Of a DNA stretch of 60,755 bases, positions 1 through 60,755 are shown in pieces. Each line of letters opens with the position of its first letter. The stretch's first letter is position 1. Source of the DNA: Methanoregula sp. (lineage in GTDB: Archaea; Halobacteriota; Methanomicrobia; Methanomicrobiales; Methanospirillaceae); assembly GCA_030694985.1 (NCBI GenBank), contig JAUYTV010000056.1:1-60755 (forward strand), in the 5' to 3' direction. The translations under genes were made by a program, and so were the position numbers. The notes beneath the pieces are model-generated. The model searched no databases, was not told the origin of the DNA, and saw only the letters and a program-made list of their open reading frames with translations.

Positions 1-2
1 GG

Positions 3-137
3 ATGTTACTTGAACTGGAGAAGTTGCGGAAGATTACCCTTGCAGATGGACGGATAATGATGACTGAGATGACCAAGAAGCAGCGTCTCATTTTGGAGGC
101 ACTTAACCTCATGTGCCTAACTTCGTCGGGAGCTTAG
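3..137 (+). CDS. C-terminal fragment, possibly of an IS-type transposase
   Basis: The open frame runs from the left edge to a TAG at 135-137 and encodes about 44 residues. They include the basic segment EMTKKQRLILEALNL, which resembles the C-terminal tails of IS1634/IS4-like transposases in methanogens. No catalytic residue is inside the window and the ATG at position 3 need not be the true start, so the gene is treated as 5'-truncated by the window. The family assignment rests on a short tail and is tentative; it could be any protein with a basic helical C-terminus. Confidence 0.35.
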   Translation: MLLELEKLRKITLADGRIMMTEMTKKQRLILEALNLMCLTSSGA

Positions 138-341
138 GTTAATAATTCTATCAGTTTTGAATTTCAGACACGGATGGGAATATACGCATCTCTTTTTACC
201 GGTTTTTCCTTATCCAATTTTTAAACAATCCGTTCTCTTAAAAATGAGCCTGACATTTGCATTCAGGCAGGGTTTCCTGGGTCAGGATGGGATAAACTAA
301 GTGGCGAAAAATCCCTTTTTCCTCCACTCGTGTTGATACCC

Positions 342-348
342 TTAAATA
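342..348 (+). promoter_or_regulatory. Candidate TATA box of the mop gene
   Basis: TTAAATA lies about 32-38 bases upstream of the chosen mop ATG, a distance that puts transcription start a few bases before the GGAG ribosome site. This is a sequence-only prediction. Confidence 0.4.
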
Positions 349-379
349 CAACCCGCTCAAAATACCCGTGGAGAAAACT

Positions 380-589
380 ATGAAGATTAGCGCACGAAAC
401 CAAATCCCGGGAACGGTAAAGATGATCAAGAAAGGCCCGGTGAGCTCAGAAGTCGTGATTACAACTGCCGGAGGCTTTGAGATTGTCTCATCGATCACTA
501 CCCACTCTGCAGAGAAAATGAACCTGCGGGAAGGATCGAAGGTCTACGCCATCATGAAGGCCTCTGAAGTGATGGTCGGTATCGATTAA
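380..589 (+). CDS. mop: Molbindin (Mop-type molybdate/tungstate-binding TOBE protein)
   Basis: A 69-residue protein made of a single TOBE/Mop domain. It starts with the diagnostic SARNQIPGTVK stretch and continues through GFEIVSSIT and a C-terminal IMKASEVMV strand, all typical of molbindins, which bind molybdate or tungstate as oligomers in the cytoplasm. ATG at 380 is preferred over GTG at 368 because GGAG sits six bases before it and the product then has the usual 68-70 residues. The fwd operon for a Mo/W enzyme begins 0.7 kb downstream, so a metal buffering or sensing role near Fwd is plausible. Which metal it binds cannot be read from sequence. Confidence 0.85.
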   Translation: MKISARNQIPGTVKMIKKGPVSSEVVITTAGGFEIVSSITTHSAEKMNLREGSKVYAIMKASEVMVGID

Positions 590-621
590 AATCTGTTTTT
601 ATTTTTTCAGATTGCCCAATC

Positions 622-918
622 CTAATTGAACCGGGTTGCAAGCAGGGCATCCAGGTATTCCGAGGGATATGCACCATTCTCCGGATTGAACCAGATCTCT
701 ATCTTCGGCTTCCCGATGATGCAGTGCAGTTCGAGTAGCCCGTATTTGTGAATGATATTTACCGGGCCGGCTGCTGTCTCCCGCACATAGAGTTCCTCAT
801 TTCCCAAAAATGCCGCAACGTCTTCTTCAGTTACCGGACGGGATACACGGTACTCACAACGCACCCAGCCGGGATAGGGGGGAACCAGGTTTGTAAAAGG
901 AGGACTCAATAGTTTCAT
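622..918 (-). CDS. Conserved-looking hypothetical protein
   Basis: The product is 98 residues from ATG at 918, or 118 if an upstream start at 978 is used. The shorter form is preferred because its first residues (MKLLSPPF) resemble a normal soluble start, while the longer N-terminus is basic and low in hydrophobics. No motif, signal peptide or membrane segment is seen. The C-terminal half has alternating hydrophobic strands (HCIIGKPKIEIWFNPE). The gene converges on mop, with 32 bases of T-rich sequence between the stops. I do not recognise the family. Confidence 0.5.
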   Translation of the reverse strand: MKLLSPPFTNLVPPYPGWVRCEYRVSRPVTEEDVAAFLGNEELYVRETAAGPVNIIHKYGLLELHCIIGKPKIEIWFNPENGAYPSEYLDALLATRFN

Positions 919-1305
919 CGTGCATTTTTTCCAGGAATAATTGACTATTGAACTATTGCGTCTGTTCTTGTATATCATATGATAACAACGCGATTTTTAA
1001 AAAACTTTGTAAATCCCCCATCCTGCGCGGAAAACTAAATCCCGGTAATAAAAATTTTTAAAAAATATTCAGATTGCTTTTATACAACAGTTCCGGCAAG
1101 AAATCCAGACCCTACCCGCTTTTTTCCTTCACCGGTTGTCAACTGGATGGAAAAATCGAGTGTGCAGGTTAACCAGATGCAAAAAAGGCATCACTGCGTT
1201 AATTAGATCCATTATACCATCGTTAAAATTAACAATCTTTAATTACTGATCTGGGTCAATTTCTAAATTAGGCAAATTTTATCAAAAAATTTGTGTGTGA
1301 TGTGC
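919..1305 (+). promoter_or_regulatory. Long AT-rich leader/promoter region of the fwd operon
   Basis: This is a non-coding interval between a divergent hypothetical gene and fwdG. An AT run at 1051-1069 and CTTTTATACA at 1077-1086 are TATA-box candidates. If the second is used, the fwd mRNA would carry a leader of roughly 195 bases. A small hairpin (ATGC, 7-base loop, GCAT) lies at 1177-1191. No recognised riboswitch class was identified. Confidence 0.35.
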
Positions 1306-1572
1306 ATGGCTTTTGCAGTTCATGTAAACATGGAACGCTGTACCGGGTGCAACAACTGTGTGGTTGCCTGCCCGGTCAATGCTCTCGAGCTCTTTTCGCT
1401 CGATCCTGTTACCAAGGAAAAGATCTACGAGGTACAGGATGGTATCGCAGTCAACCTTGATTTCAAGGCTGAACTCTGTGCAGGATGCGGCGTATGCGTC
1501 GAAGCGTGTCCGTACGAAGTGATTACCCTTTCCGGTAAAGGCACCGGCGGCGAATTCCCGGTCAGGGCCTGA
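1306..1572 (+). CDS. fwdG: Formylmethanofuran dehydrogenase subunit G (ferredoxin)
   Basis: An 88-residue ferredoxin with two CxxCxxCxxxCP clusters (CTGCNNCVVACP and CAGCGVCVEACP), each able to hold one [4Fe-4S] centre. It would pass electrons to the catalytic FwdB subunit of the cytoplasmic complex that reduces CO2 to formylmethanofuran. The segment between the clusters (about 35 residues) matches FwdG/FmdG rather than the polyferredoxin FwdF. ATG at 1306 was chosen to match the usual MA(F/L)AVHVNMERCTGC start; ATG at 1300 would add two residues. It is the first gene of the fwdGDBAC operon, and no fwdF or fwdE is in the window. Confidence 0.88.
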   Translation: MAFAVHVNMERCTGCNNCVVACPVNALELFSLDPVTKEKIYEVQDGIAVNLDFKAELCAGCGVCVEACPYEVITLSGKGTGGEFPVRA

Positions 1573-1595
1573 CCAGATTAAAACGAGGAGATATA

Positions 1596-2003
1596 ATGGA
1601 AAAGAAAATTACCCTCAACATGATCACGTGCCGGACCATCCAGCAGGGTGTCGGCATGGAAGCAGGCAAGACTTCCCAGAAATACCACGACGCCTGCACG
1701 ATCATCCAGATGCATCCCGATGATTTCAAGCGACTCGGAGTATGGAAGAACACCAACGTCAAGGTCACTAGCTCGGTTGGCAGTGTCATTTTAAAAGCTG
1801 TCGAGACCCGTGAGGATCTTGTCCCGGGCCTTGCCCACATCCCGATGGGACCCTGGGCAAACCGGATTGTCCCGGCCTATACCTATTCTACAGGTGAACC
1901 GTGCTTCAAAGGATTCCCGGTCGATGTGGAAGTTGCTGCAAACGCACCAATCCTGAGTTCGATCAATGTACTAAAAGACGCCTGTGGCCTTTTGAGGAAG
2001 TGA
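1596..2003 (+). CDS. fwdD: Formylmethanofuran dehydrogenase subunit D
   Basis: A 135-residue molybdopterin-dinucleotide-binding domain protein. In Fwd/Fmd complexes FwdD supplies the C-terminal cofactor-binding domain that other DMSO-reductase-family enzymes carry within the large subunit. The MITCRTIQQGVGMEAGK opening and the IPMGPWANRI segment are characteristic of the family. GAGGAGATATA precedes the ATG. The gene lies 23 bases after fwdG and 6 bases before fwdB, consistent with one transcript. Length is normal for the family. Confidence 0.93.
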   Translation: MEKKITLNMITCRTIQQGVGMEAGKTSQKYHDACTIIQMHPDDFKRLGVWKNTNVKVTSSVGSVILKAVETREDLVPGLAHIPMGPWANRIVPAYTYSTGEPCFKGFPVDVEVAANAPILSSINVLKDACGLLRK

Positions 2004-2009
2004 TGAGCA

Positions 2010-3335
2010 ATGCCAAAAGATGTAACTGATGTAATCTGTCCGTTCTGCGGTACCCTGTGCGATGACCTCGTCGTCACCGTATCCGATGACAACAAAACAA
2101 TCCTTGGGGTCAAGAACGCCTGCGCCATTGGCGCTGAAAAGTTTAACCACCAGAGGCTCCCCGGACGAGTCACACGTCCGCGGATGCGCCAGGCTGACGG
2201 CTCCTTTAAGGAAATCACCTACGATGAGGCCATTGACTGGACAGCAAAGATGCTCGTCAAATCGAGAAAGACCCTGATGTACGGCTGGGCATCCACCAGC
2301 TGCCAGGCCATGAGCATCGGCCACGAGATCGCAGAGAAGGTCGGCGCTATTGTTGACAACTGTGCAACCGTCTGCCACGGCTCGTCCCTGATTGCCATTG
2401 AAGATGTGGGTGTCCCAAGCTGTACGCTCGGGGAAGTCAAGAACCGTGCCGACCGTGTCATCTTCTGGGGCTGTAACCCGGCTCACGCCCACCCCCGCCA
2501 CATGTCCCGGTACTCCATCTTCCCCCGCGGTTTCTTCACCGTCAAGGGCCACAAGGGCCGGAAGATCTACTGTGTTGACTGCCGGTACACGGATACTGCC
2601 AAGTGCGCTGACGAGTTTATCCAGGTCCAGCAGGGCTATGACTACGAGCTCCTGAATGCCTTCAGGACCGCAGCCCGTGGCGAAGTACTCCCGGACACCG
2701 TTGGCGGTGTACCCAAGGAAAAGATCTACGAGATCGCTGAAGACTTAAAACAGGGCCGGTTTATCATCATCTTCTTCGGTATGGGCCTTACCCACAGCAT
2801 GGGCAGGAACCACAATATCGATATCGCAATCAACCTGACCCGTGACCTCAACGACTTCACGAAATGCGCGATCATGGCAATGCGTGGTCACTGGAACGTC
2901 ACAGGCTCCGGCCAGGTCCTCGGCTGGCAATACGGTTTCCCGTTCGCAGTCGACCTCTCCCGGAGAGATCAGGCACGCCACCAGACCGGAGAGACAACCT
3001 CAGTTGATCTTCTCAACCGCAGTGAAGTCGAGGCCTGCTTCTATATCGCAACCGACCCCGGTGCACACTTCCCGGTCGATGCGATGATCAGCAGTTCCAA
3101 AAAACCTACCGTCACCATTGACCCGCACATCCAGTGCACTACTGAGATCTCCGATATTCACATCCCGGTCGCGATGGTCGGAGTCGAAGTCGGAGGCTGC
3201 GCTTATCGTATGGACAATGTCCCGATCGAGACCCGCAAGGTAGTCGACCCGCCGGAGGGTATGCTTACGGACGAGGAACTCCTGACAAAGATCAACCACC
3301 GTGTTGATGAACTCCTCCTTGCGGGAGGTGCGTAA
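2010..3335 (+). CDS. fwdB: Formylmethanofuran dehydrogenase subunit B (catalytic, Mo/W)
   Basis: The 441-residue catalytic subunit of the DMSO-reductase superfamily. It reduces CO2 to formate at a Mo or W bis-pyranopterin centre. N-terminal cysteines C10, C13, C17 and C38 fit the [4Fe-4S] site. The metal ligand is Cys122 in NCATVCHGSS, encoded as cysteine rather than selenocysteine. The molybdopterin-dinucleotide domain is absent because FwdD provides it. A strong GGAGGTG overlaps the 3' end and drives the next gene, whose ATG directly abuts this stop. Whether this is the Mo or W isoenzyme cannot be decided from sequence alone. Confidence 0.95.
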   Translation: MPKDVTDVICPFCGTLCDDLVVTVSDDNKTILGVKNACAIGAEKFNHQRLPGRVTRPRMRQADGSFKEITYDEAIDWTAKMLVKSRKTLMYGWASTSCQAMSIGHEIAEKVGAIVDNCATVCHGSSLIAIEDVGVPSCTLGEVKNRADRVIFWGCNPAHAHPRHMSRYSIFPRGFFTVKGHKGRKIYCVDCRYTDTAKCADEFIQVQQGYDYELLNAFRTAARGEVLPDTVGGVPKEKIYEIAEDLKQGRFIIIFFGMGLTHSMGRNHNIDIAINLTRDLNDFTKCAIMAMRGHWNVTGSGQVLGWQYGFPFAVDLSRRDQARHQTGETTSVDLLNRSEVEACFYIATDPGAHFPVDAMISSSKKPTVTIDPHIQCTTEISDIHIPVAMVGVEVGGCAYRMDNVPIETRKVVDPPEGMLTDEELLTKINHRVDELLLAGGA

Positions 3336-5042
3336 ATGTCTGAATACCTCATTAAAAACGGTCACGTATTTGACCCGGTACAGGGAATCAAGGGTGACAA
3401 GAAAGATATCGGGGTCAAGGATGGCAAGATTGTCGACAAGGTCAGCTCATCGGCAAAGGTCATCGATGCCTCTGGTAAGACAGTTATGGCAGGTGCCCTT
3501 GATATCCACGCCCACGTGGCAGGCCCCAAGGTTAACGCCGGCCGCTGGTACCGCCCCGAGGACAAACATTTCGACTCACACAAGAAGCCCGGCATTACCA
3601 GAATCGAAGGTGGCAAGTCGATCCCGACCGTCTTCAAGACCGGCTACGAATATGCCCGCATGGGATTCACGTTCGTCATGGAAGCGGCCATGCCCCCGCT
3701 GTATGCCCGTCACGTGCACGAAGAGATCCACGACACCCCCATCATTGATGAAGCCGCACTCCCGGTCTTTGGCAACAACTGGTTCATCCTTGAGTACCTC
3801 AAGAACCAGGAGATCGAGAACACGGCAGCCTATGTTGCATGGGTCATGCGCCAGACCAAGGGTTACGGCATCAAGGTTGTCAACCCCGGCGGCACCGAAG
3901 CCTGGGCCTGGGGACTGAACTGTCTTACCATCCACGACCCGGTTCCGTACTTCGAGATCACTCCAGCAGAGATCATGACCGGACTGATGGCAGCCAACGA
4001 GTACCTCGGCCTGCCGCACTCAATGCACGTTCACCAGAACGACCTCGGCAATCCCGGCAACTACAAAGTAACACTCGACTCATTAAAGCTCGCCGAAGGC
4101 GTCAAGCCCAACAACAAGTTCGGCCGCGAGCAGGTCATGCACTCCACCCACCTCCAGTTCCACTCCTATAAGGGAGAGAACTGGGGCAACTTCGAGTCCG
4201 GGGCAAAGGAAGTCATGGACTACGTCAACAAGCAAAAGAACATCACCATTGATACCGGTAATGTTACCCTTGACGAGACCACCACAATGACCGCCGATGG
4301 CCCGTTCGAGCACCACCTCCACGGACTCAACCACTTAAAGTGGATCAACGTGGATGTTGAACTCGAGACCGCAGCCGGTGTTGTGCCGTACATCTACGAC
4401 CCCGACATCAAGGTCTGCGCCATCCAGTGGGCGATCGGTCTTGAACTTGCACTCTATGCAAAGGATCCGATGCGCTGTTTCATCACCACCGACCACCCGA
4501 ATGCAGGACCGTTCACCCGTTACCCGCGTGTCTACGCATGGTTAATGAGTAAGAAGTACCGCGACGAGCGTCTCAACACCTTCAAGCACGCCGACAAGGT
4601 CATCTCGGCAACGAACCTGTCCGGCATGGACCGCGAGATCACGCTCTACGAGCTCGCCCAGATGACCCGTGCAGGCCCGGCCCGGGCACTCGGTCTCATG
4701 AAAGACTATGGTGGCTTAAAGGCTGGCATGAACGCTGACATCGCGATTTACAACATCAACCCGGACAAGTTCCCGTCAGACGGCGCAGCAATCGAGAAAG
4801 CATTTGCCAATGTTGCCTGCCTCTTAAAGGATGGGAAGATCTGTGTCGATGAGGGCAAGATCGTAGATGTGGGCAAGAAGCACACCTTCTGGGTGGATGC
4901 GAAAGTCAAGGAGAACAAGCAGGTCAAGCATGATATCAAGGAGAAGTTCCTCCGCTACTACAGCCTGACCGAGAACAATTACTCGGTCCCTGAGAGCTAT
5001 GCACCGCACCAGCACATCATCAGCGTGGATGCAACCCAGTGA
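3336..5042 (+). CDS. fwdA: Formylmethanofuran dehydrogenase subunit A (amidohydrolase)
   Basis: A 568-residue dihydroorotase-like amidohydrolase that condenses formate with methanofuran at a binuclear zinc site. The metal-binding HxH is H58/H60 in DIHAHVAG; later conserved elements are MHVHQND, HSTHLQFH and the DHPNAGP aspartate motif. In the family formate reaches this site through an internal tunnel from FwdB. The length is standard. The start codon follows the fwdB stop with no gap, and the stop overlaps the GAGGTGA ribosome site of fwdC, so translation is probably coupled. Confidence 0.95.
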   Translation: MSEYLIKNGHVFDPVQGIKGDKKDIGVKDGKIVDKVSSSAKVIDASGKTVMAGALDIHAHVAGPKVNAGRWYRPEDKHFDSHKKPGITRIEGGKSIPTVFKTGYEYARMGFTFVMEAAMPPLYARHVHEEIHDTPIIDEAALPVFGNNWFILEYLKNQEIENTAAYVAWVMRQTKGYGIKVVNPGGTEAWAWGLNCLTIHDPVPYFEITPAEIMTGLMAANEYLGLPHSMHVHQNDLGNPGNYKVTLDSLKLAEGVKPNNKFGREQVMHSTHLQFHSYKGENWGNFESGAKEVMDYVNKQKNITIDTGNVTLDETTTMTADGPFEHHLHGLNHLKWINVDVELETAAGVVPYIYDPDIKVCAIQWAIGLELALYAKDPMRCFITTDHPNAGPFTRYPRVYAWLMSKKYRDERLNTFKHADKVISATNLSGMDREITLYELAQMTRAGPARALGLMKDYGGLKAGMNADIAIYNINPDKFPSDGAAIEKAFANVACLLKDGKICVDEGKIVDVGKKHTFWVDAKVKENKQVKHDIKEKFLRYYSLTENNYSVPESYAPHQHIISVDATQ

Positions 5043-5052
5043 GGTGAAAAAA

Positions 5053-5853
5053 ATGAACACTGTTACACTGACTGTAAAGAAGGTACCGGAACTCTATCTG
5101 GAATGCGAAAACGTGAACCCGGATGTCTTTGCAGGAAAGACTGCCGACAAGATCGCAAAACTCCCCGGATACCAGGGCAAGGAAATCTCAACGCTGGGCG
5201 AATATTTCACCATTGCCGGTGAAGCAGGCGCAACAGCAGCAGAGACAAAGATCATCATCAACGGCGACTGCTCGAAGATGAAGTACCTCGGCGCAAAGAT
5301 GACCGCCGGAGAAGTGGTCATCAACTCGGCCTGCGATATGTACACCGGCAGCTGGATGAAGGGCGGCAAACTCGTTGTCAACGGGGATGTCCACTCGTTC
5401 TGCGGCCTTGCAATGGCAGGCGGCGAGTTCACCATCAACGGCAATGCCGGGAACTATCTCGGTGCTGCCTACCGTGGCGACTGGAGAGGCATGAGCGGGG
5501 GAGTCCTCCGCGTGAAAGGCAATGCCGGCTCCGATGTTGCTACGTTCATGACCGGCGGTGAGATGATCATCGAGGGTGATGTCGATATTCACATCGGAAC
5601 CCACATGGAAGGGGGCAAGATCATCGTCAAGGGCAATGCGAACCGCCGTGTCGGGGGCCAGCTTGTCAAGGGCGAGATCTACATCTTTGGCAAGATCAAC
5701 GTCATGATGCCCGGTTTCAAACCGGCCGGCGAAGTCGCCCTTGAAGTGGACGGCACCAAGGCAAAATTTGTTGAGTATCTCGGCGACCTCGGAGAGCGAC
5801 ACCCCAAGAAGAAGGGAGAGACCGTCTACGGCAAACTTTTCCTTAAACAATAA
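5053..5853 (+). CDS. fwdC: Formylmethanofuran dehydrogenase subunit C
   Basis: A 266-residue protein with the right-handed beta-helix also found at the C-terminus of glutamate synthase. Seven or so repeats of a G-x2-G-x3-G type are visible, for example GAKMTAGE, GSWMKGGK, GLAMAGGE and GTHMEGGK. FwdC is the structural subunit that embraces FwdA and FwdB. ATG at 5053 follows a GAGGTGA ribosome site; longer in-frame starts run back into fwdA and are unlikely. It is the last gene of the operon and is followed by a run of seven T. Confidence 0.94.
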   Translation: MNTVTLTVKKVPELYLECENVNPDVFAGKTADKIAKLPGYQGKEISTLGEYFTIAGEAGATAAETKIIINGDCSKMKYLGAKMTAGEVVINSACDMYTGSWMKGGKLVVNGDVHSFCGLAMAGGEFTINGNAGNYLGAAYRGDWRGMSGGVLRVKGNAGSDVATFMTGGEMIIEGDVDIHIGTHMEGGKIIVKGNANRRVGGQLVKGEIYIFGKINVMMPGFKPAGEVALEVDGTKAKFVEYLGDLGERHPKKKGETVYGKLFLKQ

Positions 5854-5856
5854 TCC

Positions 5857-5863
5857 TTTTTTT
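5857..5863 (+). terminator. T-run terminator after fwdC
   Basis: A run of seven T begins four bases after the fwdC stop, as is usual for archaeal intrinsic termination. Confidence 0.5.
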
Positions 5864-5974
5864 GTTCGGTTCAGTACAACACACGGTATTCCGTTAAGAG
5901 GTTAATTAACCATTTTATTTAAACAAAAAGGTTTTATCAATTAAAAACAATGATATTAATGCCCTTAGTGAGGC

Positions 5975-6044
5975 CAGGGTTCGTGTAATGTGCAGATTAT
6001 CTAACCTCGAACATTAGATAGCAGATTAATAGGCACGAACCTTG
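5975..6044. other. Extended imperfect hairpin, possible small RNA or bidirectional terminator
   Basis: An 11-bp outer stem (5975-5985 with 6034-6044, one G-U pair), then TAAT/ATTA, an internal loop, and a 7-bp inner stem TATCTAA/TTAGATA (5998-6004 with 6014-6020) closing a 9-base loop. It lies in a convergent gap between fwdC and a methyltransferase gene, preceded by AT-rich sequence with a TATA-like TTATTTAAA. It is about 70 bases long but does not fold as a tRNA cloverleaf. A bidirectional terminator is the simplest reading; an independent small RNA is possible. Confidence 0.55.
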
Positions 6045-6062
6045 TCGATTTTACGATGATTA

Positions 6063-6644
6063 TCAACCTGTTTTTCTCGCAACTGCGATAGAAAATCCCT
6101 GATGGTTCTCAATAAACATAAAGCCGGAAAATCCTGATGCAACCAGCGCATCTTTTACTTCATCCGCAGTTCGGAACATTGCGTTTTGAAGGAAACGACC
6201 GGGAGGATCCCGCTCTTGTTCCTGCTGTGCAAGTTCCCCCTCTTTGTCAAAAAAACCTATAACAAGCGTTCCTCCCGGTACGAGGACACGATTCGCTTCA
6301 GAAAACGGACAATTGAGATGGGTAAAAAAGCAGATGACGGTCATCATCAGAACATGATCGAACGTACCTGAACGATAGGGTAAGGACTCTCCTGTACCCA
6401 CGACACTCTCAACCCCCCGCTGGCGTGCCATTGAGAGAAGAGATACCGAGGGATCAAGACCGTAGTGTATCCCCAGCGGGGCGCTAAACCTGCCGGAACC
6501 GATACCGATTTCAAGCCCAATTCCTTTGCGGGGGATACGTGGGCGGAGGAGTGCCAGTTGGTTGTCGAAGGTTTCTTTGTGTGTATCAAACCAGCGATCA
6601 TAGTCTTGTGCATACTGATCGAAGACACTGGTGACCGGGTTCAT
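6063..6644 (-). CDS. Class I SAM-dependent methyltransferase
   Basis: A 193-residue Rossmann-fold methyltransferase of the Methyltransf_11 type. Motif I is LEIGIGSGRF (around residue 43), the post-I acidic position is GLDPS, motif III/IV is FDHVLMMTVICF, and RVLVPGGTLVIGF is the usual motif VI strand. The short C-terminal segment (residues 150-193) would carry substrate specificity, which is not predictable. It lies three bases downstream of a hypothetical gene and follows the desulfurase gene, in what looks like a three-gene operon. The substrate is unknown. Confidence 0.85.
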   Translation of the reverse strand: MNPVTSVFDQYAQDYDRWFDTHKETFDNQLALLRPRIPRKGIGLEIGIGSGRFSAPLGIHYGLDPSVSLLSMARQRGVESVVGTGESLPYRSGTFDHVLMMTVICFFTHLNCPFSEANRVLVPGGTLVIGFFDKEGELAQQEQERDPPGRFLQNAMFRTADEVKDALVASGFSGFMFIENHQGFSIAVARKTG

Positions 6645-6647
6645 GGC

Positions 6648-7022
6648 TTAATTGCCCGGCGCAGGAAGCCGTATCTTCATCTTTCCACGAATCGATTCCC
6701 CGATCCCCTGCATTTTCATCCTTCCTGTATCACCCTCGTGATAGTAAAACAGCAGAAGATGGAAATAATCTCCGGTCAGATCCAAAAACTCCTTCCTGTT
6801 CCGCACTTCAACATTTTTGTCACCAACAAATCCCTTGATGGAGATGAAGTGTTCCTGTTCAAACGAGAAGTACGGACGTTTGAGATGAGGGTACAGCTTC
6901 ACTGTCCCAAACGATTTAAGAAACTCAAGGAACTCTGCAGTGAGCGGTTCATCGAGTACGAACTCCTTCATCAATGAGCCGTCAACGCAGACCCTGGTCT
7001 GGACAGATTTAACAATCCGCAC
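6648..7022 (-). CDS. Uncharacterised small protein downstream of desulfurase
   Basis: A 124-residue soluble protein beginning at GTG 7022, inside the last 14 bases of the upstream desulfurase gene, which implies translational coupling. It shows no cysteine cluster or transmembrane segment. Notable stretches are VKLYPHLKRPYFSFEQEHFISIKG and a C-terminal RGKMKIRLPAPGN. Its place between a desulfurase and a methyltransferase suggests an accessory role in sulfur transfer, but that is context only. I do not recognise the family. Confidence 0.6.
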   Translation of the reverse strand: MRIVKSVQTRVCVDGSLMKEFVLDEPLTAEFLEFLKSFGTVKLYPHLKRPYFSFEQEHFISIKGFVGDKNVEVRNRKEFLDLTGDYFHLLLFYYHEGDTGRMKMQGIGESIRGKMKIRLPAPGN

Positions 7023-8178
7023 TATCCGCTACCTCCCGCACTGCATCAGCAGCCTGCCTGCACTCCTCCGGAGTGTTGAGATAAGAGCAACTCATACGGA
7101 TACATCCTTTCCCGCCATCGATCCGGTTGTGAACAAGCGGGGCGCAATGGAGGCCGGTACGGGTGATGATGTTGTACGCCTTTGCAAGGATGTAGCCGGC
7201 CTCATCATTGTCAAGGCTCCGTATGTTGAAAGACACTACCGGGAGATCGGGAGCGGGGGTGTAGAGCGTGATGTTCGGATCTTTGTTAAGTTCCCTGATG
7301 ATAAGAGCGGTAAGGCCCCTGCATTTATTGATTATTGCATCCTGTCCCTGGCGTTCGATGTAGCGGATACCGGCAAGGAGCGAGGCAATGCCGGGATAGT
7401 TCGGGGTGCCGGCTTCAAACTTCTGCGGCATGTCATTCGGGTGAGCACGTGAGCGGGAATCCGTACCGGTACCTCCCTGGCGGATGGGGGCGATAACTTC
7501 CGGGTCCTGGAGGTAGAACCCCCCGATACCGGGGAGCCCAAAGAGCGCCTTGTGCCCGGTGAAGATAAACGCACATTCAGGGATTTCTGAGAGGTTGATA
7601 GGAATCTGCCCAACGGTCTGGGCCCCGTCAACAATGAGGAAGATATCGTTTGACGCACAGTATTCAGAAACGGGTCGTATATTTTGTAAGGAGCCAAGCA
7701 CGTTACTGCCATGGGTCATAACAACAAGGCGGGTGTCAGCCCGTATGGCTTTTTTTATATCCTGCAGGGTGACGCGGCCATCATCAAAAGGGAGGGTGGA
7801 GAGAGTGAGACGCCCTTCTCCTTCAAGGGTATGTAGGGGGCGGAGTACGGAGTTGTGCTCCAGTTCTGTTGTGATCGCGTGGAACCGGGTTTTTTGCCCT
7901 TTTGCAAACCCGTGGATAAGCAGGTTTAATGAATCCGTTGCACTCTGTGTGAAGATGAAATGGTCTGGTTCATCCGCGTTGAAAAACCCGGCAAGTGCCT
8001 CCCGTGTTGCGGAAGGGTAATCGGTTGTTCCTCCGGCAGTTGACCGCCCCTGCTCAAAGAAAGGGGTTGTCAGGCAACGTGTGACCTCAGCAAGTATTTC
8101 TGCAGGTTTCGGCCAGCTGGTTGCCGCATTGTTGAGATAGATAAGCGGGGGATCCCCGGCACCCTTGTGCTCTGCCAT
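7009..8178 (-). CDS. Class V aminotransferase, cysteine desulfurase-like
   Basis: A 389-residue PLP enzyme of the SufS/CsdB type (the EF2568-like subfamily). The PLP lysine is K210 in FTGHKALFG, with the ring-stacking histidine H108 in TELEHNS and D184 in VDGAQTVG. The persulfide cysteine lies in RTGLHCAPLVH near residue 345, on the loop where SufS enzymes carry it. It probably mobilises sulfur (or selenium) from cysteine for Fe-S or cofactor sulfuration. It heads a three-gene minus-strand operon next to a wider group of sulfur genes. Desulfurase activity rather than another transaminase role is likely but not proven. Confidence 0.85.
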   Translation of the reverse strand: MAEHKGAGDPPLIYLNNAATSWPKPAEILAEVTRCLTTPFFEQGRSTAGGTTDYPSATREALAGFFNADEPDHFIFTQSATDSLNLLIHGFAKGQKTRFHAITTELEHNSVLRPLHTLEGEGRLTLSTLPFDDGRVTLQDIKKAIRADTRLVVMTHGSNVLGSLQNIRPVSEYCASNDIFLIVDGAQTVGQIPINLSEIPECAFIFTGHKALFGLPGIGGFYLQDPEVIAPIRQGGTGTDSRSRAHPNDMPQKFEAGTPNYPGIASLLAGIRYIERQGQDAIINKCRGLTALIIRELNKDPNITLYTPAPDLPVVSFNIRSLDNDEAGYILAKAYNIITRTGLHCAPLVHNRIDGGKGCIRMSCSYLNTPEECRQAADAVREVADSADC

Positions 8179-8331
8179 TGCTGTTATGTGGGTAATGGTT
8201 CCTCTTGGTTCTTTTTATTTGGAGTTTTAGAGTACACACAGAACTGATAGTAACTCAGGCCGGTTTTTCATTAGAGGGTGTCGTTAAGTTCAATACCCTA
8301 ATAAGGGGAGAATGATAATATAATTATGTTA

Positions 8332-8343
8332 CCTGCTAGCAGG
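8332..8343. promoter_or_regulatory. Perfect 12-bp palindrome, candidate operator
   Basis: CCTGCTAGCAGG is a perfect palindrome lying between a TATA-like stretch (about 8313-8326) and the GAGGT ribosome site of the rubredoxin-like gene. That position near the transcription start fits a repressor site. Confidence 0.45.
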
Positions 8344-8363
8344 GGATACATGAGGTTATCACA

Positions 8364-8627
8364 ATGGACAAATACGTGTGCATGATGTGCGGTCATATCT
8401 ATGACCCGGCAGTTGGAGAGACAAAGGCATTCACCACGATCCTCTGCAACTCGAAGATAATGGAAGAGTACGATTGCAAGATCATGTCGGCAAAACCAAT
8501 TAAGTCCGGCACAGACTTCACTGCCATTCCGGCAGACTGGAAGTGCCCCACATGCGGTCACCCAAAATCCTATTACCGCAAGCAAATGCCCGACACCCTT
8601 ACCGCGATGCGGACGATCAGCTATTGA
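8364..8627 (+). CDS. Rubredoxin-like protein with an internal insertion
   Basis: An 87-residue iron-binding protein. C6/C9 in YVCMMCGHIYDP and C61/C64 in IPADWKCPTCG are the two knuckles of a rubredoxin. A classical rubredoxin is about 53 residues; here the segment between the knuckles is roughly 18 residues longer (about 20-46) and contains two extra cysteines, C28 and C38. A C-terminal tail of some 15 residues is also extra. It would carry a single Fe(Cys)4 redox centre; the additional cysteines may form a disulfide or second site. GAGGT precedes the ATG. It stands alone between the desulfurase operon and a repeat block. Confidence 0.8.
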   Translation: MDKYVCMMCGHIYDPAVGETKAFTTILCNSKIMEEYDCKIMSAKPIKSGTDFTAIPADWKCPTCGHPKSYYRKQMPDTLTAMRTISY

Positions 8628-8653
8628 TGTGAACCCTGCGTTCACCTACAAAC

Positions 8654-8661
8654 TTTTTTTT
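8654..8661 (+). terminator. T-run terminator after the rubredoxin-like gene
   Basis: Eight T residues lie about 27 bases after the stop codon. Confidence 0.45.
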
Positions 8662-8690
8662 CTTATCTGAAACTTTTTAGTCGTGAGAGT

Positions 8691-9680
8691 GATCAGGTAT
8701 CTGAGATAGTGAACTCCCGGAATTAACAGATGTAAAGTCGGGATCCAAAACAGCCTTCCAGTTCCTAAAAAACCCCCACCAATCGGATACCCCATCCCAC
8801 CTGCCGATCCTCAATCCAAACAGCTCCAATTAGGCCGATTTTCTTCCGTGTAAATCCCCCGGAATCCAATATCAAGCCCGGAATAGGGATATCCGGAAAA
8901 TTACCCCCAAAAACCCGCCTAACTGGCCGGTCGAGAAGTTCACGTTCCGGGCAATCGGAGCCTGAAACAGCCCCGGATGGCCATTTTTGGGGTCATGAGG
9001 GGGACCAGGTCACATCAGGTGATCAGGTATCTGAGATAGTGAACTCCCGGAATTAACAGATCTAAAGCCGGGATCCAGAACAGCTCGCCAATTCCCCAAA
9101 AAACCCCCACCAATCAGATACCCCCTCCCACCTCCCGATCCTCAATCCAAACAGCTCCAATTAGGCCGGTTTTGTCCCGTGGAAATCCTCCGGAATCCAA
9201 TATCAAGCCCAGAACAGGAACTTTTTTAAAAACATCCCCAAAAACCCGCCTAACTGGCCGGTTGAAAAGTTCACGTTCCGGGCAATCGGGGCCTGAAAAA
9301 GCCCCGGATGGCCATTTTTGGGGTCATGAGGGTGACCAGGTCACCTCAGGTGATCAGGTATCTGATATGATGAACTCCAGAAATAACAGATCTAAAGCCG
9401 GGATCCAGGACAGCTCGCCAATTCCCCAAAAAACCCCCACCAATCGGATACCCCATCCCACCTCCCGATCCTCAATCCAAACAGCTCCAATTAGGCCGGT
9501 TTTCTTCCGTGTAAATCCCCCGGAATCCAATATAAAGCCCGGAATAGGGATATCCGGAAGATCACCCCCAAAAACCCGCCTAACTGGCCGGTCGAGAAGT
9601 TCACGTTCCGGGCAATCGGGGCCGGAAACAGCCCCAGATGGCCATTTTTAGGGTCATTATAGTGATCAGGTCACCTCAGA
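8691..9680. repeat. Three tandem copies of a ~330-bp repeat
   Basis: Units begin at 8691, 9021 and 9352, each with GATCAGGTATCTGA, and the third ends near 9680, giving periods of 330 and 331 bases. The copies are very similar and each contains in order a proline-codon-like CCCCCACCAATC stretch, ATTAGGCCGRTTTT, a CTGGCCGGT...GTTC...CGGGCAATCGG core and GGTCA...CCAGGTCAC. Junctions carry a near-palindrome (GGTCACCT-C-AGGTGATC). Open frames in it are basic, repetitive and not conserved in phase, so it is regarded as non-coding. A diverged piece of the core recurs near 32.68 kb. Confidence 0.9.
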
Positions 9681-9782
9681 TGCCTCACGCGATAATGAGA
9701 GGGGAGGGGGACAAGAGAGGATTATGGGAATATCTAAGAACCATCAAAAAAGAGGGTTAACTTGTTCCGTACTATACCGGTT

Positions 9783-10658
9783 TTATCCCTGTATCATCTG
9801 TAGGATCGTCTTCTTGAACTCATCATATTCCAGCTCATCCAACTGCTCCGGTAACATCGAACCCATTGACGCCTGCCGGTAGATCCAGTAGATGATCTTG
9901 TCAACTACCCGGATCACATCGTCCTCTGTCTTGACGGTTACAAGGTTTCGCCCAAGTTTCGGATGACGCCCGCGGTGACCTCCCACCGTGATACGGTACT
10001 CCGGGTCAGCGCCACGGATTAAATGGAACGGGCAGGGCATGATACAGAACCCGCACTCCATGCACTTGCCTTCCTCAAGGACAATAATACCGTCCTGGAC
10101 ATGGATCGCCTTCTCACGGCAATAGTGGGCGCAGGTACCACAACCCGTGCAGAGCCCGGGGTCACGTATAGGTTTCTGGATGCCGGTGATCCCAATCTCA
10201 TTCAACCGCTCACTCTCGCAGCCGTTCGGGCACGAGGAGATGGCGATCCGCACTTTGACGGGCAGCTCCTTTCCAAAGAATTTCTTGTCAATCTTCTCTG
10301 CAAGACCTACACTATCGATGATTCCAAACTTACAGTTGCGCGTGCCAAGACAGGCAGTGATATTTACCACTTCTTCGCGCTCGGCCCCAAGGGGGGTGCC
10401 GTTTTTTTCCAGTTCGCCAAGGAGCCCTTCGAGTACAGAAGGATCCACATGCGTGAGCTCTATTGTCTGGCGGGTGGTGAGGTGGAGTTGCTCAACCCCA
10501 TACCGTCCGGCAATCTCTCCTACCTCTTTCATCTGGGCTGGTGTGATCATGCCGGCCGGCATCCGGAGGCGGACAATACAGAAATCAGGGTCGCGTTCGG
10601 TGATGATCCCGCCGCGGGTAAAGAGATCCTGGTTGATGGACTTGGGTGGGCGTGCCAT
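9783..10658 (-). CDS. Small sulfite reductase-like siroheme/ferredoxin protein
   Basis: A 291-residue protein with one nitrite/sulfite reductase ferredoxin-like half-domain and a siroheme-[4Fe-4S] domain. The cluster/siroheme ligands are C103-x5-C109 and C143-x3-C147 (ACLGTRNC and SSCPNGC). Two ferredoxin clusters follow (C170, C173, C176, C180 and C199, C202, C205, C209). This is the layout of the small dissimilatory-type sulfite reductase-like proteins of methanogens. The substrate may be sulfite, nitrite or another sulfur species. The gene is divergent from a coiled-coil protein gene and sits beside TusA, YeeE and DsrE genes, which favours a sulfur role. Confidence 0.88.
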   Translation of the reverse strand: MARPPKSINQDLFTRGGIITERDPDFCIVRLRMPAGMITPAQMKEVGEIAGRYGVEQLHLTTRQTIELTHVDPSVLEGLLGELEKNGTPLGAEREEVVNITACLGTRNCKFGIIDSVGLAEKIDKKFFGKELPVKVRIAISSCPNGCESERLNEIGITGIQKPIRDPGLCTGCGTCAHYCREKAIHVQDGIIVLEEGKCMECGFCIMPCPFHLIRGADPEYRITVGGHRGRHPKLGRNLVTVKTEDDVIRVVDKIIYWIYRQASMGSMLPEQLDELEYDEFKKTILQMIQG

Positions 10659-10710
10659 ATCAAACAGTTATGGGGCTTGTTAATGGATAGATGTTGTCAA
10701 TGTACTAATG

Positions 10711-10731
10711 ATTATAGCATTTAGTTACTAA
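10711..10731 (+). promoter_or_regulatory. TATA-like box and TTAGT-T-ACTAA dyad in divergent promoter
   Basis: ATTATA at 10711 is about 25-30 bases before the ATG at 10741, so that transcript may be leaderless. An 11-base inverted repeat, TTAGTTACTAA (10721-10731), follows it, and a further TACTAAT lies at 10704. The elements sit in the 82-base gap shared by the sulfite reductase-like gene and the next gene, so one regulator could act on both. Confidence 0.4.
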
Positions 10732-10740
10732 TATGTACTT

Positions 10741-11313
10741 ATGACCAAGCAGTCCGAATACATGGAGGCATTCTTCGGAGTTGAACTCAATCAAAAATTC
10801 GAAGATATGATCAGCGAGCTCAAGGATGCGGAGGACAGCCTTAAGGAGCTCTCACGAGAGATCGGGAAACTGGGCCCGAACCTTGGACCTGAAGAGGCAA
10901 AGGAGCTCAACAAGGAATGCCGTGCGGTTGCGTATGAAAATGCCCAGCAGATCAAAGATGTCCGGACCTTCCTTGACTTCTACTTAAAGTCAGACAAAGC
11001 CTCCACCCATATTATCCTCGAGCGGGATACCTACATGAAGATCTACCAGATCTTCAAATGGGATGGCTCAGATGTGCGGGACTTAAAACGCTGGATCAAA
11101 GAGCTCAGGGATCTCTGCGACAAGATCGGATTGAATATCCGGGATCTTATCAATTTCAAGAAACTTACCGTCCAGCCGGTACCGGACGAGCTTATGAAGT
11201 TCCCGGTCTATGCCTTTGACCGGCAGGGATACTGTCTGACGGGGCCCGCCTACGACATGGTCATGCACATCGATGAAGTGCGGGAAAAGATAGCAGAGAA
11301 TTTAAAGGAATAA
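10741..11313 (+). CDS. Uncharacterised helical protein
   Basis: A 190-residue soluble protein. Residues 15-90 are rich in E, K, L and A with heptad-like spacing (DMISELKDAEDSLKELSREI), suggesting a coiled coil. The middle is mixed, and the last 40 residues contain DRQGYCLTGPAYDMVMHIDEV. There are only two cysteines, so it is not a redox carrier. It diverges from the sulfite reductase-like gene over 82 bases and may be co-regulated with it. No ribosome site is evident and the TATA position suggests a leaderless message. I do not recognise the family. Confidence 0.65.
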   Translation: MTKQSEYMEAFFGVELNQKFEDMISELKDAEDSLKELSREIGKLGPNLGPEEAKELNKECRAVAYENAQQIKDVRTFLDFYLKSDKASTHIILERDTYMKIYQIFKWDGSDVRDLKRWIKELRDLCDKIGLNIRDLINFKKLTVQPVPDELMKFPVYAFDRQGYCLTGPAYDMVMHIDEVREKIAENLKE

Positions 11314-11365
11314 TTTAATTTTTCCTTTCGCCCTGCTTCCATTCTTTTTTCAAATTCCGGATGAC

Positions 11366-11399
11366 GAAATTCCCCGAATTTCTTCGTGCAGCACTGCAC
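11366..11399. promoter_or_regulatory. Two adjacent perfect inverted repeats
   Basis: GAAATTC-CCC-GAATTTC (11366-11382) is followed by GTGCAG-CA-CTGCAC (11386-11399). They lie in the gap between the helical-protein gene and the split YeeE operon. The first could terminate the upstream transcript; the second resembles an operator. Confidence 0.4.
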
Positions 11400-11510
11400 A
11401 GGTTGTCATATCGCCCCTTTTGATAGATCCCGCGTGATTGTTAGTGATCCGTGCAGGAGGATTTCCAAATATTAATTTTTTAACATTAACTTGTTGGTTT
11501 AAATCATTAA

Positions 11511-11518
11511 ATTTATTT
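11511..11518 (+). promoter_or_regulatory. TATA box of a probably leaderless yeeE-tusA transcript
   Basis: TTTATTTA lies 24-31 bases upstream of the ATG at 11542. No Shine-Dalgarno sequence is present before that ATG, consistent with a leaderless mRNA. Confidence 0.45.
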
Positions 11519-11541
11519 ACCCAAAACAGTAATCTTTGATA

Positions 11542-12075
11542 ATGGCCGAAACCAAGGCAGTGAAAGAAGAACATTCCTCGTGCATTGATTCCCTTGCAAG
11601 AAACCCGCTGTATGTCGGGCTTGCGATCGGTATCCTTGCCGCACTTGTACAGGTTTTATTGATCAGTGCCGGAGGACCAGAAGCCTACGGGTTCTGCGTT
11701 GCCTGCCACACCCGCGATGTTGTTAACGACGGCGTCAACGCGGTTGCCGGCACCAAACTTGCCCTTGCTGCAATCTCCCAGAATGCGATCCTGCCGATGA
11801 TGACTGTCGTCGGTGTCCTGATCGGGGCGTTTGCATCGGCAAGATATTACACTGAGTTTAAAACAAAGACGGGCAGTACCAAATCGTACGTCTGGTACCT
11901 GCTGGGCGGGCTCTTGTTCATGATCTTTGCCCTCTTCATGGGCGGCTGCCCCTACCGCATGGGACTGCGTATCGGGTACGGCGATGTGGTTGCATTGATC
12001 GGACTTGTGGCCATTGTTGCCGGGGTCTTTGTGGGAATAAAAATTGCTACTGCAATTGCGGAGCGTGAGGGATAA
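11542..12075 (+). CDS. YeeE/YedE-family membrane protein, first half-transporter
   Basis: A 177-residue membrane protein with about five hydrophobic segments. It has the family signature GGCPYRMG near residue 135 and a second cysteine pair in YGFCVACHTRD (about residues 52-57). Full-length YeeE/TsuA thiosulfate transporters are about 350 residues and internally repeated; here the repeat is divided over two genes separated by two bases, so a heterodimer is expected. Cysteines in the YeeE pore relay thiosulfate or related sulfur anions. With a TusA-like gene next in line, the likely job is uptake and handoff of a sulfur species; selenium is an alternative in related clusters. Confidence 0.85.
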   Translation: MAETKAVKEEHSSCIDSLARNPLYVGLAIGILAALVQVLLISAGGPEAYGFCVACHTRDVVNDGVNAVAGTKLALAAISQNAILPMMTVVGVLIGAFASARYYTEFKTKTGSTKSYVWYLLGGLLFMIFALFMGGCPYRMGLRIGYGDVVALIGLVAIVAGVFVGIKIATAIAEREG

Positions 12076-12077
12076 TC

Positions 12078-12599
12078 ATGGCAGCTGCAGGCTGGCTCTC
12101 CAAGGACGCGGCAATCATTGCCGTCCCAATCGTCACACTCCTCTTTGGTCTCCTCATCGGGTGGCTTGGGCAACGCTCCGGGTTCTGCTCGGTTGGGGGA
12201 TTCCGTGACTTCTTCCTTTTCCGGCACACCCGGTTGTTGTACGGGTATCTCGCTCTTATCGGAGGGGCGTTTATCGGTTACCTCGTCTTCTGGCTTATTA
12301 CCCCATCAGCTTTTGAGAACTTTTTCTGGCTGATGGGTAAAGGGCTCATGCCTGTGCCCGGTGCGCCGGCAAACCTGACAGTTGTTGCGTATATTGTCCT
12401 TGCAGTTATCAGCGGAATTGCCGTCGGGTTCATAGGTGTCCTTCTCGGAGGCTGTCCGCTCCGACAGGTGGTCATGACTTCGGAAGGTAATATCAAATCG
12501 CTCTGCTTTGTTATTGGCATGTGTATCGGGGGTGTCGTTTTTGCGGCATGGGTATCCGGCTGGGGAGTCACCCTGTTAAAAGGACTGGGGATCGCATAA
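12078..12599 (+). CDS. YeeE/YedE-family membrane protein, second half-transporter
   Basis: A 173-residue membrane protein paralogous to its upstream neighbour, with about five hydrophobic segments. The conserved cysteines are in RSGFCSVGGFRDF (about residue 37) and LGGCPLRQVV (about residue 124). The GGCP(Y/L)R motif in both halves supports descent from a two-fold repeated transporter. GTGAGG in the upstream stop region serves as ribosome site. The gene ends 20 bases before a TusA-like gene, the usual partner of YeeE in sulfur uptake. Confidence 0.86.
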   Translation: MAAAGWLSKDAAIIAVPIVTLLFGLLIGWLGQRSGFCSVGGFRDFFLFRHTRLLYGYLALIGGAFIGYLVFWLITPSAFENFFWLMGKGLMPVPGAPANLTVVAYIVLAVISGIAVGFIGVLLGGCPLRQVVMTSEGNIKSLCFVIGMCIGGVVFAAWVSGWGVTLLKGLGIA

Positions 12600-12619
12600 C
12601 AAAAAAACGGTGAACACTT

Positions 12620-12847
12620 ATGACAACCAAGACCCTTGACATTACCGGAAAAGTCTGCCCGTACTGCCTTTTAGCGGTACAGAAAGCTACAGCAGCACTG
12701 AATCCCTCAGACGAACTGGTCATCAGCTGTGACCACCCCCCTGCTGCAACCACCGCCATCCCGCAGTTTGCACAGGATGCCGGCATGGCAATCAGTACAA
12801 AGAAGGTCTCTTCGGGCCTGTGGGAGATACATCTCATAAAAAAATAA
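12620..12847 (+). CDS. TusA/SirA-like sulfur carrier protein
   Basis: A 75-residue TusA-fold protein with the two-layer alpha/beta pattern LDITGKVCPYCLLAVQKA and the C-terminal strand GLWEIHLIKK. TusA proteins carry a persulfide on the cysteine of a CPxP motif; here it reads C13-P-Y-C16, so a CxxC pair replaces the second proline. GGTGA precedes the ATG. It is the third gene of the yeeE-yeeE-tusA unit and would accept sulfur from the transporter and pass it to DsrE-like or cofactor-building proteins. Confidence 0.88.
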   Translation: MTTKTLDITGKVCPYCLLAVQKATAALNPSDELVISCDHPPAATTAIPQFAQDAGMAISTKKVSSGLWEIHLIKK

Positions 12848-12911
12848 CCGCATCTCATTAACAAAACTGATAAATAACCAGATTCGTGTAACAGTATAAG
12901 AGAAATTCCCT

Positions 12912-14156
12912 ATGACCTCACATTTTTTCCTGCTTGGCAGTCAACTGACCCAGGAACGACTCTCCTGGATTGAAGAGGGCCTTAAATTTTTCTTCGTCAA
13001 GCTGAACCCGGAAAACCTCCTGCACAGTTCAAAACCAAAGGATGCCATCTTTTCGTTTTTTTTGACGGGAGATGCACTCTACAGCCTCCAGAACCCGCAG
13101 ACACTTCCCGTATGGGAGATCATCCTCTCAATGCCTTCTGTGAAGATCATATGCGATTGCAATGAACTGGAACTCCGGGGCATATCGATCGAGCGCCTGA
13201 AGATGAAAAATCCAGACCAGGTGATTGACCGGAACAGTCTTGCCTTAAACGGTCAGCCCTCATTCTGGAAGGATGTGATAAAGTTAGCCCGCCAGCATGA
13301 GCAACCGGTGCCGAGCACTGTCGGCTATCTCCAAATGGAGTCTCCCTATATGCACCAGTCGGCCCATGCGGCCCTCCTGTTTCTCGCTGCAGGGGTAGAA
13401 GCTCACGCTTCAGTAGATCTTTACGCGTACCTTGACGGGATTCATCTTGGACACATCGGGCAGAATCCATCGGAATGTGAAAATATCGGCAAAGGTCTTG
13501 AGGAGGTGAACGAGAGAGCACAGAAGAAGGGGCTCTCCTGCCAGATGATCGCCTGCGGACGATGTGCCGCAGCCCGGGGTTACAGTACATGGGACGATGG
13601 GCAGGGTGTAGTGATCTCGACATGCTCGATCAAACCGTTTAAGATCCGGAACCTCAGGGAGATAATCAACCAGTTTGAGCGTAATCATATCATCCTTGCA
13701 AAGGACAGTGCCTCTATCCAGTTCAAAAAAGACAGGCAGTCACCCTCATCATCCCCCTCGGAGAACGGGAAAAAATCTCCTATCACAATCCTCGTTACCC
13801 GGCGTCCTTATGGCACAGAAAAAGCGTTTGGCGCCATATCATTTGCTGTTGCGTGTGCATATGAGGGTATCCAGACGCGGGTTATCTTCATAGAGGATGG
13901 CGTGTATGCCCTCATGGGCGAACATAAACTGGAAAAGGGCACACACTTTTTCAACCTGCAGGAGGTTGTCGACGCGGTGGCAGGAAGTGAAAACCTCCAG
14001 TTCTTTTCGTTCAACCCCTCACTGAACCGGCGGGGAATTACAAAGAACAGGAAACTGAATGCTGTACTCGACATCGGCTCCCAGGAACTGGGTCAGCTCC
14101 TTTTCTATCCCCCGAATGGCGTATCAGCAAACCACCAGCGGGTCATTTTCTTCTGA
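12912..14156 (+). CDS. Three-domain DsrE/DsrF-like sulfur relay fusion protein
   Basis: A 414-residue protein that looks like three DsrE-superfamily domains in one chain. Residues 1-125 have a DsrE/H-like alpha/beta pattern with CDC at 81-83. Residues 133-258 are the clearest: PSTVGYLQMESPYMHQSAHAA, IGQNPSECENIGKGL and ACGRCAAARGY with C215 and C218, where DsrE carries its sulfur cysteine. After a serine/lysine-rich linker (270-290), residues 291-414 resemble DsrF/TusC (ITILVTRRPYGTEKAFGAISFAVACAYEG). In bacteria DsrE, F and H form a sulfur-transferring hexamer with TusA partners. Here the flanking genes on both sides are TusA-like. The N-terminal assignment is the least sure. Confidence 0.75.
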   Translation: MTSHFFLLGSQLTQERLSWIEEGLKFFFVKLNPENLLHSSKPKDAIFSFFLTGDALYSLQNPQTLPVWEIILSMPSVKIICDCNELELRGISIERLKMKNPDQVIDRNSLALNGQPSFWKDVIKLARQHEQPVPSTVGYLQMESPYMHQSAHAALLFLAAGVEAHASVDLYAYLDGIHLGHIGQNPSECENIGKGLEEVNERAQKKGLSCQMIACGRCAAARGYSTWDDGQGVVISTCSIKPFKIRNLREIINQFERNHIILAKDSASIQFKKDRQSPSSSPSENGKKSPITILVTRRPYGTEKAFGAISFAVACAYEGIQTRVIFIEDGVYALMGEHKLEKGTHFFNLQEVVDAVAGSENLQFFSFNPSLNRRGITKNRKLNAVLDIGSQELGQLLFYPPNGVSANHQRVIFF

Positions 14157-14172
14157 TGATGGATGGTAAACC

Positions 14173-14418
14173 ATGACAGAAGATTCTGCAGAGATTCCGG
14201 ATTTTTCAAACCTGACCTGCACAAACCTGATGATCCGCTTAAAGATGCTCGTTAAAAAAGCAGGGCCGGATATACTGGTTGAATGCATGGTCCGCAGAGA
14301 CCAGCGGGACACGATCGATGTGCCATTCTCCCATACCGGGTATGACGTGAAGATAAGAAAAGTTGATACCAACCGCTACCGGGTGAGCCTGAAGAAGAAG
14401 CCGGGCCCAAATCCCTGA
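14173..14418 (+). CDS. Divergent TusA-like protein
   Basis: An 81-residue protein with the TusA helix-strand order: SNLTCTNLMIRLKMLVKKAGPDILVECMV, then IDVPFSHTGYDVKIRKVD and a final YRVSLKKK strand. The catalytic cysteine position is C16, but the usual CPxP has become CTNL, so its chemistry may differ from classic TusA. It begins 16 bases after the DsrE-like fusion and overlaps the next ATG by one base, implying a coupled operon. It may be the dedicated partner of the fusion protein. Confidence 0.7.
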   Translation: MTEDSAEIPDFSNLTCTNLMIRLKMLVKKAGPDILVECMVRRDQRDTIDVPFSHTGYDVKIRKVDTNRYRVSLKKKPGPNP

Positions 14419-14774
14419 TGGCATCCACTCCTATGATCCAGACAATTCACCAGACATTTTCCCGGCATGACCGGCAGTACTGTGTCTTCTCGGTCACCGG
14501 CAGGGACGAAGAGTTCCTTTATTATTCTCATATGTCCCGCCCGCTCCGTTCGCTCATGTTCGGCAGGAATTTTCTCGGACAACTACCACGGCTCATGGAG
14601 AAAGAGGATCTCTGTATAGAGTGCGGGTTGGGCTTATCAGTGGCAGGGGGTGTTGCGCTTGATGACGGTGACAAAATCGCGTGGCATTTTACCGTTGAGG
14701 AAGCAAATCTGGTGCTGAAAGGACTCAGGAACAGACTGGGTGATGATGGGCGATGGATAGAATTATTTCCATAG
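14418..14774 (+). CDS. Uncharacterised protein of the DsrE-like operon
   Basis: A 118-residue soluble protein whose ATG shares its A with the stop codon of the preceding TusA-like gene. It contains a cysteine pair DLCIECGLG near residue 68 and strands YCVFSVTGRDEEFLYY and DKIAWHFTVEEANLVLKGL. It may bind a partner or a sulfur group at CIEC. No recognised domain was found. Tight coupling makes a role with the fusion protein likely. Confidence 0.65.
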   Translation: MASTPMIQTIHQTFSRHDRQYCVFSVTGRDEEFLYYSHMSRPLRSLMFGRNFLGQLPRLMEKEDLCIECGLGLSVAGGVALDDGDKIAWHFTVEEANLVLKGLRNRLGDDGRWIELFP

Positions 14775-14859
14775 AGAATTCGGATGAAGTAAAAAAGATT
14801 TTTCTTTCGGTTCTGCGGAGCACCCCGGGATCTGCCCCTTCATGCCTTTAGTAAATACG

Positions 14860-15324
14860 TCACTGACCAACCCGGGTCTCCCTGATAATAATCTTTGCGG
14901 TTTCTTCTGCAACTTCTCCGGTGAAAGCAACGCATTGGGAGATGTGTTCGGGGGATTTCAGTACCATGCCATGGGTTAAGGTACGACAGCAGAGGCATCC
15001 GTGCCGTTGCATGAAGAGGGTATGCAGTTCCCGGGAAAGGGCGAGACACCGGTCAATACAGGGGTCACTTGGCTCTTTACGCCCAAAGACCATCCCAATC
15101 GCCATCACCCCCCCGGTTACAGCACCACAGGCACAACCCGCACTACCAATCCCTATAGGGAACCCTGAAGCCATCCGGACAATGTCGTCGGGATAGTTCA
15201 ACCCGAACTCGTCATTAATGGTCTTTACGATTGCCTCCGAGCAGTAGAACTGCCCGGACCGGTAATACGCTTCAGCGATCTCCCTGACCCGGGCCGGGTC
15301 TACGGGCTCGCACAATTCCTGCAC
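14860..15324 (-). CDS. C_GCAxxG_C_C family redox-type protein
   Basis: A 154-residue member of the C_GCAxxG_C_C family. Its ordered cysteines are YCSEA (about residue 28), GCACGAVTGG (about 63-65), CIDRC and GCLCC, matching the family signature for metal or redox chemistry. The GTG at 15324 is preferred to TTG at 15339 because GAGGAG lies seven bases before it. It is downstream of the OsmC-like gene in the same operon. Its biochemical role is unknown, but such proteins often adjoin sulfur, selenium or oxidative-stress genes. Confidence 0.82.
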   Translation of the reverse strand: MQELCEPVDPARVREIAEAYYRSGQFYCSEAIVKTINDEFGLNYPDDIVRMASGFPIGIGSAGCACGAVTGGVMAIGMVFGRKEPSDPCIDRCLALSRELHTLFMQRHGCLCCRTLTHGMVLKSPEHISQCVAFTGEVAEETAKIIIRETRVGQ

Positions 15325-15347
15325 GCTGTTACTCCTCAAGGTACTGA

Positions 15348-15872
15348 TTATTTCTGGAGCCGGACTTCAGCTTTCAGTGCAATCGCATGCTTGATTGTGA
15401 ACATGCCCATGCAGCGCTTGAGGGCATACTCTTTCAGGTCACGGATCTGTGCGTCAGTTGCCTCACCCCTGACATCCATAGTAACACGATACTCGCTGAT
15501 GAGCGGGTTATCACCAAGATCAAACTGGGCGGTATAGTCAAGGTCTGCTTCAACTTTGGTCTTGGCCGCTGTGAGCCGGATATTTCTCATGGCGGCTTCG
15601 GTCATGAACGTACTTGAGTAACAGGCAGCAAACCAGAAGAGACCGAATGCCATCGGGCCGGGACTGCATCCGGGTCCTGCAAAGTTCGGGTGGCTTGACT
15701 CCATTGTGTAGGTTCCATCCTTTACCTTGACTATTGAGCGGAACTGCGGGCCGCCATTTTCAAAAAGCCAGTCTCCTTCGATCTTCGCGGTAAATCTGGC
15801 TTCTTTTGGATCTTTTTTGATCGCTTCTTTATAGTCCTTGACCTGCCTGGTATCAATATTGTTCAGGTTCAT
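15348..15872 (-). CDS. OsmC-family protein
   Basis: A 174-residue OsmC/Ohr-fold protein. The two family cysteines are in GPGCSPGPMAFG and FAACYSSTF, separated by 15 residues, at the position used for peroxide reduction in OsmC/Ohr. The C-terminus has the typical helix CMGMFTIKHAIAL and a final strand. In archaea many homologues accompany sulfur-relay genes, so persulfide or peroxide detoxification is plausible. It is the first gene of a two-gene operon, divergent from the moeA fusion gene. Confidence 0.82.
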   Translation of the reverse strand: MNLNNIDTRQVKDYKEAIKKDPKEARFTAKIEGDWLFENGGPQFRSIVKVKDGTYTMESSHPNFAGPGCSPGPMAFGLFWFAACYSSTFMTEAAMRNIRLTAAKTKVEADLDYTAQFDLGDNPLISEYRVTMDVRGEATDAQIRDLKEYALKRCMGMFTIKHAIALKAEVRLQK

Positions 15873-16145
15873 ATGTTAACACAATAAATTAATTTGTGCG
15901 CGTGGTTAAAATAATTTGGTAAATAATCATTTTTCCGAATCGGGAAGGAAGTTAACATTCGCTGGAGACAATGGTATAAATCCATTCATAAATTATACCC
16001 TCAAACCGAATCGTTTATTGAGAGACAGTGCACTACATTATTTTACATTTACAAAATCTCATTGTTAATGAAAACAATTTCATGAGGATCCAGATATGGA
16101 AAGACAGGATTGCGTGGCGGGAACAGGTACAAGGGGCAGCAGGAC

Positions 16146-18056
16146 ATGGTAAAACGGTACCTCGAACTTCGTTCCCTTGATGATGCGCTTGCCCTTCTCA
16201 CCTCATCCTTTGCAGTCCCTAAAAGAACCGAGATGGTCCCGGTCATGCAATCGGTCGGGCGGGTTGTTGCAGAACCCGTCTTTGCAAAATATTCTGTGCC
16301 GGAAGTAAACCTCTCTGCCATGGACGGTATCGCAGTCAGGAGCCGTGACACCATTGGCGCAGGAGACGGGACACCGGTAACTCTGGACCATTTCGCCAGA
16401 GTTAATACCGGCAACATCGTGCCTCCGGAGTATGATGCGGTCATCATGATCGAAGATGTCTGGGAGGCAGGTGACAATTTCCAGATCCGGCGTGCTGCCT
16501 CACCCTGGCAGCATGTCCGACCTGCCGGAGAAGATATCCGGGAGAACCGGCTCGTACTCCCCAGGGGTCACCTTATCCGGGCTTTCGATATCGGGGCGCT
16601 GGCTACTTATGGGATCACCCGGGTGAAAGTCAAGGCCGTCAATGTCGGTATCATACCGACCGGCAGCGAGCTGGTCCCCCTCGGTGTCCGACCAGCCCCG
16701 GGGCAGGTAGTAGAGAGCAACACCATCATGGCCCAGGTCTTTCTTGACCAGATGGGGGCTACCTGCACACGGCTCCCCATAGTGACAGATGATCCCAATC
16801 TCATCCGTAATGCGCTCAGCAGTGCGGTGGAAGATAATGATCTGGTTATCATCTCTGCGGGTTCTTCTGCCGGCACCCGGGACTTCACCGAGAGTGTTAT
16901 CCGATCGCTCGGAGAGTTGATCTTTCATGGCGTAGCAGTCAGACCCGGTAAGCCGGTGATGCTGGGAATGGTTAAAGGGACACCGGTCCTTGGACTGCCA
17001 GGCTACCCGCTCGCTGCCCAGACCGCCCTCCGTGAATTTGCCGCACCGCTGCTGGAATCGTGGGGATTTCCCCCGGCACCCCGATTTCCCGTCAAGGTCC
17101 GGCTGGCGCAGCCACTCGTTTCGGAACCCGGGTTTGACGAGTTCATTCCGGTCTTTGTTGGCCGTATCGGCTCTTCGCTTTACGGTACACCTCACGGGAA
17201 AGGGGCCGGGGTGCAGATGGCAACTGTCAAGGCTAACGGCTATACCCGCATCCCGGCGCCGGTGGAGGGTTATGAGGCCGGAACCGAGCTCGAGGTTCTT
17301 CTTACCACCGATCCGGGGAGTGTCGAACGCACCCTTATCCTGACCGGCTCGGTGGACCCCTCGTTAGAGGAGCTCGCAAGCCTCGCTCATGACAAGGGTT
17401 TGTTCATTCATGCCACCAACCCCGGTAATATGGGGGCACTCCTTGCCCTGCGACGCAACAGCTGCCATGCGGCTCCGCTCAGCCTGCCGGCCCGGTCCCT
17501 GCTGACATCGTACCAACCCATCATCAAATATATGCCCGTGGGAAATGCTGTCTTTATTCACATCGCCACTATCGAACTGGGGATTGCGTCTTGCGATGGG
17601 CTGGGGTTAGAAGATATCACCGGTACCCGGTTCATAAACACAAAGAGAGAGTCCCCCACCCGGGTGATCCTCGATGCCCTGATGGCCGCAGAAGGTATTG
17701 ACCCGTCAAAGGTGAACGGGTACCTGCAGGAAGTGCATGGTCCCTCTGCAGTGGCAGCCGCGATCCGTAACGGGTTTGCCGATGCCGGTATGTGTACATC
17801 CAGCGTTGCCAGCGCAAACGGGCTACAGTTCGTGCCTGTAGCTCACGAGGATTATGAACTTGCTATACGGCGGGAGTTGCTGGAAGATACCCGTATCCGC
17901 ACGCTGGTATCGCTCATCCAGTCCCCTGCGTATCGCACGATCCTTACAGAGACCGGGGGTTATGATGTCAGCCTTACCGGGACCATACGGGGGTTGAACG
18001 GTGAGAATACCCTAACACCATTTTCACCGGGAATGCTGCCTGCCGGGTATACCTGA
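16146..18056 (+). CDS. moeA: MoeA fused to a C-terminal periplasmic-binding-protein-like domain
   Basis: A 636-residue protein. Residues 1-390 are a complete MoeA, which inserts molybdate or tungstate into adenylylated molybdopterin: MoeA_N with NLSAMDGIAVRS, the MoCF-binding domain with GIIPTGSELVPLG and SAGSSAGTRDF, GVAVRPGKPV and a MoeA_C barrel. Residues about 400-636 form a binding-protein-like domain (LILTGSVDPSLEELA, IATIELGIASCDGLG, FADAGMCTSSVASANGLQFVPVAHEDYELAI) with no export signal, so it would bind its ligand in the cytoplasm. ATG at 16146 is used because earlier starts add a basic tail not typical of MoeA. It converges on a second moeA. Confidence 0.9.
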   Translation: MVKRYLELRSLDDALALLTSSFAVPKRTEMVPVMQSVGRVVAEPVFAKYSVPEVNLSAMDGIAVRSRDTIGAGDGTPVTLDHFARVNTGNIVPPEYDAVIMIEDVWEAGDNFQIRRAASPWQHVRPAGEDIRENRLVLPRGHLIRAFDIGALATYGITRVKVKAVNVGIIPTGSELVPLGVRPAPGQVVESNTIMAQVFLDQMGATCTRLPIVTDDPNLIRNALSSAVEDNDLVIISAGSSAGTRDFTESVIRSLGELIFHGVAVRPGKPVMLGMVKGTPVLGLPGYPLAAQTALREFAAPLLESWGFPPAPRFPVKVRLAQPLVSEPGFDEFIPVFVGRIGSSLYGTPHGKGAGVQMATVKANGYTRIPAPVEGYEAGTELEVLLTTDPGSVERTLILTGSVDPSLEELASLAHDKGLFIHATNPGNMGALLALRRNSCHAAPLSLPARSLLTSYQPIIKYMPVGNAVFIHIATIELGIASCDGLGLEDITGTRFINTKRESPTRVILDALMAAEGIDPSKVNGYLQEVHGPSAVAAAIRNGFADAGMCTSSVASANGLQFVPVAHEDYELAIRRELLEDTRIRTLVSLIQSPAYRTILTETGGYDVSLTGTIRGLNGENTLTPFSPGMLPAGYT

Positions 18057-18217
18057 AGACGATCGCAAAACCATTTGTTTATCTATGCAGTCAGGAACGC
18101 ATTTTTTTGCAAATAGTTTAAAAAAAAATGCAAATTCTCAACAATATTTACTCATGTCATCGACCGTGAGAATTTTTTAAATTATTATCATCTACAAAAG
18201 TAATTTGGAGATGGCCA

Positions 18218-19432
18218 TTATTTCAGCAACTGGACTGAAATCACTGAACCTTTTTTCAGATATTCCTGTTCTTCGGGGATAGAGGCTATTGCCTCTGCCT
18301 CAGCTATGTCTCGCAAACGGCTGCTGCCTTTTAACGGATGAAAAACCGGAAATCCTTCCACTTCTTCGAGTCTGCCAAAGAAAAAATCCGTCCAATCACG
18401 CTCGCGTCCCTCCAGATCAGCGGCAAGCCGGGCATTAATCCGGGGGAGATGGGGATGTGCATGACCCGCAAGGGCAAGCAGGCCGGGCAGGGCGATCTGC
18501 AGGAACCCCATCAGGTTCGAAGACGGGCCGCCAGGTAAAATGAATACGGGTTTTTTGTCCAGCATGCCAAATCCGACAGCCTTTCCGGGACCGATGCGAA
18601 TCCGGTGGAAGTATTGCTGCCATCCAAGACCTTCAAACACCTGCGCTACCAGATCTCGGTCACCGGTCCACGCTCCCCCGCTTGTTATTATCGCATCTGC
18701 ACCGGCAGATTGTGTTTTGAAAGTTTTTGTGAGGGTATCAAAGTCATCGTGTACAACTGTCATGACTGTATTCATCTTGTACCGTTTACACCATGCATGG
18801 CAGGTCAGAATATTACTGGCGTACAGCTTGCCCTCAGAAAGAGCCACTCCCGGTGCAACAATCTCATCTCCGGTGCCTATGATGGCTACGGTCGGATTTT
18901 TAAAAACAGGGACCGTGCTGTGTCCGGCAGCCGCGATAAGACCGATAATCCCCGGCGATAACTGCTGACCTTTCTTTGTTATACAGGTATTGAATTTCAC
19001 ATCATTCCCACAACGCTGAATATTCCGCCCGGGTTCTGCAAAATTCATGATCAAAATATCATTGCCTTCTGGTTTTGCGAATTCTTCGGTCAGAACGGCA
19101 TCCGCACCGGCAGGGATACGGGCGCCGGTCAAAACCCGGATAGTTGTTCCCGACTTGAGTTCAATGTCCTTTGTCGCACCTGCTGCAAGATGACCGGCAA
19201 GTTTCAGGAGTACTGGCTTTTTCTGGGTTGCATCAGCTACTTCATGAGATAATACCGCATATCCGTCTTTTAGGGAGGAGTCCATTGACGGGGAGTTTAC
19301 AAGTGCATAGAGATCCGATGCAGCAACACGGTCAGTACATTCTGCCAGCTTGACACTTTCCACCGCTAACGGCTTAATGTGTTCAAGGGTTATACTGAGC
19401 GCTTCTTCCAGACCCAGGGACAGTTTTTTCAT
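18218..19432 (-). CDS. moeA: Molybdopterin molybdenumtransferase MoeA
   Basis: A 404-residue single-unit MoeA of standard length. It has the N-terminal SPSMDSSLKDGYAV element, TGARIPAGADAVL, the MoCF-binding region IIGTGDEIVAPG, TSGGAWTGDRD and GPGKAVGFG, and a C-terminal barrel. It catalyses metal insertion into molybdopterin. Unlike the convergent paralogue at 16146, it lacks the binding-protein-like extension. Two paralogues are common in archaea and may serve Mo and W separately, but nothing in the sequence tells which is which. The fdh operon lies immediately upstream in the same direction. Confidence 0.92.
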   Translation of the reverse strand: MKKLSLGLEEALSITLEHIKPLAVESVKLAECTDRVAASDLYALVNSPSMDSSLKDGYAVLSHEVADATQKKPVLLKLAGHLAAGATKDIELKSGTTIRVLTGARIPAGADAVLTEEFAKPEGNDILIMNFAEPGRNIQRCGNDVKFNTCITKKGQQLSPGIIGLIAAAGHSTVPVFKNPTVAIIGTGDEIVAPGVALSEGKLYASNILTCHAWCKRYKMNTVMTVVHDDFDTLTKTFKTQSAGADAIITSGGAWTGDRDLVAQVFEGLGWQQYFHRIRIGPGKAVGFGMLDKKPVFILPGGPSSNLMGFLQIALPGLLALAGHAHPHLPRINARLAADLEGRERDWTDFFFGRLEEVEGFPVFHPLKGSSRLRDIAEAEAIASIPEEQEYLKKGSVISVQLLK

Positions 19433-19553
19433 TCGAGCTTCCTTATGCAGTTAGACTTTAATATCCTTAAGAGAATTTCTGAAAAACCTTATATTTTTTT
19501 GAATTTAAAATGACGAAGAGCCCAAAAAAAAGATCTGTTTGTGAAGAAATACT

Positions 19554-20807
19554 TCACTTCTTGGTGAACGGGTTGAAGACATTCTCGTAGATCATGTCGC
19601 TTCCGGTGTTGTGGAGCCGGTTACGCTCTGTCTTCTCCTCCGCATAGGCAAGGAGCGGGAGTTCCATGTCAACACCCGGCACATGGCCAAACATCTTCTC
19701 GAGTTCAACCTGCTGGGCATGCATGAAGAGAGCGTTGGGGATTTCTGCAGGGCAGACTTCCTCGCACTGGCCGCAGTTCACACAAGAGTCCGCGATATGA
19801 GCATACCGGATCAGGTGGAACATGAAGTTAACAGGCAACTCGCCGGGTGGAACATAGGCCGGGTTCTTGGTTGTGCAGTCAACGCAGTAACAGATCGGGC
19901 AGACCTCGATACACCCGTAGCACTTGACGCAGAGTGCAGTCTCGTCCATGATCTTCTTTAAGCGTTCCTTACCATTGCCAAGCGCTTCGAAGTCGTGCTT
20001 CCGCCACTTGTCGCCGAGCTTGAACATCGCACCCTCGACCTTTGCCCGGATCTCAAGACCCTTGGGGTTGGCGGGTGCAGTTGTCAGGATACCTTTCTTG
20101 ACGGCACCGTCAACAAGGTTCGCTCCCTTCTCTGAGCAGACTTCAACAAAGGTTGCTTTGCCTGCCTTGTCGCCGATGACTCCCCAGTTACCGCAGGCAA
20201 GGTCTGCCTGGCGGGGGATCTTCATCTTGCAGCGGCGGCAGTTGCTGCGCCGGCCATAGCCTGCTTCTTCGAGTTCGTCAACAGAGATACCCTTGTGGCC
20301 TCCCTCGAACTCGATGATGAACTGTCCTTTGTCGATCTCTTCCTTTGTGACCTTTTCCGGATCAACACCATACTTTTCGCGGATCATCTTACGGGCAGTG
20401 ACCGGGCTGACCGATCCTCCGCAGTTGACCCCTATCATGATGATATTATCGAGGTTGATCTGCTTGCGCTTGGCCAGTTCGTAGAACGCCATCGCGTCAC
20501 AACCCTTGACGGTCACGCCGATCTTCTTGTCCGCTGCCCCGTTAAGATATTTCTTGACAAGTTTTGGCATAAGAAGCGTTCCGCAGTGAAGTGAACCAGC
20601 GGTATTTGCAAGATCCTTGGGATCGGTGATGATGACCGGCTTTGCATCATAGAGGTCAACACCCTTGGTCACTACAAGGACTGCATCGACCATCTTGGAT
20701 TCAAGGGCATACTTCCAGAGTCCGGTAACTGCGCCACCGAGCTCGGCTTTCTTCTGGATCTCTGCGTCATTTGTCCATGCGTAGAGCATTTCGCCTTTCT
20801 TGGTCAT
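19554..20807 (-). CDS. fdhB: F420-dependent formate dehydrogenase beta subunit (copy 1)
   Basis: A 417-residue FrhB/FdhB-family protein that binds FAD, takes electrons from FdhA through [4Fe-4S] clusters and reduces coenzyme F420. Visible elements are VTVKGCDAMAFYEL, IGVNCGGSVSPVTARKMI, YGRRSNCRRCKMKIPRQADLACGNWGV and two ferredoxin clusters (CVKCYGCIEVCPICYC and CVNCGQCEEVCPAEIP). Compared with copy 2 it has about 35 extra C-terminal residues and a cysteine-richer first cluster. It is cotranscribed with fdhA, two bases upstream. It may also donate electrons to heterodisulfide reductase, as known in relatives. Confidence 0.93.
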   Translation of the reverse strand: MTKKGEMLYAWTNDAEIQKKAELGGAVTGLWKYALESKMVDAVLVVTKGVDLYDAKPVIITDPKDLANTAGSLHCGTLLMPKLVKKYLNGAADKKIGVTVKGCDAMAFYELAKRKQINLDNIIMIGVNCGGSVSPVTARKMIREKYGVDPEKVTKEEIDKGQFIIEFEGGHKGISVDELEEAGYGRRSNCRRCKMKIPRQADLACGNWGVIGDKAGKATFVEVCSEKGANLVDGAVKKGILTTAPANPKGLEIRAKVEGAMFKLGDKWRKHDFEALGNGKERLKKIMDETALCVKCYGCIEVCPICYCVDCTTKNPAYVPPGELPVNFMFHLIRYAHIADSCVNCGQCEEVCPAEIPNALFMHAQQVELEKMFGHVPGVDMELPLLAYAEEKTERNRLHNTGSDMIYENVFNPFTKK

Positions 20808-20809
20808 GT

Positions 20810-22879
20810 TCAGGCCTCCTTGATCTTCTCAATCTTGACAGCACAGTGCTTGAGTTCCGGCATCTTGGAGAGCGGATCGAGTGCTGTGTTGGTGAGGTCG
20901 TTTGCCCCATGCTCAAAGTGCATAGGCATGAAGATCACTTTCGGGCCCACATCGTCGGTCACGCGTGCTATGGCAATGGATTCGCCACGGCGGCTTGTTA
21001 CCTTGACCTTCTCGTATGGCTTGATCCCAAGTTCCTTTGCATCCAGCGTGTTCATCTGCATGTAGTTTTCCGGTACATCGTTGTGCAGGGTCGGGCTCCG
21101 GTCGGTCTGGGTCCTGGTGTGATAATGGAAGATGATACGGCCGGTCATCATGGTGAACGGGTACTCTGCATCAGCGACTTCTGCGGGCGGGCGGTACTCG
21201 AGACCGAACATGGTACCCTTGCCATCCGCTGCGGAGAACTTCCCGATGTGGAGGATCGGGGTTCCCGGGTGCTCGATGGTCGGGCAGGGCCAGTGGACCG
21301 ATTCGGGCTTCTCCATCTTCTCGTATGTGACACCGAACTGACCCGGGGTGACTGCACGCATGTCGTCCCAGACATCCTTTGCAGTCTTCCAGTCAAAGCC
21401 CTTGAGGCCCATCTTCTTTGCGAGCAGGCTGATGATCTCCCAGTCGTACTTCGATTCGCCGGGACCATCAACAGCCTTCCTTACACGGTTGACACGGCGC
21501 TCGCCGCTGGTGAATGTGCCGTCCTTCTCGGCAAAGCAGGTGCCGGGCAGGACAACGTCTGCATATTCGCAGCTCTCATTCCAATAAATATCCTGCATAA
21601 CGAGGAAGTCGAGCTTGTCAAGGGATCTCCTGACATGGTTTGAGTCCGGGTAGGAAACAACCGGGTTCAGGCCGAGGATATACATCGCCTTGATCGGGTC
21701 GCCGCACTGGGTGATCTGTTCGGTTAAGGTGACACCATACCAGTCGGGCAGGGAACCTTCTTTCATGAACCATGCCTTCTCCATCTTGGCACGGTTCTCG
21801 GGGACGGCAACTGCCTGGTAGCCGGAGAAGACGTTCGGGTATGCACCCATGTCGCAGGCGCCCTGCACGTTGTTCTGGCCACGGAGCGGGTTAACACCAA
21901 CACCGGGGCGTCCGACATTACCGGTGAGCAGTGAGAGATTTCCCATGGACCGGACGTTGTCGGTACCGGTGGTTAACTCGGTGATGCCGAGGCAGTAGAT
22001 GATGACTGCGTTCTTTGCATTTGCATACTGGCGGGCAAAATCCTTGACCGTATCTTGCGGGACACCATGGATCTTCGTAGCGTCAGCATAGTTTTCGACC
22101 GTCTTTTTCAGGTCCTCAAAGCCTTTCGTGCGTTCCTTGATGTACTCCTTGTCCTCAAGGCCTTCCTTGATTATGTAGTACATCATGTTGTTTGCGAGGG
22201 CAATGTGGGTCGACGGGTTGAACCGGATGTACTTGTCGGCAAGCCGTGCGGTCGGGCTGAAGCGCGGGTCAACCACAGTGATTGGGATGCCCTTCTTCTT
22301 TGCCTGCATGACGCGGCGGGCTGCCAGTGGGTGGGCCTCGACGGCGTTTGAACCCCACATGACGATGAAGTCGGAGTTCAGGACATCCTCGAACGGGTTG
22401 GTGGCTGCACCGGAACCGAACGAGAGTGAGAGACCGGCAACGGACGGACCGTGGCAGATACGTGCACAGTTGTCGACGTTGTTGGTCTGGAAGGCTACAC
22501 GGGCCCACTTCTGCAGGGCATAGCAGTCCTCATTCACGGTACGGCATGAGGTGTGGAAACCAAGAGCCTTGGGGCCGCCCTGTTTGTAAGCCTCTGAAAA
22601 CTTCTTTGTTATCAGGTCAATGGCTTCGTCCCATGAGGCTTCCTCGAATTTGTCGCCCTTCTTGATCAAGGGTTTTGTCAGACGGCCGGGCTTCTGGACA
22701 GTTTCCCAGCAGGTCGTACCTTTCGGGCAGAGCTTGCCTTCGTTGATCGGGGACCGCTTGTACGGTTCAACACCAACGAGCGTGTTCCCATTGGACACGA
22801 GGTTAAGGCCGCAGCCAACCCCGCAGTAGGGACAGGTCGTTGCTGTATACTTAAGAGAATCCTTACTTAGTTCGCTCAT
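20810..22879 (-). CDS. fdhA: Formate dehydrogenase alpha subunit (copy 1)
   Basis: The 689-residue molybdopterin oxidoreductase catalytic subunit. The N-terminal [4Fe-4S] site is TTCPYCGVGCGLN (C16, C19, C23) with a fourth cysteine in KLCPKG. The metal ligand is a cysteine in CARICHGPSVAG near residue 136, in place of the selenocysteine of some methanogens. It oxidises formate to CO2 in the cytoplasm at a Mo- or W-bisPGD centre. The C-terminal MoPterin-binding domain includes MTGRIIFHYHTRTQTDRSP. It is nearly identical along much of its length to copy 2 at 24.9-26.9 kb. Confidence 0.95.
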   Translation of the reverse strand: MSELSKDSLKYTATTCPYCGVGCGLNLVSNGNTLVGVEPYKRSPINEGKLCPKGTTCWETVQKPGRLTKPLIKKGDKFEEASWDEAIDLITKKFSEAYKQGGPKALGFHTSCRTVNEDCYALQKWARVAFQTNNVDNCARICHGPSVAGLSLSFGSGAATNPFEDVLNSDFIVMWGSNAVEAHPLAARRVMQAKKKGIPITVVDPRFSPTARLADKYIRFNPSTHIALANNMMYYIIKEGLEDKEYIKERTKGFEDLKKTVENYADATKIHGVPQDTVKDFARQYANAKNAVIIYCLGITELTTGTDNVRSMGNLSLLTGNVGRPGVGVNPLRGQNNVQGACDMGAYPNVFSGYQAVAVPENRAKMEKAWFMKEGSLPDWYGVTLTEQITQCGDPIKAMYILGLNPVVSYPDSNHVRRSLDKLDFLVMQDIYWNESCEYADVVLPGTCFAEKDGTFTSGERRVNRVRKAVDGPGESKYDWEIISLLAKKMGLKGFDWKTAKDVWDDMRAVTPGQFGVTYEKMEKPESVHWPCPTIEHPGTPILHIGKFSAADGKGTMFGLEYRPPAEVADAEYPFTMMTGRIIFHYHTRTQTDRSPTLHNDVPENYMQMNTLDAKELGIKPYEKVKVTSRRGESIAIARVTDDVGPKVIFMPMHFEHGANDLTNTALDPLSKMPELKHCAVKIEKIKEA

Positions 22880-23137
22880 TTTTTATCACCATAAATTCAC
22901 GGTAACATCAGACCTGAAAAAGGCCAAGGCGCCCGTGAACATATCACATGTCTGGATACCTGCAAAATCCGTTAATCAATTTTGCTTGATTATTGTTTTA
23001 TGTAAACACCATATTTATACATTATGAAAAATTTCTAAAAATTGATGATTAGATGGGGGTTCTTAAAATTCAGGGTATAAATCAGCGGCGGTTTGGGAAC
23101 ACTATGGTTGTTTCCTGAACAAATTTTGAGGTTAATG

Positions 23138-23608
23138 TTACACCCAGACGTTTTTAGGGAACGCCATATTGGTGTAGATATCTTCCAATCGTGCCTTGTG
23201 GTCCCGTTCCATGTATACCAACTGGGTAAAGAGCAGCTGGGTGTCTGTGTCTTTTGCCAGGTTTGCAAGCTGGGTGTACATCTGCATGGATTCTAACTCC
23301 TTCCTTATCGCGACAACAAGACCTTCAAGGGGTTTCATGGTGGCGGTCAGTGCAGGCAACTCCAGGGTATCTGCTACCTTGTAGTCGTGCGAGGGGGCAA
23401 ATTTCATCTTTGAAGCATCCTTATGAAGCATTCTCTGAAGGAATTCACGGTGCTTCTTCTCATCTACGGCAAGTTCAAAAAATAGTGATTTCAGTACCGG
23501 GCTCTTTACCTTTTCATACCACGGTAAAACGTGTATGCTTCCACTTCCCTGTCGATTGCTGTTGCAATAATATTCTTTACATCTTCTGCTTTCCTGGTTT
23601 TTAATCAT
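23138..23608 (-). pseudogene. Ferritin-like/rubrerythrin-type gene with two offsetting frameshifts
   Basis: From residue 33 on, the frame reads as a ferritin-like four-helix protein (SPVLKSLFFELAVDEKKHREFLQ, ELESMQMYTQLA, VYMERDHKARLEDIY). Before that the annotated frame is nonsense (CKEYYCNSNRQGSGS), while the next frame gives KAEDVKNIIATAIDREVEAYTFYRGMK, the expected first iron-ligand helix. Removing one A from the run at 23598-23602 and adding one A at 23511-23514 restores an intact protein of about 156 residues. As read, helix 1 with its ligand glutamates is lost. It is either a recent pseudogene or two homopolymer sequencing errors. It sits between the two fdhAB operons. Confidence 0.75.
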
Positions 23609-23705
23609 CTACAGAGGAATATTGCTTTGTTCTACCGGTTCGTCCGGATACAGGCTCATCCTTCTTTTACCGGAACAGGACATCAGCATGTCCACAAGAA
23701 AAAAA

Positions 23706-24857
23706 TTAATTGGTATAAGATGACTTCCCCATCTTTGGTTCGAAGAACTTGTCCGCCTCAGTGCGGATCGCATGCGAGAAGAGCGCCAGCGGTATTTCAC
23801 ACGGGCAGAGCTCTTCGCATTGCCCGCAGTTGATACAGGAGTCGGATATGTGCGCAAAGCGCCGCAGGTGGAACATCGGATCGGCCGGGATGAAACCACG
23901 GCGGACCATCATGTCGGGCTGTTTATACTTGTCAGGACTGGTGACACAGACCGGACAGTGCTCAATGCACGCCAGGCACTTCATGCAGCGGCCGGTCTCC
24001 TTTGCTATAGTCTCCCAGAGAACCGGTGCGAGGGCTTCGAAGTCATGCTTTCGCCATTTGTCGCCGAGCTTTCCCATTGCACCTTCAACCTTGGCACGGA
24101 TCTCGATACCCTTGGGGTTTGCCGGTTCTATGGCAAGTTTATTGGCTTTGACTGCTCCGTCAATGAGTTTTGCCCCCTTATCGGAGCAGACCTCGACAAA
24201 GGTCGCATTACCTGCCTTTTCGCCGATGACACCCCAGTTCCCGCAGGCAAGGTCTGCCTGGCGCGGGACTTTTAACTTGCAGCGGCGGCAGTTCGACCTG
24301 CGGCCGAAGCCGGCCTCTTCAAGCTCATCCATGGAGATACCCTTGTGGCCTCCTTCGTACTCAATGATGAACTGGCCCTTGTCGATCTCTTCTTTAGTGA
24401 CCGTATTCGGGTCGACGCCAAACTTTTCCTTGATCATCTTCCGTGCGGCGACCGGGCTGACCGATCCACCACAGTTGACACCGATCATCACGATGTTGTC
24501 AAGATTGACCAGCTTGCGCTTTGCCATCTCAAGAAGGCCCATCATGTCACAGCCCTTGACAACCAGTCCCAGCTTCTTACCGGCCATCTTGGGCGCGTAC
24601 TCCATCACCAGTTTGGACATGAGGATGGTTCCACAGTGGAGCGAACCGGCGCACGCATCAAGGTCCTTAGGGTTGGAAACAAGAACCGGAACCGCATCGT
24701 ACAGGTCAATGCCACGCTGTACGGCAAGCACTGCATCAACGGTCTTGCTCTCAAGTGCATACTTCAGCAGCTCGGTTACCGCACCGCCGCATTCCGCCTT
24801 CTTTAAGAGGCCGGCATCATTGGTCCATGCATAGAGCATATCGCCTTTCTTTGCCAT
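23706..24857 (-). CDS. fdhB: F420-dependent formate dehydrogenase beta subunit (copy 2)
   Basis: A 383-residue paralogue of the beta subunit at 19.6 kb, with the same FAD/F420 region (VVKGCDMMGLLEM, IGVNCGGSVSPVAARKMI, NCRRCKLKVPRQADLACGNWGV). The two C-terminal clusters are CMKCLACIEHCPVC and CINCGQCEELCPCEIP. The first cluster lacks the extra CVDC cysteine of copy 1, and the C-terminal extension is absent, so the two copies may dock to different partners. Its ATG abuts the fdhA stop. It acts with FdhA to couple formate oxidation to F420 reduction. Confidence 0.93.
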   Translation of the reverse strand: MAKKGDMLYAWTNDAGLLKKAECGGAVTELLKYALESKTVDAVLAVQRGIDLYDAVPVLVSNPKDLDACAGSLHCGTILMSKLVMEYAPKMAGKKLGLVVKGCDMMGLLEMAKRKLVNLDNIVMIGVNCGGSVSPVAARKMIKEKFGVDPNTVTKEEIDKGQFIIEYEGGHKGISMDELEEAGFGRRSNCRRCKLKVPRQADLACGNWGVIGEKAGNATFVEVCSDKGAKLIDGAVKANKLAIEPANPKGIEIRAKVEGAMGKLGDKWRKHDFEALAPVLWETIAKETGRCMKCLACIEHCPVCVTSPDKYKQPDMMVRRGFIPADPMFHLRRFAHISDSCINCGQCEELCPCEIPLALFSHAIRTEADKFFEPKMGKSSYTN

Positions 24858-26927
24858 TTACTTCGCCCCCGCAATCTTTTCGATCTTTATAGCACAGTGC
24901 TTGAGCTCGGGCATCTTGGAGAGCGGGTCAAGCGCAGTGTTGGTTAAGGTGTTAGCCCCCTTATGGAAGTGCATGGTCATGAACGTAACGCCGGGTCCGA
25001 CGTCATCGGATATATGGGCGAGGGTCTCAATCTGGCCACGGCGGCTTGATACCTTGATCTTCTCGTTTTCCTTGATACCCAGCTTCTTTGCATCGAGAGT
25101 GTTGATCTGAATAAAAGACTCGGGCACTTCATAGTGCAGTTGTGCAGAACGGTCGGTCTGGGTCCTGGTATGGTAGTGGAAGATCAAGCGTCCGGTCATC
25201 AAAGTGAACGGGTACTCTGCATCCGCAACTTCTGCGGGCGGGCGGTACTCGAGGCCGAACATGGTGCCCTTGCCATCCGCTGCGGAGAACTTCCCCACGT
25301 GGAGGATTGGAGTTCCCGGGTGGTCGATGGCCGGGCAGGGCCAGTGGACTGATTCGGGCTTTTCCATCTTCTCATAAGTCACTCCGAACTGGCCGGGAGT
25401 GACTGAACGCATGTCGTCCCAGACATCCTTTGCTGTCTTCCAGTCAAAGCCCTTGAGGCCCATCTTCTTGGCAACCATGCCGATAATCTCCCAGTCGTAC
25501 TTTGACTCACCGGGGCCATCAACGGCCTTCCTTACACGGTTGACACGGCGCTCGCCGCTGGTGAACGTCCCATCCTTCTCGGCAAAGCAGGTGCCGGGCA
25601 GGACAACGTCTGCATACTCGCAGCTCTCTGTCCAGAAGATATCCTGGATGACGAGGAAGTCGAGTTTGTCAAACATCTTCATCACATGGTTCGAGTCCGG
25701 GTAGGAGACCACCGGGTTGAGGCCAAGGACGTACATTGCCTTGACTACATCGCCGCAGTCATTGATCTGCTCGGTCAGGGTTGAGCCATACCAGTCGGGC
25801 AGGGAACCTTCCTTCATGCCCCATGCCTTCTCCATCTTGGCACGGTTGTCAGCAACTGCAACAGCCTGGTAGCCGGAGAAGACGTTCGGGTATGCACCCA
25901 TGTCGCAGGCACCCTGCACGTTGTTCTGGCCACGGAGCGGGTTGACACCGACACCCGGGCGGCCGACATTGCCCGTGAGCAGCGCGAGGTTGCCCATCGA
26001 ACGGACATTGTCGGTTCCGGTGGTTAACTCGGTGATGCCGAGGCAGTAGATGATGACTGCGTTCTTTGCCTTGGCATACTGGCGGGCGATATCCTTGACG
26101 GTCTCGAGGGGGACACCGTGGATCTCTTCACAATCGGCGTACTTCTCAACGGTCTTTTTCAGGTCGTCAAAGCCTTTCGTACGCTCGTTGATGAAGTCTG
26201 TGTTCTGGAGGCCTTCTTTGATGATCCAGTACATCATGGAGTTGGCGAGCGCAATATGGGTAGACGGGTTGAACCGGACCCACTTATCGGCAAGTCGTGC
26301 GGACGTGCTAAACCTCGGGTCAAGCACGATAATCGGGATTCCCTTCTGCTTGGCCTGCATGATGCGGCGCCCGGCAAGCGGGTGGGCCTCGACTGCATTG
26401 GAACCCCACAAGAGGATCAGGTTCGAGTTCAGCGCATCCTCGAACGTGTTGGTGGCTGCACCGGAACCAAACGAGAGCGAGAGACCGGCAACAGAAGGTC
26501 CGTGGCAGATACGTGCACAGTTGTCGACGTTGTTGGTCTGGAATCCCACGCGCGCTAACTTCTGCAGGGCATAGCAGTCCTCGTTGACCGTACGGCACGA
26601 GGTCTGGAAACCAAGGGACTTGGGGCCGAACTTGTCGGAGGTCTCCTTGAACTTCTTTGCAATCAGGTCGATGGCCTCAGTCCAGGTAGCATCCACGAAC
26701 TTGCCGTTCTTCTTGATCTTCGGCGTTGTCAACCGGTCAGGGCTCCCGACATGTTCCCAGCAGGTCATGCCCTTCGGGCAGAGCTTGCCTTCGTTCACCG
26801 GGCTTCGCTTATACGGTTCAACTCCGACTAGTTTACCTTCGTTCACCACGAGGTTCAGGCCGCAGCCAACCCCACAGTACGGACAGGTTGTCGGTACATA
26901 TTTGATAGCACTATTTGTTTCACTCAT
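24858..26927 (-). CDS. fdhA: Formate dehydrogenase alpha subunit (copy 2)
   Basis: A 689-residue catalytic subunit, same length as copy 1 and with long identical blocks (for example around the CARICHGPSVAG active-site cysteine and VGVNPLRGQNN). It has the TTCPYCGVGCGLN cluster and a cysteine metal ligand. Differences concentrate near the N-terminus and in the last 60 residues. The promoter region (26928-27163) is AT-rich and shared with a divergent zinc-ribbon gene. Tandem fdhAB sets suggest duplication followed by divergence, perhaps for different formate levels or metals. Confidence 0.95.
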   Translation of the reverse strand: MSETNSAIKYVPTTCPYCGVGCGLNLVVNEGKLVGVEPYKRSPVNEGKLCPKGMTCWEHVGSPDRLTTPKIKKNGKFVDATWTEAIDLIAKKFKETSDKFGPKSLGFQTSCRTVNEDCYALQKLARVGFQTNNVDNCARICHGPSVAGLSLSFGSGAATNTFEDALNSNLILLWGSNAVEAHPLAGRRIMQAKQKGIPIIVLDPRFSTSARLADKWVRFNPSTHIALANSMMYWIIKEGLQNTDFINERTKGFDDLKKTVEKYADCEEIHGVPLETVKDIARQYAKAKNAVIIYCLGITELTTGTDNVRSMGNLALLTGNVGRPGVGVNPLRGQNNVQGACDMGAYPNVFSGYQAVAVADNRAKMEKAWGMKEGSLPDWYGSTLTEQINDCGDVVKAMYVLGLNPVVSYPDSNHVMKMFDKLDFLVIQDIFWTESCEYADVVLPGTCFAEKDGTFTSGERRVNRVRKAVDGPGESKYDWEIIGMVAKKMGLKGFDWKTAKDVWDDMRSVTPGQFGVTYEKMEKPESVHWPCPAIDHPGTPILHVGKFSAADGKGTMFGLEYRPPAEVADAEYPFTLMTGRLIFHYHTRTQTDRSAQLHYEVPESFIQINTLDAKKLGIKENEKIKVSSRRGQIETLAHISDDVGPGVTFMTMHFHKGANTLTNTALDPLSKMPELKHCAIKIEKIAGAK

Positions 26928-27163
26928 CTTTTACACACACCTCATTGTTTAAATAAATACATTGTTTTTTACCTAATATCAAACAAAAATGTTTGTAGTT
27001 TAGTTGTTCAGGGGGGATCTCATATAAAATTTTTTAAAGGATGCCCAAAAGCGGTGATTATCTGGGGGTTTTGTTGGATTCAAAGTTTTTTATATCGCAG
27101 ACAGGCAAAATGTCCGACCGAACGCCCCTTTTTTTATCAGGATTGTTTCCTGAGGGGAGCTGA

Positions 27164-27760
27164 ATGATGCGCAGATATCGCATCCCACCAATGGTCTCTG
27201 ATCTTATTCAGGCGGCACTCCTTATTTGTGATGAAACTGTTTTCGATCTGTATAGCCCCTGCCCATTCTGTGGGGGTGAAGTCTCCGGGTATGATCTGCG
27301 TAAGCGACGATTCGCGAGGATCAGGCATAGTGAACGGGATCATGTCATCTTTGTTCATGTGAAACGGTACCAGTGCCAGCGGTGCAACAGGACCTTCATG
27401 AGTGATGCCCCTTTTTATCCGGATACCCGCATCGGTTCTCCGGTCATCGATCTCTGCGTGACTTTTGCAACCTGTATGCCGTACTACCGGGTTTCATCGA
27501 TTCTCGAAGATCTCGGCGTCATTGTAGACCGAGGGAGCGTACGCTTCTACGCTCTACAGGGCCGGAGCGTGAAAAGTGAAGATATGTTTGGTATCCGGGT
27601 TCCTGTGTCGGTGATCCTCCTTGCATCACTTACCGCAGGGACAATATACAGCGAGAGAGTCTGTGGATCTGACATCCTTGCAGTCTGCGGATATCCATCA
27701 CGAATGCGCGGGAAAAAGCCGACAACCGCTGATGGTGTTGATAACGTCCTGAATGGTTAA
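27164..27760 (+). CDS. Zinc-ribbon protein resembling the N-terminal part of an ISL3-like transposase
   Basis: A 198-residue protein. Residues about 31-82 hold a zinc ribbon (CPFCGG ... YQCQRCNRTFM) followed by a helix-turn-helix-like region (PVIDLCVTFATCMPYYRVSSILEDLGVIVDRGSVRFYA), the arrangement of ISL3-type transposase N-termini. The DDE catalytic part is missing and the C-terminus diverges (IPVSVILLASLTAGTIY). It could be a domesticated transposase acting as a DNA-binding protein, or a truncated relic. No inverted repeats were seen at its borders. GAGGGG precedes the ATG. It is divergent from fdhA copy 2 and upstream of an fmdE-like gene. Confidence 0.6.
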   Translation: MMRRYRIPPMVSDLIQAALLICDETVFDLYSPCPFCGGEVSGYDLRKRRFARIRHSERDHVIFVHVKRYQCQRCNRTFMSDAPFYPDTRIGSPVIDLCVTFATCMPYYRVSSILEDLGVIVDRGSVRFYALQGRSVKSEDMFGIRVPVSVILLASLTAGTIYSERVCGSDILAVCGYPSRMRGKKPTTADGVDNVLNG

Positions 27761-27795
27761 GCAGAAAATATTATATTTGACAAATTGTTTATTGA

Positions 27796-28479
27796 ATGTC
27801 GACAAATAGTCCTTTCATGAGTTTAGATCATCATAAAAATTCAAAAGATGAGATCGACGCCCGCATGGATGCAAATAATGTGAGCGGGAAGATGAAGGAG
27901 TATATCCACCGGTGCGTTGCATTCCATTCCTCACCAGCACCGGGGGTTCTGATCAGCGCGTTCATGGTAGATTATGCGATGGATCTTCTTAGTGTCACTC
28001 CGGACATGAAACTTTATGCGGTCTGCGAGACTCCGAAGTGTGCACCGGACGCTCTGCAGGTTATCGCTCACTGCACCACCGGCAACAACCGGCTCCGCGT
28101 TGTCCCGATCGGGAAATTTGCAATAACCTTAAACGCAGCCACTCATGAAGCAACGCATAATAATACTGCAATGGCGGTCCGGGTATACGTAGATCTCAAT
28201 AAGCTAAAAAAATTCCCTGTCATCGATACATGGTACGCAAACAGCCCGGCATTTGACAAACCGACTATGAAAGATACCCTGCAGTCCGAGATCTTCCGGG
28301 CGGGACGCGAGATCCTCTCTTTCGAACACGTACGTGTGGCTATCATTCATAAGATGAAATGGGAATCCGTCACCTGCCCCGACTGCGGGGAAACGGTTCC
28401 CGATTACCTCGCGAAGGATGGCCGTTGTGGCGGTTGCGGGTCAATGAACTATTACGAGAAGATTGCGGATCAAAAATAA
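27796..28479 (+). CDS. fmdE: FmdE-family protein with C-terminal zinc ribbon
   Basis: A 227-residue protein with the FmdE domain (residues about 35-185: IHRCVAFHSSPAPGVLISAFMVDYAMDLL, CETPKCAPDALQVIAHCTTGN, GKFAITL) and a C-terminal zinc ribbon (CPDCGETV ... CGGCGS). FmdE was first found in a molybdenum formylmethanofuran dehydrogenase operon; its cysteines and histidines can bind metal. The exact reaction is unknown. Here it lies among fdh, fdhD and metal-storage genes rather than with fwd, which points to a general role in Mo/W enzyme maturation. Confidence 0.85.
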   Translation: MSTNSPFMSLDHHKNSKDEIDARMDANNVSGKMKEYIHRCVAFHSSPAPGVLISAFMVDYAMDLLSVTPDMKLYAVCETPKCAPDALQVIAHCTTGNNRLRVVPIGKFAITLNAATHEATHNNTAMAVRVYVDLNKLKKFPVIDTWYANSPAFDKPTMKDTLQSEIFRAGREILSFEHVRVAIIHKMKWESVTCPDCGETVPDYLAKDGRCGGCGSMNYYEKIADQK

Positions 28480-28500
28480 TTTACCGTTTAAGGAATCCCC

Positions 28501-29316
28501 TTACTGGCCAGTTGTATCCGGCAACCGTATCCGTTCTGGAACGCTATAGATCATGGCCCGGGGCGGACGGACAAAACCGGCAAGGGTCATGTTCACCTGA
28601 CGGGCAAGGCAGATCCCTGTTGAGAATGGGGCGGTGTTGCTGGCAACGATAGGGATTCCCGCCCGGTACGCCTTGGCAACCATTCCTGCCGGCAGCCGCC
28701 CGGTACAGACCATGAACGATTGGGAAAGATCGATTCCATGAAGGAGTGCTGTACCTACTGCTTTGTCGACAGAGTTGTGGCGCCCCATGTCCTCGATCGA
28801 TGACAAGATATTTCCTTTTCCATCAAGGATGACAGTACAGTGCGTACCGCCGGTAACCCGCCAGAGAGGTGCGGTCGTATTGATCGCTTTCATGCCGGTA
28901 AACAGGGTTTCAAGATCGATTGCAAACCCGTCTTTTATCGGTTCTTTTAAAGAAGACCAGGTTGTCTTGATGCCCACGCACCCGGAACTGCGGATCTCAA
29001 CGTTGTCACGCGACACTTCACGGGAGAATGAAGATACCGTGACATGAATGTCAGGCAATTCAACGCAGACGTTGCTGACAGAACTGATATCCGTCACGAT
29101 CCCCTCGCAGACCAGGTACCCGTACGCGTAAGCTTCGAGATCTTTTGGGGTGATGGTCAGGCTTGCAAGCCGATCGCCATTGACAATCAGGTTTATGCTC
29201 TCTTCTGTACATACCTCGACCCAGGTCTGGTTGATCCCTTCCTCATTTATATCAATAATATCGTATGCCTGCGTTATTGACGGAGTAGAATCTGGTGTTC
29301 GGGTCATGGCAATCAA
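28501..29316 (-). CDS. fdhD: Formate dehydrogenase accessory sulfurtransferase FdhD
   Basis: A 271-residue FdhD. In E. coli FdhD moves a sulfur from IscS to the molybdenum cofactor before it enters FDH. Conserved stretches are EDMGRHNSVDKAVG, CTGRLPAGMVAKAYRAGIPIVASNTAPFSTG and the C-terminal cofactor-binding FVRPPRAMIYS. The sulfur-transfer loop reads IRSSGCVGIK: one cysteine remains where E. coli has CxxC. It converges on the fmdE-like gene with only 21 bases between the stops. Together with the desulfurase at 7 kb it would sulfurate the two FDH enzymes. Confidence 0.92.
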   Translation of the reverse strand: MIAMTRTPDSTPSITQAYDIIDINEEGINQTWVEVCTEESINLIVNGDRLASLTITPKDLEAYAYGYLVCEGIVTDISSVSNVCVELPDIHVTVSSFSREVSRDNVEIRSSGCVGIKTTWSSLKEPIKDGFAIDLETLFTGMKAINTTAPLWRVTGGTHCTVILDGKGNILSSIEDMGRHNSVDKAVGTALLHGIDLSQSFMVCTGRLPAGMVAKAYRAGIPIVASNTAPFSTGICLARQVNMTLAGFVRPPRAMIYSVPERIRLPDTTGQ

Positions 29317-29415
29317 AGGGATTTTGAGATTTCAATGCTTGCGGTTCGGGGATTTTCTTGATTATTATGGACTGGGTATCAGACACCTGGTTCTGCGACT
29401 GAATCCACTGGTTTT

Positions 29416-29853
29416 TTATTTTTCTCCTGAACGAGTGGCTGAAGAATTCTGCTCTACAATTTTGATCTTTCGTACGGGTTTTTTCACCCAGGTGAGCTCT
29501 TTTCCCTCAAAGGCAAAGGACGTCATGGTCATCACCGTTAAGTCTTTTGGGATGGCTGATGTGTCTGCATTGGCGGGGACCATCAGGGCATACGAACGCC
29601 GTGGCGTCATTCCGTCTGTCACTTTTTCGGGATAGATAAGCTCTTCGAGCATGTCGAGGGTAATCACTTTCTTGAAAAGGACAAGAAGTTTGACGATCTC
29701 CCGGGTACCTTGGTTCATCCGGCTGATAATAAAGATCGTTTCGTAGGAATTCCCATTCTTCCGCTGGGTCATCTTCCAGCCATCAAAGCTCGAGTAGATG
29801 CGACTTATCTCCTGCTTAACAAATTTATGCATAATGTCGGTACAGATCCCCAT
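29416..29853 (-). CDS. Hypothetical soluble protein
   Basis: A 145-residue protein with an N-terminal basic helix (KFVKQEISRIYSSFDGWKMTQRKNG), a central ETIFIISRMNQGTREIVKLLVLFKKVITLDMLEELIYP and a C-terminal basic tail. The middle could form an alpha/beta domain that detects or processes nucleic acid, similar in feel to restriction-fold proteins, but no catalytic motif is clear. It follows a 400-base AT-rich gap in the minus direction. I do not recognise the family. Confidence 0.55.
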   Translation of the reverse strand: MGICTDIMHKFVKQEISRIYSSFDGWKMTQRKNGNSYETIFIISRMNQGTREIVKLLVLFKKVITLDMLEELIYPEKVTDGMTPRRSYALMVPANADTSAIPKDLTVMTMTSFAFEGKELTWVKKPVRKIKIVEQNSSATRSGEK

Positions 29854-30257
29854 AATTTCAAATACTTATTTTTCTCAAAAATTAATAAACATTGTTAAAC
29901 TTTTTTCCAGAGTAATTGCTAATATCGATGCTCCATCGCATCATGTTCTCCAGATCGGAAGCAAATTGTCCAAAAAATACGTAGATTTTCCATAAATCCT
30001 GCTAAAAATTGCCGAACTCGTACAAAATCAAAATACCATTAATCATAATAAATTAACAAAATGCTTTTATTAACAAAAAATTAATTCTAATCAGCCCAGT
30101 AGAACGGGCGGGTCAGGTTTTCTGATACCGGTTCACGGTATCCGGCATCATGCCACGATGTCTGAACTTCTGATCATATCCTCATTTACCGGATGCGGCT
30201 GCCAGTCGTCGTATCACACCTTTTGCAGCCGCTCCGGCAATAAAAAAGAGAGGCAGT
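29854..30257. other. Intergenic region with two strong hairpins
   Basis: This 404-base gap lies between the storage-protein homologue (stop at 30258, minus strand) and the hypothetical gene starting at 29853. It holds a 13-bp inverted repeat with one bulged T (30189-30202 with 30225-30237, 22-base loop) just past the stop, and a perfect 7-bp hairpin GATACCG/CGGTATC (30124-30142, loop of five), then AT-rich sequence. The first hairpin is a likely terminator or 3' structure of the storage-protein mRNA; the second is unexplained. Confidence 0.5.
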
Positions 30258-31070
30258 TTAATCTGCCCGTATGATTGTTCCAACGTTTTTCCCATTGATC
30301 GCTTTTTCGATATTTCCGCGCTTGTGGCAGTTGATGATCCGCACTTCCCGGATATGCACAGCATTTTCCAGAAGCTGGACTACCATTGGTTCAAGCACCA
30401 TGTCTTCGAGATCCATCCTGATGAGTTCCTTTGCCGTGATATCCCTGATTAGCTCGGCATCAGGATTTTTCCTGGGGTCCTCTGCATACAGCCCATCCAC
30501 ATTCTTGCCGATGATACAGCTCTTCGCCCCGAGCACTTCAGCGATCAGGAATGCACCGGTGTCGGTGCGGTGAGGGGGGACACCCTCGTTTCGAGCGGGG
30601 TGTTCGTACAACCCGTACGGCGGGGTGCCGTGAATGACCGGCAGTATGCCGAGTTTTAAGAGCATCGGAAGTTCGAGAAGATCTGTGGTGTGGATTCGTG
30701 TACCATTGTATTTCGAGAGAAGGATCGAGACCATGATCGCGTTCTGCTCGGAGATCTTTGCCGAGAGTTCCGCAAGGACACCGGTGGGCATACCGAGATC
30801 CATCCCGATGTCCATGATGTGCCGGACCCGCCCACCCCCGCCTGTGACCACGAGAAGTTTTTGTTTTTTGGATAATTCTCCAATCTCTTCGCAGAGCGGG
30901 TGCATCACTTCGCGCCCGTAATCAATTGCCCCGTGCCCTCCAATTTTGATAATATTAATATCCGGTGCAATGCGGATCTGTTCGGATATTTTCCGCTTCG
31001 TCTTCATCATGCCTTTCCGGACAAGGGTCTCACCCTGAAGCCCGCTCTCAAGTTCAAACCGGTTTTTCAT
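30258..31070 (-). CDS. Molybdenum/tungsten storage protein-like amino acid kinase-family protein
   Basis: A 270-residue UMP-kinase-fold protein strongly reminiscent of the Azotobacter molybdenum storage protein subunits MosA/MosB, which use ATP to pack polyoxomolybdate or tungstate into a cage. Shared features are IKIGGHGAIDYGRE, VVTGGGGRVRHI, GTPPYGLYEHPARNEGVPPHRTDTGAFLIAE, DGLYAEDPRKNPDA and the C-terminal VRIINCHKRGNIEKAINGKNVGTII; the length also agrees (about 270). A plain UMP kinase is shorter and lacks the PPHRTDTG loop. It is divergent from a small gene across a candidate Mo/W operator and lies next to tungstate transporter genes. Confidence 0.8.
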   Translation of the reverse strand: MKNRFELESGLQGETLVRKGMMKTKRKISEQIRIAPDINIIKIGGHGAIDYGREVMHPLCEEIGELSKKQKLLVVTGGGGRVRHIMDIGMDLGMPTGVLAELSAKISEQNAIMVSILLSKYNGTRIHTTDLLELPMLLKLGILPVIHGTPPYGLYEHPARNEGVPPHRTDTGAFLIAEVLGAKSCIIGKNVDGLYAEDPRKNPDAELIRDITAKELIRMDLEDMVLEPMVVQLLENAVHIREVRIINCHKRGNIEKAINGKNVGTIIRAD

Positions 31071-31123
31071 GAGCTATCAGCCTACAATCCTATCACCATG
31101 GAAAGTTATAAGTCCATGTAAAC

Positions 31124-31138
31124 CAGTTGATATATCAG
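31124..31138. promoter_or_regulatory. Candidate Mo/W operator, site A
   Basis: CAGTTGATATATCAG contains the 10-bp palindrome TGATATATCA. It lies in the divergent promoter between the storage-protein homologue and the small gene at 31206. The same element occurs at 31846-31860 and 33200-33223. Confidence 0.5.
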
Positions 31139-31205
31139 AGCCACAAGATGCCGCAGCGCAATGTTCATGAGCTTTGGGCTCAATTGTGGCATGGAGGAAA
31201 AGACC

Positions 31206-31409
31206 ATGAAGATCTATGTGCGTGAACGCCAGAAAGTCGGAGAAGGCGTAGAGTCGCCTAAGTACCGCATCGTTGCCGTAACCGGCGGACAACTCCAGAT
31301 TGAGGCAACCCATTTCCGAAAATTTGAAATCGAGCAGATTGCAAAAGATGTTGGCGCAGAAGTTGTGTTCATGAAGCCGGTGGCAGATGAGCACAAGAAG
31401 AAACATTAA
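31206..31409 (+). CDS. Small conserved-looking hypothetical protein
   Basis: A 67-residue protein starting MKIYVRERQKVGEGV. ATG 31206 is preferred to upstream starts because GGAGGAAAAGACC gives a strong ribosome site. The product alternates strands and helices (YRIVAVTGGQLQIEATHFRKFEIEQIAKDVGAEVVFMK) and has no cysteines. It is divergent from the storage-protein homologue across site A, so it may belong to the same regulon. Function unknown. Confidence 0.7.
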   Translation: MKIYVRERQKVGEGVESPKYRIVAVTGGQLQIEATHFRKFEIEQIAKDVGAEVVFMKPVADEHKKKH

Positions 31410-31418
31410 TTTTTTTTT
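31410..31418 (+). terminator. T-run terminator
   Basis: Nine consecutive T immediately follow the stop codon of the small gene. Confidence 0.5.
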
Positions 31419-31457
31419 CTGAAATCCTTTTGGGACTGTACACTCAGCTCCTTTATT

Positions 31458-31811
31458 TCAGGATTCGGACAAGCGCTTGAGGAGAGTTTTTAACACTACC
31501 GGCCCAAGCAAGGCCTCTGCTTCTTTCCGGTATTTCCGGTAAAGACAATCGGCGATGATCCGATTTCCGAGCGAGGTGGCCCACATTCCCCCGCGTTGTT
31601 CAGTACCGATCAACTGATCCTGCTCCATTTCTGACAGGATGGCTGTCATTTTTGACATCGGCATCGAACAAAACATTGCTAGCACCCGCTTTGGAGGCAG
31701 GCGCACACGGACAATGTCCGGGAAAAAGTCTACTTCCAAGGATTTTTCCTGGCAAACCTGTATCCGGATTGCTGCATCGAAGATCTGTTCTGCGGTGATG
31801 CGATCAATCAT
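31458..31811 (-). CDS. Small winged-helix-like regulator, copy A
   Basis: A 117-residue protein from ATG 31811 (GTG 31832 would add seven residues). The order is an N-terminal helix (AEQIFDAAIRIQ), a short beta pair (SLEVDFFPDIVRVRLP), a helix-turn-helix (KRVLAMFCSMPMSKMTAILSEMEQDQLI), a wing (GTEQRGGMWATSLGNRI) and a C-terminal helix. It is paralogous to the protein at 32778-33143 (shared FDAAIRIQ, MEQ(D/E)(Q/E)L and the wing). There is no TOBE metal-binding domain. A candidate operator (site B) lies just upstream, so it may be autoregulated. Confidence 0.6.
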   Translation of the reverse strand: MIDRITAEQIFDAAIRIQVCQEKSLEVDFFPDIVRVRLPPKRVLAMFCSMPMSKMTAILSEMEQDQLIGTEQRGGMWATSLGNRIIADCLYRKYRKEAEALLGPVVLKTLLKRLSES

Positions 31812-31845
31812 CGTTATGTAGTGTATTATCACATGCGGTTTAAAT

Positions 31846-31860
31846 CAGTTGGTATATCAG
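31846..31860. promoter_or_regulatory. Candidate Mo/W operator, site B
   Basis: CAGTTGGTATATCAG lies 35-49 bases upstream of the start of winged-helix copy A, next to an AT-rich TATA candidate. It differs from site A at one position. Confidence 0.5.
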
Positions 31861-31887
31861 ATGAGATACAAAAAGAGAACGGGGATA

Positions 31888-32316
31888 TCAGGCTGGTTCA
31901 TGCATTCCCGTCATAACAATGCGGTTGAAAATATCCCAACCACCTGCCTCGCGTTCAATCCACTCCGCTCTCACCAACCCACACACCGAGCACTTCCCCA
32001 CATCTGCAGTAACCCGCTCACACCGGGAAACAACCACCGTCCCGGGTAAAGGAACAAAAGCCATCTGCTCATCCTTCACCGCATCATTGAAACACGAGCG
32101 GCACACCCGCCGGGCTTCCTGCTGATCCTTAGCCCGGACCTGACGTTCATTGGTATATTTTTCAATGAACCAGGGGCCTTTCCTGCCGCAGACATAACAC
32201 GCGGTCTTTGGTTCTGAAGAATTGAGTTTCTTGTAATCATTTGGCCAGATGGTACGCTCATGTTTTGCTGCAGGAGCGGTTGTTTGCTGCACGTTTGCTG
32301 CAAGTGCAGCAAACAA
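31888..32316 (-). CDS. Zinc-ribbon-containing hypothetical protein
   Basis: A 142-residue protein with two CxxC pairs: CYVCGRKGPWF followed by VCRSCFN, and CERV...KCSVCG, sufficient for one or two zinc sites. The rest is acidic/basic mixed without membrane segments. The N-terminus (about 20 residues, alanine/glutamine rich) is encoded inside the TTTGCTGCA repeat array; in-frame starts exist only there (ATG 32316 or GTG 32292), so the start is uncertain. It may be a DNA- or RNA-binding regulator of the array, but that is speculation. Confidence 0.5.
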   Translation of the reverse strand: MFAALAANVQQTTAPAAKHERTIWPNDYKKLNSSEPKTACYVCGRKGPWFIEKYTNERQVRAKDQQEARRVCRSCFNDAVKDEQMAFVPLPGTVVVSRCERVTADVGKCSVCGLVRAEWIEREAGGWDIFNRIVMTGMHEPA

Positions 32317-32594
32317 TCGGGGGATGTACGGGTATGAGATTTTCCGATCCGGCCGGTTTTAGCAGAGATCGATTTTCGTTTGCTGCAAATGCGGAATTAT
32401 GGAGACACTGATGTGTGTCCGGACCTGATTGCTGAGTAGCAGCATAATTCCGCATTTGCAGCAAACCACTTTCTCTTATTATAGAATTATTATCAATATC
32501 AGTACCATTGCAGGAAATGAAGGCATTTGGAGCGCCTTTTTCATTTGCTGCAGTTGCAGCAAAGTTGCAGGAAACATGCAGAAATGCAGCAAAC
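32263..32594. repeat. Array of nine TTTGCTGCA / TGCAGCAAA half-sites
   Basis: The 9-mer occurs forward at about 32264, 32283, 32294, 32379 and 32544, and reversed at about 32305, 32457, 32555 and 32585. Two pairs make perfect palindromes with a 2-base centre (GTTTGCTGCA-N2-TGCAGCAAAC at 32293-32314 and TTTGCTGCA-N2-TGCAGCAAA at 32544-32563). The 9-mer was otherwise noticed only once in the window, inside a VapC gene. The array lies between the zinc-ribbon gene and winged-helix copy B. Confidence 0.8.
32378..32466. repeat. Perfect 24-bp inverted repeat with 41-base loop
   Basis: The left arm is 32378-32401 and the right arm 32443-32466, exact reverse complements over 24 bases; each arm starts at its outer end with GTTTGCTGCAAATGCGG. 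The loop contains a small ACAC-TGAT-GTGT hairpin. It is part of the wider half-site array and could extrude as a cruciform, fold in RNA, or be the ends of a very short mobile element. Confidence 0.75.
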
Positions 32595-32674
32595 GAACCA
32601 CCATCTCCATCCTTCAGGTCGCGGTCGAGCCGGCAGGCCCCGCCACATTTCCATTAGCCGTACAATACCCTCCG

Positions 32675-32732
32675 AACTGGCCGGTGAAAAATTCCACTTT
32701 CGGACAATCGAGGCCAGAAATAACTACGGATA
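32675..32732 (+). repeat. Diverged copy of the 8.7-9.7 kb repeat core
   Basis: The stretch containing AACTGGCCGGTGAAAAATTC and CGGACAATCGAGGCC matches the core of each 330-bp repeat (AACTGGCCGGT, GTTC/TTCC, CGGGCAATCGG, GCC) over roughly 55 bases with scattered substitutions. This marks the repeat as dispersed in the genome. Confidence 0.6.
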
Positions 32733-32777
32733 GATACGAACCGGCAAAAAGATCCAGTGAAGTCTCTTTATGGAAGC

Positions 32778-33143
32778 ATGTCCAATAATTCCATGAAGAA
32801 CATCATGGCCGCCCTTTCTGTTGATATCCTGTTTGATGCCGCCATCCGCATACAGCTGCTGGAGCGTTCAATCACGATCACATTTGCCGATAATACCATC
32901 CGGATGAAGTTCCCGACAACCCGGCGGCTTGCCGATTTCCTAGATGTCCAGCACTATTACGTGCTGCCCTATTTTGCCATGATGGAGCAGGAGGAGTTGG
33001 TCACACGGGCTGAACGTGTCGGGATCCTGACTACGGCAAAAGGAACCCGGAAGATGGTTGAGCTGATGCGGGAGAAATACTTAAAAGAGTCCAGCGAAAT
33101 TCTCGGCGCCGCAATTTTTGATGAAGTCTTAAGAAAAATATGA
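32778..33143 (+). CDS. Small winged-helix-like regulator, copy B
   Basis: About 121 residues from ATG 32778; ATG 32793 or 32805 are alternatives and no clear ribosome site decides. The fold follows copy A: VDILFDAAIRIQLLERS, a beta pair ITITFADNTIRMKFP, helix-turn-helix TRRLADFLDVQHYYVLPYFAMMEQEELV, wing TRAERVGILTTAKG and a final helix. It is encoded directly upstream of the tungstate-binding protein gene, in the same direction, with site C between them. A role as Mo/W-responsive repressor is inferred from location and paralogy only. Confidence 0.6.
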   Translation: MSNNSMKNIMAALSVDILFDAAIRIQLLERSITITFADNTIRMKFPTTRRLADFLDVQHYYVLPYFAMMEQEELVTRAERVGILTTAKGTRKMVELMREKYLKESSEILGAAIFDEVLRKI

Positions 33144-33199
33144 ATTGATCGCAATTCTGAAGTGTAATTCTTTTTTCGCGCAGCAGCCGTCGGCATCTA

Positions 33200-33225
33200 T
33201 TGGTATATCAGTTGTATATCAACTG
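33200..33225. promoter_or_regulatory. Candidate Mo/W operator, site C (double)
   Basis: TTGGTATATCAG (33200-33211) overlaps GTTGTATATCAAC (33211-33223); the reverse strand reads CAGTTGATATAC. The double element lies just upstream of an AT-rich TATA candidate (about 33232-33243) for the tungstate-binding protein gene. Confidence 0.5.
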
Positions 33226-33302
33226 GTTAATTATTTTTTATTTACAGAGATCAAAAAGAAACATTGAATAGTTTCCTTAACCACCTTTTATCCGGTTCAA
33301 TT

Positions 33303-35252
33303 ATGACAAGAAATGTGCATGTAACATTTATTGCAGCGGTATTCGTACTGCTGTTCCTTGCAACCTGCTTTGCCGGTTGTACGAATACCGCCCCGGCATC
33401 GCAAACACCTGTGGCAACACCGGCATCGCAGGTAACCGCCGCTCCGGTTGCAACCCCGGCCGTAACCACTGCGCCGGTAGCAACCGGGCCAAAAACGAGA
33501 CTGCTGCTGGCAACGACAACAAGCCTGTACGATACCGGGCTGCTCACGTACCTGAAGCCCAAGTTTGAGGCACTGTACAATGTTGACCTGCTGATCACTT
33601 CGCAGGGAACCGGCAAAGCCATCGAGCTCGCCAAAAACGGTGATGCCGATGTCTTAATGGTTCACTCCCCCTCGCAGGAAATGTCATTCCTTGAAGGCGG
33701 CAATGGCCTGAACCGCAGGACGTTTGCCTACAACTACTTCATCATTGTAGGCCCCAAAAATGATCCCGCCGGAATCAAGGGTATGAGCCCAGAGGACGCA
33801 TTCAGGACCATCATGGCCAAGGGCAAGGCTGGCGACAAAACGGTTGCATTTGTCTCCCGTGGCGATGCTTCAGGAACTCATAGTGCAGAGCAGAACATCT
33901 GGAAGAGTGCAGGTTATACCTATGCCAAGGATGTCCAGAAGTCCGGGAACTGGTACGTAGAAGCCGGAAAAGGAATGGGAGAAACCCTCCAGATGGCAAG
34001 CGAGAAGGGAGCATACACCTTAACCGATGAAGGCACGTACCTCGCCTACACGAGCAAACTGAATCTCGAACCCCTGGTCTCCCAGGGTGCAATCCTGATG
34101 AACGTGTACAGCGTCATGGCGGTATACAACACCAAACAGCCGGTTGAAAAGATCCAGATGGCTGACAACTTCATCAACTTCATGATCTCCCCGCAGACCA
34201 TGGCAGACATAGGAAATTATGGCAAGGACAAATACGGCAAAGGACTCTTCACGCCGATGACTGCCGGTCTTCCCCCCGGAGTAGCAGCAGACTTTACTAC
34301 CCCGGCAACTGCAATCAAACCGCTCAAGGTCTACCATGCCGGCAGCCTTGCCACATCGTTTGCCAAACTCAAGAAGGTCTTTGAAGCGGCCAACCCGAAC
34401 ACGGATGTGCAGCTCTGGTCTGGCGGAAGCGCAGCGATCATTGACAAAGTGAACAAGCAGAACCAGTACGCCGATGTACTCGCAAGCGCTGATTCGGCCC
34501 TGATTCCAAAGAACCTCTACCCGAAGAACGCCACCTATGATGTGGACTTTGCCAAGAACACCATGGTGCTCGTCTACTCTGACAAGAGCAAATATGCAAA
34601 CCAGATCACGGCAGACAACTGGTATACGATCCTGGAAAAACCAGACGTAACCTATGCGATCAGCGACCCGACTTCAGACCCGGCAGGCTACCGCTCGCTC
34701 ATGACAATTGCGCTTGCCGAGCGCAAGTACGGCGACAACACCATCTTTGACACGCTGGTCAAACCCTACAGTAAAATGACCATGACCTTTGATGGTTCAA
34801 AGCGGACGATCGATGCAACAAAACCCACTCCGGATGGAAAGAAACTGATCATAACAAAGACCGGACCAGAGATTACACCCCTGCTCAAAGACAACAAAGT
34901 TGATTATGCCTTCGAGTACAGCAGCGTTGCCATCCAGAGCGGACTAAAGTATCTCGTCCTGCCCGTAGAGATCGATCTCTCTGATCCTGGCATGAGCAAA
35001 AGTTATGCTTCCGCAGTGGTAATCCGCCCATCAGGAACCACAACCGTGACTGAAGTTGCAACGCCGATCATCTACGGTGTGACAACGCCGACAAGCGCAA
35101 AGAACTTAAACGGCGGTTTGAGCTTTGTCAACCTGCTGTTAAGCAGCGATGGACAGGCAATCCTTACCGCTGATGGTCAGACCCCGATTGTTCCTGCACT
35201 GGTTTCAGGAACAGATGTGCCGGCCACTCTCACAAATGTAAAGAAGATCTAA
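33303..35252 (+). CDS. Tungstate-binding lipoprotein fusing TupA-type and WtpA-type domains
   Basis: A 649-residue exported protein. Residues 1-30 form a lipoprotein-like signal (FVLLFLATCFAGC), then a Thr/Pro/Ala-rich linker. Residues about 55-320 are TupA-like: LLLATTTSLYDTGLL, SQGTGKAIELAKNGDADVLMVHSP and RGDASGTHSAE. Residues about 335-640 are WtpA/ModA-like: LKVYHAGSLATSF, LWSGGSAAIIDKV, SDPTSDPAGYRSLM and VDYAFEYSSVAIQ. Both families bind tungstate/molybdate but are normally separate proteins. It feeds the TupB/TupC genes that follow. Start ATG 33303 places the signal at the N-terminus. Confidence 0.88.
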   Translation: MTRNVHVTFIAAVFVLLFLATCFAGCTNTAPASQTPVATPASQVTAAPVATPAVTTAPVATGPKTRLLLATTTSLYDTGLLTYLKPKFEALYNVDLLITSQGTGKAIELAKNGDADVLMVHSPSQEMSFLEGGNGLNRRTFAYNYFIIVGPKNDPAGIKGMSPEDAFRTIMAKGKAGDKTVAFVSRGDASGTHSAEQNIWKSAGYTYAKDVQKSGNWYVEAGKGMGETLQMASEKGAYTLTDEGTYLAYTSKLNLEPLVSQGAILMNVYSVMAVYNTKQPVEKIQMADNFINFMISPQTMADIGNYGKDKYGKGLFTPMTAGLPPGVAADFTTPATAIKPLKVYHAGSLATSFAKLKKVFEAANPNTDVQLWSGGSAAIIDKVNKQNQYADVLASADSALIPKNLYPKNATYDVDFAKNTMVLVYSDKSKYANQITADNWYTILEKPDVTYAISDPTSDPAGYRSLMTIALAERKYGDNTIFDTLVKPYSKMTMTFDGSKRTIDATKPTPDGKKLIITKTGPEITPLLKDNKVDYAFEYSSVAIQSGLKYLVLPVEIDLSDPGMSKSYASAVVIRPSGTTTVTEVATPIIYGVTTPTSAKNLNGGLSFVNLLLSSDGQAILTADGQTPIVPALVSGTDVPATLTNVKKI

Positions 35253-35261
35253 AACAACCCA

Positions 35262-35273
35262 TTTTTTCTTTTT
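35262..35273 (+). terminator. T-rich attenuator/terminator after the binding-protein gene
   Basis: T6-C-T5 (broken by one C) lies about ten bases after the stop. It may reduce read-through into tupB, as is common after binding-protein genes. Confidence 0.35.
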
Positions 35274-35380
35274 CGCTCTGAAGAAACGGGCACGAACGAG
35301 GCGGCAAACAAACAGATCTCCTGTAAGATCGACTTATTACCGCACCTCGCCAAATATCTTCACATAATCAGGTGATATGG

Positions 35381-36109
35381 ATGGATGAAATAATCACAGG
35401 AATCACGCAGGCATTCAACCTGATCATCACCCTCAATCCCGAGGTTATGCAAATCGCTGCGCTTTCCGTATACATTTCCCTTGCAGCAACAATCCTTGCC
35501 GCCTGCATATCCATACCTCTTGGGGGATTGATTCATTTCCGAAAATTTCGTGGCAAACGAACGCTCAAAATGATCATCCAGACACTCTATTCTGTCCCGA
35601 CCGTGGTAGTCGGCCTTTTAATATATCTCCTGCTCTCACGGAGCGGGCCGCTGGGATTTTTTGGCCTTCTGTTCACTCCCGAAGGAATGATCCTCGGACA
35701 GATGGTACTTATCATTCCCATCACAACAGGCCTTGTAATCTCTGCGCTCAGCGGGGTTGACCAGAACATCAGCGACACGCTTGTATCGCTTGGGGCAACC
35801 GAGTTCCAGGGCATCGTCCAGATCGTAAAAGAGGCCCGGCTTGCAATTCTCAGTGCGGTGATCCTTGCATTCGGAAGAGCGATCTCAGAAGTCGGGGTTG
35901 CGATGATGATTGGAGGAAACATCGCGGGCCAGACACGGGTGCTGACAACCGCAATCGCTCTCCAGACCGGCATGGGAGACTTTGGTTTTTCAATCGCGCT
36001 TGGCATTATCCTTCTTGCCATTGCCCTTGTGATCGTTGTGGCCATGAACCTCATCACCTCTGGCTTTTCATCTGAACATCAACAGGTCATGGGAGGCCCC
36101 CGCTCATGA
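35381..36109 (+). CDS. tupB: Tungstate ABC transporter permease
   Basis: A 242-residue inner-membrane permease with about six hydrophobic segments. The cytoplasmic ABC-docking loop EAA-like motif is SLGATEFQGIVQIVKEARLAILSAVILAFGRAISEVG, typical of TupB. ATG 35381 follows AGGTGAT; GTG 35372 would overlap that ribosome site. It overlaps the ATPase gene by four bases (ATGA). With the binding lipoprotein and ATPase it makes a complete high-affinity oxyanion importer. Confidence 0.92.
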   Translation: MDEIITGITQAFNLIITLNPEVMQIAALSVYISLAATILAACISIPLGGLIHFRKFRGKRTLKMIIQTLYSVPTVVVGLLIYLLLSRSGPLGFFGLLFTPEGMILGQMVLIIPITTGLVISALSGVDQNISDTLVSLGATEFQGIVQIVKEARLAILSAVILAFGRAISEVGVAMMIGGNIAGQTRVLTTAIALQTGMGDFGFSIALGIILLAIALVIVVAMNLITSGFSSEHQQVMGGPRS

Positions 36110-37203
36110 TCAGGATAACCGCACTTACACGCAAGGCAGGAGAACAAAAGATACTGGAGGATATCAATCTTGAAATCCGGCGTGGTGAGATCTTCACGCT
36201 CATCGGTCCATCCGGCAGCGGCAAGACGACCCTGCTGCGGTTGATCGATCTGCTTGACAAGCCCACCTCCGGCAAAATCTTCTTTGACGGTCATGATACT
36301 GCCGGCAGAGAAAAAGAACGACTCTCAATCCGCAGGCGCATGGGCATGGTCTTTCAAAAACCTGCGGTACTCAATGTTACTGTTGCAGAGAATGTGGCAT
36401 TCGGTCTGAAATTCCGTGGCACAAACCCGGCTGAGATCCCACAGCGGGTTACATCCGCTCTGGAACTGGTCGGGCTATCGGGTTTTGAACATCGCAGGGC
36501 AGTCACCCTGTCCGGTGGCGAGATGCAGCGTGTGGCAATCGCACGGGCAATGGTCACCGACCCAGAAGTGCTGCTGCTGGATGAACCCACAGCAAACCTT
36601 GACCCGGTCTCTTCTGAGATCATCGAGGACCTGCTCATCCGGATCAACACTGATCTGCACACCACAATTGTCCTTGCCACGCATGACATGGTCCAGGGTC
36701 AGCGCCTTGCACACCGCATGGGTGTGATCATGAACGGGCACCTTGCGCAGGTGGGCACACTCCACGATATCTTCTACCAGCCCAATGGAAAGGAAGTGGC
36801 ACGGTTTGTCGGGATCGATACCATCTTAAAAGGCGTGGTGCAGTCTAATGAGCGGGGTCATGCCACCGTTGCGCTTGACAATGCCAGCTTTGAAGTGGTC
36901 ACTTCCTGCCCGCCGGGAAAAACCGTAGCGCTCTATATCCGGCCTGAAGAAGTCACAGTCTCAATCCCCGAATCAGGAGCAGGAAAGACCAGCGCCAGAA
37001 ACCAGCTCGTAGGGACAATTACAAAACTGGTCTCACTCGGGCCGTTCATCCGGGTCACTGTAGACTGCGGAACGCCCATCACCGCACTTATCACCACACG
37101 ATCCTGCGGCGAACTGGGCCTCGCAACCGGTATGACCGTGATTGCAAGCGTCAAAGCATCGGCTATACATGTGCGTTCTGATTCCAACTTGCGATCCATT
37201 TAA
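36106..37203 (+). CDS. tupC: Tungstate ABC transporter ATP-binding protein with TOBE domain
   Basis: A 365-residue ATPase. Walker A is GPSGSGKTT (about residue 34), the Q-loop is MVFQKP, the signature is TLSGGEMQR, Walker B is VLLLDEPTANLD and the switch histidine is ATHD. The C-terminal region (about 250-360) carries a TOBE/Mop-type domain (GTITKLVSLGPFIRVTVDCG, ASVKASAIHV) that may sense the oxyanion and inhibit transport when metal is plentiful. Its start overlaps the tupB stop. Confidence 0.93.
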   Translation: MIRITALTRKAGEQKILEDINLEIRRGEIFTLIGPSGSGKTTLLRLIDLLDKPTSGKIFFDGHDTAGREKERLSIRRRMGMVFQKPAVLNVTVAENVAFGLKFRGTNPAEIPQRVTSALELVGLSGFEHRRAVTLSGGEMQRVAIARAMVTDPEVLLLDEPTANLDPVSSEIIEDLLIRINTDLHTTIVLATHDMVQGQRLAHRMGVIMNGHLAQVGTLHDIFYQPNGKEVARFVGIDTILKGVVQSNERGHATVALDNASFEVVTSCPPGKTVALYIRPEEVTVSIPESGAGKTSARNQLVGTITKLVSLGPFIRVTVDCGTPITALITTRSCGELGLATGMTVIASVKASAIHVRSDSNLRSI

Positions 37204-37416
37204 CAAAATTATCAGGGTGCCCTCGTAACAGTCAATGATTGGATTCATGCACGATCCTTAAAAAAAACAAAGCGCTAATTTTGGATGTTTCAGATATTTA
37301 GCGATCGAAGGATTGGATAACTTCCATTTCGAGGTATATCTCGTGATCTGCTCAAAAAAAGATTGATAACTTCCCATCGAATGTAAGCACGAAGGACACA
37401 ATTGAATGATTTATTT

Positions 37417-38538
37417 TTAAGATACACCCGTTTTAAATTTTTTCTTGATTGCGGGGAGCAGGTACGCAAGTATCATCCCCAAAATAAACGCGACAGTCAT
37501 CGAGCTGATCAGCGCGAGGATTCCAATAATCCCGGTGACAAGAAGAGAATCGGTCTTAAAACTATGGCGGCACATCTCGATACCGACAAAGACGAGAAGC
37601 GCCCCCAGAACCCCGACCGCGATGATGGAGAGCACCTGCGGGGATGAAAAGAAAAGGGCAAGTATAAGAAAGATCAGGCCCGCGTACACGTTAGCCCCGC
37701 CTGTCCGTGCACCGTAGCGGTACTGCCCGGCCAGACCGCCGGCACCGTGGCACATCGGAAACCCCCCAAACGGAACGGAAAAGAGGTTCATAAGACCAAT
37801 GCTTGTCGAGAATTTCTTGGGCGGCACTTCATGAGCAAAGAGATCTTTTGTCAGGAGAGTTGTAGCAAGGATGGCATTTGTAATTGTGAGAACAACCTGC
37901 GGGAGCACGAGAGTTGAAAAGGCAGATGAGAAATCTGTTGGCAGGGGGATGATGAATTGCGGTGCCGGGATCAGGCTGAGGGGAGGAACACCGTAGAGTG
38001 CAATTCCCGCGACAAGGCCCACACCAATGACCACGATCGTTGACAGGTCCGGGATCGACCGGTAACGTGCAAGGAGGAAAAAGCCTGCGATGATGGCAAT
38101 GCCAATGAAAAAGAACAATGGATCCTTTACCACAAATCCCAGGGATGATCGGAACAGGAGGAGGGCAAGCCCCAGTTGGATTCCCCGCACAACACTCTGC
38201 GGCACCCATTTTTCGATAACTGAAAAGAACCGGCCATAACCCAGCACGAGAAAGATGACCCCGAGGATGAGACCCGCAGCTGCGATCTCACCGCTCCCGA
38301 TAGATCCTGCAATTACGATCACCGCCACTGCCTTCATCGGCTCTAGCGGGATAGGTAACCGGTAATAAAGCCCGGTGAGGATGAACCATATCCCAAAGAA
38401 CAAGAGGATATACCGGGCATTGACATCCGAGACCAGCGCCACGGCAAGGATGAGCGGGATGATCGTCCCAAAATCCCCAAGCGATCCCGCCAGCTCGGAG
38501 AGGTTAAATCTCATAGTTGGTAAGGCAGTGTCGGGCAT
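37417..38538 (-). CDS. MOT1-like molybdate/sulfate permease
   Basis: A 373-residue membrane protein with 10 or more hydrophobic segments. The family elements LAGSLGDFGTIIPLILA at the N-terminus and PFGGFPMCHGAGGLAGQYRYGARTGG near residue 245 are those of MOT1 (SulP-related) molybdate transporters known from plants, algae and prokaryotes. It would give an energy-cheaper, lower-affinity route for molybdate beside the ABC importer. It converges with tupC, with 213 bases between the stops. Substrate could also be sulfate. Confidence 0.85.
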   Translation of the reverse strand: MPDTALPTMRFNLSELAGSLGDFGTIIPLILAVALVSDVNARYILLFFGIWFILTGLYYRLPIPLEPMKAVAVIVIAGSIGSGEIAAAGLILGVIFLVLGYGRFFSVIEKWVPQSVVRGIQLGLALLLFRSSLGFVVKDPLFFFIGIAIIAGFFLLARYRSIPDLSTIVVIGVGLVAGIALYGVPPLSLIPAPQFIIPLPTDFSSAFSTLVLPQVVLTITNAILATTLLTKDLFAHEVPPKKFSTSIGLMNLFSVPFGGFPMCHGAGGLAGQYRYGARTGGANVYAGLIFLILALFFSSPQVLSIIAVGVLGALLVFVGIEMCRHSFKTDSLLVTGIIGILALISSMTVAFILGMILAYLLPAIKKKFKTGVS

Positions 38539-38727
38539 GGGCAGGGGGGCTTAACTCACGAAAGAGAGGTAACTCCATCTTAAGGCATCGCGGATCTGGT
38601 AAATCTGTTTTGTTAATGATAATTAAGGGTAAACTACCTGTTTGGTACCTGTTTTTTCTTTAACAGATGAAGGATTCTTCAGCCTCTTTATTCTTTCTGG
38701 ATTAGACACGGGATGTCCTATCCCGAA

Positions 38728-38854
38728 ATCATTCCCATCACAACAGGCGTTGTAATCTCTGCGCTCCTGCGGCGAACTTGGCCTTACAACCGGTATGACG
38801 GTGATTGCAAGCGTAAAAGCGTCTGCTATTCATGTGCGTGCAGATCCCGCATGA
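38728..38854 (+). pseudogene. Scar of a deleted second tupB-tupC copy
   Basis: Bases 38728-38765 match the TupB IIPITTGLVISAL coding stretch (35710-35750). They are joined out of frame to bases 38766-38854, which match the last 29 codons of TupC (SCGELGLATGMTVIASVKASAIHVR) including a stop. Similarity goes on past the stop (GTAACAGTCAATGA at both 37224 and 38884). About 1.35 kb is missing relative to the intact operon. The wording of both parts is close enough to show a once complete paralogous operon or a local duplication followed by deletion. Confidence 0.8.
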
Positions 38855-38908
38855 GATCGTGTCAATATATTTATCTGGTTACCACCGTAACAGTCAATGA
38901 GATGCGCT

Positions 38909-39097
38909 ATGGCTGAAATGTTTACAGAACTTTTAATTTACATAGGTATTGGGATCCTCATGTTCGCTATTGGAATGATCATCGGGTACCAGTTACTGAT
39001 AATGCACTATACCCGACGGTTTATGATCATCGCAGCAGAATGTTCTGATGCGGATTCCTTAGTCCCGATGGTTGACGAACTTGCAAGGGAGACATAA
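38909..39097 (+). CDS. Small membrane protein, paralogue 1
   Basis: A 62-residue protein with one long hydrophobic helix (LLIYIGIGILMFAIGMIIGYQLLIMHY) and a mostly polar C-terminal tail that starts YTRRFM. Starts at 38897 or 38918 are also possible. It is followed 16 bases later by a second protein of the same design. Function unknown; such pairs may be accessory membrane peptides. Confidence 0.55.
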   Translation: MAEMFTELLIYIGIGILMFAIGMIIGYQLLIMHYTRRFMIIAAECSDADSLVPMVDELARET

Positions 39098-39113
39098 GTA
39101 AGGAGGGGAAAAG

Positions 39114-39299
39114 ATGGTTGATCTCTTAAGTTACTCTCTGGTCTGTGTCGCCTGCTTATGCTTTGGACTCATCGTCAGTTTTCAGGTCGCGCATATCACC
39201 TACTGCCGCAAGCTGACTACACTCTTGCGCCGCTCAATATCTACAAAAACCATTGCTCCTGTGCTCGCAGATTACGAAGCGCTCAAATCCAAAAAATAA
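39114..39299 (+). CDS. Small membrane protein, paralogue 2
   Basis: A 61-residue protein with one hydrophobic helix (LVCVACLCFGLIVSFQVAHITY), then CRKLTTLLRRSIS and a polar tail. The layout (helix, HxTYxRxL-like segment, short tail ending in a DE-AL motif) parallels the upstream small protein, suggesting tandem duplication. A strong GGAGGGG ribosome site precedes the ATG. Function unknown. Confidence 0.6.
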   Translation: MVDLLSYSLVCVACLCFGLIVSFQVAHITYCRKLTTLLRRSISTKTIAPVLADYEALKSKK

Positions 39300-39377
39300 A
39301 TACAAATCTTCTCTTTTTTACCACATTTTTACCGCATCAAGAGCTGGTTAATACGAGGATAACCCATACATTAAGTT

Positions 39378-40166
39378 ATGCTCTGCACAACACTTGCCAG
39401 CGGGAGCAAAGGCAACTGCTTTTTTATTGAGGGGGAGAGTGGAGCCCTGCTCATCGATGCTGGACTGAGCGTAAAAGAGACACTCCTGCGCATGACTGCC
39501 GCAGATCTTGATGCCGGCAAAATCTGTGCGGTGCTGGTCACGCATGAGCATGGCGATCATATAAGGGGCCTCGAAGTGCTCATGAAAAAGCTCAACATCC
39601 CTGCGTATGCAACGGAAGGGACACTGCATGATTTTTTGCACAACCGGCGCACATCTGATAAACCGATCGACTGCCGGGTATGCAGGCATGATGAAGAGTG
39701 TACCATAGGTGATTTTTCAATCGAAGCATTCAAAACATCGCACGATGCGGTTGATCCCTGCGGTTTTATCATAAAGGAGAACGGGTTGCGCTTTGGGTAT
39801 TGCACCGATACCGGCATACTCACGCCGCCAATGCTTGAGAAGCTCCGGCACTGCGATGGCATTGTGCTTGAGAGCAACCACTGTCCGGATATGCTTGCCA
39901 ATGGGCCATACCCTGAATTTCTCAAGCGGAGGATCCGCTCACAGCATGGGCATCTCTCCAACAAGGCTGCCGCTGACGGCATGCGGTTGCTGGGAAAAGA
40001 TCTCCCTCAGGTGATCCTCGCACACTTGAGCGAGACCAACAATACCACCGAGCGGGTGACTGCCAGTGCACGGAATGGGCTTGGGCTCTTGTACAATGAT
40101 ATGAGCGTGATTGTCGCTACCCAGTGCGGCACTACCAAGGCCTGTCCGCAACATTTGTCGTTGTGA
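39378..40166 (+). CDS. Metallo-beta-lactamase-fold hydrolase (YycJ/WalJ-like)
   Basis: A 262-residue enzyme. The metal motif THEHGDHIRGL (HxHxDH) is near residue 56, a second histidine is in FKTSHDAVDPCGF, DTG (GYCTDTGILT) supplies the bridging aspartate and ILAHLSETNN the last histidine. The opening TLASGSKGNCFFIE is the signature of the YycJ/WalJ group of nuclease-like proteins. It probably binds two Zn or Fe/Mn ions. The physiological substrate is not known, though DNA repair has been proposed for bacterial members. Confidence 0.88.
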   Translation: MLCTTLASGSKGNCFFIEGESGALLIDAGLSVKETLLRMTAADLDAGKICAVLVTHEHGDHIRGLEVLMKKLNIPAYATEGTLHDFLHNRRTSDKPIDCRVCRHDEECTIGDFSIEAFKTSHDAVDPCGFIIKENGLRFGYCTDTGILTPPMLEKLRHCDGIVLESNHCPDMLANGPYPEFLKRRIRSQHGHLSNKAAADGMRLLGKDLPQVILAHLSETNNTTERVTASARNGLGLLYNDMSVIVATQCGTTKACPQHLSL

Positions 40167-40233
40167 AAAATTAGAAAATTGTAAGAATATATTTAATTGA
40201 AAGGGTTACAAATAGCATAAATGAGGTAAAATA

Positions 40234-40488
40234 ATGAAAACAATAAATTATACTGCAAAAATTTTGCCCGATGGACATATATCACTTCCTGAAAAAATTA
40301 AAAAAGAAATGGGTCTGGCTGTCAATAGTGTAGTGAGAATCACATTGGAAAGCGATACCCCAAGAGAGAATATAATAAAAGCATTTGGTGCCTGGTCCGA
40401 AAGAAGCGAGATTAAAGACGGGGTCACATATGTTGAAGATATGAGGAGTGGATGGGATAAGAGAACGAAGAGAATCGATAATGTATAG
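40234..40488 (+). CDS. vapB: VapB-type antitoxin (AbrB-like)
   Basis: An 84-residue antitoxin with an N-terminal swapped-hairpin AbrB-like domain (YTAKILPDGHISLPEKIKKEMGL) that should bind its own promoter, and a C-terminal part that would wrap the toxin. It overlaps the vapC gene by eight bases. The local sequence is more AT-rich than the surroundings, suggesting acquisition. Confidence 0.8.
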   Translation: MKTINYTAKILPDGHISLPEKIKKEMGLAVNSVVRITLESDTPRENIIKAFGAWSERSEIKDGVTYVEDMRSGWDKRTKRIDNV

Positions 40489-40885
40489 AACCCGGTTCCT
40501 TGTGGATACGGATATTATTATCAACTACTTAAAAGGCAGGGAAATTGCCAGGGATTTCCTTATGAGGAACATTGACGAGAGTGCGTCAGGGTTCTTTTCG
40601 GTCATAACTGAAGCTGAACTCTTATCCGGTTCAAGGAATGCGGACGATGAAGCTGCGATTTATTCAATACTGGATTGCATGGAAGCGATTGAGGTTGAAA
40701 GAAATATCGCTGTCACTGCCGGAAAGCTGAGGCAAAAATATTATGCTGCTTACAGGACGAACCTTCCTGATGCCATAATTGCGGCAACCGCAAATGAATA
40801 TGAGCTTATACTGGCTACTGCCAATGAGAAGCATTTTAATATGTTTACGGAAATCGAAACTGAATATATTAAAGAGAATTTCTAA
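40481..40885 (+). CDS. vapC: VapC-type PIN-domain ribonuclease toxin
   Basis: A 134-residue PIN-domain endoribonuclease. Acidic metal ligands are in FLVDTDIIINYL, ITEAELLSG and NLPDAIIAATA, with a further candidate near LATANEKHFNMF. It is predicted to cleave RNA such as tRNA when freed from the antitoxin. ATG 40481 lies inside the antitoxin stop region, the classic coupled arrangement. The gene is AT-rich. Confidence 0.85.
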   Translation: MYRTRFLVDTDIIINYLKGREIARDFLMRNIDESASGFFSVITEAELLSGSRNADDEAAIYSILDCMEAIEVERNIAVTAGKLRQKYYAAYRTNLPDAIIAATANEYELILATANEKHFNMFTEIETEYIKENF

Positions 40886-40904
40886 TACCTCATTGACTGA
40901 CAAA

Positions 40905-41321
40905 TTATTCCTGTACGATCGTAACCTTTGCCTGTTTGAAATGCCGGTCAAAGGTATATATCTCATCAATCCCCTGTCGTTCCATGATGATAACGGCAAG
41001 AGCATCATTGATACTTATGGCACTTTTCTGCGCGAGCCGGATGCATTCCCGGTAATCGTTGGCAGATACCGGTTCGACTGTGATGGTGGATTTCATAAGG
41101 ATCGCCAACAGGAGATCGCCTGCAAACGATATTCCTGCAGCATCCTCAAGCACGTTTGCCACTTCGCTCAGGTGCACAGTGGTTGTCGTGACAGGCTCAC
41201 CATCATTGACCCGTAAGAAGATCTCTTTTGCTGCAGTCTTCTTCCGCAGGACAGTTTCTGCCAGAGGTGTCTTTGGTTTTAAGACAGCGTAGATAAAGAC
41301 ATTGGCATCAATGAAACGCAT
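40905..41321 (-). CDS. vapC: VapC-type PIN-domain toxin, second module
   Basis: A 138-residue PIN protein. Ligands are D4 in MRFIDANVFIYAV, E48 or nearby in HLSEVANVLE, D103 in SINDALAVIIM and D120 in YTFDRHF. It converges on the first VapC with 19 bases between. The stop of the antitoxin gene overlaps its start by 14 bases. It is probably an independently acquired system, since the sequence differs clearly from the first. Confidence 0.85.
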   Translation of the reverse strand: MRFIDANVFIYAVLKPKTPLAETVLRKKTAAKEIFLRVNDGEPVTTTTVHLSEVANVLEDAAGISFAGDLLLAILMKSTITVEPVSANDYRECIRLAQKSAISINDALAVIIMERQGIDEIYTFDRHFKQAKVTIVQE

Positions 41322-41544
41322 CCTTCCTCAGTCCTTTACGGAGCTTATGATAATCGCTAAAATGTTCTGCATCAACTTCGACTGCATCTACAAACCGTAA
41401 AAGATTGGAATCCACAGGCCGGATCTCCAGCCGGTCATCCTCATCAATGACAACAACAGAATTGGTCTTGAGACGGTTCCGCCAGGATTTCGGTAGAATG
41501 ATCCGCCCCTGCGTATCAACCGTTTTAATCTCCACTTTAGACAT
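41308..41544 (-). CDS. vapB: AbrB-like antitoxin, second VapBC module
   Basis: A 78-residue protein with a clear AbrB/MazE DNA-binding hairpin (IKTVDTQGRIILPKSWRNRL) and a C-terminal toxin-wrapping tail. It is translationally coupled to the PIN toxin downstream. The spacing and order (antitoxin first) are typical. Confidence 0.82.
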   Translation of the reverse strand: MSKVEIKTVDTQGRIILPKSWRNRLKTNSVVVIDEDDRLEIRPVDSNLLRFVDAVEVDAEHFSDYHKLRKGLRKDAFH

Positions 41545-41782
41545 AGATCACCAGAATTACTTTTAATCGCCATAATTTAAATGATTTCCCCGTTAAAGGA
41601 AAAAGATGATGCTCTGCAACCGTTTTCACAAAAAAAAGCCCCATGGGGAACAGCATCACATCGGCTGAGGCTGATACGATGATGTGTCAATCTGTAGTTG
41701 TCTCCACGCGATTCGGTGGTGAAAAGCCGCGAAAAAAAAATTCACAATCTATCCACAAGAACCAAAAATACAGATAAAAAAA

Positions 41783-43831
41783 TTATTTGAAAGCACAATC
41801 GAGCGCTTCGTTGAGTTCCTTAAACCCGTACGGCTTGACTACCACTGCGGCATACCCAAATGAGCGGTAGTCAACGATCATCGGGTTTGTGGAGTACCCG
41901 CTTGAGATGATTCCCTTTACCGCAGGATCGAGGGCAACTAATTTTGGCATGGTCTCTTGTGCCCCCATACCCCCGGGAATCGTGATGTCAAGAATCGCCG
42001 CATCGAATGGGGCTCCTGCATTCATCGCTTTTTTAAACATTTCAATGGCCGCTTCACCATGACTGGCAACAACAACCTCATAGCCCAGGAACTTGAGCAT
42101 CTCACCGGTTGCAGAAAGAATGGCCTCTTCGTCATCCATTAAAAGAATCTTCTTCTGTGAAGGGTCTTTCTTTTTTAAAGGAGTTGCGGCTTTCTCGATC
42201 GTTTTTGTACCGGCAGGTGCGTACCGGGCCGGCAGGTGCAGGAGTATCTCTGTGCCATGCTCTGTAGTGGACCTGACATCCAGTACACCTCCACACTTCC
42301 TTATCGTGGATTCGGCAACAGAGAGATCGATTGCAAAGGCCAGCGATGAACCGGGCTTGAAGATATCTTCAATTGCTGCTGCAGGGATGATTAATTTTTG
42401 CGCTTCTAATGTAATCCGGACATAATCGCCCGGTTGCACGGCCCGTACCTTTGCCGTACCGGCAAGGATGTTCTGGGCAGACACACGGATCGTTCCCCCA
42501 TCAGCCATTGAGTTATCAAGAAACAAGAAGAGATCATTGAGCATCATCTGCACAAGATCCTCATCCAGCGGCACACTCCAGAGATCTGCAGGAATCACAA
42601 AATCGCAGTTCACATTGGTGCCCCGCACAGAAAATGTTCCCACATTCTTAATGAGTCCAACTAAATCCGTAGTTTTTCCCTGCTGGACCTCTCCACTGGA
42701 ATACGTTAAGAGCTGATCGGATAACTCGCGTGCCTTAAGCAGGCTGTCTTCAGCACGAACCAGGCGTTCGTGCCCACTGCCTGATTCATCCAACTCCATC
42801 CTTGCCAGCTGGATATTTGCAAGCACCGATGATAAGATATTGTTGAAATCATGGGCAACACCCCGCACCATTAAGTTAAGCGACTCGAGTTTCCGGGTAC
42901 GCAATGCCTCGTACTCCTTCTTCCGGTTCTCTTTTGCATCCCTAAAGGTAAGAACAACTCCCACCCGCTCACCATCACTGTCAAGGATGGGTTCGGCATA
43001 GCTGACAAATACCGGGGCATCTCCGGCTTTGGATTGTACCTGGATATTTCCAAGCGGCACTCCTTCAGTACCTGAAGAGGCCATGGATTTTAAAGAGGCA
43101 GTAAGTCTTTTTGCGGCTGATGCATCGGCACAGGCAAACACTTCAATGATGCCGGTCCCGGTTGCATCATCTTCTGTCCAGCCAAGCTGCTGTAAGGCAG
43201 CTTCGTTGATTAAGACGATATTAAGATCCGTATCTGCCGTGATCACTCCTTCTTCAATGCTGACCGGGATCTTTTCATCATGAAGATCAATGTCCAGTGA
43301 ATCGGTGGCAAGTTTGCGTTCGGTCAGTTCGATGAAGTGCAGGACCCGGTGCAGCTGGGCATTGGTTTTTTTGAGTTCTGCAGTGCGCCGTGCGATAACC
43401 GTTTCAAGATGGGCACGATATTTTTTTAATTCATTCTCAGACGAACAGATCTTCTGCTCTGCTTCCTGACGGTAGCGGGCAGATTCCAGTGCGATTATCA
43501 GTTCCCGTTCATTAAGAGGTATTGAGATGTACCCGTACTGGGGGTGCTTAACCTTTGCATGTTTTGCCTCATCTTCAGAAGATACGATAAAAATTACCGG
43601 AGTATTTTGTTGTGCTGAAACCTGTTCTGCGGTGGCAACTCCATCCAGACGGCCGGGTATCGACAGATCAATGAGTACAATTGCAGGGTGCCCGTGGGTC
43701 TCACTCTTCTGCGCATCTTTCCCGCTGGAGACCGTGGCAGAGACCGTGTACCCGTTCTTTTTTAACAGGGCAGACAGTTCGCCTGCCTGTGCGGGGTCAT
43801 CCTTGACAATAATTACATGAGGTTTGGTCAT
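41783..43831 (-). CDS. Hybrid signalling protein: REC-PAS-degenerate histidine kinase-REC
   Basis: A 682-residue cytoplasmic protein. Residues 1-120 are a receiver with D11/D12 and D55, but the conserved lysine is lost (SIPL at 103-106). A coiled coil (about 125-180) leads to a PAS domain (about 190-305). The dimerisation helix keeps H327 in GVAHDFNN. The ATPase part looks dead: the N-box asparagine is replaced (DLFLFLDNSMADGG), the DxGxG box reads EAQKLII, and the GTGLGL box reads SSLAFAI. The C-terminal receiver (about 560-682) is intact. There is no membrane segment. It may act as a phosphate or protein scaffold instead of a kinase. ATG 43831 follows GGTGAG. Confidence 0.82.
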   Translation of the reverse strand: MTKPHVIIVKDDPAQAGELSALLKKNGYTVSATVSSGKDAQKSETHGHPAIVLIDLSIPGRLDGVATAEQVSAQQNTPVIFIVSSEDEAKHAKVKHPQYGYISIPLNERELIIALESARYRQEAEQKICSSENELKKYRAHLETVIARRTAELKKTNAQLHRVLHFIELTERKLATDSLDIDLHDEKIPVSIEEGVITADTDLNIVLINEAALQQLGWTEDDATGTGIIEVFACADASAAKRLTASLKSMASSGTEGVPLGNIQVQSKAGDAPVFVSYAEPILDSDGERVGVVLTFRDAKENRKKEYEALRTRKLESLNLMVRGVAHDFNNILSSVLANIQLARMELDESGSGHERLVRAEDSLLKARELSDQLLTYSSGEVQQGKTTDLVGLIKNVGTFSVRGTNVNCDFVIPADLWSVPLDEDLVQMMLNDLFLFLDNSMADGGTIRVSAQNILAGTAKVRAVQPGDYVRITLEAQKLIIPAAAIEDIFKPGSSLAFAIDLSVAESTIRKCGGVLDVRSTTEHGTEILLHLPARYAPAGTKTIEKAATPLKKKDPSQKKILLMDDEEAILSATGEMLKFLGYEVVVASHGEAAIEMFKKAMNAGAPFDAAILDITIPGGMGAQETMPKLVALDPAVKGIISSGYSTNPMIVDYRSFGYAAVVVKPYGFKELNEALDCAFK

Positions 43832-43907
43832 AAGCACTCACCGGCCCCAGTCCGCTCTATTTTTGTAAAAACAAATTTCAGATCCATGTTTCATTCATTG
43901 CACCCCT

Positions 43908-45107
43908 TTACTGATCCTTGATCTTTAACAGTTTCAGGCAATACTGGTCGATCGAATCGATCATCGCCCTCTTTGCCTGTTTGACCTTCTTTTCATCATC
44001 AAGTAAGAAATCGTGTGCTACATACTCAAGCAGGGTCGCATAGTAGTGCCGGGGACCAAGCTTCATCTTGATCTCCTCAAGACAGGCCAGTGCCTCATAC
44101 TGTTTGCCGCTCATCAGCTCGAACGCAAAATCGAGGAGGACAAGTACGTTTAAGGGCATTTTTTTGATGAGCGCTAACTTTCTGAAGCGGTAATAGGTTT
44201 CTACACGGGCGGTGATCACCGAGAGTTTCATACCGTAATAGAGTGGCTCGAGTTCCTCAGGATACTGCTGGGTCATCTGCTTGACTACTCCGGCCACACC
44301 CCCTGCATCACGCTTTTCGAGTTTGACTTTGTAGAGTTCCCGCAGGAAATACATGTCAGCTGAAAACCGCTCGATCCCAATGCCGAGCAGTTCTTCCCTG
44401 ATATCGCTCATGCCGTCACGGGACGCCTTTTCAAGACCGATCCTGATGAGATCCCGTTCACTCGGGAACCACTCAGTGCCCTGCTTTATTATGAACCAGA
44501 AAATCTTGTTGATGCGGGGATCGTCTAACACCTCGAGATCCTTAAGCCGGTTGACCGGGGGATTTAAACGGACTAACTCGATCATCTGCTCACGGGCAGC
44601 AAGCGCCATCTGGTTTGGGCCGCGGATGGATTTTCCTGAAGGATCGGGTTCTTCGCTCTGCTGGGTGGACAGGACAAAATAACAATACGATATCACGGGG
44701 CAGATGACTGCATCCACATTCCGGTGAGGTTTGAGCTGCTCGATTGCCTCGGAATATTTCCCGATATTGATCATCTTAATGCCCAGCAGGATATCATAGA
44801 TGGTCCGTCCCTTCCTCTTGCGCTTGTTCCGTATGGCATGTTCGAACAGTTTCTCGACAAAAGGAATATCTGAAGAACGTTTGCTGGCATCGAGTAATCT
44901 GGCAGTAATCGTATCGATGAACCGGTCAAAGTGGTCGTCATCGATATCCGGCAGGGTTTTTTCTATGGCGGCAGTAATGTGACCGTAAAAAACAGGGATA
45001 TTGGAATCAATTTTATCGATATTTTTATCAATATATTCAAAAAAATCTCGTTTTATCTGGTCGAGCTTAACCCTGATAATCGCATCAGGTTGCCACTCAT
45101 TAACCAT
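43908..45107 (-). CDS. Large alpha-helical repeat protein (TPR-like), unknown
   Basis: A 399-residue protein, predicted nearly all helical with a periodicity of roughly 35 residues from about 100 on (for example YDILLGIKMINIGKYSEAIEQLKPH and YEALACLEEIKMKLG). That pattern resembles TPR or similar helical repeats used for protein binding. It has no signal, membrane segment or catalytic motif. It lies 70 bases upstream of the degenerate kinase gene in the same direction and could be its partner. I do not recognise a specific family. Confidence 0.6.
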   Translation of the reverse strand: MVNEWQPDAIIRVKLDQIKRDFFEYIDKNIDKIDSNIPVFYGHITAAIEKTLPDIDDDHFDRFIDTITARLLDASKRSSDIPFVEKLFEHAIRNKRKRKGRTIYDILLGIKMINIGKYSEAIEQLKPHRNVDAVICPVISYCYFVLSTQQSEEPDPSGKSIRGPNQMALAAREQMIELVRLNPPVNRLKDLEVLDDPRINKIFWFIIKQGTEWFPSERDLIRIGLEKASRDGMSDIREELLGIGIERFSADMYFLRELYKVKLEKRDAGGVAGVVKQMTQQYPEELEPLYYGMKLSVITARVETYYRFRKLALIKKMPLNVLVLLDFAFELMSGKQYEALACLEEIKMKLGPRHYYATLLEYVAHDFLLDDEKKVKQAKRAMIDSIDQYCLKLLKIKDQ

Positions 45108-45439
45108 ACAGATACTTTTACGTTAGAACGATATTAAATTTGTCAATAAACCTTGGGGGAGTGCCGCTTTTTTTTTTGGTTTTTTTAATTAAAATTCGGC
45201 CGATAAACAACCTCCGGCAATTACAACAGAACCCGCTCTTGTATGCACTCATATGCGCAATCATTCTGATTGCAGGAATCACGGTATGGACTCAGCGTCG
45301 GAATATCTTTAAAAATAAATCATATAGTTAGTTCACGGGCCATTTGTGTTTTATTAAAACAAACCCGGGATACATCCGGTTTTTTAAAAACACAATCTTA
45401 ATCCTTTGTCCCGGCCAAACATCAGGACGAGAAACACAC

Positions 45440-47092
45440 ATGCTCTTTATGGAATTTTCAAAAGCCTGCGAGAAACTTGAACACATCTCAGGCCGGCTGG
45501 AGATGATCGATCTCATCAGCACGATTCTGCCCGGTCTTTCTCCTGAAGAGCTCCCGATCTTTGTGCGGTTTGTTATGGGAAGGATCTTTCCTGACTGGAG
45601 TGCACAGAAACTGGGGATCGGGCCAAACCTCCTTACTGAAGCGATCGGCTACGTAGCAGGCAAAAAAAAAGAGCAGGTGATCGAGAAGATCAACCGGACC
45701 GGCGATGTCGGTCAGGCTGTAGAAGAACTCTTAATGGAAAAATCAATGACTACGTTCTTTCACGAGGAACTCGACCTTGTCCGGGTGTACCATGAACTGG
45801 TCAGCATCGCAGAAGTGGAAGGGAAAAAATCCCAGCGGGAGAAACTGCTCGCCGTCCGCCGGCTGCTTGGTAATGCCCACCCGCTCGAAGGCCGGTATCT
45901 TGCCCGGATCATGCTCGAAGAGCTCCGCATCGGCGTTGGTGAAGGGAGCGTGAGAGAAGCGATCGCAAAGGCATTTTCAGTTGATTCTGCCCTTGTCGAA
46001 CATGCAATGCAGGCCTTGAATGATTCAGGAGAAGTTGCCCGGCTCTCAAAGATCGGTTCCGAGGCCCTCAAAGATGTCGATATCACACCGTTTCACCCGG
46101 TCAGGATGATGCTCGCCCAGCAGGGTGCTATTGCAGATATGATCGCAGGGCACGGACAGATTGCCGCAGAGTACAAATACGATGGTTCCCGTTTTCAGTT
46201 CCATAAAAAGGGCAACTGGGCACGGATGTACTCCCGGCGGCTTGAGGATGTGACGGGGGCATTGCCGGACGTGATAGAGCAGCTGCTAGGTGCAACCGAT
46301 CATGACGTGATCCTTGACGGGGAAGTCATTGCAATCAAGGATGGAAAGCCGATGCCGTTCCAGTCCGTGCTCCGCCGTTTCCGGCGCCGCCATGATGTGG
46401 CAGAGGCAACAGCGGCAATCGAGCTGGTGCCCAATGTCTTTGATATTCTCTGGCTTGACGGCGAGACACTGATCGATCTTCCCCTTACGGAGCGAAGGAA
46501 AAAATTAGAGAGCATTGTTACGATGTTCATCGCCCCGCAGGTGATGAGCAGCGATGCTGCCCTGATCGAAAACGTCTACACTGAAGCGATTGCTGCCGGG
46601 CACGAAGGGATCATGATCAAGGTGCCCGACTCACCGTATTCTCCGGGCCAGCGAGGCAAAAACTGGATCAAGATCAAGCCCGAAGTGGACACGCTCGATC
46701 TCGCGGTGATCGGTGCCGAGTGGGGCGAAGGCAAAAGGGCACATGCGTTTGGTTCGTTCCTTGTCGCATGCCAGGATGAGGGAAAACTCATACCGTTGAG
46801 CAGGGTTGCCACCGGTTTTTCCGATGAGCAGCTGGCCGAAGTGTACGGGTTGCTCAGGGATACAGTGATAGCAAAGAGCGGCAAGGAAGTGACGTTTGAG
46901 CCGTCGCTGGTCTTTGAAGTGGGGTATGCAGAGCTGCAGGCCAGTACAAACTACGAAGGCGGGTTTGCCCTGCGTTTCCCCCGGTTTATCCGGATCCGCG
47001 ATGACAAGGATCTCCCTGATATCGAAACGATCGAGAGCATCCGCGACCGGTACAAAAGGCAGGCAAATACCGCACAGGCGTATAAGGGTTAA
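45440..47092 (+). CDS. lig: ATP-dependent DNA ligase
   Basis: A 550-residue archaeal replicative-type ligase. Residues 1-220 are the N-terminal DNA-binding domain, then the nucleotidyltransferase with AMP-accepting lysine K246 in [12 protein letters not shown], motif [10 protein letters not shown], motif IV EGIMIK and motif V WIKIKPE, and a C-terminal OB-fold ending near [12 protein letters not shown]. It seals Okazaki fragments in concert with PCNA. ATG 45440 fits the length and the [11 protein letters not shown] start of relatives; an upstream extension lacks conservation. Confidence 0.93.
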
Positions 47093-47225
47093 ATGGACTG
47101 ATTCTCTGTTTGTGACGGTCTGACAGGTTTTTTTTGACTCATCAATGTTTTTAATAGATGAGACCGGCATTTCTGATATTACCTGATGAGAGTAGATACC
47201 ACGTATCCCAGAAATACGATGAACG

Positions 47226-47256
47226 CCGCCGCCCCCGACGGGGCGCCCCCGCGGCG
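47226..47256. other. GC-rich hairpin in intergenic region
   Basis: CCGCCG...CGGCGG forms an outer stem and CGCCCC/GGGGCG an alternative inner stem within 31 bases that are nearly all G or C, unlike the local composition. It lies between the ligase gene and the nre gene (convergent), so a bidirectional terminator is likely. Confidence 0.45.
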
Positions 47257-47377
47257 GGTTTAGAGACTAATATGTTCCTCCCTGCACCTCCGTGCCTAAA
47301 GAGAGACCATGATGCGGGGGAGCATCGCAATATATGGAGTGGCAAATCTTTTCTCAAAAAAAACCGCAAAGAGTCCA

Positions 47378-48518
47378 CTAAAACAGTGTCCTTTGCGTCT
47401 TTAGTTCGGGGATGAGCGTGCTGTGCTTAAACCACGACCCTGAACCGAGGCGGGCAGATACCTCATTGACAGCCATATCAAGTGACGGGCAGACCACGGG
47501 CGGAGCGTTCATGGCTTTTCTTGTTGCCTCGCGGATCACCCATGTGCCAAGCGGCGCCCAGTAATCACTCGATATCCTGCGAATGATGATCACCCTGGCA
47601 CAGCGCCGGATGCGTTTGAGATATTCACAGGCCGCAAGCCGTGCTGAATAGTACGCTCCGGATATCGGCGAGTAGCCCTTCTTGTTCAGACCCTCCCGGT
47701 CCTGCACAATCACTTCCTCATCTCCCGCCCAAAGAGTCTGTTTTCCCCAGCACTCGATCATCTCGTACTTCCAGTCACCCGGGACAAGGATGCAGAGGAT
47801 CCGGTTGCCATAGATTTCACCGTCAAACAGGCGGATCTCTTCTAACGGGGAGAAGCGGGAGATCTCTTTTTTCAATTGTATCGACAGGGTATCGTCAACT
47901 GCGGTGATCGCCCAGCGGGTGGGAACAAATTTCCGCCGCTTGCCCAAGAGCCCGGCAGTCATCAGTTTTGTGATCTGGTACACATCGATATCTGCATCCA
48001 TGAGGGCGATGCAGGCATCGGTTGCCATCACATCAGAGTCGGATGTGATCCGGTCCACTGCCCGCTCCACCCGGGCACTGCCGATCACATCCAGATGTTT
48101 CACCGGGCCGGTGAGACCGACCGGGGCAACCGTGCCATCGAAGTTCAGGTTAAACGCAACCGGTTTTAAACACCGCCACATCAACATCGAGCGGGATTGC
48201 GGAGATGGCAATCTCTTGCAGGTTACTGGCAACTGCGTGCAGTCCCGAATTTCCCCGGATCGTGCGGGCACGGATTCCAACGATATCTTCCATCCCGAGA
48301 TTGCGTTTGATCCAGTCGGGAGGATTGTCAGAATCATTGATCAACAGGGGCCCGCCCTGCATATCGGGATACCCGTAACTGCCGATAAAGACTGACGGGG
48401 AACTACCCTGGTAATCCAGGCCCGGCTTTATTGCGAGCTGGGCATGGAAGCGACTCATGATCGGGCAGCGGGAAAGACCGCACAGGCCTTTTCCCTTGCA
48501 CCCGGCGCACTGCATCAT
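47378..48518 (-). pseudogene. nre: Nre-family DNA repair protein gene with a frameshift
   Basis: Two frames together encode about 380 residues. The first 118 come from 48518 to about 48165 (MMQCAGCKGKGLCGLSRCP zinc-finger-like start, FIGSYGYPDMQGGPL, AISAIPLDVDVAVFK). The rest is in the next frame from about 48163 on (KPVAFNLNFDGTVAPVGLTGPV ... AYYSARLAACEYL), ending KTQRTLF, a likely PCNA-interacting tail. Nre proteins are archaeal DNA-damage tolerance factors. Removing one base in the run of four T at 48164-48167 restores the frame. It is a pseudogene or a sequencing error; the rest of the gene shows no further damage. Confidence 0.82.
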
Positions 48519-48590
48519 GCGTATCTCTTCCGGTTGATCAACAAAAACACATGTTCTCCCGTGGAGCAGGATCTCTTGTCAGCAGATATT

Positions 48591-48845
48591 TTAAATGGAT
48601 AGTGTCTTTACAACTTTGGCCACAGGCTCGGTAAATGAGATCCGCCAGCCCACATCATACCGGGCTCCGCACTCCGGGCAGATGAGAATCACCCGGTATA
48701 CTTCCCGTGTGGATTTTATATGATTATCTTTGACCGCATTCGAGTTGAGAAACGAGGTGTGAAAGCCGAGTGCATAGCCGCAGCTCGGGCAGGTATGAAG
48801 CTCATCTTCAACGGTTAGAAATGTTATTTCACCAGGGTCCGGCAT
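48591..48845 (-). CDS. Small zinc-ribbon protein
   Basis: An 84-residue protein with two CxxC knuckles (TCPSCGYALGFH and LICPECGARYDV) separated by about 36 residues, forming a single zinc ribbon with a long insertion. The C-terminal part ends VVKTLSI. It lies upstream of nre in the same direction. Binding of nucleic acid or protein is possible; the function is unknown. Confidence 0.65.
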   Translation of the reverse strand: MPDPGEITFLTVEDELHTCPSCGYALGFHTSFLNSNAVKDNHIKSTREVYRVILICPECGARYDVGWRISFTEPVAKVVKTLSI

Positions 48846-49080
48846 AAAAAAATCTTACCTGAATATTACGATCTGAACCTGATATTATAATTTCCTGCGG
48901 TTTGCTGCGGCAACAATGATATCGGGGCATTCTTTCTCCCGTTGATAGCCGCATGAACCTCCTTAAAAGGTATTTGGAGGGATGCATGCCCAATTCCTTC
49001 ACCGCAGACTAAAAAAAAGGATCTTCATGAGATCTTATGGTAACAATTTCCGGCTGTTGGATAATTACCGGTTTTCGTTC

Positions 49081-49299
49081 TCACGGTTTTGGGATAATGG
49101 TTCCATCATCAAAGGTCCCTTCTTCCGGCATGAGGATCCATGCGATGATATAGGCAATTATACCGATTCCTACCGACACCAGGGTCAGTACAGCCCAGAT
49201 AATCCGGATGACCGTGGGATCGACATCCAGATGTTCGCCAATCCCGCCACATACCCCGCCAAGAATGCGCTGGGTTTTTGAACGATACAGACGTTTCAT
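49081..49299 (-). CDS. PspC domain membrane protein
   Basis: A 72-residue protein with the PspC signature KRLYRSKTQRILGGVCGGIGEHLDVDPTVIRIIW and a hydrophobic helix (AVLTLVSVGIGIIAYIIAWILM). ATG 49299 starts exactly at the domain; ATG 49326 would add nine residues. PspC proteins take part in envelope stress signalling in bacteria; many archaea hold stand-alone copies of unknown role. Confidence 0.85.
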   Translation of the reverse strand: MKRLYRSKTQRILGGVCGGIGEHLDVDPTVIRIIWAVLTLVSVGIGIIAYIIAWILMPEEGTFDDGTIIPKP

Positions 49300-49450
49300 A
49301 GCAATATGTTTGGAAGTCTGCGTCATTAAAAGTGATTGACCGGGATACCTGTACCAGAAAAGGGGGATTGACGCGTTCCTTTTGCCTGCCGCAAATATCG
49401 CGATGCTCAATTGCTGTGTGCTGAAGATTGAGGAAAGATAAAATGAGAGA

Positions 49451-49524
49451 TGGGCCCGCTGAGATTCGAACTCAGGACCTCCGCCATGTCAAGGCGACGT
49501 CATAGCCAACTAGACCACGAGCCC
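49451..49524 (-). tRNA. tRNA-Val (GAC)
   Basis: Read on the minus strand, a 7-bp acceptor stem (GGGCTCG with CGGGCCC, one G-U), a D-arm with GTTGGC, an anticodon loop TTGACAT giving GAC, and a T-arm with GTTCGAATC are all present, followed by discriminator A. Length is 74 bases, no intron, and no encoded CCA. GAC decodes GUC/GUU valine codons. Confidence 0.95.
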
Positions 49525-49653
49525 TCTAAAAGTCTGATGCTCTATAACATCTGTGCTGGTATTATTAAAAATTAGTGCACTCAAATGGTCTAAAACGAGC
49601 CCTGGCCGGTTACACGTGAACTTTATTACGCACACCCGCATACGCTGAAAGCG

Positions 49654-49974
49654 GTGATTTTTATATCCGAAAGCACTGACACAAAAAAGCAACTCTTCAC
49701 GTTTGAGCATGACGCCGGCCGTCTTGAACTGTTCATCCGTATCATCTACTGGATCCTAATCGGTATCGTCCTCTGGGTGTACGGCATCATCGCGTTCATC
49801 TGCCTGTTCATCCAGTGGTTCCACATCCTTGTTCTTGGCAGCAGGAACGAGTGGCTCTCAAACGTTGCCAAGGGGTATCTTGAATATTTAGTGAGCGTCA
49901 TGAGTTACACGTATATCATGACCGATACGCGTCCGGAGATCTTTCCGGTTGCCGTGAAGTTTTTTAAAGAGTGA
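49654..49974 (+). CDS. DUF4389 membrane protein
   Basis: A 106-residue protein with two hydrophobic segments and the DUF4389 pattern RLELFIRIIYWILIGIVLWVYGIIAFICLFIQWFHILVLG ... GYLEYLVSVMSYTYIMTD. GTG 49654 is the only plausible start, since the next in-frame ATG is late. Function unknown; members are common in archaea and actinobacteria. Confidence 0.8.
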   Translation: MIFISESTDTKKQLFTFEHDAGRLELFIRIIYWILIGIVLWVYGIIAFICLFIQWFHILVLGSRNEWLSNVAKGYLEYLVSVMSYTYIMTDTRPEIFPVAVKFFKE

Positions 49975-50174
49975 GTGCGTATCTGAACGGAAACGGTCAA
50001 TCCTTTTTTTTAAGAGAGGATAGCCGTATGAAATTGCTTTTTGCGTGTTGTCCTGACACGTAACCATCATACCGGTTCATTTATCTCACATCGGCCTCTA
50101 CAAAAAAAATTCCATCTCGAGACTCAACCCCGTAGGTTCAAAGTTTTTAACCAAGTAAAAGCAATAACAAATCT

Positions 50175-50435
50175 GTGGGAATTCTCGCAACAATCGTTTC
50201 ATTCTTTTCGAACTATTTCGGGAAGGAAAAAAACCCGGTCTATGAGAACTGTGCCTTTTGTAAAGAGCGGGTGTACCTTCCGTTCCATTGCGATTACTGC
50301 AACCAGTATTTTTGCGGAAAGCACCGCCTCCCCTTTGAACATGACTGTAAAAATATCAGCGAGTGGAAGAAAACATCGGGATCCGGTGGCACAACCGTGG
50401 AGAGTAAGGCTGGGAACCTGTTTGTAAGGAAATAA
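50175..50435 (+). CDS. AN1-type zinc finger protein
   Basis: An 86-residue protein from GTG 50175. Cysteines and histidines follow the AN1 pattern: CAFCKERVYLPFHCDYCNQYFCGKHRLPFEHDC, a two-zinc fold otherwise found mainly in eukaryotic stress and ubiquitin-related proteins. An N-terminal hydrophobic helix (MGILATIVSFFSNYF) may anchor it to the membrane. The role in archaea is unknown. Confidence 0.85.
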   Translation: MGILATIVSFFSNYFGKEKNPVYENCAFCKERVYLPFHCDYCNQYFCGKHRLPFEHDCKNISEWKKTSGSGGTTVESKAGNLFVRK

Positions 50436-50664
50436 TTTACTGCCAGCTAAGTGTTAAAAAAAAAGGTCTGGAAAAAAGGGCTGGCGGTTTATCCGGAGAA
50501 CCCGGTTAAAAAAACTGATGCCATAGATGCAGACAAAAAATACAGAACTTTGAAACAATGTTTGGCAAATATTTTTTTTATCCATCTCTGGATTTTTTAA
50601 TAACTGAAAAAAAACGTCTTAACTGGCTCCCTTTATATCCCAATCCTGACAACCATTGATCTAT

Positions 50665-51255
50665 ATGATTGACCCCATTGTTACCAGAGTAAAAGGATTC
50701 CTCTTAAAACCTGTTGAAACATTCCAGCAGTCCAGAAACGATGAACCGGGACTTGTATTTTCGTATTTTGCCGCACTGCTCCTGATCAATGCAATCCTCT
50801 CGGCAATTATCGCGTTAATCGGGATCGAGACCATGCCAAGGTTAGCCGGTATGCCAGAAGGGATTGCAATCCCGGTCATCGTATTTCTCATGGTGCTGGC
50901 CGGTGGATTTATCTTAACGCTCATCTTTGCCGCATGGCTTCACCTCTGGGTGTATATTTTGGGCGGGCGCAGGGGAATCATGCAGACCTTCAAGGCGATT
51001 ATCTACGGGCACACCCCCCGGCTGCTTCTCGGATGGATACCCGTCATCGGGTTCATCTTTGTGCTCTGGTCACTGGTTCTTGGCATCCTGGGTATCCGCG
51101 AGCTGCAGGAGATGAGTACCGGTAAAGCGATCCTTGCCGCTGTCATTGCTATCATCATCCCACTCATACTCATCCTGCTCGTTGCAGCGTACTTCATGAC
51201 TTCGTATGTGACAACTACAGCGATTCCATATCAACCGATCAACAGCTTCAGTTAG
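50665..51255 (+). CDS. Yip1-family membrane protein
   Basis: A 196-residue integral membrane protein with about five hydrophobic segments. The Yip1 pattern is recognisable: KGFLLKPVETFQQ near the start, FAAWLHLWVYILGGRRGIMQTFKAIIYG, and IPVIGFIFVLWSLVLGILGIRELQ. Starts at ATG 50665. Members in prokaryotes have no assigned function. It follows a 230-base gap without genes. Confidence 0.82.
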   Translation: MIDPIVTRVKGFLLKPVETFQQSRNDEPGLVFSYFAALLLINAILSAIIALIGIETMPRLAGMPEGIAIPVIVFLMVLAGGFILTLIFAAWLHLWVYILGGRRGIMQTFKAIIYGHTPRLLLGWIPVIGFIFVLWSLVLGILGIRELQEMSTGKAILAAVIAIIIPLILILLVAAYFMTSYVTTTAIPYQPINSFS

Positions 51256-51411
51256 CTGAATTCGTGAGGAATAGAAACTGGACAAAAAGCGGGTGCTGGC
51301 CGGACCACTTTAAAGAGGCGGGTATGCAGACATTTTTTTTTGGTTTTGGATTTGATTTGTAAAGACGAGATAGCCACTTCACAAGACAGTTTTTAAGTAA
51401 ATGGTATACTC

Positions 51412-53148
51412 ATGAAGCTTATGAAAGAAGAGTTAAAAATCGGAATCCTTGTTGCAGTTTTTATTATTGCCGTAATAGGAGGATCTGCTCTCTTCTTAAA
51501 TATCGAGGTCTTTGGACCCAGCTATCCGATAGATTCAAAAGTTTACACAACCCTTGAAAGAACCGTTATTCCTGTACCCGTCCCTTCAACTTCACCCAGA
51601 CTTCTTCCGTACCAGGTTTCCAATTTTTCAGAATACGGTTATGGCTTCTGGCAGTACGGCGGGGGGCTTAGTTATGAAAAAAGACTGGATCTGATGCCCC
51701 CTGATTATGCCAGTACATCGGTTAACAATACGGCACGGCTTCTGAATTTTTTTGCCATGAGCGACATCCACATCACCGACAAGGAATCACCTGCACAGGC
51801 GGTCTATTATGGTTACAAATGGGGCATAATGTCCGGATATTCACCGGCAATGCTCTATACCACCCAGTTTCTTGACGCCGCAATCCAGACGGTCAACGCC
51901 ATTCACAAAAAAGATCCATTTGACTTTGGTATATTTCTGGGCGATGGGATCAACAGCGGTCAGTACAATGAACTGCGATGGTATATCGATGTCCTTGATG
52001 GCAAAAAGATCAAACCCGATTCCGGTCTAAAGGATGATCCTGTCCCCGGACCTCATAATGATTACCAGGATGAATACAAGACCGCAGGGCTGGATAAGTC
52101 GATCAAATGGTACCAGGTTCTCGGCAACCATGATCATTTCTGGATGGGTCTCTATCCTCCTGGCGATTACGTCAGCAGTGCCTTTACCAATACTACAATA
52201 CTCAATATCGGCAATGTTATTACCAATCCATTGCACATGAAAAGCCGTGGGTTCTACATGGGGGCAATTGACGGCCGCACTCCTTATGGTGACATTACCG
52301 GTGCAGGGCCTGTTAATAACTTCCCGCTGGGTCCGCCCACGGTACCTGCCGATCCTGACCGGCGTTTTGTTTCCCGGACGGAGTGGATTGCTGAATTTTT
52401 TAATACCTCTTCACGTCCGGCAGGACATGGATTCAATCAATCTGCCGTGACAACAGGATTTGCCTGCTATGCGTTCGAACCGAAATCGGATATCCCGATC
52501 AAGATCATTGTGCTCGATGACACCCAAAGGGATGACATAACCAGTGAGGAGACCAGCAATGGACACGGTTCTCTTGATCAGGAACGGTATGACTGGCTGG
52601 TAAAAGAGCTCGATAAGGGTCAGGCTGAAGGCAAGCTCATGATCATCGCAGCCCATATACCAATCGGTTTCGAGCGTGAGAGTTTCGGTCCCGGTTCTGT
52701 ATTTACCTGGGACAAATATGCTGCAGTATCTGAACCGGATCTGATTGCCAAACTTCATACCTATCCAAATCTCCTCATGTGGATCTCGGGACATCGCCAC
52801 CTGAACACCGTAACTGCTCTTAAATCACCGGACCAAAACCGTCCTGAACTCGGGTTCTGGGTGATTGAAACCGCTTCATTACGGGAGTTCCCCCAGCAGT
52901 TCCGCATGTTTGAGATCGTTTCCAACAGCGATAATACCGTGTCAATTTTTACAACCGATGTTGATCCGGCAGTCAGAGAAGGGTCGCTTGCTGCAAAATC
53001 GCGATCGTATGCTATCGCGGCTCACGAGACATTCAACATTACAAGAGATCTAATGCCCAGTGGTTCGTACAATGCAGAGCTTGTCAAACAGTTAAGTCCG
53101 GAAATGCAGGCAAAAATCCAGAACTATGGGACTCCCATAGTCAGGTAA
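51412..53148 (+). CDS. Membrane-anchored or exported metallophosphoesterase
   Basis: A 578-residue protein. Residues 10-31 are an uncleaved-type signal anchor (IGILVAVFIIAVIGGSALFL). The dimetal motifs appear in order: FAMSDIHITD (DxH), FLGDGIN (GD), VLGNHDHFW (GNHD), AAHIPIGFE and SGHRHLNT. It is predicted to act outside the membrane on a phosphoester, phosphonate or nucleotide. The extra region between GNHD and the AAH motif (about 200 residues) is unusually long. It is monocistronic. Confidence 0.85.
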   Translation: MKLMKEELKIGILVAVFIIAVIGGSALFLNIEVFGPSYPIDSKVYTTLERTVIPVPVPSTSPRLLPYQVSNFSEYGYGFWQYGGGLSYEKRLDLMPPDYASTSVNNTARLLNFFAMSDIHITDKESPAQAVYYGYKWGIMSGYSPAMLYTTQFLDAAIQTVNAIHKKDPFDFGIFLGDGINSGQYNELRWYIDVLDGKKIKPDSGLKDDPVPGPHNDYQDEYKTAGLDKSIKWYQVLGNHDHFWMGLYPPGDYVSSAFTNTTILNIGNVITNPLHMKSRGFYMGAIDGRTPYGDITGAGPVNNFPLGPPTVPADPDRRFVSRTEWIAEFFNTSSRPAGHGFNQSAVTTGFACYAFEPKSDIPIKIIVLDDTQRDDITSEETSNGHGSLDQERYDWLVKELDKGQAEGKLMIIAAHIPIGFERESFGPGSVFTWDKYAAVSEPDLIAKLHTYPNLLMWISGHRHLNTVTALKSPDQNRPELGFWVIETASLREFPQQFRMFEIVSNSDNTVSIFTTDVDPAVREGSLAAKSRSYAIAAHETFNITRDLMPSGSYNAELVKQLSPEMQAKIQNYGTPIVR

Positions 53149-53151
53149 TTG

Positions 53152-53159
53152 TTTTTTTT
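53152..53159 (+). terminator. T-run terminator after the metallophosphoesterase gene
   Basis: Eight T just after the stop codon. Confidence 0.45.
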
Positions 53160-53298
53160 AGCGTTATTAGTTGTAATCTGCATTTGAAATGTTCAATATT
53201 CTGATATGGGAAATACATTCTGGACTGTACATTACGTTTACCGATCCCGCAAATTGTGAGTACATGCGGGAGATTTCTCTGCGATGACGATGATATCA

Positions 53299-53663
53299 TC
53301 ACGCTTGGTGATGGTGAGCGGGTGATTTCTCCAGTTCTTTGAGAAGTGCTGCAATTTTCGGTTCGAGGGACGGGAGATCGTCGGTTATAACATTCCAGAC
53401 TATGTAATAATCGATCCGGAAATATCCATGGATAATCTTGTCCCGGAGTGCCGCCATATCCCGCCATGGGATATCCTGATTTTTCTTTTTGATCGGGTCT
53501 GGGACATTTTTTGAGGCTTCTCCGATTACTTCAATTGCGCTTCTGACCGCATGCGCAAAATAATCATCGTGGATGAGATCGTTGAATGTCCGGTCCTTTG
53601 ATATTTTCTCAAAAATATTATCTCATCAAGAATGTGTCTGAGATATACGAGATCATCCTTCAA
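53299..53663 (-). pseudogene. hepT: HepT-like (HEPN/DUF86) toxin gene with a frameshift
   Basis: The frame from TTG 53663 gives LKDDLVYLRHILDEI and then shifts; the next frame continues IFEKISKDRTFNDLIHDDYFAHAVRSAIEVIGEAS and holds the HEPN RNase motif RDKIIHGYF (Rx4H). One base is missing in the AT-run at about 53611-53621; adding an A restores a protein of about 121 residues. It overlaps the antitoxin gene by 11 bases, the normal layout. As read, the toxin would be truncated, so it is a pseudogene or a sequencing error. Confidence 0.78.
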
Positions 53664-53976
53664 TCCAGATCACCTCCGCCTCAACATAGGAACGAATGTA
53701 TTTGTCAATCCCTTCCACCGTGAGCAGGTCCACTTTCCGTTTGAAGAGCGCTTCGAGATGATCGGAAAGTCCAACAAAGTTGCGCAGGGTCGCATATCCC
53801 TGTGCAAAATCGACAAGCACATCCACGTCGCTCTTACGGGTCTGCTCACCGCGTGCAAACGAGCCAAAGATGCCGATCTTTGTTACGCCGAATTGTGTGC
53901 GGATGGCCGGGGCTGCGGCTTCGATCTTTTTTAAGACAATATTTTTCTTCCGCTGCGGTGCGAGCTGCCCGGGCAT
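53653..53976 (-). CDS. mntA: MntA-type minimal nucleotidyltransferase antitoxin
   Basis: A 107-residue nucleotidyltransferase with the GSFARGEQTRKSDVDVLVDF (GSx10DxD) motif near residue 39. MntA antitoxins modify HepT by adding AMP to a tyrosine beside the active site. The partner gene follows directly. The N-terminus MPGQLAPQRKKN is basic. Typical length. Confidence 0.85.
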   Translation of the reverse strand: MPGQLAPQRKKNIVLKKIEAAAPAIRTQFGVTKIGIFGSFARGEQTRKSDVDVLVDFAQGYATLRNFVGLSDHLEALFKRKVDLLTVEGIDKYIRSYVEAEVIWIEG

Positions 53977-54360
53977 CCGTTAACTTCCTTATGTAAGGTG
54001 TTAGGCAACCGGGCAAAATAAGGGTATTGTTACTGAACATCGGGGATTTTTTTTAAAAAAAAAGAGCAAGCCCACCTCTGCGGGGTCACTCGATCGCCTC
54101 GTCGGGGCCTCATTGGGTAGATTGTTTGTATCGGATTTTTCCGGTAATTGATCTGTCACCGGTGCGCACTCAGAAAACAGCGGCGTTCTTCGTACTTACT
54201 GGTTTTGGGCCGACGGTTCCAGAAATCACATGGTCTTTCTGATGTGATACCGCAAAACCAGTTTTTAGTGATTAGCATGCGGAGGGGATTTCGCGGACGG
54301 ATAGACTTCGCCACACTGATCGATAAAAGCAAAAAATCAAGAATTTTAAAAAAAGATTCT
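53977..54360. other. Intergenic region without a recognised gene
   Basis: This is a 384-base interval. A run of A/T at 54049-54064 flanks it on the left, and an AT-rich stretch next to the serA stop lies on the right. Minus-strand reading gives a short cysteine-containing stretch (about 54156-54270), but it has no recognisable family, so no gene is called. Confidence 0.4.
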
Positions 54361-55965
54361 CTAAATCTTCTCACTCGAAATCTTCGCACACGTTGCGGTG
54401 AAGATCCCCGGCATCCCGCGTATCTCTTCCATCACGCTGTCAGGAACATCGCTGTCAACGTTCAGCACCATGATCGCATGCTCACCGGGATTAATCCGGC
54501 CGACCTGCATGCCGGCAATGTTGATGTTGTTTTTGCCGAGGATGGTGGAGGCACGCCCAATAACTCCGGGCTTATCCAGATGGCGTGACACAATCACATA
54601 ACCTTCGGGTATCATGTCCATCGTATAGCCGCCGACTGCGACAATACGGCTGCGGCCCTTAAAAAACACCGTGCCGCTGACCGTCTCTTCTCCCTTGTCG
54701 GTCCTGACCCGTATGGTGATGAGGTTTTTAAATCCGCTGGACTCCTGCGTAACGGTCTCGCTGATGGCAATCCCTCGTTCCTTTGCAATGAAATCCGCGT
54801 TCACGATATTGACCGGTGCCTGGAGCACCGGGTCGAGAAGTCCTTTGAGAGCCATACGGGTCACATACTTCATACTGCCGGCATAGGCAGAGAGTTCGCC
54901 GCCGTAGATGAGCTCCAAAGAGGAGAGCCGGCCGGCCGCGATCTGGGTGACGAACCGTCCCATCTTCTCGGCAAGCTGGGCAAACGGTGCGAGCACTTCG
55001 GCATGCTCGGGGGGGACCATGGGGGCATTGACCACGTATTTCGCAGACCCGCCATTGAGCACTTCCACGCACTGCTTTGCAACAGACACTGCGACATTTA
55101 CCTGTGCCTCTGCCGTGCTTGCCCCGAGATGGGGAGTGACAATGATCTGGTCGAGCGTGAGCAGCGGGGATTCGGTCGGGGGCTCGGTCTCAAAGACATC
55201 AAGCGCAGCGCCGGCCACTTTACCGCTCTTAACCGCATCGTAGAGCGCTTTTTCGTCAATGATGCCGCCCCGGGCGCAGTTGATGATCCGCACGCCGTCT
55301 TTCATTGTCGCAATGCTCTTTGCGTTGACGAGATGTCTGGTCTCGGCAATCAGGGGCGTGTGAACCGTGATCACATCGGCAACCTTGAAAAGTTCTTCAA
55401 CCGACATCATCTCAACGCCAAGCTGGGCGGCCCGCTCCTTTGTGATGAACGGGTCGTAGGCAACGCATTTCATGTCCATTGCAATCGCCCGCTTTGCCAG
55501 CTCGCGCCCGATACGCCCGAACCCGACAATGCCGAGGATCTTCTCGTTGAGTTCCACGCCCATGAACTTACTGCGTTTCCATTCCTTCTTTTTGAGGCTC
55601 GCAGTTGCCTGCGGGATGTTTCGTGCTAAAGAGAGCATCATTGCCATCGTGTGCTCGGTTGCAGCAAGGGTATTTCCTTCCGGTGCATTGGCAACAATAA
55701 TTCCCTTTCTCGTTGCCGCATCCATATCGATATTGTCCACGCCAACGCCCGCACGGCCAATGAACTTTAATCTTTTACCGGCCTCTATCACCTTTGCGTT
55801 GACATCTGTACTGCTCCGCACGAGCAGGGCATCGTAATTCCCGATGATCCTTAAGAGCTCTTCCTCTTTTAAGTCCGTTTTGACATCCACGTCAACGGCT
55901 TTTTTAAGGATTACCAGCCCTTCTTCTGCCAGCGGATCACTGACGAGCACCTTTGCGTTTGCCAT
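54361..55965 (-). CDS. serA: D-3-phosphoglycerate dehydrogenase
   Basis: A 534-residue type I enzyme, the first step of serine synthesis from 3-phosphoglycerate. The NAD-binding loop is GFGRIGRELAKR (about residue 150), and the catalytic residues lie in NCARGGIIDEKAL (Arg), DVFETEPP (Glu) and TPHLGASTAEAQ (His). An intervening domain (about 315-450) and a C-terminal ACT domain (VSRHLDKPGVIGRASTILGKNNINIAGMQVGR) for serine feedback complete it. The length matches archaeal type I SerA. Confidence 0.95.
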   Translation of the reverse strand: MANAKVLVSDPLAEEGLVILKKAVDVDVKTDLKEEELLRIIGNYDALLVRSSTDVNAKVIEAGKRLKFIGRAGVGVDNIDMDAATRKGIIVANAPEGNTLAATEHTMAMMLSLARNIPQATASLKKKEWKRSKFMGVELNEKILGIVGFGRIGRELAKRAIAMDMKCVAYDPFITKERAAQLGVEMMSVEELFKVADVITVHTPLIAETRHLVNAKSIATMKDGVRIINCARGGIIDEKALYDAVKSGKVAGAALDVFETEPPTESPLLTLDQIIVTPHLGASTAEAQVNVAVSVAKQCVEVLNGGSAKYVVNAPMVPPEHAEVLAPFAQLAEKMGRFVTQIAAGRLSSLELIYGGELSAYAGSMKYVTRMALKGLLDPVLQAPVNIVNADFIAKERGIAISETVTQESSGFKNLITIRVRTDKGEETVSGTVFFKGRSRIVAVGGYTMDMIPEGYVIVSRHLDKPGVIGRASTILGKNNINIAGMQVGRINPGEHAIMVLNVDSDVPDSVMEEIRGMPGIFTATCAKISSEKI

Positions 55966-56142
55966 AAAAACCCATACAATATCTGCGCCATACTTAATCA
56001 GGGTTATTCTTTACAAAAGCCGGCAGGGACACTTTTTTTCAATGGTTAAAAAAACCCGGTATGACAGGCACAGCCGGCCGGAATTGCGACAGGCGATGAT
56101 AATTATTATACGGGTGGAGTTGACATCATAAGTGGTGCGAAC

Positions 56143-58431
56143 ATGAAAAATGTGCCTAATATTCTCTGGCTTGAGGAGATCAGAAAAGAAGATATAATCT
56201 CAGTCGGGGGAAAGGGGGCGTCTCTTGGGGAGATGGCGTCCCTTGGTCTTCCTGTACCGAGAGCTTTTGTGGTCACTGCTCAGGCATTCCGCAGGTTTTT
56301 GGTTGAAGCTGATCTTGAAGAGAAGATATTCTCATCATTCGAACAGCTGGATGTAGAGGACAACGCAGCCCTGGAAAAAGCAGCCGGCAATGCCAAAGAG
56401 CTGGTGATGAAGGCAAAGATGCCGGCGATTATCAAAGATGAAATCAAAAAAGCATACAAGAAAATGTCTACAGAAGATCTCATTGTTGCAGTGCGCTCAA
56501 GCGCAACAGCAGAAGATCTGCCGGACGCAAGTTTTGCCGGTCAGCAGGAAACCTATCTCAATATAAAAGGGGCGGCAAACCTCCTCGAATCGGTCCAGAA
56601 GTGCTGGGCATCGCTCTATGGGGCACGGGCGATCTACTACCGCTCAAAGCAGGGATTCGATGACCACACAGTCAATATCGCCGTTGTCGTCCAGCAGCTC
56701 GTCCACTCCGAAAAGGCAGGAGTCATGTTCACCTCCCACCCGATCACGGGCGAACCCCAGACCATCATCGAAGGATCATGGGGACTTGGAGAGGCAGTGG
56801 TATCAGGTTCTGTTTCACCGGACAAATATGTCTTTGACCAGCGGACCGAAAAAGTCGTTGACACGCTCATCTCCAACAAAAAGATCGAGATTATTGCCGA
56901 TGGTGAGCACGGAACAAAACTGGTGGATGTTTCACCAGCCCGGCAGGACGCACAGGTGCTCTCGGACGCAGAAGTTGCCAAGCTCGGAATGTACGGTAAA
57001 ATTGCCGAGAACCATTACGGCATCCCGCAGGACGTTGAATGGGGAATTGTAAAGGGGACTATCTATATCCTCCAGTCCCGGCCGATCACCACCATTGGTG
57101 CAAAAAAGGAGAACAAGAGTATGTCCGCACAGAAATCAGATGCAAAGATCATCTTAAAGGGTCAGGGTGCAGCGCCCGGTATCGCTTCAGGAAAAGTTGT
57201 CGTCATCCGGGATGTAAAAGACACGGGTTCTGTCCGTGAAGGCGATATCCTTGTCACAAAGATGACAAACCCTGACATGGTGCCGGCCATGCGCAAGGTG
57301 GCAGCAATCATCACCGATGAAGGTGGACTGACCTGCCATGCTGCGATTGTGAGCCGGGAACTGGGCACGCCGGCAATTGTGGGCACAAAGACGGCCACCA
57401 AAGTGCTGACAAACGGGCAGCTGATCACCGTCGATGGCGAAAAGGGACTCATCTATGAAGGGTTGCTCCCACAGGCAGCCCCGGCCCCATCAGGAGCCCC
57501 CCAGCGACTGGTTGCCCAATCCTCCTCAATCATCACCGCAACCAGTGTAAAGGTAAACGTCTCCATACCCGAAGCAGCAGCCCGGGCAGCTGCAACCGGC
57601 GCAGATGGTGTCGGACTGTTAAGGATCGAGCACCTTATCCTCGGACTGAACAAGACGCCGGGCTGGTTTATCGCCAACAACAAAGAAGAGGAGTTTGTCA
57701 AAGAGCTCCACGATGGCATCAAGACTGTCATGGATGCCTTCCCGGGAAAACCTGTCTGGGTGCGGACGCTCGACGCCCCGACTGACGAGTTCCGGAACAT
57801 GCAGGGCGGGGAATCCGAACCCCATGAGCACAACCCGATGCTCGGCTGGAGAGGGATCCGGCGCGATATCCAGAGCCCCGACCAGTTCCGGATGCAGGTT
57901 GAAGCTTTCAAGCGCCTCTGGAAAGAGGGTTACGAGAACCTTGGCATCATGTTTCCCATGGTCTCCCATCCCGACGAGTTCCTTGCAGCAAAAGAGATGA
58001 TGCGGGCCTGCGGCGTCGATGTCGAGCACATCACACTCGGTATCATGATCGAGATCCCGTCTAGTGCGATCATGATCGAAGAGTTCCTCCGGTGCGGGAT
58101 CAAATTCGCCTCGTTTGGCACAAACGACCTTGTCCAGTACACCCTTGCAATCGACCGCAACAACGAAAACGTGGCAGACATGTACCAGCCCCAGCACCCG
58201 GCCGTCCTTCACCTGATCCACACATCGATCCAGATGTGCCGGGCCTACAATGTGGAATGCTCCATCTGCGGGCAGGCCGGTTCTGACCCGAAGATGGCAA
58301 CATGGTTAGTTGAGCATGGTATCTCGAGCATCTCGGCAAACATCGATGCAATCGCAAAGATCAGAGAGGCGGTTGCCCGAACAGAAAAGCGTATCATACT
58401 CGAAGCCGCGAGATCAAAAGATGCTGAATAA
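56143..58431 (+). CDS. ppsA: Phosphoenolpyruvate synthase
   Basis: A 762-residue enzyme that makes PEP from pyruvate and ATP, the gluconeogenic entry in methanogens fixing CO2 through acetyl-CoA. Domains are the N-terminal ATP-binding part (VGGKGASLGEM, VRSSATAEDLPDASFAGQQ), the phosphohistidine domain (GGLTCHAAIVSRELGTPAIVG near residue 395) and the C-terminal PEP/pyruvate barrel (SFGTNDLVQYTLAIDR, CSICGQAGSDP). Its stop overlaps the mfnA start by 11 bases. Confidence 0.95.
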   Translation: MKNVPNILWLEEIRKEDIISVGGKGASLGEMASLGLPVPRAFVVTAQAFRRFLVEADLEEKIFSSFEQLDVEDNAALEKAAGNAKELVMKAKMPAIIKDEIKKAYKKMSTEDLIVAVRSSATAEDLPDASFAGQQETYLNIKGAANLLESVQKCWASLYGARAIYYRSKQGFDDHTVNIAVVVQQLVHSEKAGVMFTSHPITGEPQTIIEGSWGLGEAVVSGSVSPDKYVFDQRTEKVVDTLISNKKIEIIADGEHGTKLVDVSPARQDAQVLSDAEVAKLGMYGKIAENHYGIPQDVEWGIVKGTIYILQSRPITTIGAKKENKSMSAQKSDAKIILKGQGAAPGIASGKVVVIRDVKDTGSVREGDILVTKMTNPDMVPAMRKVAAIITDEGGLTCHAAIVSRELGTPAIVGTKTATKVLTNGQLITVDGEKGLIYEGLLPQAAPAPSGAPQRLVAQSSSIITATSVKVNVSIPEAAARAAATGADGVGLLRIEHLILGLNKTPGWFIANNKEEEFVKELHDGIKTVMDAFPGKPVWVRTLDAPTDEFRNMQGGESEPHEHNPMLGWRGIRRDIQSPDQFRMQVEAFKRLWKEGYENLGIMFPMVSHPDEFLAAKEMMRACGVDVEHITLGIMIEIPSSAIMIEEFLRCGIKFASFGTNDLVQYTLAIDRNNENVADMYQPQHPAVLHLIHTSIQMCRAYNVECSICGQAGSDPKMATWLVEHGISSISANIDAIAKIREAVARTEKRIILEAARSKDAE

Positions 58432-59527
58432 GGGTTGTTCAGAAGAAGAACTCTTCTCTTTTTTATCCCAGAAAAAAAAGGAAGATCTGGATTACAATTA
58501 CATCCTGAGCTCCATGTGCACGCTCCCTCACCCACTTGCGGTGCGGGCGCACTGCATGTTCATGGAGACCAACCTTGGCGACCCGGGCCTCTTTCCCGGC
58601 ACTGCATCGCTTGAACAACTCTTAATCAAAAGGTTTGGCGTTCTCTATCACTGCCCGGACGCAGGGGGGTATGCCACAAGCGGGGGCACTGAATCCAATC
58701 TTCAGGCACTCCGTCTGGCAAAGGTGCAGAGGACTGATATCACTTACCCAAATGCAGTAGTCCCGGAATCAGCGCATTTCTCATTTAAAAAATCCTGCGA
58801 TATTCTGGGTATTGAGATGCGGGATGTCCCACTATCTGAGGATCTCCGGATGGATGCCGATGCTGCTGCAGAGCAGATCGACAGCAACACGATAGCACTA
58901 GTCGGGATTGCCGGCACCACCGAGTACGGGATGGTCGATCCCATCGCCGCCCTTGCAAAGATCGCATACCAGCACAACGTGTTCTTCCACGTTGATGCGG
59001 CATTCGGCGGCATGGTGATCCCGTTCCTGGACAAGCCGATCCCGTTTGATTTCTCTCTGCCCGGCGTAACTACGATTGCTGTCGATCCGCATAAGATGGG
59101 CATGAGCACGATCCCGGCCGGCTGCCTGCTCACCCGGGAACCGGATATACTCAATGCCCTCAACATCGATACACCTTACCTCACGGTTAAACAGGAGTTC
59201 ACCCTTGCCGGCACCCGTCCGGGGGCGCCGGTTGCCGGGGCACTCGCGGTCATGGACTACCTCGGGACTGAAGGCATGCGGGCGTGCGTATCAGGGTGCA
59301 TGAAGAATACGCACCGTCTTATTGCCGGCATGGAAACGTTTGGTTTCTCACGGGCAGCAACCCCGGACGTAAATGTTGCAACCTTTATTGCAAAGAAACA
59401 AGATATCCCTGAGCCATGGAAAGTCTCATGGACGAGACCGGGCCACCTGCGGATCGTCTGCATGCCCCATGTGCACGGAGATCGCATTGAGGCCTTTTTA
59501 AAAGATATTGGTGAACTACATGCTTGA
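58421..59527 (+). CDS. mfnA: L-tyrosine/L-aspartate decarboxylase MfnA
   Basis: A 368-residue group II PLP decarboxylase. The PLP lysine is in [13 protein letters not shown], with the ring-stacking and carboxylate-binding segment HVDAAFGG. MfnA makes tyramine for methanofuran, the C1 carrier used by Fwd, and in some archaea beta-alanine for CoA. ATG 58421 lies inside ppsA with the usual [15 protein letters not shown] start; a longer frame overlapping ppsA further is rejected. The stop overlaps the hpt start by 8 bases. Confidence 0.93.
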
Positions 59528-60068
59528 CCGACTGGTAGAATCCTTAGAAACCTGCCCTATGGTAAAACGGGGGGAATATAACTATTTCATCCACCCTATC
59601 ACTGATGGCGTACCGATTGTTGAACCTGCCCTTCTCCGCGATGTCTGCACCGCGATGATCAAGGTGCTGGACTTGAACAACGTAGACAAGATCGTGGTGG
59701 TGGAGGCGATGGGCATCCACATCGGCGCAGTCCTCTCTGTCATGACCGATATCCCGATGACGGTGATGCGCAAGCGGGAGTACAAATTACCGCATGAAGT
59801 CCCGGTTCACCAGACCACCGGATACTCAAAAGGCGAACTGTATCTCAACGGTGTATACAAGGGCGACCGGGTTGTGATCATCGATGATGTGGTGAGCACG
59901 GGAGGCACGATGATTGCACTCTTAAAGGCTCTTGAGATTGCCGGAGCTGAAGTTGTCGATGTCTGTATTGCCATCCAGCGTGGCGAACCGGATATCGGAA
60001 GGCCCTACAAGTCACTGGTAAAAATTGAGGTCACCGAAAAGGTGCGTGTGGTTGAACGATATCTCTGA
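59520..60068 (+). CDS. hpt: Hypoxanthine/guanine phosphoribosyltransferase
   Basis: A 182-residue purine PRTase of the archaeal Hpt type. The PRPP-binding loop is [18 protein letters not shown] (about residue 118), and the N-terminal region [32 protein letters not shown] is typical. It salvages hypoxanthine or guanine. ATG 59520 follows GGTGA and is inside the 3' end of mfnA; translational coupling is expected. It overlaps the dph2 start. Confidence 0.92.
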
Positions 60069-60755
60069 TCTGGTCAACCGGTTAAAACAGCGGGGAGCAC
60101 GAAAAATTGCTCTCCAGTTTCCTGCCGGGCTGAAACGACAGGCAGCGGAGTATGCCGCCTTGCTCAGGGCAGCAGGTTTTGGGGTGATCATCAGCGGCGA
60201 TCCCTGTTATGGTGCCTGCGATCTCGCGCTTGACACCCTTTCCCATGCCGATGTGCTCGTGCATATCGGGCATACACCGGTGGACCAACGGGAGAATGTG
60301 ATCTTCGAGCCCTACCCGGTAGATTTTGATATCGCCATACTGGCAAACGCACTCCCGCTCCTCAAAGAAAAGACCGTGGGGCTCGTCACCACCGTGCAGC
60401 ACATCCACCTGATTCCCGCAATGGAAATATACCTGCGGGAGAACGGAATTGATGTGCGGGTAGCAGATGGGGGAACACGTGCACCGAACCGTGGGCAGGT
60501 GCTCGGTTGCAGCTTTGCCGCAGCCCGTTCAACACAGGCTTTGGAAATTCTCTTTGCAGGCACCGGTGTCTTTCACCCGATCGGGATTGCCCTTTCCACA
60601 CGAGCACGGGTTATCGCACTCGATCCCCTGACCGGGATTGCACAGGAAGTGAGCGGAGATGCACTCCTGCGCCGGCGTTTTGCGGTCATTGAGAAGGCCC
60701 GAGATGCAGAAAGTATCGCAATCATCGTGAGCTCCAAGAGCGGGCAGGAGCGGAT
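60052..60755 (+). CDS. dph2: Diphthamide synthesis protein Dph2 (3' end cut by window)
   Basis: The first 234 residues of a Dph1/Dph2-family radical SAM-like enzyme that transfers the 3-amino-3-carboxypropyl group from SAM to a histidine of elongation factor 2. The first conserved cysteine is in [11 protein letters not shown], the second in [13 protein letters not shown] 60052 (or GTG 60046) is the start, with GGTG upstream; both lie in the hpt gene. The sequence continues beyond the window. Confidence 0.85.

Follow-up and report, generated by a model that had tools for sequence, protein, structure and literature searches.

The window analysed here, a stretch of 60,755 nucleotides from Methanoregula sp. 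(assembly GCA_030694985.1, contig JAUYTV010000056.1), carries a gene for a substrate-binding lipoprotein followed by genes for an ABC permease and an ABC ATPase (Table 1). The receptor gene is one ORF, running from an ATG at 33303 to a stop codon at 35250–35252 without an internal stop. The initial annotation, made from the sequence alone, had read it as a single lipoprotein joining two unrelated tungstate-binding families and followed by only one permease and one ATPase, and except for the word 'unrelated' this description is borne out. The first half of the protein is matched by the Pfam model PBP_like_2 (aa 62–297, E 1.2e-45) and by the NCBIfam TupA model NF041772 (aa 63–318, E 4.5e-53), whilst the second is matched by SBP_bac_11 (aa 341–625, E 1.9e-36) and by the WtpA model TIGR03730 (aa 341–612), where its 277–279 bits lie above the cut-off of 242.75; the longer WtpA model NF003196 scores 304 against a cut-off of 355. 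The TupA half, at 180–183 bits, stays below the 400-bit equivalog cut-off of NF041772, yet it is clearly TupA-like. All of the motifs picked out earlier are present (TTTS at 71–74, GDADVLMVHSP, VYHAGSL and VDYAFEYSSVA), and the GCT at the lipobox is kept in 13/13 aligned fusions.

Table 1. Position, strand and supporting evidence of the features at the receptor locus.
Feature	Position	Strand	Evidence
regA, a small conserved gene for a putative winged-helix regulator, on the upstream side of the fusion; probable ATG 32805	32757..33143	+	
TupA–WtpA fused lipoprotein, putatively tungstate/molybdate-binding, 649 aa	33303..35252	+	Pfam, NCBIfam, orthologues, structure model
Signal peptide with lipobox FAGC, lipid-anchored Cys26	33303..33380	+	Read from sequence
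Thr/Pro/Ala linker, disordered, between membrane anchor and TupA domain	33381..33488	+	Low model confidence, aa 16–56
Membrane-proximal TupA-like domain, aa 63–318	33489..34256	+	Pfam, NCBIfam, site residues, Foldseek
Interdomain linker of ~20 residues (FTTPATAIKP)	34257..34322	+	Model confidence ~90
Distal WtpA domain, aa 341–646	34323..35240	+	NCBIfam, residue alignment, Foldseek
TupB-type permease; ATG probably 35381	35372..36109	+	NF038017, NF041773 profiles
ABC ATPase with TOBE domain (TupC/WtpC-like)	36106..37203	+	Pfam, NCBIfam
MOT1-family molybdate transporter	37417..38538	-	PF16983, 9.7e-54
Molybdenum (tungsten) storage protein-like kinase	30258..31070	-	PDB 2ogx chain B, 6.7e-56

The two families are distinct but not unrelated. 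Since the Pfam models of the two halves cross-match weakly, although BLASTP aligns nothing between them (E 0.8), the TupA and WtpA halves belong to different families within a single fold superfamily, that of the type II periplasmic-binding-protein fold, and Foldseek finds TupA and WtpA/ModA structures with them. Internal duplication of one family is ruled out by the same BLASTP comparison and by the different profiles that the halves match; an assembly artefact or a missed start or stop splitting the gene in two is ruled out by the occurrence of the fusion as a single ORF in 29 genomes, in two of them (G184 and G205) on single-contig assemblies. An AlphaFold2 model of the whole chain, built with 47 related sequences, reached a pLDDT of 89.5 and a pTM of 0.82, and both halves are predicted with high confidence to be complete folds. 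The structures aligned by Foldseek were M. acetivorans ModA/WtpA (3k6u, TM 0.91 on target) for the WtpA half and Desulfovibrio TupA (5my5, TM 0.88) for the TupA half. The SBD1–SBD2 tandem of the amino-acid importer GlnPQ (6h30) aligned over 615 columns with a TM of just 0.23 on query, which supports the predicted two-domain layout and not the relative orientation of the domains.

The permease beside the fusion gene scores best as TupB: it reaches 234 bits with NF038017, over the cut-off of that model, and 180 bits (E 8e-53) with NF041773, under the 320-bit TupB equivalog cut-off of NCBI, as against just 48 bits with the WtpB model. The known TupABC system (Eubacterium/Desulfovibrio TupA; PDB 5my5, 3lr1) resembles this locus in the fold of its receptor, in the TTTS and RGDxSGTH motifs and in having a TupB-type permease. 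It differs in that its TupA is normally single-domain, whereas that of the fusion carries a C-terminal WtpA domain and scores below the NCBI TupA equivalog cut-off, and in the ATPase: the one encoded at this locus contains a TOBE domain, and its best score is as a WtpC-like protein. The genes around the operon include many linked to tungsten and molybdenum, namely formate dehydrogenases, formylmethanofuran dehydrogenase, FdhD, MoeA, MOT1 and the molybdenum storage protein, and of these the storage protein-like kinase and the MOT1 transporter neighbour the operon in many relatives as well. One MoeA (16110–18056, + strand) has a C-terminal PBP_like domain (PF12727), and a second MoeA lies on the other strand at 18218–19432. 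No Rfam element was found near the operon. The small gene regA, which is found next to most clusters of fusion, TupA or molybdenum-storage genes, and its paralogue at 31458–31832 (- strand) have no Pfam or NCBIfam match; the AlphaFold2 model is confident (pLDDT 92.6) and in its fold weakly resembles DtxR-type metal regulators (best E 0.004), and small proteins of this type are a candidate family of tungsten/molybdenum regulators.

Binding-site residues and selection on the two halves

The oxyanion site of TupA has been described as comprising TTTS, H59, R118, T124 and D170 (PMC5517513), and all of these residues are kept in the fusion (T71–S74, H121, R186, T192 and D242). In WtpA of Pyrococcus furiosus, mutation of the aspartate D160 abolishes tungstate selectivity (PMC10221389); this residue corresponds to D459 of the fusion and is invariant in 46/46 WtpA sequences compared. 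The second carboxylate ligand in solved WtpA structures is Glu218 of P. furiosus (PMC10221389, PMC4139814). At that position the fusion of the window carries G, and a glutamate (E538) is found instead in column 235, where solved WtpA proteins have Ile (FIY to FEY). Columns follow A. fulgidus numbering, in which the equivalent of Glu218 is also numbered 218. Column 218 is G in 11/13 fusions and S in stand-alone WtpA proteins of the order. Glutamate at 235 without glutamate at 218 occurs in 38 of the 46 sequences, fused or not, the pattern of the solved structures (Glu 218, Ile 235) in four and both glutamates in one; among the remainder, neither glutamate is present in L043, the reading of L044 is ambiguous, and one sequence is incomplete. 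It is plausible, from this alignment, that a metal ligand has been relocated, with E538 in place of E218, and the 38/46 count suggests such a relocation in many archaeal WtpA proteins. The WtpA half is like the receptors of WtpABC (ModA/WtpA of P. furiosus and A. fulgidus; PDB 3cg1, 2onk) in its TIGR03730 score, fold and selectivity aspartate, and unlike them in its second ligand column, in its position behind TupA and in belonging to a genome without WtpB.

Both halves are under similar strong purifying selection. Between the window and L035, the TupA half gave a dN/dS of 0.098 and the WtpA half one of 0.088, and values of 0.03–0.13 were obtained for both domains, where computable, in the comparisons of the window with L036 and L037 and of L038 with L040; the pair L043 and L044 was higher, at 0.35–0.44. 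These values rule out the window gene being a relic or pseudogene. The ratio of WtpA to TupA divergence had a median of 1.85 for fused and 0.58 for unfused genes (unfused range 0.45–0.85), in pairs that are non-independent and with some unfused TupA genes that may be non-orthologous. This higher ratio in the fused genes, a sign that WtpA diverges faster there relative to TupA, fits release from a dedicated permease, and could also reflect a lost docking role.

Distribution and history of the fusions

A survey of Methanoregulaceae found orthologues of the fusion in 29 of 108 genomes, the window's own included, in 16 of the 59 of good quality and in 8 of 17 genera; named matches are Methanoregula, Methanolinea and related MAGs. 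These orthologues are 51–92% identical and are always one ORF. The fused WtpA halves fall into a single clade (support 100/99), to which L104, truncated at a contig end, also belongs, and a single origin of the fusion in Methanoregulaceae is therefore most likely, with some later loss. The TupA halves are interspersed in the tree with stand-alone TupA genes from the same family. Behind the TupA stop codon of L112 and L035, a 95–99 bp relic of the WtpA half was detected (62.6 and 55.4 bits, against <=29 in 200 shuffles), which indicates that at least that lineage formerly had a WtpA half there and lost it. A relic was found behind only 2 of the 81 stand-alone TupA genes searched, so for most TupA-only genes an origin as truncated fusions is not supported; the PATATKP tail common to stand-alone TupA genes is only suggestive as a trace of fusion. 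In related families (L106–L111, L059), tupA-tupB-tupC adjoins wtpA-wtpB-wtpC, a layout that hints at how a fusion could arise. A literature search of open-access text found no earlier description of such a fusion, which is apparently an undescribed variant of known tungstate importers and not a new kind of system.

The genomes that carry the fusion differ in their permeases. In the window genome, which is 96% complete, the fusion is the one WtpA, and a search with the WtpB model found no WtpB: true WtpB proteins in the genome set score 224–300 bits, and the best match outside the operon is ModB, at 170 bits, from the ModABC genes on contig C38. No gene scoring as WtpB was found in G004, G018, G179, G182, G184, G185 or the genome of L037, some of which are incomplete drafts; G171, G172, G178 and G205 gave matches of 143–181 bits. 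Where a permease adjoins the fusion it is TupB (13/13 genomes). In Methanolinea-type genomes the fusion lacks a neighbouring permease gene; these genomes retain WtpABC as a separate system, and their TupB is encoded elsewhere. In G012 the receptor at the same locus is TupA alone, and TupB is 97% identical.

A search for other fusions, which covered one archaeal phylum, found the reverse order, WtpA–TupA, in five genomes belonging to three further families (L118–L122), with TupA halves that likewise lie below the NF041772 cut-off (183–206 bits for single copies). These proteins join the same two families in one chain as the fusion of the window. They differ in domain order, in having PGF-CTERM anchors in some cases and in adjoining WtpB or TupB; the sequence of their domains and the placement of each half in the tree show an origin separate from that of the Methanoregulaceae fusion, as a case of convergence. 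In L118 and L122, WtpA lies behind an N-terminal membrane segment (an anchor read by eye) and the adjacent permease is WtpB. No TupB was found in the genomes concerned (G264 and G273), which are in this respect a mirror image of the window genome without WtpB. At L120 the adjacent permease is TupB, and TupA precedes a PGF-CTERM anchor at the C-terminus; near this reverse fusion a WtpA–ModA fusion has ModA before PGF-CTERM, with ModB. Over these and the Methanoregulaceae fusion with its TupB, four arrangements in all, the family of the adjacent permease matches the domain nearest the membrane anchor; rules based on the first or the last domain do not cover all of them, whilst 'the domain next to the anchor' fits all. 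No permease adjoins the fusions of L119 and L121, and the genome of L119 (G316) is a possible exception, with WtpB but no TupB and a C-terminal TupA domain. The two genes of L120 (4048–6186 and 13055–15277, - strand) lie ~7 kb apart; their WtpA half is apparently identical, and they differ in the second domain, ModA or TupA, with the permease gene beside either one being of the corresponding family, which represents domain swapping between uptake systems.

A proposed single channel for two binding domains

The initial annotation had envisaged a dual-domain receptor sharing one channel, and with TupB adjacent and WtpB missing from the genome this is still the best reading; the two halves might, as was also suggested there, bind different oxyanions. 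We give a probability of roughly 0.62 to the fusion being a GlnPQ-like tandem receptor, lipid-anchored and serving a type I ABC importer of tungstate, possibly also of molybdate, in which the distal WtpA feeds the TupB channel. The proximal TupA domain would catch the oxyanion and dock on TupB, as the pairing of these families implies, and the distal WtpA domain would be a second, independently folding capture site for the same TupB–ATPase channel, on which it is placed because the window genome has no WtpB. In GlnPQ, the proximal substrate-binding domain has another affinity than the distal one, and the two compete for a single translocator (PMC8025302). Like the fusion, GlnPQ has two complete substrate-binding domains per chain near one translocator, with a short linker. 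Its amino-acid-binding domains are covalently attached to the permease, whereas the fusion is a separate lipoprotein on its own lipid anchor, with the permease as an ORF of its own, joins two non-orthologous families and putatively binds oxyanions. The weak step is the hand-over of ligand from WtpA to TupB, and the odds that it occurs by direct docking are about even; WtpA might instead raise local tungstate or pass its ligand to TupA. Against a tandem receptor also count the loss of the second ligand of solved WtpA (E218, G in the fusion), the Methanolinea-type genomes with their separate WtpABC and no permease beside the fusion, and the many relatives without a WtpA half, which mark it as dispensable.

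The 97% identity of TupB in G012, where TupA stands alone, shows no visible adaptation to WtpA and speaks for a different role, in which the WtpA half is a distal antenna that concentrates tungstate near the membrane and never docks, TupA alone docking on TupB. This unlikely alternative draws further on the WtpA half having diverged faster, relative to TupA, in the fused genes, and on the match of the adjacent permease to the membrane-proximal domain alone in each arrangement (TupB; WtpB in L118 and L122; TupB and ModB in L120). It has to contend with the strong purifying selection on both halves, and with the expectation that a tight binder unable to hand over its ligand would trap tungstate. 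Delivery in trans, to ModB in the window genome or to WtpB where present, could draw on the ModABC genes of the former and on the WtpB and stand-alone WtpA that Methanolinea-type fusion genomes keep, but it is improbable given that TupB adjoins the fusion in all 13 genomes with a neighbouring permease and that G018, G179, G182, G184 and G185 have no match at all in the WtpB or ModB range. That the WtpA half is a remnant being lost, with no present role, as the relics behind TupA in L112 and L035 and the many TupA-only relatives might suggest, is very improbable in view of its dN/dS of 0.03–0.12 in Methanoregula and Methanolinea pairs where computable, its high-confidence predicted fold and its retention in eight genera.

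If the tandem receptor is set beside the reverse fusions, a general archaeal design can be proposed, albeit tentatively and as a doubtful extension: the membrane-proximal domain would pick the permease and the distal domain would be a permease-independent capture module from another tungstate/molybdate family; after fusion, the permease of the distal family would tend to be lost, and the coordination chemistry of the distal domain would drift. TupABC and WtpABC have been handled as separate tungsten systems in a comparative survey (PMC6147048). Uptake systems are miscounted when fusion genes are labelled only as TupA or only as WtpA. A receptor that unites both families, fused independently in several archaea and tied to permease loss, offers a natural experiment on what decides which permease a binding protein uses; the fusions also bear on tungsten/molybdenum selectivity in methanogens. 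In L121 (2003–4663, - strand) the combination is a triple one, a WtpA–TupA–TupA chain, 886 aa in length, that carries a PGF-CTERM anchor.
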